Source: Siphonodentalium dalli
Taxonomy: Eukaryota; Mollusca; Scaphopoda; Gadilida; Siphonodentaliidae
Assembly (NCBI GenBank): GCA_032622095.1
Contig: CP136067.1
Span: 132,993,990-133,057,989, forward strand
Length of the DNA stretch: 64,000 nt
Direction: 5' to 3'
In this document: one piece after another, positions 1 through 64,000 of the stretch
Numbering within the stretch: position 1 is the first letter of the stretch
Layout of the letters: every line of letters starts with the position of its first letter
Position numbers and translations under genes: made by a program
The notes under the pieces: generated by a model
What the model saw: only the letters and a program-made list of their open reading frames with translations
Told to the model about the DNA's origin: nothing
Databases searched by the model: none

Positions 1-135
1 ATTACCTGGGATAATTGACGAGTATACTATACATCTACAATATTAATAATATACAATCTATAGATCAAGCAGATCAAGCACATCTTGAGAAATCAAAAGA
101 ACAGAAGGGGTACTATATATTCGAGGGAAATATTT

Positions 136-175
136 AGATAATAAGTTCAACAATCAATTGTTGAACTTATTATCT
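136..175. repeat. perfect 18-bp inverted repeat (hairpin)
   Basis: Positions 136-153 and 158-175 are exact reverse complements around a 4-nt loop (154-157). A smaller inverted repeat (tttccca/tgggaaa) follows near 189-207. No gene is associated; this may be a foldback MITE core. Confidence 0.8.
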
Positions 176-944
176 GAACATTTCATAATTTCCCAACGTT
201 TGGGAAATGAGTCACAATGACAATGCATCAGGTGACAGACTCACAGCGTATTATCTGTTTATGCCTGCAATTGATGCGACACAATGTCCAAGTTGGTTTT
301 GTTTTGTATCTATATTTTTGAATGTTGGTTTGTATGGGCTGCAACGAGGTCCAGTAGCGGTAACATTTTAGGAGGATAACAGTTCGGCTTAAAACTAGAC
401 AAAAGTGTCTCCGTTTTGGGAATTCCAAGGTGGACGCACATGTGGACTGAACCTTTATCCACGTCCGCGAATGGAGGACTAAATAATCCTTAACTTCAAA
501 TTAAGTGTCAGATGAACGTTTTGCCGAAACTTCCTGGTATTTCAAAATGGATTTTCTCAAAATCTGTTAGGAATAGCTTTGTTAAATTTGGTACAACCGA
601 TAATTGTGATCCAATATTTAAGAACCATCGACCAATTTGATATTATAGCCTCATTTACTTCACTTTTGTGGCTTATTTCACTGTTTTCAGGTACCAAGAA
701 CTTCTGTAAAATGTAATTTTGTCAAAAGTGCAGTTCATATATCCATGGTATCATATCTCAAGATCATGAGAGGAGACTTAGTTATTCTTTATTTGTGAAA
801 TTGATTGATTATTTTCATTAAGAAAGGCAACTACCAACAAATAATGTTCTATATTGGATGATTTTCATGCCATGTCGGCTGAGATATTTGTGACTGCTTT
901 ATTCTTCATTATAATATATGGGGGTATGATGCTATATTATGCAT
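176..944. other. no gene recognised
   Basis: AT-rich sequence with only short reading frames that have no recognisable domains. I see no splice-bounded exon or repeat structure apart from the hairpin just upstream. Confidence 0.5.
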
Positions 945-1344
945 TTAACCCTTTACCCAACAAACCGGCCAAAATCGGCCAAATAAAGCTTCAACAGCCT
1001 AAAATATCTTCGGTCAGTCTCAATAGAACCATACAAATATGGATATCATTGGAACCGGCTCCTTGACCACATTGTGATAGTTACAGTTATGCCCTGTGCC
1101 AATGCATTCTCTTATATATGCGAGTCGACCATAGGTCGCCTCGCATATATAAGAGAATGCATTGGCCGAAAACAAATCTTTTTTAAACACTTTTTACCAT
1201 TTTTTCTTACATTCTTTAACAATTTTATAATTTTTAATGTGTTAAGCCAATGCATTCTCTTATATATGCGAGGCGACCTATGGTCGACTCGCATATATAA
1301 GAGAATGCATTGGCACAGGGCCATTCTGTTGGGTAAAGGGTTAA
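945..1344. mobile_element. piggyBac-like MITE, copy 1
   Basis: TTAA flanks (945-948 and 1341-1344) bracket an element whose ends are inverted repeats: CCCTTTACCCAACA on the left and its complement on the right. TTAA target sites and CCY-starting termini are the hallmark of the piggyBac superfamily. The interior has no transposase. It holds two long hairpins (about 1098-1164 and 1246-1313), each with arms of about 27 bp (gccaatgcattctcttatat and on). The second hairpin is the reverse complement of the first, so the element is a palindrome made of palindromes. Small ORFs read through the hairpins in both directions are artefacts of this symmetry. Confidence 0.85.
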
Positions 1345-4182
1345 AAATCAAGTATCAAGTGCCGACATTCGACCACGATAGCCGCATATAGCCAAAGACA
1401 TTATAATTCCTTTGTCTCCACCATTTAGTTGTCAGTGGCTGAGCACGTCAATACTGTGAATATCGGGTAAGATATATTAGGGACAATGACGTACACGGTT
1501 CATTATTTCACAAATAAGAGTTCGATGATGGTATTATACAGTTTAATCGAAACGATCGATGTTCAGTAAAATGATAGAATGTTGTTTATAGCAAGACAAT
1601 TGCAGATATCGATGTATTTCCTTACACGAAAACGGTACACAAACTAACATCGAACACTGGTCGGCGACATTTACGGATAAAATAAATAAATCACAAATGG
1701 TAAAGTTTCCATTAATTTACCAACTAATACACAAAATATTACTTTCGAGAAACTAGTGTTATTGACATATATAAGTAACAATGTTGTGATAAACATTTTA
1801 ACTACAACTGGAAGTGTTTGATACTGCTACGTATTTATAAGATTACAAGTACATTTAGCTGTAAGTAAAGAATCCAACAATTCGTATTCATGGCGACATT
1901 GTACTACACGTATTTATGATGGTCGGTGTTTTATCACCAACGAGAATCGGACCTTTCGCATCTTGGTCGACAACAGATAATTATAACGAATAGCTATTTG
2001 TTATTTGCTATTTCTAGCTATTCGTAGAAATGACTACGAGTCTGTGTGTAAGACAATCGTGCTTGCAAATCGCAGTAAGGTGATTACGGTACAGCGTGCC
2101 GTGATTATTTTGTACTTAATTGTGCCGTTATCACGTCACAGCTTAGGATTTTGTGTTTCGCAAATGTCTCGTGCTTCACGTCGACGAATGGTATGATTGC
2201 CACCAATAGATACAAATTAAAGCACATGGTGATCACAATTTAGGGTCATATTCTCAGAGTCAACTTCCACATTGAGGAGCTGAGTAACGATCACGAACTT
2301 ATTACTATATCATGTATTTGTGAGTTTTGTTGGAAATCCGAACATGTAATCGTATAGAGAGAAAGACGACAACAAATATAAAAAACACAAATTCTGTTAA
2401 CATTGTACCCTATTCGTATCAGTTATTTTTGTCGTTCAAAATTTGAAAGGTCTCTAATATGTCAATCAGTCCACTGTGAATGGCGACGAATTAAATTCTT
2501 TCACTCTGTCTCCAAAACCGATAATAGAAATAATCAGCCAGATTAAAACAAATGATTATATTATATCACGAGTATGGGCTAAATGAGTACGGGCTAAATG
2601 AGTACGAGTAAATCAGTGAGTAAATGGGTACGAGTAAATCAGTAGATTTAGCAGGGTGTATTAAATAATGCCTTAGCAGTGTCACGATAATCAATGGATT
2701 ACCAGCATACCGACCTAAATGGAGATTTGTATGGAAATTTCATTTTTGAGTTTGACAGCCGTTGGTATTTACGAAACCCGATTTGATTAGTCAGCCTTTC
2801 TATGAGAAATGACGGGAATACAATGGTTTGTTTAAAGAATGAACGCAATCTTTATAAGTTGCAAACTATTGTGCCCTAATCTCCATCTGCATATTATGCA
2901 TACAAAATATGTTCGAATTTGCGCAGCTGCCATCCTGTATTGCGTGTCCACACATCTGTCAAAATTGCCAGAAAAACTTTCATTAAATTATAGTATCTAG
3001 CTACATATTGCAACTTTCTATTGGTGAATTGTGAAATAACATAATATGTATATACGATCGTTTAATTGCTTACTGGACATACAACGAGTTATTGCACTAT
3101 TTATTCTTAAATTCATGTAAATGTCAATCGTATAACAACTTATGTAATTATATACATTTTACTGCGTATATAGTAGACAGTGAGGTATGTACAATTATTA
3201 TTAGTTAGTCGTTCACACCCAGGCTACATCCCTCTACGACGAATTGTCAGTAAACTTGCTAGTTAAACTTGCCAGTTTGTGATCGTATATACGCTGAAAA
3301 GCCAGGCCTGATACAGTTAGTCTTAGTTTAAACATATTTTGTTGTAGTGAATTACTAAAAGGGAAATGGCCACAAGGTTTTTTCTTCTTAAATGCAGTCA
3401 GACATAACAACACAGTTACTTCAAGCTCTAGCTACAAATTTGTTTCTTTCTGGATAGCGACATTCATTTCTAGTATGCTTTATTGCTAGACATGATTTAA
3501 CTTATTACATGCAGCACCAATTCGCACGACCTAATTTCTTTGTGATTTGCAATTTTTCGTATGCTACAACATACGTTTATGACTGATTGCTTGTGAATGC
3601 GCTTAAGAGGACCCCAACAAAATTCCACCCGTTATTAAGATATAATCTCTTCAGGAACACATTGATGACTCGAGAAAATTTGGCAGGATGTATTAAATAA
3701 TGGGCGTTTTAGACATCATAATTAATATTTCCCGTGCAAGATGCACTATCATTAAACATTGCTCGGTGGGCGCGGTGAGCTGATCAACTCATCGTCGATA
3801 AACCATAAAGACCATTGTATATCGAACATATTAAGCGAGAGACTTTGTCAAAAAATATCATGCATTATAAATTGAAGTGATGGAATTCTAACACTGGTAC
3901 AGTATACTATCAATACGACAAAATTAGCAATTTCCGGTGTCGGGTATACATGGCGGGTGTGGTCGTTTATATATACATGCATAAGGAATCTCTACTACGA
4001 TTGATCAACAATGTAGTGTTCATTTTCATCGCATAAGAACAATCTCTACCACAGTGCACCAGTCATACTTCCTTTCCGACTGTCAACGGCTGGGTTTTTC
4101 CAGCAAAAATGCCGTACTCGATCCTCCCAAATTCCGATGTCAGATGTGCGTTGAGAACAGAACGGAGATTTTAGATGTATAG
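1345..4182. other. no gene recognised
   Basis: 2.8 kb of AT-rich non-coding sequence. A short imperfect tandem repeat around 2573-2650 (units like gggctaaatgagtac / gagtaaatcagt) is the only local structure I see. A phrase gtattaaataatg recurs near 2655 and 3690. The 63-residue frame at 2005-2196 has no recognisable domain. Confidence 0.5.
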
Positions 4183-4445
4183 TGTAACACGCCCCTGTGA
4201 TATGCACCTTTAATTTGTATCCCTTAAAGTATGATGGGGGAACAACTGTTTATTGGAGATATATCTAAAATATTCCCAACTACATTTTGTAGAGGAACCT
4301 TTGTACCTCGTTTTACCCCACAACATAGGAGAACCTGTAGCAGAAGTCGGATGTGCTTAATCATGGTGCGAACCCTCTTGTGGAGTTGAATCATGTTCAG
4401 ATTGCAGGAATATTGTATAAAATAGAAATTTGATGATCAAGCAAG
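4183..4445 (+). repeat. 5' LTR fragment (U3 part)
   Basis: It begins TGTAACACGCCCC and aligns with 8597-8845 over about 250 bp with scattered substitutions. Shared blocks include atctaaaatattcc, ctacattttgtagaggaacc and cggatgtgcttaatcatggt. It is cut off where the gag frame begins. Confidence 0.8.
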
Positions 4446-4746
4446 GACGCAAACTGCCACACAAAGTGCCTTATCCTTGTCCGGAATGTTTTATGTCTAC
4501 GATGGCGATGGCTCTAAATTCAAAGAATTTATCAAACAAGTGGAAAGATATTGCCGAGTCATAGGCACCGATTTTGGAGAATATTGGTTAGTAGCACTAC
4601 AACGAACTGGAGGCCCTGTAACAAATTTTATGCAACGATTTCAACGAGAAAACCCCATAGCCTCTTGGGAACAAATTAGGGAAGAAATGACGATCAGATA
4701 CGACAATGTCACAACATTAAGGACGATTCGCCAAAAGCCCCTATAA
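4441..4746 (+). pseudogene. gag-like fragment of the gypsy element
   Basis: An open frame of about 100 codons, ATG at 4477 but open further upstream. It reads as a retrotransposon capsid segment: the phrases YDGDGSKFKEFIKQVERY and WEQIREEMTIRY match the usual gypsy Gag pattern (F-x-G-D/E-x-x-K-F-x-E-F-x-x-x-x-E, then W-x-x-L/I-x-x-x-x-x-x-R-Y). The N-terminus is missing and the frame stops at 4746 with no zinc knuckle. Confidence 0.65.
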
Positions 4747-5142
4747 AATATACACATATCTGTGGAAAGGATAAGAGTCTAAGAAAAATGGCAACCAACG
4801 CATTTTCTGATAGTGTTTAAAGAACAAAAATGTTCAATTACAATTAGTGGGAATATCTTTTGAATTACAATGTATATGTTTAGGAAATCGCCTTGTACCA
4901 CTAGTACCAGACATACAAATTGATAGTTTGATCAGGTTAAAAAGCCAGGCTGCATTGAATCCAGATGTTGTCTTCTGAGCTCTGTAAATATAGTTGGCGG
5001 CAGTTTTGGATTGTTTAATACGCCTTATTTAGAAGGAACATTACTTGTCTTGATAGTAAATAACACTGATAAATTTTAAAAACTCAAGAAAGGCTGTGTT
5101 GTTGGACGAGTTGAAAATGTAAATAATGCTGAAATAAATTAT

Positions 5143-6060
5143 GTGCAATCTTATGATAATAAACTGGACTCACAAGCTAGTCCAAGCAATGTAATTAAAA
5201 TTGCAGATGTTGAAATTAATGCACCCAAAGATAATACAGACTTTGTTAGAAACTTACTAAAAGTAAACCGTGATCTGTTTGTGGCTACTGATTCTCAGTT
5301 AGGCTTTACTGACACAAATGTACAAATGTCAATAGATACACAATGTCATCAGCCTATAGACATGAAACCATATAGTGTTCCATTACTAAAGAAACTTATA
5401 ATGAACAAAGCTGTTGACGAAACGATTGACACAGATGTCATTGAAAAGTCAAGGCCACCTTGGGCTTTCCCCTGCTTACTTGTAGGCAAGAAAGATGGTA
5501 CACAACATTTCTCTGTCGACTTCAGAAAAATACTCCCAAGAATCAATGACTTATTCAAATTACTAAATGGGTCAAAGTTTTTCACCTAATCAGTGGATAT
5601 TGGCAAATCAAATTAGACGAAGATGCACAACAGAAGTGTAGCTTCGTCTGTCACAAAGGACAGTACAATTTTAAGGTAAAATTAGCCTATGGATTGGTTA
5701 ACACTCTTTCAAGAATGAATGAGTATTGTCCATAATTGCCTTCATTGTATTTGATTATCTTAATTTTCAGTAATAACCCGAGAAGAATATGTCCAACATA
5801 TTGAAAAAGTCTTTGGTAGACTCTGTGAATTACGTAAATGCAGCTTCTCCCAAAAAGAAACTAACTATTTGGGTTATAATGAAAAAGGAGCCCAATCTGA
5901 TAGGAAGAAAGTCCAAGTAATTCGAAATTTAACACCCACTCCAAATGAATGAGGAATTCGCTCATTTTTAGGCATGGTTGGATATTATAGACGATTCAGT
6001 CCAGGCTTTAGTGCCATTGCAACTCCACGCATAGAATTAATAATGATACATTCAAATTTA
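5143..6060 (+). pseudogene. gypsy reverse transcriptase, disrupted
   Basis: The frame at 5143-5589 holds the start of a Ty3/gypsy RT: HQPIDMKPYSVP, then RPPWAFPCLLVGKKDG and SVDFRKI (the usual S-P-W-x-x-P-x-x-L-V-x-K-K-D-G and x-D-Y/F-R block). After a stop the similarity continues around 5590-5710 (GYWQIKLDEDA, FKVKLAYGL) and 5790-5990 (REEYVQHIEKVFGRL, then FLGMVGYYRRF of the thumb/connection). The catalytic Y-x-D-D region near 5745-5775 is degraded (reads DYLNF) and several stops intervene, so no active enzyme is encoded. Confidence 0.8.
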
Positions 6061-6249
6061 AATGGTCTTCAGAATGCCAAAGAAGTTTTGACCTCAATAA
6101 AAGATATGTCGTCTTTGTCGACGCTCCCATAATTGTGTTGGTGCCTGTTTAACACAACCTATGGATGAAAGTGATCTCTTAACAGATGATGAGACAGCTG
6201 AAACCCCGATTTAACATATATAACAAAAAACTTAGTGGCACAAAGCAAC

Positions 6250-6490
6250 GATGAGAAAATAATGCTTTGCCATTCACTACGCCTTACGAAAGTTTGATCA
6301 CTACCTTACAAATTACTATGTTGTAATTAGGACAGCATTAACCATCAGAATACCTCCTGACAGACCCAAAAAGCTACAGAAATGGGGCATGGATATTGTC
6401 GGTTATAACTGCAAAATAGAATACATTCCAGGTCCTTTAAATATATGTGCAGATATATTTAGTCGTCTTCCACTCAAATCATAATCAAAA
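6250..6490 (+). pseudogene. gypsy RNase H domain remnant
   Basis: Plus-strand reading around 6275-6480 gives the RNase H end of pol: A-L-R-K-F-D-H-Y-L, then RPKKLQKWGMDIVGYNCKIE and CADIFSRLP. The last is the standard N-x-x-A-D-x-x-S-R gypsy motif. Stops and shifts separate it from the reverse transcriptase. Confidence 0.75.
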
Positions 6491-6829
6491 CAATGATAGT
6501 GATGACACTTCCACTGTTGAACCTGAAATAAATAATAAAGCCTACGAAGTCAATGCATCAAACTATAATAAATGTAACCCTAGAAAGTTCGTTGATTGCA
6601 AACCTCCTTTTGAAGAAATGGACTTCAACTTACTGGATATAATATGAATGATGAACAAGATACAGATCATAGTATAGTAGAGTTGAAACGACAATATAAC
6701 AGTAATAACCCTAATCCTCAAGTATGGGAGAATTATTTTGTAATATAAGACATTGTGTATTATATAAGTAACCCTTCTGATTACCCTGTACTATGATTAT
6801 GTATTCCGGCACATATCCATGATTCCCTC

Positions 6830-7060
6830 TTGAGGCATAGATAATGGCCACATGGGTACCGATAAGATGTTCAATTCCTTAAAAAGGAAATATTATTGGA
6901 TAAATTTATATAAGGATATTTACTGACATTGTGAAATTGCATTCCATGCCAAAGTATAAAGATGCAAAATAAATCTCATCCGATGCAGGAGTATGACACA
7001 GCCACTTACCCCTTTGCTAAAATTACTCTAGACTTGTTTAAAATCAATTCATTGCTGTAT
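6830..7060 (+). pseudogene. gypsy integrase N-terminal fragment
   Basis: Translation near 6848-6950 gives HMGTDKMFNSLKRKYYWINL followed by a stop and H-C-E-I, matching the H-H-C-C zinc-binding start of retroviral/gypsy integrases. Downstream, FAKITLDLFK (about 7013-7042) resembles the strand carrying the first catalytic Asp of the DDE core. The remainder of the core is missing. Confidence 0.65.
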
Positions 7061-7239
7061 ACGTTAAATGAACCAAATACAATTAAAGATATGAATAAAA
7101 TCAATCAGGACTCTTTGTCCTCAGTTTGCGTCATCCCCAAAAATTGGCATAAATTGTGAAAACCAAGAACAACTGGAACAAATAACCTTATCCCCTCCTC
7201 TCGATATGTTAGAATTAAAACCCGCATGTGTAGCCTCAT

Positions 7240-7936
7240 CAAGTAAACTAAAATTCGAAAGTTATTTCGAGGCAATAATACGTATCTGGTTTCATCGTTT
7301 GATTCCAAAATACTGCCAAAATTTAACATTTCAAGAGTTAAGTTGCGGATACCTTTAATTTCAGAATTTTCTTCATTACAAGACGTAACCATTCCACCAA
7401 TTCAAAAAGCCGTCTGTAGCATACCTTTGGTACATTTAATGGAAAGCCTAAAGGCCAAAGATGAAGTTCGATTCACTTCCCCCTTCCCATGTAATAAAAT
7501 ATTGTATGCACTGGTCACTGTAGCAATATTGATAATGTTATATATAATATTCGGCTCAGAACAAATTGTTGACATTATACAGGTCCCAATTTCAAAAAGA
7601 CTGTAATAGGTTAATGAGAAAAGGCAGATTGGCTAAAGAAAAATAGTGAGAGTGTGTGAGAGTGGTGAAGATACAGAAGACATCGAACCAGCAGAAGCAG
7701 ACATACTTCAACCTGAAGGACGATATAAAGTAATACTTTATCCAGAAGATGTAATAACAGAAAGATTCGACGCTGGACTTGTCAACGCATCGACCTTGAC
7801 ACCAGTGCCGCACAATACTGCTGGAGCCTCCATATACCTGAACAATTTGTCAAATGAGACCCACTTCAAGAATGAAAATGTTGAAGGTGGTCCGAAGATT
7901 TACAATATACAGCCGACCGTGCCGAAAAGGAACTGA
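7240..7936 (+). pseudogene. third ORF remains of the gypsy element, possibly env-like
   Basis: An open frame to 7606 ends with one strongly hydrophobic stretch (residues ILYALVTVAILIMLYIIFG, encoded about 7496-7552) followed by a short tail, as in a C-terminally anchored membrane protein. A second short frame at 7646-7936 is acidic and has no hydrophobic segment. Their position between integrase remains and the 3' LTR is where env-like ORFs sit in some gypsy lineages. No envelope family motif is recognised, so the env reading is an inference from position and the membrane segment. Confidence 0.35.
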
Positions 7937-7943
7937 GCTGAGC

Positions 7944-8215
7944 TGTTCGAAATTCACAAATAAATGAAAAAATAATCATAACGATCTTCAGCAAAGAAAA
8001 TTCGAAATACATAAAGAAATGAAGAGATTATTCATAACGATTTCAACAAAGAAGATTCGAAATACATAAAGAAATGAAGAGATTATTCATAACGATCTGC
8101 AGCAATGAAGATCCGATACTTAAAGAAATGAAGTGATTATTCATAAAAATCTTCAGCAAAGATTTGATACATAAAAGAACTGAACAACAATTCAGTGAGA
8201 ATGATTTGATACATA
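7944..8215 (+). repeat. tandem repeat, about 55-bp unit
   Basis: Four to five decaying copies of a unit containing ttcgaaatacataaagaaat and gattattcataacgat, between the third ORF and the 3' LTR of the gypsy element. The last copies are shortened. Confidence 0.8.
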
Positions 8216-8596
8216 TGTGTGAACAGGAAGCACATATACGCACATATACACACATACTGTTCTGTTCTATCCCGTTCTAATATATACATATAAACTGCGA
8301 AGGAAATTCAGTACGAAGATTTTTACCTAAAGTAGATCATTCAGTGATATGTGAAAAGACAGATCCTGCTCTGAACATTACTGAACACTATTACCTTATT
8401 ATTGTTTCATAATTTATGTCTTATTAATGAACTATCATATATAAACATCACGAGAGAAAGAATTCGAAAAAAGACCATACAATAACAAAACAAATGTGTG
8501 GTATGGCCACCTTGATTTGGCCCATGACTTACCTTCAAAACAATCTGCTAATTACAGTTCTGTTAGGTCTTCTTATCTGAATATCCGTCTATGAGA

Positions 8597-9300
8597 TGTC
8601 GTCCCTGCGATACGCCCCTTTAATTAAGTCCCTTAGTTTATGATGGGGTTGCTGATTATTGGCGATATATATCTAAAATATTCCTATCTACATTTTGTAG
8701 AGGAACCAATGTGCCCATTGTCCCCACAACATAGGAAACCCTGTAGCAAAAATCGGATGTGCTTAATCATGGTGCGATCGGTCTTGTGGAATTGACTCAT
8801 GGTCAGATTGTAGGAATATTGTATACTAATATGCTGATCATGAGTCAAAGTAGAAACCTCTGTAGAAATTAGTAATGTTAAACTTAGTCACCTGCGGTCA
8901 CATGCAATCACATGAAGTCATGTGTGGTTATATCTCTCCCATGACATCATGTGATTCCATGTCCATGAATGAGTGTACGTGGCCTGCGCATGATATTATG
9001 TGGTGTCAGGTGATGTCATATGATTTGTCACGAGGGCACTTTTGTTCTCCTGCATAAAAGCGTGGGTAAAATGACCAACGATGTTCAGTCTCAGTTGCAT
9101 TCAGTCCAGCTCTTATCTTACTTACGAGAAGTTCCATACTCTAGATAGCCCGTTCGGATACAGAAATAAATATTCACAGACAAATGAAGAACATCACGGC
9201 CAAATTGATAATCAATAGCAAAAACACAACAAGGATTGAAGTTCTACCACCATAGGTCTTGTTACATATTACTCAGCAATCTGACAACCACTTAGTACTC
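8597..9300 (+). repeat. 3' LTR of the gypsy element
   Basis: It starts TGTCGTCCCTGCGATACGCC and matches the 5' LTR fragment up to about 8845. It then continues with a stretch unique to this copy that has a TATA-like gcataaaagcg at about 9052-9062, consistent with the end of U3 and start of R. The end coordinate is a guess within about 50 bp. Confidence 0.65.
8875..9062 (+). promoter_or_regulatory. LTR U3 promoter region with E-box-like cluster and TATA-like box
   Basis: Within about 150 bp there are many CANNTG hexamers (CACCTG, CACATG, CATGTG, CATATG) and CRE-like TGACATCA/TGATGTCA variants, followed by the TATA-like cataaaag at about 9053. The arrangement suits an LTR enhancer/promoter; factor binding is inferred from motif resemblance only. 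Confidence 0.4.
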
Positions 9301-9614
9301 TTGTGTTTGAGCCTTGATTCGAACCAAAGCACTACATGAATTATTTACGATTGATCCACATGTGCAAGGTAGTATCCTTTTCCCTCGCTACGCTGAACTA
9401 AATTCGAAGCATTATGTATGTGGCATCATGTGAAGGTAATGTTGCTAAATTGTCACGTTCTCGTGCTTCTGTTAACTAAGGTACCCGAACATAAAATGTA
9501 GGGAATTGTATCATAATTGGATTCAAAAAGTACGGAAACTAACTATACACCACATACATTTAATCATATGTTCCTCGAAAGATGTGTGAAATGATCCTCA
9601 AATCAATCTGCTAC

Positions 9615-9989
9615 TTAACCCTTTACCCAACAAACCGGCCAAAACCGGCCAAATAAAGCTTCAACAGCCTAAAATATCTTCGGTCTGTCTCAATAAAACC
9701 ATACAAATATGGATATCATTGGAACCAGCTCCTTGACCACAGTGTGATAGTTACAGTTATGCCCTGTGCCAATGCATTCTCTTATATATGCGAGTCGACC
9801 ATAGGTCGCCTCGCATATATAAGAGAATGCATTGGCCTAAAAAAAAATTCTAATTTGTTCTTACATTTGTTAACAATTAATATGTGTTAAGCCAATGCAT
9901 TCTCTTATATATGCGAGGCGACCTATGGTCGACTCGCATATATAAGAGAATGCATTGACACAGGGCCGTTTTGTTGGGTAAAGGGTTAA
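9615..9989. mobile_element. piggyBac-like MITE, copy 2
   Basis: TTAA at 9615-9618 and 9986-9989, with the same CCCTTTACCCAACA termini and the same paired hairpins (about 9770-9836 and 9892-9958) as the copy at 945-1344. It is about 25 bp shorter in the spacer between the hairpins. Confidence 0.85.
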
Positions 9990-11709
9990 AAAAGTGGGTC
10001 TGCCTGCATGGGGAATGACGGTTCTTCTTACTTGTGTCTGTCCCCAGCATTCCAGCAGTCGGGCTCTTTGTCTTTGTCGTAGCAGGGGCCCATTACACAA
10101 ACCGATCAACACAATCATGCATTTAAAAGTGTATTTAATTATATTAGCATGTATCCACTGCTGTATAAATGTGTACGTATGCTGTCTAATGTCCCATAAT
10201 AATATATGGCTGAGAATAAAATCATTAATTCCCCAAAAATATTTCTCAAAATGTGGATTGGAGTACACAGGATAATGAATCTGACCCAATAGACGTGGCA
10301 TCATATCTCTTTGGTTTCTTATATTCAATAATAACAAATCGACAAGCGAAACAATGTAACATAAATATGCATGCCTATAATTGAAAATATATTCCAAAAT
10401 CGCCACCAACTTGTCAATACTTTCTTTTATAGAGCTAACTTGTGGGTCGATTGGGCGGGATTTGGATTCCAGGTACTCTAATCAACGAGTTGGAAATACT
10501 TGGTACCCAAAAGCAACTTTTCGGAGAACCTGTACTACACAAGTTAATGAAAATATGCGAACATTTTCAATTCAATAAAACCCAAATGCAACGGTTTTGT
10601 CGAGATGAACCGGACGGAATACAAGTGTAATCATAGGTGGCGGCACCTATAACACCAGAAATTTCTATTTGGTTCTCAGCTGAGGAAATCATGTAGACAA
10701 ACCCGTTGATGGATATACCGATTTCGTTAACCTTGCTATGTTAACCAAAACATTGTTATAAAAACCAAATCAGCTATACTTGGATAGTTTGGTTCGTTGT
10801 TTATTGAATCAAAATGCAGTTTGGTTTTCGTGGGGATTATGAAATCTATATAGCTTTAGAAAGACCTCACTTAGTTTGAAAATTGATGTTTCCATTAATT
10901 TACCATGCCCCCTTGCGTCATCATGGACATTTTAAAATGGCAACCAAAAATTATATTTAACTAGTTTTCCATTTATTAGAAGTACCAATATACATCCATA
11001 AATAAATAAATGAATCCTGGAATTTCAAAATGGCCACCAAGTACATATTTGCTATTTCAAATACATCAATAAGCACTAATGGTCATTATAGTACATCGGC
11101 CTCCTGTATATATGTTGAGTAATTGTCCATTTTGTGTTAAAAGCATCATATTTGACATATAATTTGAAGGCACGGTTGGCCTTAATTGTCGAAAATATTC
11201 ATATTTTTTCCAAACACTGTAAACAGAAAAACATTAAAACGCATACAGTTTCGTTCATATATACCATGACCATCGCGTAAACAGCATGTTATCGTAAAGA
11301 CCTACTATATTTTACCTAAGCAAGAGCCTGATTGTGTTACATAAGACCACACAATGCTACTGGCTAATCACACACAAATGGCATAAACGCTCTTTATCAG
11401 TTCCATATCAGGAATTCACCCACAAAGAACGCTCTTTATGTTTACCATCATAATATAAACAAACCTCAGAAAAGTAACTTTTTATGCTTTTGTTTACACA
11501 ACAATGGTCAAACATATGACAATAACATACTGTTTATGCGATATTTCTTATTTGTATACGGACAAAGTCTATCTATATTTTGATGTACTTTCTGTTTGTA
11601 GCGGTTTTTGACGGGTGGAGATATTTTCACAGGATACCCACCGCCAAGGCCAACCGTACCTTTAATAAGGTATATGAGAGCCCTCAGCATTTACGTTTTA
11701 TTGTTTCAG
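9990..11709. other. no gene recognised; upstream of lectin exon
   Basis: Short frames here show no domain. I looked for a signal-peptide/PAN exon like the one at 58140-58443 and did not find one, so the 5' exon of lectin gene 1 is either farther upstream than this window or too diverged to see. Confidence 0.45.
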
Positions 11710-11913
11710 TTCTGACACCCGGAAAACAACTGTACCATTACAACTCCACTAGGAACGAAGCAATCATTATTACCTTGACAAAAGATCTTGCATCACCATC
11801 TGTGACATGGCATGCGGCTAATGCTGCTTGCACACAGGAGGGTGGAGAATTGCTACCCATAGACGACAGTGATGAAATCCACATATTCAATGATTTGGAC
11901 ACAGCATACCCTG
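11710..11913 (+). CDS. C-type lectin gene 1, exon encoding N-terminal half of the CTLD
   Basis: A 204-nt exon between a tttcag acceptor (ends 11709) and a GTACGT donor (11914). The reading gives LTPGKQLYHYNSTRNEAIII then VTWHAANAACTQEGGELLPI, the W-x-x-A-x-x-x-C-x-x-x-G-G-x-L motif that opens a C-type lectin fold. It begins with two nt and ends with one nt of split codons. Joining to 19733 in phase gives a continuous domain (-DTAYP-A-AMIRYWIG-). It has the same length and phase as 59064-59267 and is clearly paralogous. The product is expected to be secreted or cell-surface, but its first exon is not seen. The open frame extends into flanking intron on both sides and should not be taken as one exon. 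Confidence 0.8.
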
Positions 11914-11954
11914 GTACGTTGTGTAAAATTTTATACATCATGATCCTAATAAAC

Positions 11955-12030
11955 ACCACTATCCATCTAACTGGGCGAAGTGTGAACCAAAAAAAAGTAC
12001 ATGTTTACCCACCAAACCTTCAAATGAACA
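11955..12030 (+). repeat. intron segment shared with lectin gene 2
   Basis: Sequence with ctgggcga, gtgaaccaa and acccaccaa matches 59758-59825 in the corresponding intron of gene 2. It indicates a segmental duplication that included intron sequence, not retroposition of the exon. Confidence 0.6.
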
Positions 12031-12310
12031 TCCCTAGCCCAAACCAATTCGTAATATCAAAAATAGGATACACTTGAATTTAACATTCTGAAATCAATAT
12101 ATATATATCTTTATTATCCTCCATATATGGAGATTCATATATAAATGTTTATATTATTAGAACAAACACAATTTGGTACATAACACAGTGTATAACAAAA
12201 AATAAGATTACAAACATATCTACAACACATGTCTCAATATGTATGATGAACCAACTACACATGCACATATACACACATTCATGCACTACAAACGGTAGAC
12301 ATTCCATTCT

Positions 12311-12470
12311 ACAGCCATATCGTACTTACATACAGAGAAATAGCATACTCCGAGACGACCAAGCCGGAGTTGGACCCAATTCAGGGATCTCTCTCTCTGG
12401 AAGACCCACAAACGCCAATGCCTTTGTGCAGTCTTACCGACTCGGGGCCGACCATTTCCCAGCACCACTC

Positions 12471-12554
<84 letters not shown>

Positions 12555-12570
12555 CCATATCGTACTTACA
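12311..12570. repeat. (TA)n microsatellite with flanking 20-bp direct repeat
   Basis: A 76-nt pure TA run (12474-12549) lies just before the second of two identical 20-mers, acagccatatcgtacttaca, at 12311-12330 and 12551-12570. Reading frames made of alternating Ile/Tyr here are artefacts. Confidence 0.9.
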
Positions 12571-12751
12571 GACATACAGACGACAGTCAGACAAGCAGGC
12601 ATACCAGACAAACAAACAAACGACAGACATACGTACATACAGACTAATGTACTTACTGGTAAAACAATACACAGATACATGTGATATGAACAATTACGAA
12701 CACGCTTATAACTGCATGTTATGGTCGAGTTTATATGAAGTTTTGGGAGAA

Positions 12752-13313
12752 CTAGTCAGGACTTGGCGTCAGTCGATCAACATATACTCTCCAGAGGAAT
12801 GCAGCTTTGTTCACGAAAAAGTATATTAGTTTATTTTCTTCTTCGGGAGCACAGTATATGTTTTCATGTAGACCTGTTAGTATAACGCGCGTTTTGGATT
12901 CTACATCCAGTTTGTCATACTGCATATAAATGTCTACATGAAACAAGTTTAGTAGCTCGAATTCAAAGGTATTTCGATAGTCGCAAATGGAAGAACATTC
13001 GATTAAGACATGTTTTACAAGATCTTTATGTTTGTTGTCACATAATACGCAGGTTTCCTCATTTGTTTCCAGGATACAAATAAGGCGTGCAATAAGTAGA
13101 TATGATTTTTTTATGGGCTGGGTATATGCGACAATTTTCCCATAGCCGGGACATGCATAACGTTGGATGGACGGCAGAGAACCTGGCAAGTCGAGTATCC
13201 TCATTTACGCTCATGTCCCAATATTCTCTATTAACTTTTGACCATGATTCGTTTATGGCACATTTCCATGTGGATTTCTTAGGGAATATTTGAATTTTCG
13301 ATGTAGTTCTCAA
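12752..13313 (-). pseudogene. LINE ORF2 C-terminal region with CCHC finger
   Basis: Frames at 13313-13059 and 13204-12752 overlap. The second contains ETCVLCDNKHKDLVKHVLIE followed by Cys, a C-x2-C-x8-H-x4-C pattern typical of the end of CR1/L2-like ORF2 proteins. A frameshift separates the two frames. Confidence 0.7.
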
Positions 13314-13354
13314 GAGCTTCGGTCATGTCATATTTGTTAAGAGTGTCAATGATG

Positions 13355-15662
13355 TCATACATGTAACTTGATGATGAACATGTAGTGCCAACAATGTACT
13401 GATATAGGCGCGTGAGAAATACTTTTTTTCACAGATTTAGAAGATTTTAAGTTGCACAAAGAGCCGAAGAATGACATTTTACGTTTTTCGATAAGTGACA
13501 CCATAGACGAGGTTCCGACTAATCCTTGCGCAATAACCGTTTTTGTACGACGATGAAGGCCCTGGTAATACTTTAAACAGAATCTGTGTGTTCGTTCCAG
13601 GCGATCAACGTGTTTTTGGTTCAAATTCCAGAGAAGTTCAGACCCGTACAGCCCTTTAGGTATGACCAACGACGAATATATCAACGAGCAACTTGTTGGG
13701 GTCATACCACCCGGGTAAAGGCCGGCGTTGTTGAGCATCATAAACGTGCTACGAGTCTTATCGCATATATGCTCTGTGAATATTCCATTAAAGTCATACT
13801 TATCAAGATAAATGCCCAAATGAGTTATGTTAGTGGTTTCTTTGACATCTGAGGTACCAAGGTTCCAAAGTCGATCCTGACGCGAAAATTCGGATTTAGT
13901 TTCATTAAATACCACTACAGCGCATTTATTTGGGTTATATCGATACCGCCATTTGTTACTGTAATCGTAGCAAATATCACATAGTGCTGATAAACCAGAT
14001 TTGCTGAGAGACAGCAGAACCATATCATCTGCATGTGTCGGAGACGTACAATTTACACCGAGCATGTTTAAACCAAACGGCGAGTTTGCAAGGATATGTA
14101 TCAACTCGCCAACGTATATCATATAGTACAACGGCGAGAGGATTCCTCCCTGCCTGGCTCCCTGTCGCACATCAAACCACCTGGAAAAAACGTTGTTATG
14201 ACGAATGGAACAGGTTACATTGATCAGAAGATCGCGCATCAATCGAAATAAGTTTCCTCTGAATCCGCATGTGTGCAATTTGTATAACAATCCGTTAACC
14301 CAGACAGTATCGAACGCTTTCCAGACGTCTAAAAAGAGGCTATACAACTTTTGTTTACTTTCGGATACATACGCAATACATTCTTTCATTATATATGACG
14401 TCATAGTTGCACTAATGCCCTTTTGGAAGCCATGTTGAAGCGGGTGTATATCAAGCAATTTTGGAGCGTATAGTTCTATTCGAGATTGTAAAATCTTTTC
14501 GAGAAGCTTGTATAGAGTGGGCATGAGAGTTATAGCTCTGTAGCTATTTTCTGGATTTCGAACCACCTTTGTATAATGTTTTGATTACACCACGTTTCAT
14601 CTGTGGTGGGACCGTTTGTGTTTGAATCAGGACTGTCATGAGATTCGATACCGTCTGTGTTAACTTCTGGCTTCCGTAAATCAAATGTTCGTTCGATATG
14701 CCATCCCAACCAGTTGCTTTGCCAAAGCTCAGGCTGCGGTAAACAGAAAGCAATTCGTGTGGAGTTACAGTAAAGAGTATGTCATTTTCATTGTCATCAT
14801 TTTGGTCGCTGGTGGTTATTCGCGTGACAAATTCATTCACGTATTTGAAGTGTTTATTGTCAAACGCAGGTCTGTACAACGGCGAATATAATTTCTCAAA
14901 GTAGGAGGCCCATCCCTCCGCGATTTCGTTATCGTGCCGAAGAGTTTGTCCACCATAAGAGAAAAATGCGTTCATATCTAGATGATTTTTCTGACGCTTG
15001 GTATGTAATACGCGAAATAAATAATTCTGATCAATTTGTGCGCGTTCGTCGATTTCATTATTTTGTTCGGCCAAGTATTGAACAGAGGCTTTTCTGTATT
15101 CTCTCCTGAAATTACATTTCGCAAGTTTATAGTTCGTGTAACTTTCTGAGTGAGTGTCCGCGCGAGGTCTGCCTTCATTCACCCAAAGTTTTCGGAGAGT
15201 CCGCATATTTGTATGCATAGTTTTCAAGTGTTCATTCCAAAAGGGTTTCAGTCGTTTATTATATTTCTTGTTCGGCAAGGTTGTTTGAGAAGCATTTGAT
15301 ATTGCATTTACAATTGAATCATATATTATGCATGCATCGTTTTCCTGTTTATCTAATTTGTCAAATGAGTTTAATTCTGAGTCAAGTATTTGTTTATAAT
15401 TTTCAAGGATTTCCGGCTGAGATTTAGCTTTTTTCCAGTCTACGATAACGCGTTTTTCGGTGTCTTCTGTTTTATGACCATCTCGTAATCCAACGTTCAT
15501 GCTCAAAGTAACCGGTCTGTGATTTGACACATTAATTGCGTCATCGTCTAAGACATGGACCTCTCTCGTGAAAGGAATAAGAGTGGTTGGTATCAGTAAA
15601 TGATCAACAATAGTTCCTTCAAAAATGCCGTCGCCAAAGGGTCGCATGTCGATCGCGGACAA
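13355..15662 (-). pseudogene. LINE reverse transcriptase domain, split by a frameshift
   Basis: Two overlapping minus-strand frames (15662-14544 and 14566-13355) together hold the RT: YRAITLMPTLYKLLEKIL, HPLQHGFQKG, LFLDVWKAFDTVW (box with catalytic Asp), RQGARQGGILSPLYYM and HADDMVLLS (the A-D-D catalytic pair). All key residues are present, so decay is recent or limited. The break near 14550 is a single frameshift in the RT N-terminal part. Downstream (LERTHRFCLKYYQGL) is the usual post-RT region. Confidence 0.85.
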
Positions 15663-15712
15663 TCATGACAGTAATTATAGTTCACAGACACCATTTCGAT
15701 TCGCTTGACAAG

Positions 15713-16250
15713 TCATTTGAATGCCATGTTTCGTTCATCTGATTTCTCAAATTGACCATTGAAATCCCCCATTACTATTACATTACCATATGGTTTGTAC
15801 ATATCACAAATATCGCCAAGTGTTTTCGTGTATTCTTCATAAAATTCGACCGAGTAATTTGTAGAAGGCAGGTATACCTGCAAAATATATAGAAAACATG
15901 TATCTGTTATTCTGATTTGTATTCCTATTATTCTGTCATCTTCTATTGCAAGCGGACTAATACGTTCAGTGAGTCTGGAGTGCCATAACAGCGCAACCCC
16001 ACCACTCGGCCTCCCTCTTTTATTTGGGATCCTTTGGCGGGAATCGCACACTGCATGGTATTCATAAGACTTGTCGAGCGAACCAAAAAAAATTATATCA
16101 CATTGATAGAGCCAGTGCTCACTCAGGCCTATTATGTCATGTATACCACTCCGGAGCAATTTGCTCAAGTAATATCCAGATGACATAACGCCTGTTGCAT
16201 TCCATGTAATCATATTAAGATTAGCGGTTCCCATTGCGCCGTTATAATTG
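15713..16250 (-). pseudogene. LINE APE-type endonuclease domain
   Basis: The minus frame gives MITWNATGV (first metal-site Asn), DIIGLSEHWL (catalytic Glu), GRPSGGVALLW and VMGDFNGQF (D-x-N). These are the ordered motifs of exonuclease-endonuclease-phosphatase nucleases in LINE ORF2. The frame ends at a stop at 15713, and similarity resumes in another frame (MSAIDMRPFGDGIFEGTIVD) from 15662. A frameshift therefore splits the nuclease before its last S-D-H motif; VSNHRPV near 15540 is the SDH equivalent. Confidence 0.8.
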
Positions 16251-16380
16251 ATTTGTGACAAGCCAGTGTTGTGATTTCGTATACCGCTTAAATACACACA
16301 TAATGTGAATGCTAATAGTGCAACAATTTGGCACATACTGGACCAGATAACAACCTATACACAAATAAATAATAGTTGGA

Positions 16381-16700
16381 TTAATCACTGTATTTATGCA
16401 CCCACATTCTGCAGATTGCGCCACGTGGCCAGAATCGAGGTGCGAGAACACAGTCGAGATCCTCATGACATATATTGATGCGAGCACAGTTACCTCTGAG
16501 CATTCTAATAACAGTGAAGCGAGCGTCTTTATAAAGGAGATGTTTCTTTATGTCGTGAATTGTCACTGAATCAGCGAATCCTCCGAGGTACACTTGGGAA
16601 GTTTTAATTGGACCGTCGTGTTTGTTGAAGTAATAATAGTCATCCTGTGAATCATCAGCATAGTGAGCCGATGCCTGACGGGTGTACTTGTTTTTAGTGA
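16381..16700 (-). pseudogene. LINE ORF1-like fragment
   Basis: The minus-strand frame reads VYLGGFADSVTIHDIKKHLL, then a stretch ending in FWPRGAICRMWVHK. This follows the ORF1 pattern of many invertebrate LINEs (V-x-x-G/N-x-x-x-x-x-T-x-x-D-I-x-x-H-L, then W-P-x-G-x-x-x-R). The frame stays open upstream to about 16700 (DDSQDDYYYFNKHDGPIKTS). A stop after VHKYSD ends it. Confidence 0.55.
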
Positions 16701-16720
16701 CCGGTGCCTTTTAACTAAAC

Positions 16721-17528
16721 TCAAATCAGCAATGGAAATTTTTTGTAATTTGGTTATTTTACGCTCAAATCATTCCTATACTGAAAGATGGGCCTAGTAA
16801 TTCAGTATGTAAGTAAGTAACTGTTTATTATAAGCAGATTTTTTTTGCAAAATACTAACAAGGCTGTGTGAATTGAGTCCAAAGAACTTCTTTCTCGACT
16901 ATAGTTTTAACAGATAAGTTAACATTACATTAATAAGATATAAAAGTAAAGATATAAAATATTTATACATCTATATTCGACACAAACATAGAGTTATATG
17001 TGTAAATATATAAAGTTCCATTCAGTTTAAAATTATAAGACAGTGTTTTAGTTAATTTGACAGTTCTGTTTTGGAGACCTAGTGATAAAACGAGTAGCTA
17101 TATTCCCCTATTGAAACTTTGCTGTAAAACACCTTGCAAATATAATCAAAATGGCATTGCTGCCTCTCCGTTCTCCATGACAGAACTGTCAAACCCCAGA
17201 ATTGTGTACGAGAAATGAAGTTGATATAGTGGACAAGATGTGTGAAACAAAAATAAGTCTAGTGATGACAATTTCTTCTCTTGCCATTCCATATTTCAAT
17301 CTGGCTTTTGAAAATTTCTTCAGACAGCCCATTCTAGAGAACAGCTAAATCTCTGGGGTTTTTTCGGAATGGGTTGAAGTTACTCCGGAAATACGAAGAA
17401 TGTTCTGATAGTGAACTGAGTAGCTTTGCTTTTTGAAGGAAGGACGGATCTATTTGGGATATTATATTGTGACCGACACAGTCCCACACTGGCCGATGAC
17501 AGAGTTTATGTTCCAATTGGGGATCTTC
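16721..17528. other. no gene recognised (intron of lectin gene 1)
   Basis: AT-rich intronic sequence between the LINE 5' region and the next MITE. No domain-bearing frames or obvious repeats. Confidence 0.5.
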
Positions 17529-17931
17529 TTAACCCTTTACCCAACAAACCGGCCAAAACCGGCCAAATAAAGCTTCAACAGCCTAAAATATCTTCGGTCT
17601 GTCTCAATAGAACCATACAAATATGGGTATCATTGGAACCGGCTCATTGACCACATTGTGATGGTTACAGTTATGCCATGTGCCAATGCATGCTCTTATA
17701 TATGCGAGTCGACCATAGGTCGCCTCGCATATATAAGAGAATGCATTGGCCTAAAAAAAATCTTTTTTTAACACTTTTTACCATTTTTTCTTACATTCTT
17801 TAACAATTTTATAATTTTTAATGTGTTAAGCCAATGCATTCTCTTATATATGCGAGGCGACCTATGGTCGACTCGCATATATAAGAGAATGCATTGGCAG
17901 GCACAGGGCCCTTCTGTTGGGTAAAGGTTAA
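17529..17931. mobile_element. piggyBac-like MITE, copy 3
   Basis: TTAA at 17529-17532 and 17928-17931 and the same two hairpins as the copies at 945 and 9615. The right terminus has lost one G (gtaaagg before TTAA instead of gtaaaggg). The copy carries an extra ggca next to the second hairpin. Confidence 0.85.
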
Positions 17932-18819
17932 ATAAGATAAACCGCAATACAGGAGACAGTCAATTTATGCGGGATTAGCATAGTTATACCAGAGTATTTT
18001 AGAGTCAACTAACGTAAGTCACACCTTGAGTTGTTTTCCTGAGTTTACCAGAGTATAACATATCACTTTTCGTGTCCTGTAAATTGAGAATTTAATGTGG
18101 TATAATCAATTTGCAACATACCTTGGAAAACTTAGGTTGCCTTCAAAACAATCTGGTAACTTAGAAAAGAGTATATTCTGGTGATACAAGACCTTACTTT
18201 GCTGTTATCGATGCATATGGTAAAATGCAAAACATCATATATAGACCACATTGTGCTTTTGTATAGATAGTTGTCAGTGTAAACCAAATTACCCGGCATA
18301 CACTATACTGGCCAATGTGAATTGTCACTTTATAAACAGCTATTACATAATTCAGCCATCAGTTGTCATTGTTAATCTGTATCTCCATGCATATATAAAG
18401 ATTTGCTTACTCAATTGTATACTTTGCCACTTATGCTACATGCTCATTCTTGTGTATTGCGATATTTAGTTTGATATAGTTTTTAACAGTAATTGGTATT
18501 ACATAGAAGTTTTACGTGTGAAAATGCAAGGCTGAAAACAACATGGTAATATGAGCGATAACTCTATTTCATAATAACACATTATGCATCTGGGGTGTTT
18601 TGTCTCTTTTTGTCAGAAGAAAATCATGTTTCGATATTTAGTCAGTTCAAAAAATGGAGTACCCGGCTTCATACTCAAATGTTAACAGTCAGCGAAGTTA
18701 TGCAATATTTAGCACCTTAGGTAATCAATCACACGTGTCAGTCATATAACCTCCCATGATATTTTTCAAAGTTTAAGCCTTCTAAAAGCTGCCATGGTAT
18801 ACCAACTCACAAAATACAA

Positions 18820-19090
18820 GACTGGATTCACGAGGGTGACAATACAAGGTTAAATATACTAGGGTGAAAATATATGGCTGAAATCACAGGTCCCCACCCC
18901 AATAGTACATATCCTTTTGGTTTAAGTACTATTGGGGTGGGGTCAATTATTTTTTCTGGGAACATGCGGCTGAAATCACCAGGGTGAAAACACAATGGTG
19001 AAATTACAAGGTTAAAATTGCCAAGTTACAAGTAGCAGGAAAATACCAGGGTGAAGTTTGTTGAAATACCTGGGTGACATTAGCTGATTG
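18820..19090 (+). repeat. degenerate short tandem repeat (accagggtgaaat-like)
   Basis: Many loosely spaced variants of ccagggtgaaa, caaggttaaa and ggctgaaatcac occur through this intron stretch. The array is interrupted by the hairpin at 18892-18942. It is a decayed minisatellite of about 12-15 bp units. Confidence 0.55.
18892..18942. repeat. perfect 17-bp inverted repeat
   Basis: Arms 18892-18908 and 18926-18942 are exact reverse complements (ccccaccccaatagtac) with a 17-nt loop. Confidence 0.85.
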
Positions 19091-19732
19091 TGCAAAAATA
19101 CCATGCTATATTTACATGGTTCCAATTCAAATGTGTAATATATACTTGTGTAATATATACTTGTGTTATATACAAAGGTGTATGTTTTATTGGGAAATTT
19201 ACCAAAGAATATCGAACGTTGAGCTAACTGCATACATCCCTTTAACATGCCTGCAGATAATGTATCTGTCATTTGCTGAATGGGGTTTCCATATGGGTAA
19301 TTTAGTGATGACATACCACATAGTGGGTTAGCATCACCACATCCACCCTCTCGGAACCTGATTCTGCTTAGGCCTCATCTTTTGGGATGAGTCTCAAATT
19401 AACATTGTTATCGGTTACTTTTTCCCTTCTGGGAAGTATCTATATCCCTAAATTTCAGAAGATAATATGCATAATCGAGGTGGCTAATGGGTGAACATCA
19501 TCAACTTCAGCCGGGGAAATTTAATCTGATCCTGGGTCTCCCCATAGCAGTTGAGGCCAAAGCATAATGAGGTTCCCAGATGATGAATTTGGTGCCGCTA
19601 GCCCGCCGTGCCGGGATAGTGTCACTAAATTCACCCCTTGTGACCTCATTCTGCAAATGGCAGACATACTATTTGCAGGCTTGCCAACTAATGAATCTTT
19701 ACATGTATTTATACAAGGTGTGTTTCGGCCAG

Positions 19733-19971
19733 CTGCGATGATCAGGTATTGGATCGGGATCTACGAGCTGGCGCATGGCGACTGGAGAAACATGGACGGG
19801 ACGACAGCGACTGGATTACTCTGGCACAGCGGGGAACCGAATCATGCTGGGGGTGGATCATGCGCTAACCTGCATCAATCCACAATGAAGCCAGATCCAA
19901 CCTTCAAGCTGAACGACAGCACATGCTCAACATTGCTCCGCTATGTCTGTTCATTCAGATACGCCCCGTGA
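19733..19971 (+). CDS. C-type lectin gene 1, 3' exon encoding C-terminal half of the CTLD
   Basis: The exon starts after a cggccag acceptor (19732), contributes two nt to a split codon that fits the 1-nt overhang of 11710-11913, and ends at TGA (19969-19971). It reads YWIGIYELAHGDW, LLWHSGEPNHAGGGSCANLH and FKLNDSTC, ending LLRYVCS. This carries the W-I-G core, the E-P-N calcium/sugar motif (mannose-type specificity in characterised lectins) and N-D in place of the usual W-N-D (here L-N-D), plus the C-terminal Cys pair. The domain therefore looks complete and possibly able to bind sugar. The frame open upstream of 19733 is intron read-through. Confidence 0.8.
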
Positions 19972-20526
19972 TCAGTTCACACACACCCTGGATTTAACTA
20001 CTATAGTTATATTCAACAATAATACTAGTAGTAAAATTTGACAGTGCCAAATCCACTGTTTCCTTCGTATTTATTGTTGTGGCAACCATATCGCATCCCA
20101 ATGCAAGCCACATTACACTCTCAACAATACTGCAGGAAACGAACGGTCTCCAGATAACATTCGTTTTGCAATATTTTCCGCCAGGTTATTTAATTATGGC
20201 ACAAATATGCCATTCTAAATGACGTAACCATGGCAACACAATCGCTCCTCCGTAACATGATATACACTAATTGGATGCTAATTAATGTTCTGTATATTTC
20301 ATATATCATGATTTATCATTCGAATTGATCGAGAAACGTTATTTCGTCACAAAAATACATTGTACCGATTTAATACCTTACTATTTTTTAATCATGAGTT
20401 TTGTGAAATATGAATATTCACTATCCCACTTTGTATTTAAATAACAAACTTGCGATATATATATTCATATATTATAGTTCAATACAGTTAACAACTATAA
20501 ATATTGCACGGCTTGGAGTTGACTAT

Positions 20527-20610
20527 GCCAAAATAGTGGTCCGATGTGAGGAATAGTCTCCAAGCCAGTTGCAAGGGAACTATTCCTCCATCAAGGACCA
20601 CTATTTTGGC
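20527..20610. repeat. inverted repeat, interrupted hairpin
   Basis: The outer arms 20527-20542 and 20595-20610 (gccaaaatagtggtcc and complement) are exact. An inner pair (gaggaatagt/actattcctc) continues the stem with a small offset. Confidence 0.75.
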
Positions 20611-21206
20611 AACAGCGAAGCGATTTTGTGATTCGCGAAGACAGGAACAGGATAAATCCTCACATCGAGCACCGGAAGACCATGACAAATAACCGAAAAC
20701 AAATTGCTTACGATAATTTATTGTGCTCTGGTTGTCAAAATGTTGGACTTTTTTCCAACGAGGCGTAGATGACTTACAAATTGCCTCCCCGGGATAACAT
20801 GCTTGCTAAATTAGATTTCTGAATTTCCCCTGCGATAGTGAGTGCTAAAATTAGTAAGCGGGATTTCGTGTTGGGGACACTATCGGAAACATCGAATGTC
20901 GTGCATCCAACCACACATGTGGATTAGGTTTAGATAGTCACTTGAGATAAAATATATGAATAATAGTTCAATCCAGGAAGTGTCTAAATTGATGATGTTG
21001 ATTCCTCTGGGCGGGGGCAAAGACTCTGACAACTGACAATACATGACTATGGGTGGTGTTCTCGACTTTGTGCTGCAATTTTCGTCAAATTTGTCAACAA
21101 TTGGAAATATCATGGCTGAAACTACAATATTGTATCAAAAAAGCAGGATGAGATTGCATGTTTGGACAGACGGGAGCTGCGCTGGTGCAGCATTAAAGAC
21201 CCTGCG

Positions 21207-21366
21207 TCAGTGCATTCTCTTGTATATGCGAGTCCCCCAAAGGGAGCCTCGCATATGTAAGAGGATGCACTGGTTTACAGGATCAAGGTAAATACTGTTA
21301 GGCCAATGCACTGTCTTTTATATGCGAGGCGCCCTGGCGACTCGCATATACAACAGAATGCATTGG
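21207..21366. repeat. diverged hairpin pair related to the piggyBac-like MITE
   Basis: Two hairpins built from gtgcattctcttgtatatgc/gcatatgtaagaggatgcac and gccaatgcactgtcttttat and complement resemble the paired hairpins of the MITE copies. However, the spacing is shorter, the loops differ and there are no TTAA or CCCTTTACCC ends. It may be an old related family. Confidence 0.6.
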
Positions 21367-22387
21367 CTCCGGATTTTCACCAAAAAATCAGGAAGTTTCA
21401 GTCTTCAAAGGGTTCATTTTCCGATCAATATTTAGTGTAAAATATGTCGTTTTCGAATTGCACAATTTCTACTTTGGGACAAGTTTGGGTAAACAGATTT
21501 CACTGAGCCTTTTTTTTCAATAAAACAAAAAGAAATTTAGACATACAGTCTTTAAATGTTATCAAATTGTATGTTGCTACCCAATAAATATTGTATAACA
21601 ACTTTTTTTGTTAACTTTTGTAAATGCTTATGGTCAAATCATGCCACATATATCGTCTCAATAAAGTTATTTTGTAATAAGCCATTAGTTGAATCATGTC
21701 CAACCATGTGCGGTGTTACGCCGGACCTCGTTGAAATTTTGCGAAATTTGAAGTAAGTTCAGTTCTTATATATATAAGTGTTGTGAGTGGGAATTTCATG
21801 TCATGCCTGACACAACATTAGTTAGTTGGGAATTTCATACCAAAAGTAGATTGAAATTGTTCTGATAGTTTGATATTCCAACCAGTATTCAGTGTGAAAT
21901 TTGTTGCTTTGACATGTAGACTAGAAGTCGACTAGTTTCCTATTCTCTATCAAAATATTGTACTGGTTTGGCAAAATTTGCAAATGCCCAACCATAAGAG
22001 GTGCTATTGGAATTCTCAACCGTTAAAAAGTTTGAGGTACCATGTGGAAAGTTCCAAGCAAAGTGGGTGCAAGTGAAAATTCTCGGACTTGGAAATCTCA
22101 GTCTGCTTCAAGGCGGGGTGCTGCTGACAATTTTAAGGTGAAAACTGCCAAATAGAGACCCATTATCCAGGCGCCTGCTCATTTTTAGCCGCTTGGATTT
22201 AGGCGGTGATTGGTGTCTCCCAAACGGTTAACGTTTGTTCAAATTGTCGCGCTAATTAACGTACTTACTGTATTGATTAATAGAAAGCTAACTTGATTAA
22301 TCAAGATAGTAACTTACATTTGCTTGGCGGTTCTACGCTGTCCTATACTAACGGCCTTAAACTTTCTTTTTAAAATATAAAGGGCAA

Positions 22388-22960
22388 TAACTCTGGTAAA
22401 TAATTAAATAATAATAATCGTGCTTATGTAGCGCGTATCCCCAATATCAGAAGGGGTCTAAGCGCTTCGCATTATTACCCCAAATGTTGCGTAATGTCGA
22501 TTTTTTTGCCTGCAACCATTTTACAGGCGCTTCAATGGAGCGGTTTACACTTACCTTTTTGGGATTGTAGTTTGGGGGGGCTAACCCCGGGATGGTCGAA
22601 TAGACCGAAAGGTCTACTCCTTCACCCCTCATTTTATATGCCTTTATTGAGAAATAAGGACAAAAAAGCAATTTTTTGGTTCTCTATCTTTTTTTTTACT
22701 TTTTCTTCTTGTGCCTCTTCGCCGGTGGTGGTACAGACGAAGGTTTACACTTACCCAACAACCAGGTCCCTATTTCTCGTCCAGGTACGACGAAGCGAGG
22801 GCAGTACAAGTGACCTTGTCCAAGGGTCACAACCTGGTGCGAGTTTTGAAATAGCGTGTGGCTCTAAGCAGCACACACACCGCTTACTCCGATCAAGCCA
22901 CTGTTGAGGAGACGATAATCGACCGGCGGGCGCGAACTCACGCCGGTGCTTTAATACCAT
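22388..22960. repeat. dispersed repeat of a SINE-like type
   Basis: Contains the phrases cgtgcttatgtagcgcg, ggtctaagcgcttcgcatta and gaccttgtccaagggtcaca. These resemble widespread short interspersed repeats of marine invertebrates that carry an agcgctt core and a cttgcccaagggcacaac-like segment. The assignment rests on recognition of these phrases only; ends are approximate. Confidence 0.35.
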
Positions 22961-23304
22961 TACAAGTCCGTGACGTTTGTTCGACTCATTGTGCTATAAC
23001 GGCCTTAAATTTCGATGGGGATATACACACCACGGGACATCACTGAGATATAAACAAATCGGACAGACCTTGTTTTCGAACTCGATCGAGATATTGTTAA
23101 AGATCAATATACCAAATATCATTAGAATCGGTTGACGTCTGGTCACGTCATCGCGTTAACGGCAATATATTTACTATAAATAGAAAAGGGCAACAAGTAA
23201 TTTAGGTTCGATAAGTAGAGTGTTATATACAGTTGCAATCAACTCTTTCGCAAATCAGTATGTCTTTAGAAGCAAATTTGATTTTTGAGACAGTGCAATT
23301 GTTT

Positions 23305-23420
23305 TTTTTGGATTGGGTGGGATTCGAACCCCGGCCCATGACGGCGAGCGCGCCTTGCGACTCAAATAGGCACCTGGTGTGTTGTATAGTCCCAAGCATG
23401 TTCTAAGGGCCAGCTCGGCT
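23305..23420 (-). repeat. tRNA-derived SINE or tRNA-like remnant
   Basis: On the minus strand the sequence reads gccggggttcgaatcccacc followed by an A-rich tail (complement of 23302-23309). ggttcgaatcc (23320-23330) is a perfect RNA polymerase III B box/T-loop, and gcgcgctcgccgtcatgg precedes it at the anticodon-arm position. A clear A box and closing acceptor stem are not visible, so it is not called as a tRNA gene. Confidence 0.5.
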
Positions 23421-23756
23421 CGGCATGTTTCGGAGGCAATAAATATAGCATTGCTACTGTGCTATATCTCCATTATGTCTTTATTTGGAATAATTCAGTT
23501 GTAAGATGAAGTATGGCCATGCATGGGAAAATTTAAGTCATATCATACACATTATGTTGTTTTATTGGACTTCAATTTTCAAACAAGACGAACATTATTT
23601 AATATTCTTAAAGTTAAATAATTCTACATGTAAAGACAAACTAATTCCACTTTTTATAGTGAGACGACTTTAAATCAGCTTTAAACTTGCTGTAGAATCC
23701 GCCAAGTAAAACTCTCTTCTGTTTCCATCAACGGTAATTGTTATGTATTATAAAGT

Positions 23757-23836
23757 TAGCGTCGAGTCTAATATGGCTTTTCACCATAATATGGACGAGT
23801 ACAAGAAAACACATACCGTACACATTGTATAATGCC
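23757..23836 (+). repeat. foldback family fragment (gtcgagtctaatatggc...)
   Basis: Half-copy of the family seen whole at 24561-24738 and in part at 42176-42305: gtcgagtctaatatggcttt, then ggacgagtacaagaaaacac and gtacacattgtataat. Confidence 0.6.
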
Positions 23837-24324
23837 ATTTGTAATATTGAATCGTACGTGACACGTGGTGGAGCAACCACACATGATGTGCCCCAAATTT
23901 GCCTTTTTCGGCGACATAACGCTAAGAATAATTTATGTAATTCATGCAGTGGTCACGACGGAGACGACATGCCAAATTGACAAGACGTGTCGTGGATTGT
24001 AAAATCTTGTCTGGATTATCGTCATGACTTCTTCATTTTTCGTTTTCGAAATTGGTCTAAATAAAATTAATAGACTTAAATCACATGTGAATTCTTCGTA
24101 AGTTGTGAAGTAGTTACTTTCATTTTTATCGCGATGCTTCATTTCCAATTCTGCATTTTTTGCAATCTCCACACGGTTGATAACCGGAAGTCACGTGACA
24201 ATTTCTCCAAAATCTATACCCAAATTATATGACCTGCCTTAGGTATAAGCACCCTTGGTGGTTGTTATTATCCATCTGTTTATCTGTTTATCCAACTGGC
24301 GTTACCCGGAGTCCCGATATTTTT

Positions 24325-24412
24325 TTATAAAAGTCATATTGGACTCGATTCGAGTCCATTATGACTTTCGGGAGTCCAATAAGACTTTCGGGGGTCCAAT
24401 ATGACATTTTCC
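24325..24412. repeat. short palindromic repeat (agtcatattggactcga...)
   Basis: aaagtcatattggactcgat is followed by its near complement and two further partial iterations (gggagtccaataagactttc). The same motif plus the downstream phrase tatcatgtgacggcttttgc recurs at 25495-25585, so the two are copies of one element. Confidence 0.6.
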
Positions 24413-24560
24413 AGGATTATCATGTGACGGCTTTTGCCGAATCAGAAATAGTGTTTGTTAAGGGATGGATAATAAATATGTTATATTATTGGGGAAATAA
24501 ATATGTTAGCACCAATTGCAAGTTCCATGATCCAAGTTTAACTTCAAGTACCACGAACTA

Positions 24561-24738
24561 TATTATAAAGTTAGTATACAATGTTGTGTACAGTATGTGT
24601 TTTTCATGTACGACTCCATGTTGTGGTAAAAAGTCGTATTGGACGAGACACACAGTGTCGAGTCCAATGTGACTTTCCACCACAACCTGGACGAACAAGA
24701 AAAACACATACTGTACACAACGTTGTATACATATAATG
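24561..24738. mobile_element. foldback/MITE-like palindrome, complete copy
   Basis: Left arm (tattataaagttagtatacaatg ... gtacagtatgtgtttttc) and right arm (gaaaaacacatactgtacac and on) are inverted over about 85 bp each around a centre at about 24655 (agacacacagtgtcgag). Internal ORFs on both strands come from the symmetry. No target duplication identified. Confidence 0.7.
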
Positions 24739-24970
24739 ACATTTTTATTATCCATCTCTATGCTTATCCACATTTTGGGGGGAAAAACATTTGTGTTTAT
24801 GTTTTATTTGTCGACACTTGATTCTCTACAAATGCCTGTATTTTATCCTCAGAAAGCACGATTTGGAAAAGTAAACACGGAAGTCAAAACAAACTCAATG
24901 CGGGAGTGAAACGTCTGCCAAATCCACCAGAGTATTGCGCGCGTATCACAATTTCACCGATTACATTTAG

Positions 24971-25111
24971 GAGATAAACGTACCCTGTTTCGTTGTACAT
25001 TCTGGGATTCGAGCATGAAAACAGTTTGTGAACGCGGCTTGCCGGCAAGTTCACAAACTGTTTTTATGCTCGAATCCCAGAATGTACAACGAAACAGGGT
25101 ACGTTTATCTC
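24971..25111. repeat. near-perfect long hairpin, about 69-bp arms
   Basis: 24971-25033 pairs with 25049-25111 with one mismatch. The stem continues through cttgccggcaag at the centre if a 4-nt bulge (gcgg, 25034-25037) is allowed. The start of the sequence is gagataaacgtaccctgttt. Confidence 0.9.
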
Positions 25112-25280
25112 TATTGTAATTCAATCTAGCAAGGAATTTGCAAAAAAAAATTGTATAAAAAGTAATCATTTAGTCATTTTCATGACACGAATCGAGACTT
25201 TCATTTTGCCGTTGTCACCGTGCACAAATCGTTGGGTTTGTTCATTGCGTTACTCAGAACACTGTTCCGTAACAATTTTA

Positions 25281-25432
25281 CCGTTCTACATTCAAATTTG
25301 ATGCACGCTGAAGCCGATGGCAACGGTGTCTATAGAAACAACGCGCGGGTGTGCACGTTTCGCTACTCCGTTCTGCGCCGATGAAATTTTACCGTGCTAC
25401 ATTCAGATTTGATGCACGCTGAAGCGGCCGAT
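25281..25432 (+). repeat. about 109-bp tandem duplication
   Basis: The phrase ctacattcaaatttgatgca with cgctgaag recurs as ctacattcagatttgatgca about 109 bp later, with lower similarity between. Confidence 0.6.
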
Positions 25433-25494
25433 GTCGGTGACTGCGCTTTGATTAGAATTACTTTGTGGCGTCACCGAGTCACGACAATTTTTAA

Positions 25495-25585
25495 AAAGTC
25501 ATATTGGACTCGATTCGAGTCCAATGTGACTTTCAGGAGTCCAATATTGACTCCCTCCCGGATTATCATGTGACGGCTTTTGCCC
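25495..25585. repeat. short palindromic repeat, second copy
   Basis: aaaagtcatattggactcga and its complement, followed by gattatcatgtgacggcttt as at 24414. It is a copy of the element at 24325. Confidence 0.6.
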
Positions 25586-26369
25586 AATCAGAAAGAGTGT
25601 TAATTAATAAATGGATAACAATAAGTAAAATACAAGACCAGATTATAAAGAGCTTATATATGATCCTCATCAAAAGCCGTTTTATTATTAGACTAAATAA
25701 ATAAATTAAAAAAATCTGGGGGGTTTCGAATTCACAATAAAATGTCTAGACTCGGCGGTTTAAAATCGGGTATGTTGGGTTAGCGGACACAAAGTCTTTA
25801 GGCCTTATATTTCGAATTATTGTTACTTGTTTTCGTGTGTGTTCATTTGTGTTCGTTGTTTAGTGCTGGAATTGAGTGAGGAGAACTGTCAGGGAAATTT
25901 TGTGCTATTGAAATTGTTTTATTGTCGTGGTATATGGAAGGTCAATTACTTATAATGGTACTATTTTATACATTAATCGCACATAGTGGCATTTATGATG
26001 CGGATAATTTATTATGCTGGTTTACACGGTGCGTATAGTCACATGAAAACCACGCTTTTCTACGCAGATTTTCTGTCGATTTGTCATGTTAACCACCAGT
26101 TGCACCTAGTTTTTGTATCAAAACATGATTAATATAATGTAATTAATAATACTTGCCCCTAAAGTCAGATTGTCGAAAAATAGTATTTTACACGGATACA
26201 ATGCGCTATTTTGATGATTGACCACCGACAACAATGGATTTATTAAAGTAAAATAACAGTCAAGACGTAAGAAATATTGTCAGTTCCCTTGAATGCCGGT
26301 AGTTGCCAAGAAACCGTTGATACACATTGAACGCAGGGATGTGGCTAGTGGGGGGTGTGGGGTGTCTCA

Positions 26370-26394
26370 CCCCCCCCCCCCCCCCCCCCCCCCC
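26370..26394 (+). repeat. homopolymer C tract (25 nt)
   Basis: Uninterrupted C run preceded by a G-rich stretch (ggggggtgtggggtg), so either strand could form quadruplex or i-motif structures. Length is uncertain in any assembly. Confidence 0.9.
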
Positions 26395-26499
26395 ACAGCA
26401 GAGAGCTATATTTTCAATAGTTGGAATTTCCTAATTTCAGGTAAAAACAATTTATTGGGGGGAATTTATTGTTTTTCGACCAATATTTGCATATGTTCC

Positions 26500-27115
26500 T
26501 ATTTTTGGTCAAACATTTTGCCAGAAATGGTCATCAGTTGGAAATTTTCCAACCTTAAGGAGGTGACAGGTTGGAAATTTCCAACACTTGGAAAGCTTGT
26601 GTCCTGTTCCCTCCCCCGTGGCCAGTCAAAAACTTCTAGTTAATTTAAGAAAACAATATTGTCATACAATTGGTCAACATTGGAATTGGAATTGTCATCA
26701 GTTGGAAATTTTCCAACCTAAGTGGGGGTGTAGGGTTTGAAATTTCCAACAGTAGGAAGGCTTGAGGCTAGTCTAGATGTTAGGATTTGCGATTTTCTTG
26801 TTCAGATTTCAAAATTTTCGCACACCGGGCCGAAACATGGTCGGCCCGGTGTGTCATTGCCCCATCCACATGGCCAATACAAAACTACTAATTAGTTTAG
26901 CAAAACAATATTTTACTACATTTGGTCAAACTTGTAGACATAAATGGTCATCAGTTGAAGAATTTTCCAACCTGAGGGGGAGCATGAGGTTTGAAATTTC
27001 CAACACTAGGAAAGCTTCAGTTGAGGCCAGTCTAGATGCTAGGATTTGCGATTTTCTTGTATAGTTTTCAAAATTTTCTCACACCGGGCCGAACAACCAT
27101 GGTCGGCCCGGTGTT
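26500..27115 (+). repeat. tandem repeat, about 260-bp unit, with GC-rich hairpins
   Basis: About two and a half copies share atggtcatcagttg, gaaattttccaacct, gaaatttccaacac and gatttgcgattttcttg. Each full unit ends in a GC-rich hairpin (cacaccgggccga and complement) at 26821-26853 and 27081-27114. The first copy is partial and lacks the hairpin. Confidence 0.8.
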
Positions 27116-27701
27116 TCCTGGTCTGTTGTCGGTAGCTGTGTGCATTTATCTGGAATTAGATCACTAGTTGTTTTTTTGGGGTAATTTTCAGGTTAAAATA
27201 TCTTAATGTTCTCATACTGGGAAAATAGAAATTAGGCCTGAGCATGATGTACAAGGGGGTGCAAATGGAATTATGCAAAAAGTTGTGTTGGTGCGATTCC
27301 GACTCAATGGGGGGGGGGTGCATTAGTTATTTATTTAACTCAACGTCACTATTAAGTGGCGAATACATAGTACTAATTAACATATATTTACAAAAGGGGG
27401 GGGCACTGATGTTGACGATACTTACCTATTTCATTATGATCACAGCTTTACCAAGAACATCAGCGTATAGTTGTAGGTGGGTAGTGCATTCATAACAGTA
27501 CTAACATTTGGGCATATATATGTGTCCATAATACAGTTATTACAATTAATGTTTTGTTTATTTTGAGTATTGCTGGTGTATAATCTGGGACCAATAATAC
27601 AAATAATGTAATACATGCACATACAACATTTCGGGACAGTTTTACGGGCAATCAGCAGAAACATTAGGCGATATCGCGGAATCGTACCAAGAGGGAAAAC
27701 T

Positions 27702-27756
27702 CTATCCTGTAGTAAGTTTCGGTCAACTAAATCCTGTAGTAAGTTTCGGTCAACCA
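27702..27756 (+). repeat. 25-bp tandem duplication
   Basis: atcctgtagtaagtttcggt followed by caac occurs twice head to tail just outside the left TIR of the 27.9-33.6 kb element. Confidence 0.8.
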
Positions 27757-27924
27757 AAGCGGCTTCTCCTGCTGTCTTCTTTGCGTCGACCAATAGTAGT
27801 ATAGTTAACTCGATTCGACCTGCTAAAGAGGAGGAGTTGGGCGACGAGAAGATAAAAATTGATCGACGAGAACGGGAGGGATGAGTATAACTGAATTAAT
27901 GAGACGAGATAGTAATAATTAGCT

Positions 27925-28208
27925 TATGTAGTTGGCGTCCGCGATGAGTGTGAAAATTAGCTCGGCAGATACGTTAGACAGCATCTAGGCGAATTATTGG
28001 CTTTATTACTATATATTCCGGTATATGCGGAAGAGTAATAATAGTTTATAGAATATCGGGGACTTTATTGTAGGAAGAGGAAGGTTGAAAAACGTATCAT
28101 TCTCAAGGTCGTAGAAAGGTACACATAGACGCCATAGTTCTCAACCGGATTTGTGATAAAAAGCGTTACATAGTGTTACTACAAGAGTATTTGAACGGAT
28201 GTCGAACA
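27925..28208 (+). repeat. left TIR of element 2
   Basis: Matches the right TIR in inverted orientation. The junction ctttA|TTACT at 28005/28006 is the uninterrupted version of the Helitron target site in the right TIR. The end is an ATG (28199-28201). Confidence 0.75.
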
Positions 28209-28310
28209 TTGCTTCTCCAGTTTAACCAGAGTTAAATTTAATTTAAATTCAGCTACAGCAGTTATTCACTGGAAACCTCAAGCGACTATTTTTACCCCGA
28301 CTCAATTAAT

Positions 28311-28882
28311 ATGAGCCTCAATAGCCTAAACAACTCAGTTTTTAACCCACCGAGAACCAACAGCCCAGCTTCCTCACCACCATATATGACGCCCACTACC
28401 ACAGCTACTAGTACGAGGAAAGGATTTCAAATATCTTCGAGTGATCGCACAAGCTCGTCCAATCAAATATATGGACTACCCGACAAACACAATATGAGGA
28501 TAATGACAACAAACTGTAGAAGCGTACAACAAAATAGATCAGAATTCTCACTCAGCTGCAATAAACTACTTCAAGCCAGACATCATCATAGGCACGGAAT
28601 CGTGGCTGAGAGGAGTAAAACCAGGTAGACCCACTACTACTGATGGTATTAAATCCTCAGAGATTTTTCCACCAAATATGAATGTGCTCAGAAACGACAG
28701 AAGCACGAAAGGGGGAGGCGTCTTCATCTGTACACAGTAATCAATACCAACAATTGAACTTACTGACCTAGTTACAGACTGTGAAGTTGAGTGGGCAAAT
28801 ATAAAGACCACAGCCAAGAAATACCTCTATCTTGCAGCCTTTTATAATATGCCAGACCGAGACATAAAACACCTCGAATTAT
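28311..28882 (+). pseudogene. LINE ORF2 start with endonuclease fragment
   Basis: A Ser/Thr/Pro-rich N-terminus is followed by MRIMTTNCRSVQ (endonuclease N motif). After a frameshift come KPDIIIGTESWL (catalytic Glu) and NDRSTKGGGVFICT. A stop and further shifts follow. It is the start of a CR1/L2-like ORF2. Confidence 0.7.
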
Positions 28883-28885
28883 GAT

Positions 28886-29205
28886 ATATGTGGATTCACC
28901 GAGACTTGGCTAGATGATAACACAACACAAGACGAACTCATAGTTGATGGCTTTCATGCACAAGAACGTAACGACATAGGGGACCTTGGAGGGGGGGGGG
29001 GGGGGGGGGGGGTAATAGCGTATATAAGCAATGAACTATTATACAAACGTCGACATGACATAGAACGTGATGACCTTGAATGTATTTGGATTGAAGTTTA
29101 TACCACAACAATAGCAACAAAGATACTTATTGGAATTTTATATCGACCGCCAACGATTGATTGTTGGAAAAGAATCCTGGAAACCCTTGATTGTGCAACT
29201 GACTG
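28886..29205 (+). pseudogene. second LINE endonuclease fragment
   Basis: The plus frame gives ICGFTETWLDDN (catalytic Glu), then a poly-G-encoded Gly run at the usual G-G-G-V position (28991-29012), VIAYISNELLYKR and KILIGILYRPP. It repeats the same domain as the fragment immediately upstream but is not identical. Two different LINE copies therefore abut. Confidence 0.7.
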
Positions 29206-29880
29206 ATTGTGCCCCCAACACATTGTCTTACTTGGCGTCACACTGTCCAACGACATGCATTGGTCACCTCACATTGGCAAATCTTTAAACAAAGCAAATA
29301 GCACTCTATGATTTATACGTCGGAACCTGAGAAGAGCACCAGGAAAGAGTAAACACATCGCATATGAGACACTAGTGTGCACCAAACTAGAGTATGCAGC
29401 AGTCGTATGAGACCCTCATCTGCATAGAGACATTACAAATTGGAGAGGATACAGAGGAGGGCAGTATGGTTTGTCACTGGTGACTATACATCCAGAGAAG
29501 AATGGGCAGTGCCAAACATGCGAACACATCTCATGCTACAGACTCTTGAAGGTAGGGGAACAGATCAAAGAGTGCAACTGTTTGGCAAGATAGTGGATGG
29601 GCTGGTCCCAGCTATCGACATCAAAGGACACTTGAGACCAAAACATCAGAGTGGTAGGTAAAACAAGGCTAAAAAATTCGACGGCTTCATTGCAAATAAC
29701 TTTGTTCAAAGCCTGGAGTGTATCAACTATAAACCATTCGAGTTAATCAAGGCCGATCGCACAGAATATCGAAATTCATTCTTTCCTCGGACAATTCTTG
29801 ATTGGAACCACCATAGATGATTCTATGCGCTCTCTACTTCCATCAGAGGACGAAACAACAATCAACACCACGTCATAGTC
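29206..29880 (+). pseudogene. LINE ORF2 C-terminal fragment
   Basis: Frames here read LGVTLSNDMHWSPHIGKSL, KHIAYETLVCTKLEYAAVV and LERIQRRAVWFVTGDY, the post-RT region of CR1/L2/Jockey-like ORF2. The RT core between the endonuclease and this part is deleted. Stops interrupt it. Confidence 0.7.
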
Positions 29881-30310
29881 TCATCCCGTGTGCTAATACA
29901 TCCGACAGGATCCTGCACAGATACAGATAGTCACGAATCGCTTGAATAAACTTATTATCCAATAGGTCCTGAGCGAATTCTGAGAATGTTTTTTTCAGCT
30001 CCGTTTGCTCCCTGGTATATCTGGGCTTGTCGTCAGAGTCAATCGAACTCTCCTCTTCTCCTTCTTCCATAGAGCTGTCACTGATTTCATCATTATCAAT
30101 ATTTCTGAACGTGTCGGCCGTTGCGTCGTGCTGAGTGTCCGTATGTCTCTTAAGATTGAATTTCGTGGTGAAAAATTTCCCACAATGCGGGCACGAATAC
30201 ATCCGGTTGATGTTGTCTCCCTTTTTTTCACGATCCAGTAGACTTTTTGCACGATCGATGTTGGCTTTAGCAGGTGATACTACCGTAATTACTCCGCCGT
30301 TGTTCGACAT
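29873..30310 (-). CDS. C2H2 zinc-finger protein of TIR element 2
   Basis: A 145-residue minus-strand frame whose ATG (30308-30310) sits at the inner end of the right TIR, which therefore supplies its promoter and 5' UTR. It carries one clean C2H2 finger at residues 38-60 (YSCPHCGKFFTTKFNLKRH then T-D-T-Q-H), an acidic Ser/Glu stretch (about 75-95) and a C-terminal helical-looking segment (ELKKTFSEFAQDLLDNKFIQ). The frame runs into the LINE fragment boundary (29880), so the natural C-terminus is probably lost. The role in the element is unknown; DNA binding is inferred from the finger. A host gene is less likely given the TIR position. Confidence 0.6.
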   Translation of the reverse strand: MSNNGGVITVVSPAKANIDRAKSLLDREKKGDNINRMYSCPHCGKFFTTKFNLKRHTDTQHDATADTFRNIDNDEISDSSMEEGEEESSIDSDDKPRYTREQTELKKTFSEFAQDLLDNKFIQAIRDYLYLCRILSDVLAHGMRL

Positions 30311-30507
30311 CCTTTCAAATACTCTTCTAGAAACAATATGTTACGCTTTTATCACAAATCTGGATGAGAACTATGGCGTCTATGTGTATCTTTCTACGAC
30401 CTTCCTTGAGAATGATACGTTTTTCAACCTTCCTCTTCCTGCAATAAAGTCCCCGATATTCTATAAACTAATTATTACTCTTCCGCATATACCAGAATAT
30501 ATAGTAA
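30301..30507 (-). repeat. right TIR of element 2, inner part
   Basis: Inverted match to 28006-28208. It continues at 33530 after the inserted array. Confidence 0.75.
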
Positions 30508-31374
30508 CTAGCAGATTAGCCCGCCACTGGCGGGATTCGTCCCGTGGCTTTGTTATTGCCAGAAACATGACTATATGAGCGTATATGAGCCTATATGAGC
30601 AAGGACATGGGCGAATGCGAAATTGGACCATATTTGACCTTGAATTGACCATTTTGAAGGTCAAGGTCAGGTAGGGGTCACGATTTGACCCGTCCAAAAC
30701 ACTCCCCGGAAAAAGGTAGCCCTAGGTATCAAATTTCGTCGAAACCCGCCATTTTTAACCGATTTGACCTTGAATTTACCATTTTGAAGGTCAAGATCAG
30801 GTCGGGGTCACGACTCGATCCGTCTAAAAATAGGTCGATTGCAGTGGATTCGTGGAGATGACGAAATATGAGTGCGACAGAGAATATTGTTTGATCGAAA
30901 TCATTTGAATTAATACGTCACAAGACTCGCCTTGACGCTGGCTAATAGATATTTGTCCCTGCTAGGTGTTGGGAATGTGAATTAATATTGCCGTGGGGAT
31001 GCCGTGGAGTTCCAATTTTGTCACGGCAATACACAAAATCTCCCCTTTCCTAGAAGCGAGTTCCAGATAACGTAAACAAATCCGTATGCGAAATCCGAAG
31101 GGAATAAAGAGCGTTAACTGGTTAACGAACCCAAATATCGAAGATATTTGTGAACGACACTGCGGATATGAACGCTCTTTAACAATCAACGCTATTAACT
31201 TCGAAGTGCCGTTTTTTGTGACTGAGAGTGGAGAACGGGTGCGCTGAGCTTCTCCATTCCCGTGTGTTTTTACCCTTAGATGGGAAGTTTGAGCCCAATC
31301 GGTCCAGCCGTTTTCGAGTCTATAGAGGACACATATATTTATATACATACGTAGTTCTCAAAATATGTAGGAGA
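30508..31374 (-). mobile_element. Helitron-like unit 1
   Basis: 5' end TCTCCTACATATTTTGAGAA at 31374; 3' hairpin cccgcc-agt-ggcggg followed by ctaatctgCTAG at 30508. The interior has two copies of gaccattttgaaggtcaag. Confidence 0.7.
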
Positions 31375-32088
31375 CTAGCAGGTTATCCCACCACTGGCGG
31401 CAATCGCCAGAAACATGACATTTTTTTTTTTAATTAATTTTTTAATTTAAATTTGTTTTTTCAATGAGTTAATTGTGCCTTTTTAATTTACTGGTTTTTT
31501 AAATTTTTTTTTTTAATTAATTTGATTTTGAATTGATCATTTTCAAGGTCAAGGTCGTGTCGGGGTCACAATTTAACAGGTCCATGACACTTCCCATAGG
31601 TAGCAAGTTTCGGTTCGAGTCTATAAAGGACACACACATATATATCATTTGTGGGTAATCGTTTCAAGGTGAAGATCACATCGGGAAGACAAACTGACCT
31701 GATGAAAATCTCCCCCGTTCCTAGGAAGCACTAAGTACGTAAGAATCACACAACACGCTCATGTCTGGATACAGTCTTACTTCTGGACCCAGACGTAAGA
31801 ATCACACTAAACGCATACGCTCTTTATCAACGACACTGCGGATACGAACGCTCTTTAACTATCAACGCGATTAACCCCACAGTGTCAAGGACGGTCATTT
31901 TTGTGACTGGCAGTGGAGAACGGGTGCTCGGAGCTTCTCCAAAACGCCGCGACGACCATTCCCGTGGGTTTTTACCCTTAGATGGGAAGTTTGGTCTCGA
32001 TCGGTGCAGCCGTTTTCGATTCTATAAAGTATATATATATATATACACACATACATATATATACGGAGTTCTCAAAATATATAGTAGA
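31375..32088 (-). mobile_element. Helitron-like unit 2
   Basis: 5' end TCTACTATATATTTTGAGAA at 32088; 3' hairpin ccgccagtggtgg followed by ataacctgCTAG. The interior is homologous to 63669-64000 in the opposite orientation (gttaaagagcgttcgtatcc). Confidence 0.7.
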
Positions 32089-32729
32089 CTAGCCGATGAG
32101 CCCGACGTTGTCCGGGCTATTCATCCGGGCTATTCAAAAACCAAATTTTAAGTCGATAGCTCTACCCGTTTCCTAGATCTGGTCTGCGCATGCGCGAAGC
32201 TGGCGTCGCACGGGCTCGGCGACCCGATAAAATTCGTATCCGGGGCAAGATACATTCACATACCAAATTTCAAGTCGATAGCTCCACCCGTTTCCGAGAT
32301 CTCGTCTGGGCATGCGCGAAGCTGGCGTCGAACGGGCTCGGCGACCCGATAAAATTCGTATCCGGGGCAAGATACATTCAAAAACAAAATTTCAAGTCGA
32401 TAACTCCACCCGTTTCCGAGATCTCGTCTGCGCATTCGCGAAGCTGGCGTCGCACGGGCTCGGCGACCCGATAAAATTCGTATCCGGGGCAAGATACATT
32501 CACATAGCAAATTTCAATTCGATAGATCCACCCGTTTCCGATATCTCGTCTGCGCATGCGCTGCACGTGCGTCGCACTGGCTCGCCAATACGACAATGAC
32601 GACCGCTTGGTCAAACTACACACACGTACCAAGTTTCGTCCCGATCGGCCGAGAATCGTAGATTTGTATTAATGACAGACAGACAAACAAACAGACAGAC
32701 AGACAGAGGTCTTCAAAATATATATGAGA
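32089..32729 (-). mobile_element. Helitron-like unit 3 with internal 122-bp tandem repeat
   Basis: 5' end TCTCATATATATTTTGAAGA at 32729, then a (GTCT)n tract. About four 122-bp repeats (ccgataaaattcgtatccgg, gctccacccgtttccgagat) fill 32110-32600. The 3' hairpin gcccg-gacaacgt-cgggc is followed by tcatcggCTAG. Homologous to 62335-62967. Confidence 0.75.
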
Positions 32730-33529
32730 CTAGCATATTAGCCCGCCACTGGCGGCATTGGTCCCATGGCTTTGGGCGATCCATTAATTTTTGTTTTTCA
32801 AGGTAACCCCATACAGGCACGCCGAGAGCATGCTATCATATAACCCGACAAAAATATTCCCTGTCCCGAGTTGACCATACATAACAAATTTCACGTCGCT
32901 GCCACCGCTGATGCCCGAAATATCGCCCAAGGTCTGTTGGGTGGACAAATTAACCCGACAAAAATATTTCACGTCCCGAGTTGACCATACATGTATATTC
33001 TTAAAATGACAGAGTCCAACACGTAATTATGTTTTAGATGGAAGAAATTAAATTTTTACGATGCTAAATTTTAACATAGAATTTCCCATTCAAATTGATT
33101 TATGTCGGTAAAACTGTTACTTTTCAAAATTTTAAGCTGAGACTTGGTGTGTCTGCGTGTAATACTTATATATTCTTGAAATGACAGAGTCCAACATGTA
33201 ATTATGTTTTAAATGGAAGAAATTAAATTTTTTCGATGCTAAATTTCGAGCGATAACGTTGCGTTGATATTGTAAACAAACGCTCTTTGATAGCGACGCG
33301 TCATATACAAACGCTCATTAGTTATCACGCGATTAACCCATCAATCCCCATTGCGGTAGCAGTTGAAGGGTAAAGGAGTGATCGCACTGGCTCGCGAATG
33401 ATCCGATGACACTGCCCGTGGGTTTTTTACCCTTAGATAGGAAGTTAGGGCTCAATCGGGGAGCCGTTTTCGAGTCTATAAAGGACACACATATATATAT
33501 ACGGAAGTCTCAAAATATATAGTGGAAGA
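32730..33529 (-). mobile_element. Helitron-like unit 4
   Basis: 5' end at 33529; 3' hairpin ccgcc-agt-ggcgg followed by gctaatatgCTAG at 32730. It contains an internal 176-bp duplication (tgacagagtccaacacgtaa at about 33007 and its copy at about 33183). Confidence 0.7.
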
Positions 33530-33605
33530 TAAAGCCAATAATTCGCCTAGATGCTGTCTAACTTATCTGTCGATATTAATTTTCACTCTCCTCGCCGACG
33601 CATTA
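33530..33605 (-). repeat. right TIR of element 2, outer part
   Basis: Inverted match to about 27930-28005 (gttagacagcatctaggcga and neighbouring sequence), displaced from the inner part by the Helitron-like array. Confidence 0.7.
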
Positions 33606-34028
33606 CGACGAGACGATATTACCCGACTCTATAAATAAACAGTCGCACGTAGTCGTGTGTTTTCATGCTTAACGTCACAGACGATCATTGCTTACTAGTA
33701 CAAATTACTGTTATTTTGGTTACGATTATAAGAACCGGAAGTTGCGTAGTGTAATTTTAAATCAGCATCGCGCACACATTCAAAAGATAATGCGCAGTCA
33801 ACGCAATTAATTCCAAGAACAGCGCATCATCGACAAGTGGCTGTTACTTCATTAGGTTAATGACTAATTAAACATTCTCAATGGTTGATGAGTTAATTAC
33901 GCGGGGGGGATAGCTGGGGGAATTAAAAAGCTATAGCATCGCGTCCTTTTTCTCAAGAACTCTCGTGGTGATAGGCAGCACAAAATTTTCGTCTCTTGGT
34001 TTTTTGGCCTACCACCACCCCATTGAGC
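33606..34028. other. no gene recognised
   Basis: Non-coding spacer between element 2 and the left arm of the large inverted duplication. Nothing recognised. Confidence 0.5.
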
Positions 34029-37000
34029 ACCACCTGTTTTATACGACGTGTAATACACGTCTAACGTTAACTCGTCGTCAACACGAATTGTTAACGTTTG
34101 ATTTATATGACGTGTTAACTTTACACGTGTAATCTAGACTTAGCGGGCATAAACAGACTATGGATTGCGGTTTGACAGTTTCGCATCAGAATCATCAACA
34201 CGTTGTTATATGGTACATATTAATTTTAGGCCTTCTATTGTATTTCATTCACGGTTCTTAGATGCATTGTGTGGAGTGTGATTTTGCCTTCAAAAGTTCA
34301 AATGCCAAATGATCAAAAATGCACCAATGAGTATATATGAGTATATATGTCGATATGAGAAAGACACATACTAAATTGTGCAGTATACAAGTCCGACAAA
34401 GGATTTGGAAGCATAAATAGGCAGCAGTACTTGGTTACAATATCATAAAACAGCATCCCAGAGTATTGCAATAATTGCTCACAAATCATTATTTACCAAC
34501 CATCCTATGATCTCAAGGTCAAAATGAAACAACAATAGAGTACAGCCCGACCAAAACAAGTTGTCATAACTCTTCTGCGCATGTGCGATCGCCCTGGGGC
34601 TCAAAATGGGGTGAAATATTATGCCATATTAGTCCGGGAGCTAATATGGGTACCCTTGCACCCCCCCCCCTGGGACTCAACTTCGCCCCACTCATTTTGT
34701 TCCTTATTATGTCCTTCAACTTTAAGCAATGTTAACAAGAAAAAAAAGTGGACTTAGATTCCAGACAAGATGGCGTCCATCATGGCCGCCGTTTTTCAGA
34801 CCAGACCCTAAGTCAGTTTTATGCAAATTATAGCGGGAAAATCTAGTAAAATGTATACAAATGTATATATTTTCGTGCAGCTAATACTAATGACACTTTT
34901 TTGGGCCAAAATTGAAACTCACCATCCAAGATGGCGCCAATATGGCCACCGGAAGTTGAAAATATGACGTTTTTTCACAAATATCTTCTAGATCAATTCA
35001 TGCTGTTTGGAACTGGTTGAGTAATGCAACTATATTTTGAGTTTTGTATATTAACTGATCATTGGAGCAATTAAATATGCAATTATTGGGGTCCTAACCC
35101 CTTCCGATCCATACCAAATTCGATTTTACAGAATGCGGTATAAAATTTCACACAAAAATCACAATTGGGATTCTAGTCATATTTCAACAAGAAATGAACA
35201 CAACTTTGTAATGTAAGTGAGGCATATCATTACCTATGAATATTCAAAATCACTGGAACCAAAATTCTTACTTTGGCTCAAAATGGCTGCCAATATGGCC
35301 GCCATAATATGGAAAATGGTAAATATTACACCGGCGTGTCCTGCAATCGCTTACAAGTTGTGGTTGATGTATAAAATTGGCTATTCTGCATTATATACAT
35401 TGAATACTAACATGTCTGATGCACCATGGTTAATTGTTACTATTGTCACCACTGACATCGTCAAAAATATTGGACTTTTATCTCAAAAACTTGACATAAA
35501 TATTGGCAAAAATTCAGTTTTCAGGTTTGGACCATTTTTTCAGGTAAAATATAACTATCTTTGGACTGAAAGGTGTTTATTGTTTTTGGTCTATCTTAAC
35601 TGTGTCACACTACGGTGTTTATAGACCAAATTGCTCAAGATGGCTTCCAAAATGGCAACCAAATTTGTAAAATGTTAATTTTGTACATATATCCTGAACA
35701 TTCTCTGCATTATCCGAAACGGTAGCAAATTGTGACTCACTTGGTTATTATACGTGTTAGTGAATTAACTGACAACTACATGTTCTATTCTGGTTGTCCC
35801 AGTTCCGTATGGGGCATGACAAATTCATTTTAAAGTATGTAATTTTGCCGAGAACCTCTTTTGTGATTTTGGCCATATTTATTGAAAGGAAATGGACAGA
35901 ACTGAGATGGACCATAATCTTTGGCTATTCTGGTCCATTATGATAAAAAAAAATTCAACAGGATACAGTGTGGATGCCAAGATCGTAGCCAGGGAGTTAC
36001 TCTATGATCATATATGAGGTGAATAGGTATACAGGGAGTTATTGTATGTCAAGACTGGTGTGAGTAGGTATACAATGAGTGACTATATGGCTATGAGTGG
36101 GTTGTCCATGGTAATATGTATCTAGGTATACAGGGAGAGGTCATGTGTGAGGTGTGAGGTGAATCGGTATGCATGGAGTGACTATGGTGTACGATTGTGT
36201 ATATCCAGTACGGCTGCACCCGTTGTGCATGCATGGTCATTGGTGTGGTGTATGGATACAGCTACATGGTCATCTATGTGTTGATTATGTATATATGGAG
36301 TGACTGTAAGGTCATGGTGGGATGTACATGTGTGAATTGCTGAATTGTCATGTGTGAGGTGTATATGAAAGTATGGATTGTTTTAGTGGTCGCGTGTGCG
36401 GGTTTTTTGTATATCTAGAAGGGCTGAATGGCCATTAGTCAGGTTACATGTATACCTGGAGTGAATCTATGGTCTAGGGTGGGCTGCATATGTATATCGA
36501 GTGGTCATACGAATATGTGTGTCGAATAGGTATACATGTAGTAACTGTATGGTTAATGGTGAGATGAGTACATGTAGGTATACAAGTAGTGAATGTATGA
36601 TCATAAATGTAATGAACATCTATACAGGGGGTGATTAAATGGTCATGTGTCAGGCGTATGGGTATACCTGGTGTTCCTGTTTGTTGACTCGTGGCGGTAT
36701 GACCATGTGTAGGTTATACCAGTATACACACGTGTTGCTTTATTGTCATGGGCGAGTGATATGTGTATATAGCGAGTGTCTATATGGCCATGGATGAGGT
36801 GCATATTATAAGTTACAGGGCTAGTTGTTGCCGGATACGGTGTCATATAGTCAGGAGGCAAGCACCCCCAAATATTTTTTTGCTAAACATTTTTAGTACC
36901 ATATGCCAACATATCCTTGGTGGTAGAGTTTGGTCCGCTGATTAAAAAAAACATTGTTGGCAATTTTCTAATCCCATGTTAGAGGTCAAATGTCAAGGTC

Positions 37001-37210
37001 ATATGTATAGGCGCCTTTCTGTCCTAGCCTGAATTTTTCAACATATAGCATATTTTTTTTAGTAAGAGCTATTGAGGAATGATGTATTGTACCAATGACC
37101 AGTGAGGCATGGTAATCTGAATGCTGATGTGTCTATGTTCTTGTGTGGTTTCCTTAGCAACCGTTGCTATGAAATTGTTTTTCCATAGCAACCAGCCTCA
37201 AACGATCGTT
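34029..37210 (+). repeat. left arm of a large inverted duplication
   Basis: Blocks in this arm recur as reverse complements in the right arm: 34029-34060 (cctgttttatacgacgtgta) with about 51582-51611; 34640-35990 (agtccgggagctaat, gatggcgtccatcatggccg) with 49980-51380; the minisatellite 36000-36800 with 48735-49960; 36800-37030 with about 42960-43250; and 37140-37210 with about 42765-42830. It has no intact gene: frames such as 35217-35624 have no domain and are broken in the other copies. Confidence 0.75.
36000..36870 (+). repeat. minisatellite, about 60-bp degenerate unit
   Basis: Some 14 loose copies of a unit built from gtatacagggagtgactata, tggtcat and gtgaggtgtatatgtg. Confidence 0.75.
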
Positions 37211-37435
37211 TTTGATCCATGTTATGGCATCTAATACTGGAAATATGCGAATAGTTATACTTTGTGATAATCTTGAGTGTGCGTGCATGAAAATACAAAC
37301 ATTTAGAGCGCAACACGGTGAATAATGTGGAGTGTACGGTATGGCCCAACATAGTAGGCCTATGCTGTTACAATATCAAATTGGCTGCAATGTGGCACTA
37401 AATGCCAATAGTGGGGTCACTTAGGGGTTGAATCG

Positions 37436-38300
37436 TGACTTTAGTGACTAAAGCGTGAAACTTTAAAGATAAGTTGCTTATTCATAGGGAAAACTTTTTG
37501 GAGGGGGTGCCCGGGCGGAGTCCTGTGTCGGGATAAAATCGGGTTTCCATGGCAACGGCATAAAATATTTGGAGAAAAATTGAAAAAGGCCAAACTTAAG
37601 AACCAACAAACCATGTGTTTGAAGAAATTGTGTTAACTTATAGTGCCAATAATGGTTCATCAAGCGGACTCAGTCACTTTGACATATATGGTCAAGGTCA
37701 ATTGCTAAGGTCAAGGTCATTCGAAAAATGTGATATTTTGGTCTATTTTTTATAGTTTTCGCTACCCCGGGTGCGTTATTCATAAAAGCAATCGCTACAA
37801 AAAGTAGGCCGCAATCAGTGTTTAATTTGTTATATGATGCATTTGGCATAATACGGTCACTGTCACATGTGACAGCATTCAGTTGATACACAATCACATT
37901 TTAAGTACTTTTTATAGTATTTGTGGCAGTACATAAGTCACGATACATTACCCTTAAGAGACCATCAGACCAAAATAAATATGATTTTGTGACTTTAGTA
38001 ACTAAAGCATGAACCTGCATCATATGTGTTGCTTAGTTTTAGTGGAAACTTTTTGGAGCTGGTGCCCAAGTGAGGGGTCGTGTGTCAGTAAGCAATATGG
38101 TTTCCATGGCAACGGCATCAAATACAATGTATTTGGAGAAAAGTTGAAAAAGTCCACTGTTGGCAATCCGATTAGCCTTGTGTTTGAAAACATTATGTGA
38201 ACTGATAGTACCATTAATGGTCAATCAAACGCATTAGGCCATAGGACATATATGGTCACAGTCAATTGCTAAGGTCAAGGTCATTGGAAATTTGATATAC
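37436..38300 (+). repeat. tandem duplication, about 555-bp period
   Basis: 37436-37735 and 37990-38300 share gactttagt-actaaagc, aaactttttggag, gtttccatggcaacggcat, atttggagaaaa and caattgctaaggtcaaggtc. Neither copy holds a gene. Confidence 0.8.
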
Positions 38301-38869
38301 CTTTTATAAACTTTCTCATATTCCACTACCACTAGTGCATGTTCAAATACCCAAGCAAGCCATGGTATGATGGGATCTGCTACTAAATGACAATGGGGTA
38401 TAGCAAAACAGCTGCGACATCAGGCAGTGTGCAATATTGTGAATATATTGAGTGGCCTATGGCACCATGGATTGAGGGAATATGATGCTTTATGAGGCTT
38501 AGGATTTGGTGAAAAGGCTGCTGGCGTAATGTGAGGCCGCAGCCGTGGACTATTTATACAAGCTAGTCAATTAATGACTGTTGAGTCGCTCACACGAAAT
38601 TCAATGCAAAGACTGAGAAGACTCTGACTCTGAAGATCACGACAGTTAGTACATGTCGATATCAATTAAGAATAAGTAGTCCATTGAGCAGTGGGTGTCA
38701 ACCTTGAAACTTTCAATTGCACGGCCGACCCCCCCCCCCCAACATAGTCCATATGAGGTCCCCTCCAACTGAAACAAACACACTCCCAAGTTTGTAAAAT
38801 TCCCTTTCTTATCCCCCTTACATTGGAAGTGATGCCTCCAACCTGACATGTCCCCTTCTTTTTTTAATG

Positions 38870-39560
38870 GCCGACCCCATTCAAACATATTTGATTCCCA
38901 ACTATTCATGGACCCTACACACCAAAGCGACATTGTTTGACTGGTCGGACCCATTATAAAAAAATCTAACCCAAGGACCTTCCAAACTATATATAGGCTA
39001 AAAAGGACTGATGGCTCTTTAAGATTAACCATTGAGGAAAATAGTTATGTCCCAGGCTCCGCCAGTATTGGATACCCAATTTGAACCAATAACCCCAAGA
39101 CCTCCTTACCAAATATAAGCAGAATAGGCCTGATGGTTCTTGGATTGTTTTATGAATTACTATAGAGGGAACGAGTTATGTCCCTGGGTCTACCCTTATT
39201 TGACCTGGTGACCCCATTTGAACAAATCTGAATCACTGTCACACAATGACTCTCGATACCAAATATAAGCTGAATATAGGTCGATGGTTCTTGATAAGAA
39301 GACATTTTAACAATTATTATGGATAGAAAAGTTTTTTTCCTGGCTCCGCCCTTGCTGTATTCCTGTCACTCAATGACCATCCATACCAAATATAAGCTAG
39401 ATAGCCCCGATGGTTCTTGAGATGTTTTAAGAATTAATATGGACGGAAAAAGCTTGAACCCTTTTTGACCCGGCGACCCAATTTGAACAAATCAGAAACC
39501 CAGTCACCTGGGGACCATCCACAATATATATAACTCAATTCTGACTTGATATTCTTGAGA
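38870..39560 (+). repeat. tandem repeat, about 150-bp unit
   Basis: About four copies share accaaatataagc, tgatggttcttg, atggatagaaaa/agagggaacgagttatgtcc, ctggctccgcc and gacccaatttgaacaaat. A C tract (about 38730) lies just upstream. Confidence 0.75.
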
Positions 39561-42169
39561 AGATATTGACGGGTGTGTAGTGGCGACTATTGCCACACTG
39601 GATACTTTGTCTCACGTGAGCTAAAAGCCACCACCTTCATCTTGTTTCTCATATGTAACGGCCCGATAACAGAGGAATTTAGTTTTAATGGCATGACTGT
39701 CAGATTCACACTTGAGAGCAAAATTTATATCTCTGAATATACCAATATTTATAATTTAGATTGAAACTAGTTAGTTATAATACACCATGCAACATGGCTT
39801 TCACACACAGCAGATTTAATTCAAATTATAACTGCAATGCATTGTTTTGTTAACACTGGAGAATCATTGACATTGGAATATCATATGATGAAAACTGCTG
39901 GTTCTAGGGTGTGAGAAGGGATTTAGTTTTGTAAAGAGTAAAATCCAAGATGGCTGCCGGCAGCCATAATTTTGATCGAAAATCGTTCAAATTAGACAGC
40001 TCTCATCTACACCCGGTGTACGTGCCAAACCATGCAGACTGAATGGGAAAGTCATTTTCGCGTATTATGATATGGGAATATGTTTGTTTCTCATCGTAAA
40101 ACAGACAATGTATGTATACGTCCACACGAAGCAGGAGTATTTACCCACCCACTGTCAGTTCTCCCAGATCAAACCATTTAATAATTTTTTGATTTTTTCT
40201 CACTCAAATTGTCGAGAACATCCATCCACTAGTATAGTTCCTGGCCTTCCAGGCTGCAAAAACAAATGCCGGTATATAGCTGAATCTGTCAACGAAGCAT
40301 AGGGTTGAACAGAATTTAAAAAATCAGTGTCATTACGCCCCCGGTGTATTATATCCTACAGTTTCTTGGTAAGCTATATGCGCATGTGGGTTTTATTTAT
40401 AGAATTGGGCTTTTTGGGACGGATTAAAATTCGAACAGCGACCCAGAGGCCGAGTCCGGTAAAAGGTGTAGTTGGGAATTTCAATTTCGTTTATTGTCGT
40501 TTACATTATTATTTCATGCATCGGGCGTCTCTCGAGACATGCTTGATTGACCCATGGTCTGTTATTCGGATGCCAAGAAGTGCAAGGCGATTAATTCTAA
40601 CGTGAATTCGTGCGTTAACCATTAGCGCGCTGCGCGTTATTTGTTTCTATTGTTTTTTAACATGTTTTGTTGCATTGTTATTTGAACATCCTTCGTTTAT
40701 TTTCACGTGACATAAATCGGAATGCTATCTACTATTATACTGCACGGGGATTTGACGACTGTATAAGAAATTTAATTCGAACATGAATCCTACGAGGTGT
40801 TTGTTTATATCGGTGTTTAACATGTTATTTAATATCGTTTCGTGAACTTTTTCATTTAGTTATACGTGACAAATATCGGCATATTATATTCTAAATGAAT
40901 TGGGATGGTAATTATTAAATATTTCATCTTTTCTGATAGAACAGCTATTCCACCAAAATTTATGGTGATATCGATAGCATATCCCTGTCGAAAGGTCTAT
41001 ACTTAAATTAGGGATTGGGTGTCCCCTGAGACAGTGAACATTAGCCTTTTTCGTTTGCCACCTTCTTTTTGAAAAGTTCAATAGGATTTCGCGAACAACC
41101 CCATCTATAAAAAAGTGTATTGCCTTATATAATACATTTTCCCACACCATGCATCAGCTAATATGGAAAGCATATAATTTCAGTTCGTGACGTGTTTAAG
41201 ACTTCAAATGGGATAGTGGGGTCCTCAAAACAGAACGTTCACTCATTTAATATTGGGAGCATATATCTTTCAGTTTGTGGTGTATTTAAGACTTTAAATG
41301 GGGTAGGCGGCCGTAAAAAAACAAAGGAAATTCAACTTTCTTATTTGCCAGCCGCCCTTTTTAAACTGCCCTATATGATATTATTACATTTTATACTTGA
41401 CAAATATAATCTGAAAAATGACACGAGTTAATCAAAAGGGATGGGAGCGCAAGTTATTCAACTTAGAGTATTGCTCCTCCCCCATTAACAATATTGAAAC
41501 GCATAATAATATTTATATATTGTATTATGTTTGGTCTCAAAGTTTGCTTAGTTGGAATGTAGTACCTAAAAAGGGGATCGAGATCCAGGGTGAGGTCTGG
41601 AGTTGTGAGTGGACATATATCACGGAGGGGATGTAGGTCCTATGGCGAGATGAGCCGAGACTTTTGATAACGATATGGGCGAATACATAGGCGAAGATAT
41701 AGGCTTATTGGGATTTTGAAAGTTTTACGTCAATGAGATCTACCTGCGTGCTGCTAAACAATTTATCATTTAGAGTATTGAATACGTTGCTTTGACCGAC
41801 GAGGATATCTTCAACCCTATCAAAAAAACATTCTATTTAGACATTTCTTCAAATAATTGGCACTGGAAGAAAAATTGCAAAGCGTCGTCAATATAAAACC
41901 CGCATTGACAGTGAAAATATAGTTTCCAAGTTTTTCAAAATTTAACATATCTATTGTGACCCACTATATAAATGAAGAATCGTATGCACAGTGGGTTATA
42001 AATATGAAATATGTTGAGCGCATGTGCACTGCCTCTCAACAATGTCACAATAATCATGTTTTAACAGCCGCTTGGTTGTCTGATAAACAAATCCAAATAC
42101 AAGTTCGCAACCAGTATACACATACGGAAGAAGTAGAGACAATTGTATAAATGTTGGCCAAGTATCAAC
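39561..42169. other. no gene recognised
   Basis: AT-rich sequence with only short frames. A small duplication of about 95 bp (gtgacgtgtttaagacttca at about 41185 and gtggtgtatttaagacttta at about 41277) is the only structure seen. Confidence 0.45.
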
Positions 42170-42175
42170 AATGTG

Positions 42176-42305
42176 TCCAGGTTGTGGTAAAAAGTCATAT
42201 TGGACTCGACACTGGCGTGTCTCGTCCAATATGACTTTTCACCACAACCTGGACTCGTACAAGAAAAACACATACTGTACACAACATTGTATAATAACTT
42301 TATAA
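42176..42305. repeat. foldback family, partial copy
   Basis: gttgtggtaaaaagtcatat and complement around 42215, then cgtacaagaaaaacacatac and gtacacaacattgtataata, as in the right half of 24561-24738. Confidence 0.65.
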
Positions 42306-42968
42306 TATTACTCGACATAAGCCAGGGGCCCGTGTATGTGCTTAGGGGTGACGCTTATTGGGGGGGGGGCCAAGTTACAAGCCCTTGTGGTTCATAGTTT
42401 GGGTTAATAAATATTTCAAAATTATTATGAATATAAATAAAGTTAATGTATTTCATCAATTATAACAGCATTATATGCATGCATGCATGTATTCATGTTT
42501 CCGAGTTTGCTGAATAAAATAATTTGTCCGCAATTTTGAAAGTTATTTAGAGTTCACGTGTTTTCACGAAAATAATAGTAAAAATAGGGAAAAACAACAG
42601 AACAGTTCTTATTCCAAAGTGTATAACTAAGAGAGGAAGAGAGAATGTATTCATTAATATATATGTTTTTGAAGCACATATGCCAAGTAACAATTAAATT
42701 GTGAACAATATACAAAGTTTGGTATATTTGGCATAAAAATAAAATGATTAAAGTTAGAATTTGGTCTCGTTGCTATGGTAATTTTAATTGCATAGCAACT
42801 GTGGTTATGGACAACACATTTGACAACATAATCAACGTGAGAGGAATGGGGAGGGAACCTTTAATGTGGACACAAAGTTTCTGGCGGTCTTTGCCCTTTC
42901 TCTCTAAAATGGTATAAAAAATGTGTTTTAGTCCAATTTATGCAAATTTGGCATATCTAATTTGAACT

Positions 42969-42981
42969 TGACCTTTGACCT
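42969..42981 (-). promoter_or_regulatory. DR1-type nuclear receptor half-site pair
   Basis: tgacctttgacct is two AGGTCA half-sites (minus strand) spaced by one base, the DR1 arrangement bound by RXR/HNF4/PPAR-type receptors. It sits in a repeat, so function is speculative. Confidence 0.35.
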
Positions 42982-43126
42982 TGACAGAGGTAACTAGAAA
43001 CTTGCCAACAATGATTTTATTTATCGGGGTATCCCATAGCACATTATTAATATTGTTGGCGTATGGTACTAAAAATGTTTAGCAAAAATTGTTCTAGCCA
43101 TCATTTATCTGACCTGCCTCCTGACT

Positions 43127-43197
43127 AATATGAGGCGAAGTGAGATTAATATCGGGCGAGGCGCTAGCCGAGCCCGATATTAATCTCGCTGAGCCTC
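43127..43197. mobile_element. 71-bp hairpin MITE
   Basis: Almost the whole insert is one hairpin (atatgaggc..gagattaatatcgggc with its complement around cgctag). The sister arm of the inverted duplication lacks it and reads gtgtcatat|agtcagg at 36848/36849, which marks the empty site. Confidence 0.75.
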
Positions 43198-43314
43198 ATA
43201 TGTCACCGTAGCCGGCAACAACGAGCACTGTAACGATTTTATCATGTCACCCACATATCATGTTTTCCGTGTGATAATTTGAATTACTTATACGAAGTTC
43301 ATTACCTGCCAGTA

Positions 43315-43821
43315 CACACCCTGTAATCAATGTTGTGAGGTTCGGAAGGAAATCCGGTTCCGTGTAGTTGTTCGTCCGCTCCCTGCAAGTACAACTCCGC
43401 TCCCTGTATGTGTTTTGTACAAAAGTTAGACCCGCCAATATTTTGATACAATTATGGAACGAATATCCAGGTAAGTTGGTTATTTCCTATTCCATCAACC
43501 AATGGATGTATTATTTCGATTAATTAGCGAGAAATATATGCTCCAGGTATTTGTTTTTTAGTAAATTATCGCTTTACCAACTCAAATTGTCAAGAAAATA
43601 AGACATTGCCACTGAATGAAAACATTCTTATTTTAATTCCCCGATGTTTTTCTTCAATATTGTGGTTATGTGGGCTTCGTTGTGTTATATTATATCTATA
43701 ATTACCAACATAGATGCATTTCGGCCCCCAAAAAGTGAAATTTGACGCATAATTTACCAATTTTCTGTCAAATAATTTGACAACTCCGCGTAGGGAAGTT
43801 GACAACGCCGAGGTTGTGTAG
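43315..43821 (+). repeat. left TIR of the YqaJ element
   Basis: Inverted match to 47802-48307. The first about 114 bp are identical between the two TIRs, and 43471-43578 differs at about three sites. Only the about 42 nt ending at the exon 1/intron border diverge strongly. Confidence 0.9.
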
Positions 43822-46210
43822 CAACGATCTCATTTTTTAGATCGGTACGTATGCCTACATCGTGCGTGGCGGTATATACAATATGGCATACGTGTATAGA
43901 GAGCTGTGTACACATATCATTGTCTTTATATAGTATTTTAGGCCTACATTTTACATATATACGGCATATTTCGATGTTTAAATTAAAATGTTAGTATAAT
44001 CGTTTTCGACATCCATGTACATTTGTTTTAATATTCGTAGACACATTACAAATTAACCTTATACCACATATACCTATATATAGTATATAGGCCTACTGTT
44101 TTAATCAAATGTATTTTATTGTATGTGCATAAAGTGACTTATAAATACGTCATATGGGCCGACTGCTAAAGTGCTAATTGATATGTATTGTATTATTTGT
44201 CATCGAAACAATTTAACACATGTCACTATAAAGGGTGTGTATATGCCTGCATGCCATTGTGTGTCACTGTACATGCGTATGTGTATGTGTATATTCATTT
44301 AGTATTATTGCGATACTAACAATTGTCTTTCTTTCTTTTCCAGACCACCACATAAACGCAAATTAGACAACACGGGTAAAAGGTCATCGACGTGCAAAAA
44401 ACAGTTATTCCAGAAAGATACCCCGGAAATATCAAACATAGACCCACACCCTTCAGGACCACCACCTCCAGACCCACGGCCGTCAGACCCACCACCTTCA
44501 GATGCACCACCTTCAGACCCACCACCTTCTGACCCATCATTTTCAGTCCCACCACCGTCAGACCCACCACCTTCAGATGCACCACCTTCAGACCCACCAC
44601 CTTCTGACCCACCACCTTCAGTCCCACCACCTTCGAGAATAGAACGAATAGCAGAAATGCTTCCAGAGATATTTGAGAGATTCAAAGAGGCAATGTGTGG
44701 CGAGGAATTCGCATCGCTTCTTGAAATGGTGGCTGATGGCAGTTATCCAATGGACAACATAGCACTTAAGCTTCTTTTGGAAACCACGAGATGGTTTTCT
44801 CAGAAAACAACGGTCACAATGTGGTATTGGAAGGAAACAACCCAATTCTGGAAAATGGGTTACCGTTTGTTTGGCGACAAGTTCATTTTAATGATGAGTG
44901 GTCCGAAGTGTTCCGGACAGTTGGTGTTGGGGGAAACATCTAGAGGCGAGTTCGACCCAGCCCATTCCAATATCAACTTTGCAGTCCCATCTTTGTCAGT
45001 CCTACGCAAATTCAATCGGTCGCAGTTCCCACAGGAGCTGCGACCGGGTGTTATCACACAAGCGCTGAATATACCGACATCAACTGAAGACGACTTCATT
45101 GTAAGTTTTGATGGAAAAAAGATCGTCCCTGGTGTAAACGAAAATGGGGGTGATGTCGATCTATTCGGACATGAAACCCATTTAAATGTGTCCGAAGAAA
45201 ATATGAAATTGGATAATGAAATCGAGATAATAACAGATACTGTAAACCTTGTGACACCCGAATCAGATCGCGAAATCGATGTTCCCTTAGTCCGACAAAA
45301 GACAATGGAAATCGTGAAGTTTTTGAGTGAAAGACTGAATACTATACGGAGCATTAAATTGAAACAAGAACTGACATTAGAACGCCTGGACGAGAAAAAC
45401 AAGAAATCTAACGAGAACCGATACAATTATGCCATGAGTAGCATTCGCTCTTCTGTCCATCAAATTGATGAATGTGTTACAAAAACTTTGACAGAGATTG
45501 GCTCAATCGCCGAGTGCTGTAGCAAATTGTCGGGTACGCAAAACTTTGTATCAACGTCGACAGTATCAAGGTCCTCACAACACAATTGGATCGGACTAAA
45601 ACCTCCCGATTCCTTGCCCGAAGATTATCAGGGTAACCCAAATTTCACAATGCAGCGCACTCCTGAGTGGCACAGTCTTCGATCTACGTTTAAAGTGACT
45701 GGCTCCACGTTACACAATGCCATCGGTCTTAGGACGCTCAAAGAGAAGAAGTTGCATTATGATAAAGTGTATCATGGTAAGGAGATACCGGTTGATGCGT
45801 TGACACAAGAGAGAATGGAGCATGGGACACTAAATGAGCCAAATGCTGTGGCTACACTCACCGGGGTTGTCTTGCCGTTTCTTCACCCGGGCGCTGCCTT
45901 TGTCGAAGTGGGATCATATATTGTCAACAGGACAGAACAGAACGAACCGCTGATGTTGGTATCGCCCGACGGCAAGATTTGCCATGTCTCAGATAGCGAT
46001 TGTCTCGACCCAAGCTTGTGTCGACTCTTGTCAGGATGTGAGTTCAAATGTCCATTTCCGAATAAATATAAGACGCCAGCGGTATACGATTTCCCAAATT
46101 ATTATGCATGCCAGGTTCTTGCGGAAATGGCCAGCATGGGAACGGACACATTATTGTTTATGTGTTACGGAAAGGAGAGCTCTACGGTTTTTGAAATTAC
46201 AGTTCAATGA
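43454..46210 (+). CDS. YqaJ/lambda-exonuclease-like protein, two exons (43454-43470, 44344-46210)
   Basis: Exon 1 in the left TIR is ATG plus 14 nt with a GTAAGT donor. Exon 2 follows a ttttccag acceptor (44343), and the phases fit, giving 627 residues. The N-terminus (MERISRPPHKRKLDNTGKRS) looks like a nuclear localisation signal. A PPSDPPPSDA-type repeat (residues about 45-105) links to a conserved-looking region (about 115-230), a coiled-coil-prone segment (about 320-395) and a YqaJ domain (about 444-627). This has RTPEWHSLR, HGTLNEPNA (499-507), VSPDGK (Asp548), CEFKCP (Glu572, Lys574) and YYACQVLAEMA (Gln596), the E / D / E-x-K / Q order of PD-(D/E)XK exonucleases. The frame stops at 46210, but C-terminal domain sequence continues in another frame to 46556, so a frameshift lies near 46195-46208. 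Likely role: DNA end-processing for the element (inference). Confidence 0.8.
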
Positions 46211-46556
46211 GCAGCTGTGGACGGAGATCTCACGGGAAGCAGAACAACTGTATAGCTGCGAGAACCCAAAGCGACCAACCAAAACATCTGAGTTGACACG
46301 CCCATTGAAAGAGAAAATTTATATGTTTTCGCGTAAAAATGTTAGGTTTGTGGGAGAGTTTCCTTCTCGAACATTAACACCGGAACTCGAGGTTGTTTCC
46401 TCCGATGCTGCATCGCCGTATGTTGCTGCAGGAATAAACGTGTCCGATGATGTGCAGTCATGTACAGAAACTGTCATCGCTCTGCAGACAGCACTGGAGA
46501 CATCAAAAGAATGTAGCAGAAATCTACATCGACTGTCCTCGAACGCATGGGTGTAA
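46193..46556 (+). pseudogene. frame-shifted C-terminal part of the YqaJ-like protein
   Basis: The overlapping frame continues the nuclease with FNEQLWTEISREAEQLYSCE, then EFPSRTLTPELEVV and a stop at 46556. The link to the main frame needs one indel around 46195-46208: a true mutation, a sequencing error or a programmed shift. It overlaps the tail of the opposite-strand zinc-finger frame. Confidence 0.6.
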
Positions 46557-48168
46557 CTGAAGCGTTTTCCACATAAATCACATTTGGAGCGGGTCGTCCC
46601 GGCGTGAACGGCTTCGTGCCGCTTCTTGCCCGTCTTCGATTTGAAATCTTTTCCACAACCCTCGTAAGAACAAGGAAAAACACATCCCATGTGTGCAACC
46701 TTTACGTGCTGTTTCATGGTAGCATTGTCGTAAAATTCCCTAATGCAGGTTGTACATTTGAACAATGTCCCTTCGTGCTTTCGTCTGTTCCTCCTGAGTG
46801 AATCGCGGTTCACCAACGTGAGTCCGCAGTCTACACACTTGTAGTGGACACCCGATGGCGTCGTTGGTAGCTTCCGTTTACAGATACGTACCGGCACCAC
46901 AGGAGTCCGGACCGGCACCACATGAGTCCGGCTACCCTCTGGGCGTTCTGAAGAAGCAGGAGTCCGGATAACTTCTGGGGATTCTGGAGATGACGCCAGC
47001 GATGCCGATGCCACGACTCTTGTGTGTTGCAGTGGGGTCATGGGGGTACATCCCATATCATCTAGATCCGTACTGAAAATAGACATGAGAATTTGACATG
47101 TGATTGCAAATGATGTATGTGTGTGGAAACAGAATTACCTTAGATCCAAATAAAATCACAGCCAGCCGGGGCGGGGCGTTATCAATTTAAAAGGCCCATG
47201 CACGGTACAACTAAATTTCGTGAAATTTTACGGGTACGTAATTTAATAAATTTTAATTTTGAAGCTACTTTTAAAATAAATAATTGATCCTCACGAACTA
47301 TATGTGTGGGGCTTTAAATAGCATATACTTGACTGACAATATTTTCAATGTAAGTCAAATCTTACTATTAATAGGCCTATCTCAATTCATCCTGTATTTT
47401 CGGTATTTGTTATGAATCTAATTATATAATGATAAAGTTAAAACTATAAACTTTGAAATGAAACTCAAACCTGGTGACATGATCGATATTCCCTATTTCG
47501 TTCTATTAAACATAGGCCTATAATTTTATATTCTATATCCCTATAACGTGGGGTGAATTCGGACAGTTTATAATGTAGGTTTTTAAAGATTAACTTCCAC
47601 AGAACTAACAACAATGCTAATAATTGTCTATCAAATTAACTACAGGTAGGCTATAGTTGGTTGTGAACATCTATATGTAGGCCTGCATGTATAGGCCTAT
47701 ATTCCGCCTATCCCCCGGCGAATAATGTGTAGGCCTATCCATGGCAATAATACATGTAGGCCCTAATAGGCCTACGTGCCGCTCTAAACAATGATCACTG
47801 ACTACACAACCTCGGCGTTGTCAACTTCCTCACGCGGAGTTGTCAAATTATTTGACAGAAAATTGGTAAATTATGCGTCAAATTTCACTTTTTGGGGCCG
47901 AAATGCATCTATGTTGGTAATTATAGATATAATATAACACAACGAAGCCCACATAACCACAATATTGAAGAAAAACATCGGGGAATTAAAATAAGAATGT
48001 TTTCATTCAGTGGCAATGTCTTATTTTCTTGACAATTTGAGTTGGTAAAGCGATAATTTACTAAAAAACAAATACCCGGAGCATATATTTCTCGCTAATT
48101 AATCGAAATAATACATCCATTAGTTGATGGAATAAGAAATAACCAACTTACCTCGAAATGCGTGCCAT
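46319..48168 (-). CDS. C2H2 zinc-finger protein, two exons (48168-48152, 47072-46319)
   Basis: Exon 1 (17 nt) lies in the right TIR with a GTAAGT donor. Exon 2 follows an attttcag acceptor; the join is in frame and gives 256 residues (MARISSTDLDDMG start). A Ser/Pro-rich N-terminus with a basic ICKRKLP patch precedes fingers at about 83-105 (first His replaced by Asn in DSLRRNRRKH), 110-133 and 137-162 (FPCSYEGCGKDF). A fourth is begun (SKCDLCGKRFSYTHAF, about 167-183) but never completed. From there the frame is antisense to the YqaJ C-terminus, so the natural end seems lost, possibly by an internal deletion near 46.54 kb. Probably binds element DNA, such as the TIRs (inference); it could also be a captured host gene. 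Confidence 0.75.
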
Positions 48169-48307
48169 AATGGTATACAAATGTTCGCGGGTGTAACTTT
48201 TGTACAAAACACATACAGGGAGCGGAGTTGTACTTGCAGGGAGCGGACGAACAACTACACGGAACCGGATTTCCTTCCGAACCTCACAACATTGATTACA
48301 GGGTGTG
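47802..48307 (-). repeat. right TIR of the YqaJ element
   Basis: Reverse complement of 43315-43821. It carries exon 1 of the C2H2 gene (48168-48152). Confidence 0.9.
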
Positions 48308-48734
48308 CAGTAATTAAATTTGTTGTCTATGGCTATTAACTTATGTAACGTCACAGTGACGCGTCATGGGCGTTGAACGTCAACGCATTGAGTCAATGGC
48401 TAATCACCAGAAGCTGGACAACAAACTTGAGTTTGATAGTTAATTTATGAGTGTTTAGAATTTCTCAAATAAATCACATGCAGGTTTTGGTATATGGTAC
48501 TATGTTTTTAAATTAACAGAACTTGATTTCCGACAGATATCCCTTTTCTTGGCGCCAAAATACACCGAAAATATACCCGAGGCGGCAGAGTTCCATGAAA
48601 ATCAAAATGGCGGACATCGACCCCATATAGGAACCCTGAGGGGGGATATGGATTCCATATGGGACGGGCTACAAAGATGACGACCCGATGTCTCCTGATA
48701 TGCCTCTACCAACGGAGCGTCCTCATTGGTCGAT

Positions 48735-49960
48735 CCAACCAGGTGACATGATAAATGCATACATGGAGTGACTATACTGACAAGGCTGGTGAGTATTAGT
48801 ATATCTCGATTGGCTATTCTGCTATGGTGTGACATATAGGGATACAGGGAGTGACATGGCCAATGTTGAGGTGAATATGTATACAAGGATTGACCATGAT
48901 CATGTATGAATGTTTTGAATAGGTACACACGGGGTGACTATGTGGCCATAGGTCAGGCAAAGTAGTATACCAGGTGACATGGGTGAGGGTATGTGTATGA
49001 AGCGAGTGGCTATATGGCCATCGGTGAGGTTCATATGTTTACCGGGGTGACTTTATGGTCATTGTTGTGGTGTTGATGTATATATTGATTGTCTATTTGA
49101 CCATGCGTTTGGAGAATAGGTATACATGGGATGACATTATGGCCAATGGTGAGATGAATGGATATACAAGGAGTGACTATATGGTTATGGGTCATGTTTA
49201 GGAGTATACCCGGTGTGCCTGCATTGTGACGCGTGGCTGTATGGTCATCCGTGGCCATGGGTCAGGTGTACATGTATACAGTGGGTCACTATATTGTTAT
49301 GTATGTGATGTTTATGTATATATGTAATGGCTGTGTGATAATGGGTGGCTATCGCTTTCCACGCTTAACGTCCCCCATGTACATAAACACCATCAAGATG
49401 GAGAACTCTCTGACATGACCTCTCTATTGATTAACATATCATTGAGTTATTGTGGAAAGCGATAGCCACACAAGGTACACATGTACAACCCACCCATTAC
49501 CCCAGTCACTCCATACGTACATAAACACCACACAAATGACAACATAGTCACCCACTTTATACACGTACACCTGATCATAGAGCCATATTTGGTTATACCA
49601 GTACATACCACAAATGACGATACAGCCACGAGTCACCATGCATGAACACCATGGACCATACAGCCACTACTTGTATACATATTTGCCATACCATGACCAT
49701 AGCGTCAATCCAGATATACATCACCAATGATGAGCCCTTCCAGATATACCAATACCCGCACATACGACCACTCATAAGTCCCATACTTGCCATACTCATA
49801 TACGCCATCCATGATCATACATCTACTCCCCATACACCATCAATGATAACACATCCACAACATATATAAATATACGTCCCATCGTCCCACCTACAGGACA
49901 CTCTCTATATACTCACACATCATTCATGACCATACAATAACTCCCTGTACAGGCCTACCT
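48735..49960. repeat. minisatellite with an internal orientation flip
   Basis: Same unit as 36000-36870. 48735-49345 reads in plus orientation and 49470-49960 in minus orientation. The flip is marked by an exact 18-bp inverted repeat, gtggctatcgctttccac (49345-49362) and complement (49452-49469), around a 89-nt unrelated core. Confidence 0.75.
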
Positions 49961-51836
49961 ATTATCCTCATATATGATCAAAGAGTAACTCACTGGCTGC
50001 CATCTTGGCTTCCACCCTGTATCCAGTTGATAATTTTTTTATCATAATGGGCCAGAATACCCACATATCATGGTTCATCGCAGTTCCGTCTCAAAGTTCT
50101 GCCCATTTCCTTTCAATAATATGGCCAGAATCACAAAAGAGGTTCTCCACAAAATTCCATACTGCAACTTTAAAATTAATTTGCCATGCCCCATACGGAA
50201 CTGGGACAATCATTACAGAACGTAATTGTCAGTTAATTAACTAACACGTACAACAACCAAGTGAGTCACGATTTGCTAACTTTTTCGGATATCGCAGATA
50301 ATAATGTTCGGGATATGTTAACTTTTAACTTTTTACAAATTTGGTTGCCATTTTGGAAGCCATCTTGAACAATTTAATCTATAAACACCGTAGTGTAACA
50401 CATTTAAGATAGACCAAAACAACAAACACCTTTGATACCAAAGATAGTTGCATTTTACTTGAACAAATGGTCGAACCCTGAAAAGTGAATTTTTGCCGAT
50501 ATTTATGTGAAGTTTGTGAGAGAAAAATCCAATATTTCTGGTGCAGTCAGTGGTGACAAAAGTAACAATTATCCATGGTGCATCAGACATGTTAGTATGC
50601 AATGTATAGAATACAGATTAGCCAATTGTATACATCAACCACAACCTGTAAGCGATTGCAGGACACCTTGGGGCAATATTGACCATTTTCCATATTTTGG
50701 CGGCCATTTTCGCAGCCATTTTTGAGCCAATGTAAGAATTTTGGTTCCAGAGAGTTGGAATATTCATAGGTAATGATATGCCTCACTTACATTACAATGT
50801 TCTTTTCATTTCTTGTTGAAATATAATCAGAATCCCAATTGTGATTATTTTGTAAAATTTTGTACCGCGTTCTGTAAAATCTAATTATTGAGGGATCTGA
50901 AGGGGCTAGGACCCAATTAATTGCATATTTAATTGCTCCAACGATCAGTTAATATAAAAAACACAAAATAAAGACATATTAATCAACCAGTTCCAAACAG
51001 CATGAATTGATCTAGAAGATATTTGTGAAAAAATGTCATACTTTCAACTTCCGGTGGCCATTTTGGCGGCCATCTTGGATGGTGAGTTTCAATTTTAGCC
51101 CAAAAAAGTGTCATTATGTATTAGCTTCACGAAAATATATACATTTGTATACATTTTACAAGATTTTCCCGCTATAATTTATATAAAACTGACTTAGGGT
51201 CTGGTCTGAAAAAAACGGCGGCCATGATGGACGCCATCTTGTCTGGAGTCTAAAAGGCCACTTTTTTGTCTTGTTAACATTGCTTAAAAGTTGAAGGACA
51301 TAATAAGGAACAACATGAGTGGGGTGAAGTTAAGTCCCAGGGGGGTGCAAGGGTACCCCTATTAGCTCCCGGACTATATTGTGTTCCGTTACTCGTGTCA
51401 TACCCGTCGTATAAATCAGCGACGCGTAATTGACGAACAAGTGATGAGTTACGCGTCCAGGCCAGTCGTGTAATACGTCGACGCGTGTAAGGACGAATTT
51501 CGACGAGTATCGTGGTGTTATACGACGTGTAATACACGATCAATTGCCGACTCTCTTATTTCACCAGGAAAATAGCCAGATATACACGTGTATCACACGT
51601 CGTATAAAACAGGCGTAATTTGGCTCCATATTTCAATAATGAAATTCTAATTACAATAATACATGTACTCTTTTGGAAACGGGAAAAATGGGAAATGGGG
51701 AAAAATGACGCTATCATTTGGCGCAGAAATGATCTATTGATATCGCCATATCATCTCTCGACCTGATTAATTCAAAACGGTTGATATAATCACCCCCATA
51801 TATAGCTGGTCCAGGAGATATTGGTATGTCTTTGCA

Positions 51837-51862
51837 CCACCCCCCCCCCCCCCCCCGCCCCC
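51837..51862 (+). repeat. C-rich homopolymer tract
   Basis: A run of 19 C, one G and more C. Another C tract occurs at about 52351-52360. Both are in non-coding sequence with no gene recognised between 51612 and 52421. Confidence 0.8.
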
Positions 51863-52421
51863 TCGCCAGGACCCAACTTCGCGCCAGTATAATTTTCTTC
51901 TAACTTTATCCGAAGTCAGCAAGAAAAAAGTGGTCGAAGAGACCCATCCATCAGAGTGGCCATTTTTGCTTGATATGTAGCAGGTTTCTTTGATCGCCAT
52001 TATAGTAAGGATAATATCACATGTGGTCTTGTCTGTACTCGATTTCGTTATGCTATATAACAGAACACCCTAACATTTAGCCACAAATCCGACAACAAAA
52101 TTCAATATGTCAGTTGATACATGTATATCCCTCCCCATTATAAATTGTGTTGGCAAAAATAAGGACCTGTTGATATTTATACTTTGTCTATAAAACTTAA
52201 AATTACAATACACCTTGGGATTTTCAATTGCACCACCCTACTTGAATCAGACCGAATATCCAATCTTTCCAATTGGAAATTTGCAACCTGACCCGACAAT
52301 GGTTGGAATGTTCCGTTTATTGGTCCAAAAATATGATCGAATAATAATACCCCCCCCCCCCTTCGCCACGCCACAATTTGCACTGACAGGCGACGAATCG
52401 GTTGCCAGTGAGCAGTGTGAG

Positions 52422-53438
52422 TGATGCATAGTGTTCTGTCCGAATATTCGAATATTCGCTCGTAAAAATAAATATTCGAATAATTATTTGACTATTCGAA
52501 TATTCGAGAATAATCTCCGGGTAATTGTTTCCTGGTTTGTTATTAGTCTGAGGGTCTGTTAAAAGTATAGTCTATTTTCCACTGACCATACACGAATTAG
52601 TATGACGTAACTGTAACGTTCTGATTTGATTGGCGTCATGACGTCGAAATAATTTTATTGGCAAGGTGTAAACCAGACTGTGCTTGCATGTGGTCATATG
52701 AAGCGGACATATAAGGCATCGTTTTGTTTTGTTTGCGCGTTGTCACTTGTGTGTATAATATGGCGTCAAATTCGAAGAAATCGGATATATGGACTCACTT
52801 CACGTTGGATGCCAAAACTAAAAAGGCAACATGCAAGCTCAATCCAGATCATGTTCTTAGTTATTGTGGCACTACGACCAACTTGTGGAACCATGCCTGG
52901 GACATTGACTACTTGAACTTAATAAACAGATAAACTCTTGCTATTAAAGACATATTATGTACTTGTTCGGGTGCATGAAACTGATAAGTTAATAATCGTG
53001 CGCTAATCGACCATCCCACTCCATAGAAAGTATCGTTTGAACAACGCTAAATTGTAAATATTTACTACTTGATTCGGGACGCATATATGGGCGATAAACT
53101 AACGAAAACGATTTCGCCATCAAGAGTCACTGCATTAAATTAATATATAAGAATTCTAAAAATTACTACATTGAACAAGATTATTCTCAATTTCTATTTG
53201 ATCACCCTACCGTGGTGTTTCACATCACTTTAAGCCAAAAGACTTTTTTTTTGCGACTAGCATGTGCATGGATAAATAAGCTATTTCATTAAATAATAAA
53301 TTGGTTCCAAAATATGTTATCTATATAATTTTATAATTTCTCTAAATATTCGAATACTATTCGAATATTCGCTCGTTATTCGAACCGAATATTCGAATAC
53401 CGAAATCCGTCGAATACCGAACACTAGCACTGATGCAT
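52422..53438. mobile_element. hAT-like transposon remnant
   Basis: An 8-bp direct repeat TGATGCAT (52422-52429 and 53431-53438) flanks ends with inverted similarity (agtgttctgtccgaatattc on the left, cgaataccgaacact on the right) and subterminal attcgaatattcg clusters at both sides. An 8-bp duplication, agtgtt-type ends and an internal BED finger fit the hAT superfamily. No transposase catalytic region remains. Confidence 0.7.
52724..52933 (+). pseudogene. degenerate BED-type zinc finger of the hAT element
   Basis: The frame reads SKKSDIWTHFTLDAKTKKAT, then CKLN, YCGTTTNLWNHAWDID. The W-x-H-F and T-T-x-L-x-x-H pattern is that of BED fingers. The second metal Cys (reads N) and the last His (reads D) are lost, and the frame stops soon after. 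Confidence 0.65.
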
Positions 53439-53704
53439 ATGGGGGCGTTTTTTTTTCCACCAGTACTGCGATGTAACCTGGCGATGATGCATCATGGATC
53501 GAAATGTCCATCGCTCATTCCAATACGCTGCAGCGAGCCATGTCGTTGTACAATAAGAGGCTACAGAATAATTGTCATTTTGTGTCGCACACAGTATAGA
53601 AGGCATCGCCGGCGCCTTGACGTACAGGGACGTACAAGTCACAGCCTAGTTATTTTGGTGAGTTGATAAACAGGTATATAGACATCGATATATTATCAGC
53701 ATCT

Positions 53705-53719
53705 ATTTCTCTCTCCCTT

Positions 53720-53783
<64 letters not shown>

Positions 53784-53935
53784 ATTCACTCTCTCTCTCT
53801 CTCTCATTCACTCTCTCTCTCTCTTTGTCTCTCACTCTCTATCTATATCTCCCTCTCTCGCTCTTTCACTCCCTCGATATCGATCTCTCTTTCTCGCTCG
53901 TCTCTCTTACTCTCTCTCTCTCTCTCTTTTTTTCT

Positions 53936-54025
<90 letters not shown>

Positions 54026-54066
54026 ATCTCTCTCTCGATATCGATATCGACCTCTCTTTCTCGTTC

Positions 54067-54122
<56 letters not shown>
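53705..54122 (+). repeat. (CT)n microsatellite, about 420 bp
   Basis: Nearly continuous CT dinucleotides with short interruptions; cgatatcgat-type phrases recur (about 53874 and 54037). Ser/Leu-only frames here are artefacts. Confidence 0.95.
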
Positions 54123-54125
<3 letters not shown>

Positions 54126-54422
54126 CAACGATGACATCATATTGGTAGACACAATAAACTCCGATTCAGAATCCACGATGTGTGCTTGTCAGACCAACGT
54201 CGTATCGGTTAAGCAACGGAGGCATCCGGAGAACCGGTGGATGTATTATTTATTTATTTTCCAGTTTATGTGTTACGAGCTTGTTATGGAATCTGGTATT
54301 TGTGCTTATAATTTCGAGGGCTTCGTGACATAATGCCCATTTGTATACGACATTGTACATAATTCTGTTTCTGACAGTTTGCATTTAAATAATTTAGATT
54401 TAGAATTGGTATATAATATACC

Positions 54423-54598
54423 AATAACTTGATTTTGGAGGGCGTTATGGTTTATTAACGGCCCTCCAGAAATGATTAACAGCCCGAGGGTTAATTAAAG
54501 GCCCGAGACGAAGTCGAGGGCCTTTAATGGCCCGAGGGCTGTTAATCATTTCTGGAGGGCCGTTAATAAACCATAACGCCCGACAAAATCAAGTTATT
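54423..54598. mobile_element. foldback MITE A, copy 1
   Basis: A single large hairpin: left arm begins aataacttgattttggaggg and runs through cgttatggtttattaacggc; the right arm is its near-perfect complement ending at 54598. The related copy at 58714-58882 is more diverged. Confidence 0.8.
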
Positions 54599-54601
54599 AC
54601 T

Positions 54602-55127
54602 ATTATTACCACTTTCTGAAATGAAACCCAACTAGAACATACATGTAGATGAGTGAGTAGGCAACAATATGTCAAATGAAATACATGTAATAACTCTTTT
54701 TTTCAAAACGATCACAATTCAAACCATGTGTCGTCTGTTCGTTGTCAAACAAATTGTCACGTGACTAATTATATTATTTACCACGAAAATAGGGACATAT
54801 CTAACGAAAATTCAGTCAGAAATCTAATTTATTCAACTTGTTAGGTAACACTTACTTGTTGTTGGTCTGTTATTACATCATTTACATCTACTACAGTAAA
54901 ATTTCAGTTTTATTCGTAATAATATACTATAAACTTGTTTTAACAGAAATTCCGAAATCCGAAATAAGGTTGCGTTCGATTGGATTTCTAGCAAATCGCA
55001 AACCGGATGCGGGTCGTTAATATCGTTAACGGTCCGCATCCGGTTTGATGCCGGGCGTTATGGCTTTTTACCGTTCGGGTAAAATACTGTTAATCTACTA
55101 GAGAACGCCCTCTAAGGTGGTAATAAT
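54602..55127. mobile_element. foldback MITE B, long copy
   Basis: Terminal attattaccac (54602-54612) and gtggtaataat (55117-55127). The right subterminal block (gtaaaatactgttaatctac with agagaacgccc) matches, inverted, the left end of 58513-58709. An internal hairpin (accggatgcggg and complement) lies near 55001-55045. Confidence 0.65.
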
Positions 55128-56169
55128 ATATCGTGTTCGCAGTCCTCTGTATTTAGCTCTATCTCCATGTTTTCTTCCCATGTTTTCGTGTGAAATGTTT
55201 AGTTTTTCCGTTGATTGTAATAGGAAGATTGTGTAAAAATCCAATTCCTAACATGTTTTTTTAGTTTCTCAATATTATCACATTGGGTTGGCTGGCACCC
55301 CTCACACTAGGCACCCATGGTCTGAGCAATGCGGACATAAGGGTAGGCCTACGTTCATACGCTGGTAAGTTTGCATGGTATGTTTTGCAGGCATTTCGTC
55401 ACAGAAAACCATGCACATGGTGCCAGAATATGAACGGAAACGTGCATATAACGTTCATCTTTCCCAGAGAGAACGACATGATAAGTAACATTTATGTGGT
55501 TCCACTCATAACGGGGTTACTGGAATAAGCCTTCAAATACCAGTCTGTATGATTGATCACGTGAGATACTTATATGTTAATGACAGGCAAATTCCGGTAG
55601 CATCGCTACAGATGGAACTATACGGAGATTTTAATTCGGACGTAGTTAGCTGTTTTACAGATACATTTAATTTGTTTGTTTCCGTTCATATTCTGACACC
55701 ATATCGTTTCTACGACGAAATGCCTGCAAACTTTGCCAGTGAATTAACGTACCCTGGTTGAGCATATTTTATTGTGACCCACAGTATATACAGTATAAAT
55801 TATAATATAGACGTACAGACAGGTGTTGGCACAGAGGATCAGAGCCAAACAACAACGTACCCTAATACCATGATGGGTGTTTGTGGTTTAATAGAATATG
55901 TCGGTTATAAAATAGGGGTTCATTATATGTGTATCAGTTTATGTATAACGTAGTTGTGCACCGATTGCGGTGACAATTTGGTCTAATTCGGCCCAAGCAT
56001 TTATAATGTCTTTCCAAAAAGGGTTCAGATTTGTGCTGGCGATTTAAAGACGTATGAAGGTCCAAGATTGTAAACCCCCATAAGAATGACATACGCTGTT
56101 AAGAAAATGTACCGCTGTTTGTTCTAAAGTTGTCATTTTGTGGGGCTTGTCTAATCCGAGCAAGTTGAG
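55128..56169. other. no gene recognised
   Basis: Two short plus-strand frames (55283-55528, 81 residues; 55549-55761, 70 residues) have mixed composition and no motif that I recognise. No splice-bounded exon could be argued. Confidence 0.4.
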
Positions 56170-57400
56170 CATACCCCTATTTTACCGCTTCTGATTGGCC
56201 CAAGTCCAATCAGGTACCGGGCGACAAATCCGACAGGATGGCGTCCAACATGGCCGCTGTTTTTTAAGAGGCACTACAAGTCAATTTGATACAAATTATA
56301 GAGAGAAAATCTTGACAAATACATTCAAATGTATAAATTATTGTATAGCTGAGATATAATGCTACCTTTCTATGGTAAAATTGGAAACTCTCCGCCCAAG
56401 ATGGCCACCAAAACATCCACTGGAAGTGGAAAGTGTGACTAGTTTTCACTAATATCTTCCAGATTAGTTTCTGCTGTTTGAAACTGGTTGAGAATAGCAA
56501 CTTTATTTTTGTACTGTTAATGTTAACAGATCATTTGAGCAAAGAAACATGCCATTATGTTGGTCCTAGCCTCTTCCGATCCCTAAAATATTTTATTGAA
56601 AGCGGTATAAAATTCAACCAAATTTCACCATTGGGATTCTAGTCATATATATTTCAACAAGAAATGGGGTCAATGTAAGTGAGGAATACCATTACTTATG
56701 AATATTCAACTCAATGGAACCAAAATTTGGACTTTAACTCAAAATGACCACCAAAATGGCAGCCAAATTGTGGAAAAGGGTAGATATTGTCACAGCGTGC
56801 CCTGCAATCGCTCACAAGTTGTGGATGATTTGAATAAAATCGACTAATATGCATTATATACCTTGAATACTAACATTGCTGATGGTTTTTCAGGTTTGGA
56901 CTATTTTCAATGTAATCTGTCTTAGATGTGTCACACTGAGGCGTTATTAGACTAAATTACTCAAGATGGTTTGCAAAATGGCAACCAAATTTGCTAATAA
57001 GTTGAGTTTTCAATATATCCCGGACATTATTCTCTGCTGTTCCCAATGGGTAGCTTGGTTATTATAAATGTTACTTAATCAATTAATAACTCCAGTACCT
57101 TATGAGGCATGATAAATTAATTTTAAAGGAAGCAATATGATATTTTACCGAAAACTTCTGGCCAACTTAATACAGGGTGCATGACAAGATGGCAGCCAGG
57201 GAGTGACTGTTAGTATTCAATGTATAGAATTCATATTAGTCGATTTTATTTACCAACCACAACTTACAAGCGATTGCATGGCATATGGTAGTCTTTATCC
57301 GGTCAAAATCGGGACAAACTACGAAAACTGGAAAATTAGCTTTTTCGCCCCAAATTTGGTTGAAATTTTGACAAATTTTTGGCCACTTTTTTGTGTCATT
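56170..57400 (+). repeat. third copy of the inverted-duplication repeat family
   Basis: gatggcgtccaacatggccg, tatagagagaaaat and gtcctagc-tcttccgatcc follow the order of 34760-35990 at lower identity. 57211-57290 repeats an internal segment in inverted orientation (tagtattcaatgtatagaat, ccacaacttacaagcgattg). Confidence 0.65.
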
Positions 57401-57630
57401 TTGCACGTATGTTCGGGGGGCTCCCCACGGTAGGCATTATGGCGAATGTGCGAATAGTCAAATAAGTAATGAATGTGTCGAATTTCGAATAAGTAATCAA
57501 TGTCACATTAGTGCCCTATACTACTTGTTGTCAGGCTTATGATAACATTAATTGGACAATAAAGATTCGAGGTACATGTCTATTCTGTTGAGGCTTGAAT
57601 TATATGAGGCATCTCGAGGCGCTATTGGTT

Positions 57631-57681
57631 GGTGGTGGTGGTGGTGGTGGTGGTGGTGGTGGTGGTGGTGGTGGTGGTGGT
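57631..57681 (+). repeat. (GGT)17 microsatellite
   Basis: Seventeen pure GGT triplets. The Trp-only frame across it is an artefact. Confidence 0.95.
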
Positions 57682-58139
57682 CATGTGGGGTTACACATCG
57701 ACCGATTTGGGTTGGTCCCTTCATATTACGACAGCATTGTACTCTTCTACAAATTCAGATTAGCATAATTATGTACAAACCAATGTATTAACATGTTTAT
57801 CTTATAACTGAATACTCATTGAAGAGAAATTACTTGATTCTCAGTCCTGTATCTATCATGAACTTATATATAGTGTGTTTATATACGTATGGACACATCC
57901 AATGCATCCATAAACATGAATCCAGCGTATTTGTTCATGATAACTTGACATTTGTTGGCGAGTAAATTAATATTGATTCCATTTTATTCGTGTATCAATA
58001 GGTTTATCTTGCGGTCTGTGCGGTTCTCTTAATGGACTGTTGATGGTCTTAATGGCAGTTTTCTACTTTAATTTTGTGGTATAAGTTGAATACAGTTTTG
58101 TTTTTCTAGTTTAGCAAGATCAAAGCACCACATACTGCC

Positions 58140-58443
58140 ATGAATATCGTCTGTCTGGCCTTCACCTTGCTGCACCTTCTGGGAACAGTGAACGCAGTGG
58201 CGAAAAGATTCAAACATATTCTTGAGCTGGATGGGGCCCACAAACCAGGGGCGTTCCTGACTCACTCTAGAATCAACAGCTATATGACATGTGCTAGAAA
58301 GTGCATAACTGCCAATGGTTGCGTCACATTCATCTATCATTATGGAGACAAGAAATGTTATCTCTACGACTTGCCAATGACGCCATCAACAGAGAACGTC
58401 ACGTTTCCAGGAGGTAGCGTGGCATATTTGGCCACGTATGATG
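58140..58443 (+). CDS. C-type lectin gene 2, exon 1: signal peptide and PAN/apple domain
   Basis: The ATG at 58140 opens MNIVCLAFTLLHLLGTVNAV, a clear signal peptide. A short domain follows with four Cys in the order C-x3-C-x5-C-x11-C (MTCARKCITANGC, VTFIYHYGDKKCYL). This fits PAN/apple-like modules that mediate protein or glycan contacts outside the cell. A GTTAGT donor after 58443 leaves one nt, which matches the two nt offered by the exon at 59064; the join reads -LATYD-V-LTPGKQ-. The start has no competing upstream ATG in frame. The product is expected to be a secreted PAN plus C-type lectin protein. The 3' CTLD exon is not in the window. Confidence 0.8.
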
Positions 58444-58512
58444 GTTAGTAAAAATAAATGATGCCAGTATGATTGTCCCGTTATATGAACTACGAGATAA
58501 TTAAGAATAGCT

Positions 58513-58709
58513 ATTATTACCACTTTAAAGGGCGTACTCTAGTAGATTAACAGTATTTTACCGGCACGATAAGATTCCATAATTTTGAGGTGAAGTTGAC
58601 CGGAAGCGGGCGGTGAGCGTTAATGAAGCTTTGTTTTCATTAACGCCCGACGCCCGCTTCCGGTTAAGTCACCGATCACGTGATCACACGAGGACGGAGT
58701 GGTAATAAT
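58513..58709. mobile_element. foldback MITE B, short copy
   Basis: Ends attattaccac and gtggtaataat. Central hairpin ccggaagcgggcg and complement with gttaatgaa/ttcattaac loop. It lies in intron 1 of lectin gene 2. Confidence 0.7.
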
Positions 58710-58713
58710 AGTC

Positions 58714-58882
58714 ATAACATGATTTTGTGGGGCGTCATCGTTTATTAACGGCCCTCCAAGAATGATTAACAGGCTTCGGGCCTATTAGCGGCCCTGTCTC
58801 GGGCATCTAATATGCCATCGGGCTGTTAATCATTCCTGTCGGGCCGTTAATAAACCATAACGCCCTAACAAATCATGTTATT
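58714..58882. mobile_element. foldback MITE A, copy 2
   Basis: ataacatgattttgtggggc ... gtttattaacggccctcc and its complement. It lies 4 bp after MITE B, in reversed order relative to 54423-55127. Confidence 0.75.
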
Positions 58883-59063
58883 GGTATAATAGTAGTCGTA
58901 TTTATTTATTTTTTTCGGACGGCCGCGCGCGCGATCGATCCTAGAACCTTTTCGCAGAATTAACGGCTACGAGTCTGTTTGCGAGAAAAACTTCTTGCCA
59001 CTCTCAGTAATTGACATCATTTTGTTTCCCGTGAACCCTTAACACTTACGTTGATTGTTTCAG

Positions 59064-59267
59064 TTCTCACACCCGGAAAACAACTGTATCATTACAACTC
59101 CACAAGGGGCGAAGCCTTCATTATTACCATGACACCACCTGCTGTAGCGCCATCTGTCACATGGCATGAGGCCAATGCTACCTGTGCACAGGAGGGTGGG
59201 GAATTGCTACCCGTTGACGACAGTGATGAAATCCACATATTCAATGATTTGGACGCAGCGTACCCTG
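59064..59267 (+). CDS. C-type lectin gene 2, exon 2: N-terminal half of the CTLD
   Basis: A 204-nt exon after a gtttcag acceptor, ending before GTATGT (donor at 59268). It reads LTPGKQLYHYNSTRGEAFII, then VTWHEANATCAQEGGELLPV and DSDEIHIFNDLDAAYP, with the W-x-x-A-x-x-x-C and G-G-x-L signature of the C-type lectin fold. Same length and phase as the gene 1 exon at 11710-11913, with most residues identical. The PAN exon upstream splices to it in frame. Its partner carrying W-I-G and E-P-N is expected right of the window, beyond the Helitron-like array. Confidence 0.85.
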
Positions 59268-59757
59268 GTATGTATGTTCTATCCACATAAACTTTTGTCG
59301 GAAATCCACCGATAAATATACGTACCATCAATTTAATAATAATATAGACAAGTATTGAAAGCAGGCCAATTTAGAATCGCACTCCCGCTACCACCACTGG
59401 TTTCAAAAAATGTATACCAATTATAAAAAATATTTCTCCTTCTCAATCAATACACCGAAAAGCCAAAATGATTTGCCGATAATTTTTTGTTTGCGATGGC
59501 TTTGAATTCCCAAAAAAACACTGAATTCCAAAATATGACGAGTCGCATGTTATAATTAGAAGCACGGGTTGGTTATCTCGTTAAACTCACACGGGGGCTT
59601 ACCATACTTAACTATATTATTATTAAAGTAATGGTATATATGTGTATTTATCGTCGTCTTTTGATAAGAATGTTCACCAGGTGTGGTGTTATCTATTTGC
59701 ATGCTGTGGCTTAAATTGTGTGACGTTACATAACATGATCCACATACATCAGCATTA

Positions 59758-59825
59758 TCACCTCTACACCTGGGCGACGCGTGAACCAAGAAACGTACAC
59801 GCATACCCACCAAGTGGATGCACGT
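59758..59825 (+). repeat. intron segment shared with lectin gene 1
   Basis: ctgggcga-gcgtgaaccaa and acccaccaa match 11955-12030. It lies about 490 bp after the exon here against about 45 bp in gene 1, so one intron gained or lost about 450 bp. Confidence 0.6.
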
Positions 59826-59850
59826 ACAATATACTATAGAAACGGGCTCC

Positions 59851-60275
59851 GTCCGTTCGTCTGTCTAGCCGTCCGTTCGTCTATGCGTTCGTCCGTCCGT
59901 CCGTCACACTTTTGAGTACCTTCGTGGTGTAATCAACTCCTCCTACAGTTTTGATCGTAGATATTTGAAACTTCAGAGTATTGTTACTCACATATTGGAG
60001 ATGTGCAAAATGTATATATATGACGGAAAAATTATTTTTTTACGGAGTTATTAACCCTGTTCGACTTAGAAAATTTCAACATTTTTTATAATTTTCTGTA
60101 TGAGGGTACCTTCATGGTGTAATCAACTCCTCCTACAGTTTTGATCATAGATATTTGAAACTTCAGATTATTGTTACCCACATATTGGAGATGTGCAACA
60201 TGTATATAGATGACGGAAAACTACGGAGTTATTAACGGAGTTATTAACCCTTTTTGACTTAATTTTTCTAACAAA
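59851..60275 (+). repeat. cgtc-type microsatellite and 185-bp tandem duplication
   Basis: 59851-59912 is a loose (cgtccgtt)n run. 59915-60095 and 60103-60275 share gtaccttc, tggtgtaatcaactcctcct, gatatttgaaacttcaga and catattggagatgtgcaa. Confidence 0.85.
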
Positions 60276-60375
60276 GCGGCATCGACTTGCCACGTTGTCG
60301 GGGGACACTGTGGTCGGCTGACCTTTTATTTTATTTCAAGTAGATTTGTTTAAAGAGCTACTGTAGACTAAATCC

Positions 60376-60654
60376 GGCGATTTATGGGACCATCTCCTTT
60401 TATACTCAACAGAATATATGCAACAAATGAAGGAATTTGAGACATGAATGAGTGCAAAATACACCCATGTGCTCTATGAACGATGCAAATAAAATGGTAA
60501 TTATTCTTATGAATATGATTTTATGACTCCAGCCATAAATTCAGTTTCATTATAGTTTGTATCGCGAGTGTATTTTGCACTCATCCATGGCTCAAATTCA
60601 TTCATTTGTTACATATATTGTTTTGAGTATAAAAGGAGATGGTCCCATAAATGG
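60376..60654. mobile_element. foldback repeat with about 88-bp arms
   Basis: Left arm 60376-60463 (atttatgggaccatctcctt ... gtgcaaaatacac) and right arm 60566-60654 are imperfect reverse complements around about 100 bp of unique sequence. Confidence 0.75.
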
Positions 60655-61359
60655 CCCCTTTTAAAGCATACAAACAATATTTAATATTTCATATTAAACT
60701 CTCTATCGACCTACCTAAACAAAATCTGGGATTTTTTTTAAACCGACTTCTTTACATAATGTGAACGCATCTCTCATATTGGGAAGGTGAACATGTGTTG
60801 TTATAGTACTATAGCATACATTGGTTATAGAGGGTAATGATTTTCCCCTTCAAATTTTGAAATTGAGATATTTGTTTTTAAATCATGGAAGATGCGCCCA
60901 CTTAAACATCATAGACCTTCGGTCAAACGTAGCTAGACACCCTCCCCGCTATGCGGAATGTTTGTGGTTGTGATATTAGTATACCCTTGTATTGTTTTGC
61001 AATCTAACAATCGTCGCCTTATTTTGGGTATTTCGCCCTTTGGAAAAGGTGTCCAAATGTCTCTTGAGGGTATTTAATTCCGTTCAATCATCTTGTGGCT
61101 TGCAACATTATTGACACCATGTCACATTGTGTTATGCGAAGTCTTGAAGTGGAAAATTTAATATTTTAGCCAAAATGAAGCCTTTCATTTGACATATAAC
61201 TCGGCGAAATTGAACAAAGCGAAGTCGAGATATCGTATCGGAAACTAACGAAATCTGCCGAAGAAATCGCCAAGTCCGCTCAGAGGTATTTGACCTAGTT
61301 ATAAAATCGATATTTTCGAGCAATAATTTGTCGCGAACGTGTACTTAAACGCGATGACA
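60655..61359. other. no gene recognised
   Basis: AT-rich spacer before the second Helitron-like array. The frame at 61132-61323 on the minus strand has no recognisable domain. Confidence 0.5.
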
Positions 61360-62334
61360 TCTACTATATATTTTGAGACTTCCGTATTTATAATTATACA
61401 ATAGGTCTTAAATGTGTTACCATTTATTTCAACCCAACTATCAATCAGACATATACGGCTACACTACTTTACCTATATATTATATATTTTGGGAAATCTG
61501 TCTGTGTGTGTGTGTGTCTGTCTATTCGATATGGACTCGAGAACGACCGAACCCATTTCGATGAAACTTGGTATGTGGGGGTACTTGGTTTAAACATATT
61601 TATTACCAATAAGTATATAACAATACAGATTGGCATTGGGATTGGAGGACAAGTGCGATACTTATACATAACCCCCTCTCCCAATTGCCGTTATAACACT
61701 GATACATAATAATTTGGGTTGTCAACACAATAGGTATAACATATTTACAAGTGTATACATACAGTATATCATTGTATATTATTTGAAGAATTGTTTGTAT
61801 AGTCTCACCACCCCACCAATTCTAAATAATTTCAATAATGATTTCAAGTAGCTATTTTAAATGTGATACATGTACCTCATGGTGCACTGTTAACATTTTT
61901 ACTTTACTTGGGGGTACTTTCGGCCGGGGAGTGTCGTAAGCCTATTCGTTTGCCCGTGCGACGTGACCTTGACCTTGAAATCGGATCAATTCAAGGTCAA
62001 ATCGCGAATTTTGATGGGATTTCGACGAAATTTTATACATAGGGTTACTTTTGTCCACTGAGTGTTTTGGACGGGTCAACTCGTGACCCCGACCTGACCT
62101 TGACCTTCAAAATGATCAATTCAAGGTCAAATCGGGTAAAACCCGATGGATTTCGACGGGTACTTTTGTCGGGTACTTTTGTCCGGGCAGTGTTTTGGAC
62201 TAGTCAAATCGTGACCCCACCTCACCTTGACCTTCAAAATGGACAATTCAAGGTCAAATCGCGCAATTCGCCGAAAAGCAGAGGGGAAACAGCACGGACG
62301 AAGTCGGGTCCACCTGCTAGTATATATATATATA

Positions 62335-62967
62335 TCTCATATATATTTTTGAAGACCTCTGTTTGTCTGTCTGTATGTCTGTCTGTCTGTCTGTATGTCA
62401 TTAATACAAATCTACGATTCTCGACCGATCGGGACGAAACTTGGTACGTGTGTGTAGTTTGACCAGGCGGTGGACGTTGTCGTATTGGCGAGCCCGTGCG
62501 ACGCCCGTGCAGCGCATGCGCAGACGAGATCTCGGAAACGGGTGGAGCTATCGACTTGAAATTTGCTATGTGAATGTATCTTGCGCCGGTTACAAATTGT
62601 ATCGGGTCGCCGAGCCCGTGCGACGCCCGTGCAGCGCATGCGCAGACGAGATCTCGGAAACGGGTGGAGCTATCGACTTGAAATTTGGTATGTGAATGTA
62701 TCTTGCCCCGGATACGAATTTTATCGGGTCGCCGAGCCCGTGCGACGCCAGCTTCGCGCATGCGCAGACCAGATCTCGGAAACGGGTGGAGCTATCGACT
62801 TGAAATTTGCTATGTGAATGTATCTTGCCCCGGATACGAATTTTATCGGATCGCCGAGCCCGTGCGACGCAAGCTTCGCGCATGCACAGACCAGATCTCG
62901 GAAACGGGTGGAGCTATCGACTTGAAATTTGGTTTTTGAATAGCCCGGACAACGTCGGGCTCATCGG
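62335..62967 (+). mobile_element. Helitron-like unit with 122-bp tandem repeats
   Basis: Homologue of 32089-32729: a (TGTC)n tract, then about four 122-bp repeats (atctcggaaacgggtggagc, tatcgacttgaaatttg) between 62475 and 62935. Long frames across it on both strands come from the repeat. Confidence 0.75.
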
Positions 62968-63588
62968 CTTTTTTGGAAGATCTTCTGTCTGTGTGTCTGT
63001 CTGTGTGTTCGCGATGGACTCGAAAACGACCGAACCGATTTCGATGAAACTTGGTATGTTGGGGTACTTTCGGTCGTGGAGTGGCATGGGCCTGTTAATT
63101 TGCCCGTGCGACGTGACCTTGACCTTGAAATCGGGCCATTTCAAGGTCGAACACCCGAGTATCGCGGGATTTCGATAAAAATTAGTGTCTGGGGATACTT
63201 TCGTATGGGGAGTGTCGTAAGCCTATTCGTTTGCCCGTGCGACGTGACCTTGACCTTGAAATCGGGTCAATTCAAGGTCAAATCGCGAATTTTGATGGGA
63301 TTTCGACGAAATTTGATACGTGGGGGTTACTTTTGTCCACTGAGTGTTTTGGACGGGTCGATTCGTGACCCCGACCTGACCTTGACCTTCAAAATGATCA
63401 ATTCGAGGTCAAATCGGGTAAAACCGGATGCATTTCGACGGGTACTTTTGTCCGGGCAGTGTTTTGGACTGGTCAAATCGTTACCCCACCTGACCTTGAC
63501 CTTCAAAATGGACAATTCAAGGTAAAATCGCGCAATTCGCCGAAAAGCAGAGGGGAAATAGCCCGGACGAAGTCGGGTCCACCTGATA

Positions 63589-63589
<1 letters not shown>

Positions 63590-63668
<79 letters not shown>
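63590..63668 (+). repeat. (TA)n(GT)n microsatellite
   Basis: TA run 63590-63642 followed by GT run to about 63668, between two Helitron-like units. Confidence 0.9.
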
Positions 63669-64000
63669 ATATACTTCATAGAATCGAAAACGCCTGAACC
63701 GATTGAGACCAAACTTCCTATCTAAGGGTAAAATCCTACGGGACGCGTCTTCGCGGCGTTTTGGAGAAGCTCCCAGCACCCGTTCTCCACTCTCAGTCAC
63801 AAAAATGACCGTCCTTGGCACTGTGGGGTTAATCGCGTTGATAGTTAAAGAGCGTTCGTATCCGCAGTGTCGTTGATAAAGAGCGTATGCGTGTAGTGTG
63901 ATTCTTACGGCTGTGTCCAGACGTGAGCGTGTCTGTATCCAGACATGTAATGAGCGTGTTGTGTGATTCTTACGTACTTAGGAACGGGGGAGATTTTCAT

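Follow-up and report, generated by a model that had tools for sequence, protein, structure and literature searches.

The window, i.e. the whole 64,000-nucleotide stretch of Siphonodentalium dalli DNA that was analysed, contains an element flanked by two copies of the pentanucleotide CAGTA (positions 43310..43314 on the left and 48308..48312 on the right), in agreement with the first-pass annotation. The terminal inverted repeats (TIRs), for which that annotation had given 507 and 506 bp, are indeed present, but they extend over 543 bp on the left (43315..43857, plus strand, beginning with CACACCCTGTAATC and lying on the side of the first exon of gene A) and 541 bp on the right (47767..48307, minus strand), the two being 95.4% identical to each other.

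Gene A is located on the plus strand, its predicted exon 1 (43454..43470) lying within the left TIR and encoding MERIS followed by a GT donor; together with exon 2 of the window copy (44344..46210) it would yield a protein of 627 residues. This protein contains a proline-rich segment of PPSDP units encoded by a 15-bp tandem repeat (44440..44649), the sequence VSFDGKK with the first catalytic Asp of a P-like RNase H fold, assigned by alignment (45110..45112, corresponding to D262 of the long copy described below), and a YqaJ/λ-exonuclease domain (45665..46141) with its catalytic Asp in SPDG (45968-45970) and Glu in EFK (46040-46042). The motifs HGTLNEPNA, SPDG, EFKCP and YYACQVLAEMA, from which the domain had originally been recognised, were all found, and the Pfam scan matched residues 447-605 to the YqaJ family PF09588 (38.1 bits; E-value 2.3e-9). 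On the opposite strand, gene B starts with a predicted exon 1 within the right TIR (48152..48168; MARIS followed by a GT donor) and continues with exon 2 (46319..47072), coding for a C2H2 zinc-finger protein that is cut at an internal deletion junction (46537..46539). In the ten close copies with two ends, an ATG with a splice donor was seen near TIR position 140 at 19 of the 20 ends—exactly at 140 in 16 of them, and at 142, 144 and 151 in the rest—the left end of E2_1164 being the only one checked with no match. The two convergent genes with predicted splicing are thus supported.

The full-length family member and its shorter copies

The deletion junction was identified by comparison with a full-length family member of 11,356 bp. 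The window copy lacks positions ~1770-8149 of this element, a stretch of ~6.4 kb that includes the second Asp, the D(2)H motif and the Glu of the transposase; the suggestion that the locus holds a deletion derivative of a larger, recombinase-encoding element was therefore right. At the junction itself no bases are shared and one extra base is present. In comparison with the long copy, protein A of the window is shortened by a frameshift near 46197, deduced from the translations of both copies, and by the junction near 46538, whereas protein B has lost its last fingers at the junction, after which antisense A sequence is read. The window element is thus probably a cut-and-paste DNA transposon that has lost internal sequence and is no longer autonomous, this being one part of an explanation that we regard as probable when taken jointly. 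Inner sequence is missing in all nine shorter close copies; 1-3 bp are shared at seven of the nine deletion junctions, two of the seven being duplicates of one insertion, and the junction comparison gave no result for E2_91.

Concerning the ends, exact 5-bp duplications flank 12 of the 14 two-ended elements (with the end of E2_1166 placed past a 4-base insertion), while none was found among 182 mismatched left/right pairs; the duplications exceed chance and are as consistent among copies as the first reading of the locus would have them. The two elements with no such duplication are E3 and S34. An 8-bp duplication was seen in none of the 14, and the ends are CAC. For S27 and S46 no TIR was found within the 12 kb read, and a convergent C2H2 open reading frame was not seen in the S27 and S48 stretches. 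In the C5 copy of S34, one end alone was recognised, with three mismatches.

The predicted catalytic fold of protein A and its probably nested YqaJ domain

The P superfamily is characterised by the signature D, D, [C/D](2)H, E, as given in PMC8230255. The corresponding set in the long copy consists of D262 on strand β1, D799 on β4, D1141xxH after β5 and E1306 on helix α4, and the predicted RNase H fold of protein A was found to be nearest to that of the Drosophila P transposase. Among the aligned rows with letters at these positions, D262 is kept in 26/26, D799 in 56/58, D1141xxH in 52/53 and E1306 in 51/53. The P superfamily has, in addition, a GTP-binding insertion domain and a 17-nt stagger; in the present family, a helical region between D(2)H and E lies inside the aligned range. 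It should be noted that the N-terminal part alone obtained a probability of 6.2% in hhalign (P 0.006), and that one of 100 column-shuffled versions outscored the real one, with an odd value of 134.1 over 11 columns, the next being 22.1. The Asp of FDGQW was also considered as the first catalytic Asp and rejected, the profile alignment placing FDGQW on the second Asp of P; the true first Asp was then located upstream of YqaJ.

The YqaJ domain, for its part, exhibits the PD-(D/E)XK core with D, ExK and Q, and its catalytic residues are similarly maintained (Asp 40/40, Glu 40/41 and Lys 39/42 of the aligned rows with letters), the rows being mostly 24-49% identical to the first one. The longest copy has Thr in place of the ExK Lys in an open frame and, for this reason, may be devoid of nuclease activity. 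Based on the modelled fold, protein A probably represents a P-element-type DDE transposase whose RNase H fold is interrupted by a YqaJ nuclease, most likely between the strand bearing the first Asp and the strands that lead to the second one; both statements belong to the same joint explanation as the deleted state of the window copy. A nuclease inside a P-like DDE catalytic domain appears to be an architecture that has not been named, for which an entry in Repbase or Dfam may exist.

A longer member with a DDE transposase of a known superfamily would have spoken against the first reading of the locus; a DDE transposase is indeed encoded by the longer member, but one that, given these ends, fits no standard superfamily, since it combines a P-like fold and an internal nuclease domain with a 5-bp rather than an 8-bp duplication. 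A plain P element, as represented by Drosophila P, THAP9 and zebrafish Pdre2, was rejected because of the duplication length—8 bp in the P superfamily, as stated in PMC7776569—and because Pfam scans gave no THAP domain in the window proteins, the long-copy open reading frames, four further open reading frames and 20 A1 rows, several of the latter having no N-terminus. The present family differs from the P superfamily also in its CAC ends, in the YqaJ domain inside the fold, in the roughly 340 residues that separate the second Asp from D(2)H in the long copy, and in the convergent C2H2 gene and the 0.54-kb TIRs with first exons. A C2H2-like motif occurs near the N-terminus in S30, S34 and S46, and upstream of A in S48.

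Among other systems, Transib has 5-bp duplications and CAC ends. The Transib/RAG group thus resembles the present family in these features and in possessing an RNase H fold; it was rejected because of the fold mismatch, a RAG1-core-like transposase not being the closest relative. ISL2EU (PHIS/Harbinger-like) is likewise an animal two-gene DNA transposon with a YqaJ nuclease in one of its genes. There, however, YqaJ resides in a separate open reading frame beside a Harbinger-type DDE transposase, the duplications being 2 bp long (AT) and the ends usually GG (PMC4482050). In the present family, YqaJ forms part of the P-like transposase itself, the duplications measure 5 bp and the ends are CAC; the DDE type, the duplication and the ends all spoke against ISL2EU. 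The occurrence of YqaJ in two DDE groups, the P-like one and ISL2EU, argues for a role of this domain in transposition. Tn7 TnsA-TnsB and the fused TnsAB also combine a DDE transposase with a restriction-endonuclease-like nuclease, sometimes in one polypeptide, and produce 5-bp duplications. Tn7 further possesses the regulators TnsC and TniQ and a targeting system. Here, in contrast, the nuclease lies inside the RNase H fold, and the DDE branch and the nuclease subgroup are different; the parallel is a mechanistic one only.

Possible role of the nuclease and relatives of the family

The full-length form would encode the large transposase A and the C2H2 multi-finger protein B, convergently arranged, with the first exons—in the family of the window element—within the long TIRs. 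The TIRs would be bound by B, by the N-terminal part of A or by both; the DDE centre would cut at the CAC end and attach the 3′ ends to the target DNA at positions staggered by 5 bp, while the YqaJ centre would cut or trim the complementary 5′ strand. Such a division of labour would unite the activities of both TnsB and TnsA in one polypeptide. Taken as a whole, an internally deleted copy of a P-like transposon with YqaJ nested in its transposase and a two-strand mechanism is the explanation that we favour with reasonable, though not full, confidence. Second-strand cleavage by cut-and-paste transposases is a mechanistic problem that arises repeatedly, and it becomes directly testable with a P-like enzyme whose catalytic domain contains a second nuclease.

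It is rather unlikely that in the same P-like transposase YqaJ acts after excision. In this case it would resect the 5′ ends left in the donor gap, or those of the excised DNA, and steer repair to sister-chromatid copying, which would lead to higher copy number and internal deletions. The fold match is of the λ-exonuclease type, and enzymes of this type are 5′-3′ resection enzymes; the loss of inner sequence from all nine shorter copies, most of them with short shared junctions, would fit interrupted gap repair. P elements, moreover, transpose and form internal deletions without a YqaJ-like domain, which would therefore be dispensable for the basic reaction. Deleted copies are, however, common in transposons that have no such nuclease, the window junction has no shared bases, and the placement of the nuclease within the catalytic fold suggests action at the same DNA end, as in the two-strand mechanism.

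That YqaJ represents a structural or DNA-binding insertion with no need for catalysis seems improbable. The Lys missing from the longest copy is consistent with it, as are the non-catalytic insertion domains of several transposases, including that of P, which binds GTP (PMC8230255); the almost invariant catalytic triad in otherwise divergent rows argues against it.

The initial proposal that the nuclease and the finger protein mobilise the element with no transposase arose from the window element, which shows these two proteins alone, and can practically be dismissed: in the 11,356-bp member, which has the same ends, the nuclease gene also encodes the catalytic part that the window copy lacks, and the YqaJ protein is itself the first part of the transposase, so that the verdict of no transposase was mistaken because this protein already carries the first catalytic Asp.

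That a cargo gene, e.g. one for a virus-derived nuclease, was captured by chance in this lineage alone is highly implausible, even though YqaJ domains of a clam were labelled endogenous viral elements in PMC7826175. The insertion point lies within the catalytic fold, and the YqaJ-transposase fusion is shared by named proteins from bivalves, 1,427-1,581 residues in length (P0005, P0009, P0018 and P0040). The evolutionary tree, furthermore, shows six lineages of the S. dalli genome interleaved with database proteins. The family could possibly, in a wider proposal that we advance only tentatively, constitute a superfamily of its own among animal DNA transposons, whose members would make both strand cuts at the transposon end with one protein, its λ-exonuclease-type site being nested in a P-type DDE fold—a TnsA/TnsB-like division of labour invented independently in eukaryotes and helped by the co-conserved C2H2 protein—and be one source of the YqaJ genes that have expanded in mollusc genomes. 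It may likewise identify some of the mollusc proteins filed in genome papers under "YqaJ recombinase" or "endogenous viral".

The longest copy and its internally deleted relatives

The search of the assembly (G000; 2.23 Gb, 9 contigs, the window lying on C7) with the left TIR listed 43 matches (49 candidates, 40 scored), including ten close copies with both ends, covering 2.1–11.4 kb, an eleventh match, E5_224, with one recognised end only, and more diverged TIR families at ~70%. The window element (43315–48307) is flanked on both sides by CAGTA and possesses TIRs of 543/541 bp (95.4% identity), beginning CACACCCTGTAATC; the first-pass annotation had recognised the TIRs, its lengths of 507/506 bp being too short. 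The longest copy, E2_136 (C2:136330899-136342255; 11,356 bp), contains positions ~1770–8149 that are missing in the window copy, the flanking parts being 99.2 and 99.5% identical, which bears out the earlier suggestion of a deletion derivative of a larger element. Compared by Blast with E2_136, all nine other two-ended close copies are missing inner sequence, their main aligned blocks being 97.4–100% identical to it. Seven of nine deletion junctions have 1–3 bp in common, E2_91 not being among the seven; the junction of the window copy exhibits no bases in common and one extra base. The copy E4 (G000:C4:85928058-85932170) carries at ~2870–3492 about 0.6 kb between conserved blocks with no counterpart in E2_136.

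Gene A of E2_136 is modelled as four exons bordered by GT/AG, with an open frame of 1,402 codons, and gene B encodes 277 residues with five C2H2-like motifs. In the window copy a frameshift lying upstream of the deletion, near 46197, ends gene A after 627 residues; gene B is cut at the deletion junction. An ATG with 14 more coding bases and a GT donor is present near TIR position 140 in 19 of the 20 ends of the ten copies—starting exactly at 140 in 16 ends and at 142, 144 and 151 in the other three—and was not found there at the left end of the copy E2_1164. The predicted first exon reads MERIS at the gene-A end and MARIS at the gene-B end, so that across copies the TIRs stay distinct, each providing exon 1 for the gene that begins in it. 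Of the two convergent spliced genes proposed earlier, the convergence and the first-exon signals hold, the splicing being predicted.

Two loci 243 kb apart, L013 (G000:C2:116684011) and L018 (C2:116441251), have identical flanks and the same 5-bp duplication, each with a separate small insertion near the right end; one of them is therefore the product of a segmental duplication or an assembly duplicate. Immediately left of the window element, a 35-bp inverted repeat (43128–43201; 86%, 4-bp loop) has the appearance of an independent, small foldback repeat.

Protein A and the position of its nuclease domain

No transposase had been visible in the window element; gene A of E2_136, however, encodes a P-like DDE transposase. 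In Pfam, protein A matches YqaJ and also, with a score under the cut-off, PF21787, the model for the N-terminal part of the P-type RNase H domain (22.3 bits, E 1.7e-4, starting at model position 62), the latter being detected at E ≤ 0.1 in 8 of 20 rows of an alignment of relatives. The P transposase is described in passages of PMC8230255 and PMC7776569 as having the signature D230-D303-[C/D](2)H(D339)-E531 and a helical insertion domain. In a 62-row residue alignment that includes many fragments, counted where a row has a letter at the position, the four P-signature positions are retained in 26/26, 56/58, 52/53 and 51/53 rows, and the YqaJ Asp, Glu, Lys and Gln in 40/40, 40/41, 39/42 and 42/44. 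At the YqaJ catalytic Lys position, protein A of E2_136 has Thr (residue 569); the window copy reads EFKCP there.

A profile built from the 26 rows having the N part was set against nine P-like ORFs from this genome. The part following YqaJ aligned to template positions 284–342, a range ending with P's second catalytic Asp, and the preceding part alone matched weakly positions 202–272 including the first (P 0.006, hhalign probability 6.2%). With the intervening block excised, a single 136-column match was obtained (score 69.8, P 2.3e-7, probability 93.5%), compared with 50.5 and 58.8% for the uncut profile, at most 50.2 in 60 trials with the N part shuffled, 57.2 and 52.9 with the cut shifted by 40 residues either way, and 50.4 and 30.6 with shifts of 80 or 120. 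The N part scored 30.4 and its reversal 17.4; among 100 column shuffles one exceeded the real value (an odd 134.1 over 11 columns), the next best being 22.1. Judged from these profiles, the YqaJ nuclease lies within the transposase fold.

Target sites, placement and putative mechanism

The 5-bp duplication reported earlier for the window element recurs consistently: exact, with no longer one, it was found in 12 of the 14 elements with both ends located, i.e. nine independent window-family insertions, E6b of the ~70% family and the distant lineages S30 and S48. Among the nine, the copy E2_1166 had its end placed past a 4-base insertion; E2_1164, whose flanks are those of E2_1166, was left out. 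The located ends of the copy E3 and the lineage S34 showed no duplication; left and right flanks exchanged among elements gave 0/182 matches.

The family was not filed as P, since neither the 8-bp duplication given for P in a passage of PMC7776569 nor a THAP domain was found. ISL2EU is ruled out by its separate YqaJ ORF, its AT duplications of 2 bp and its ends, which are usually GG (passages of PMC4482050, PMC9179366), and Transib/RAG by the fold. No YqaJ–P fusion was recognised in the titles, abstract openings and passages of the open literature; set against P, ISL2EU and Transib/RAG, with Repbase, Dfam and most subscription literature outside the scope, the family arguably represents a new superfamily beside P.

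The duplications, TIRs and DDE fold make cut-and-paste the default mode. From the conservation of the nuclease residues and their nesting within the catalytic fold, the nuclease seems to act on the same DNA end as the DDE centre. It could, as a tentative proposal by analogy, cut the 5′ strand at the transposon end; precedent for such a division is TnsA/TnsB, where, according to a passage of PMC10761935, cleavage of the 5′ strands falls to a restriction-endonuclease-like subunit and that of the 3′ strands to a DDE subunit, some being fused, and a type I-F element yields 5-bp duplications (passage of PMC10188703). That the nuclease would rather resect the donor gap is considered unlikely. The ends would probably be bound by protein B or by the finger motif that protein A carries close to its N-terminus in the lineages S30, S34 and S46.

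Lineages and relatives

Among 5.8 billion proteins, three queries found 28, 24 and 9 relatives, the majority without a name; the animals named among them are the bivalves Mercenaria, Mytilus, Pinctada, Ruditapes, Dreissena and Mya and the annelid Owenia, whose proteins are filed as uncharacterised or 'YqaJ'. Within the same genome the third-exon protein has 66 matches. A convergent C2H2 ORF occurs in four of six lineages of this genome (E, S30, S34, S46); none was seen in the 12 kb of S27, and S48 has none of 120 aa, with one opposite-strand finger motif near its right end. Protein B of S30 and that of S46 align at 33% over 288 columns and have an N-terminal SLEESA motif in common outside the fingers. 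In a tree restricted to those 52 of the 62 aligned rows that have 250 or more residues in the segment analysed, the six lineages require five label changes, at least four forced by well-supported branches, which indicates that the diversity is old.

The left TIR of S48 (L048/L049) opens, adjoining its 5-bp duplication, with CACAGTG, identical to the V(D)J heptamer; the family being P-like by fold, this likeness is convergence or coincidence. One database relative, P0050, has the record name 'MAG: YqaJ viral recombinase family protein [Candidatus Thiodiazotropha sp.]'; since Thiodiazotropha are bivalve symbionts, the sequence probably stems from the host and was binned with the bacterium. Both YqaJ-bearing and P-like sequences abound in the genome: it has at least 150 matches to YqaJ (328 candidates, 150 scored) and at least 97 to the P-like RNase H domain (168 candidates, 150 scored), several of them lying within long open frames. 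Eleven YqaJ ORFs of 390–484 aa with equal or near-equal scores, none among the TIR matches studied, lie within ~5 Mb (G000:C7:18865403-23966809) and may represent the local amplification of a different element with YqaJ.
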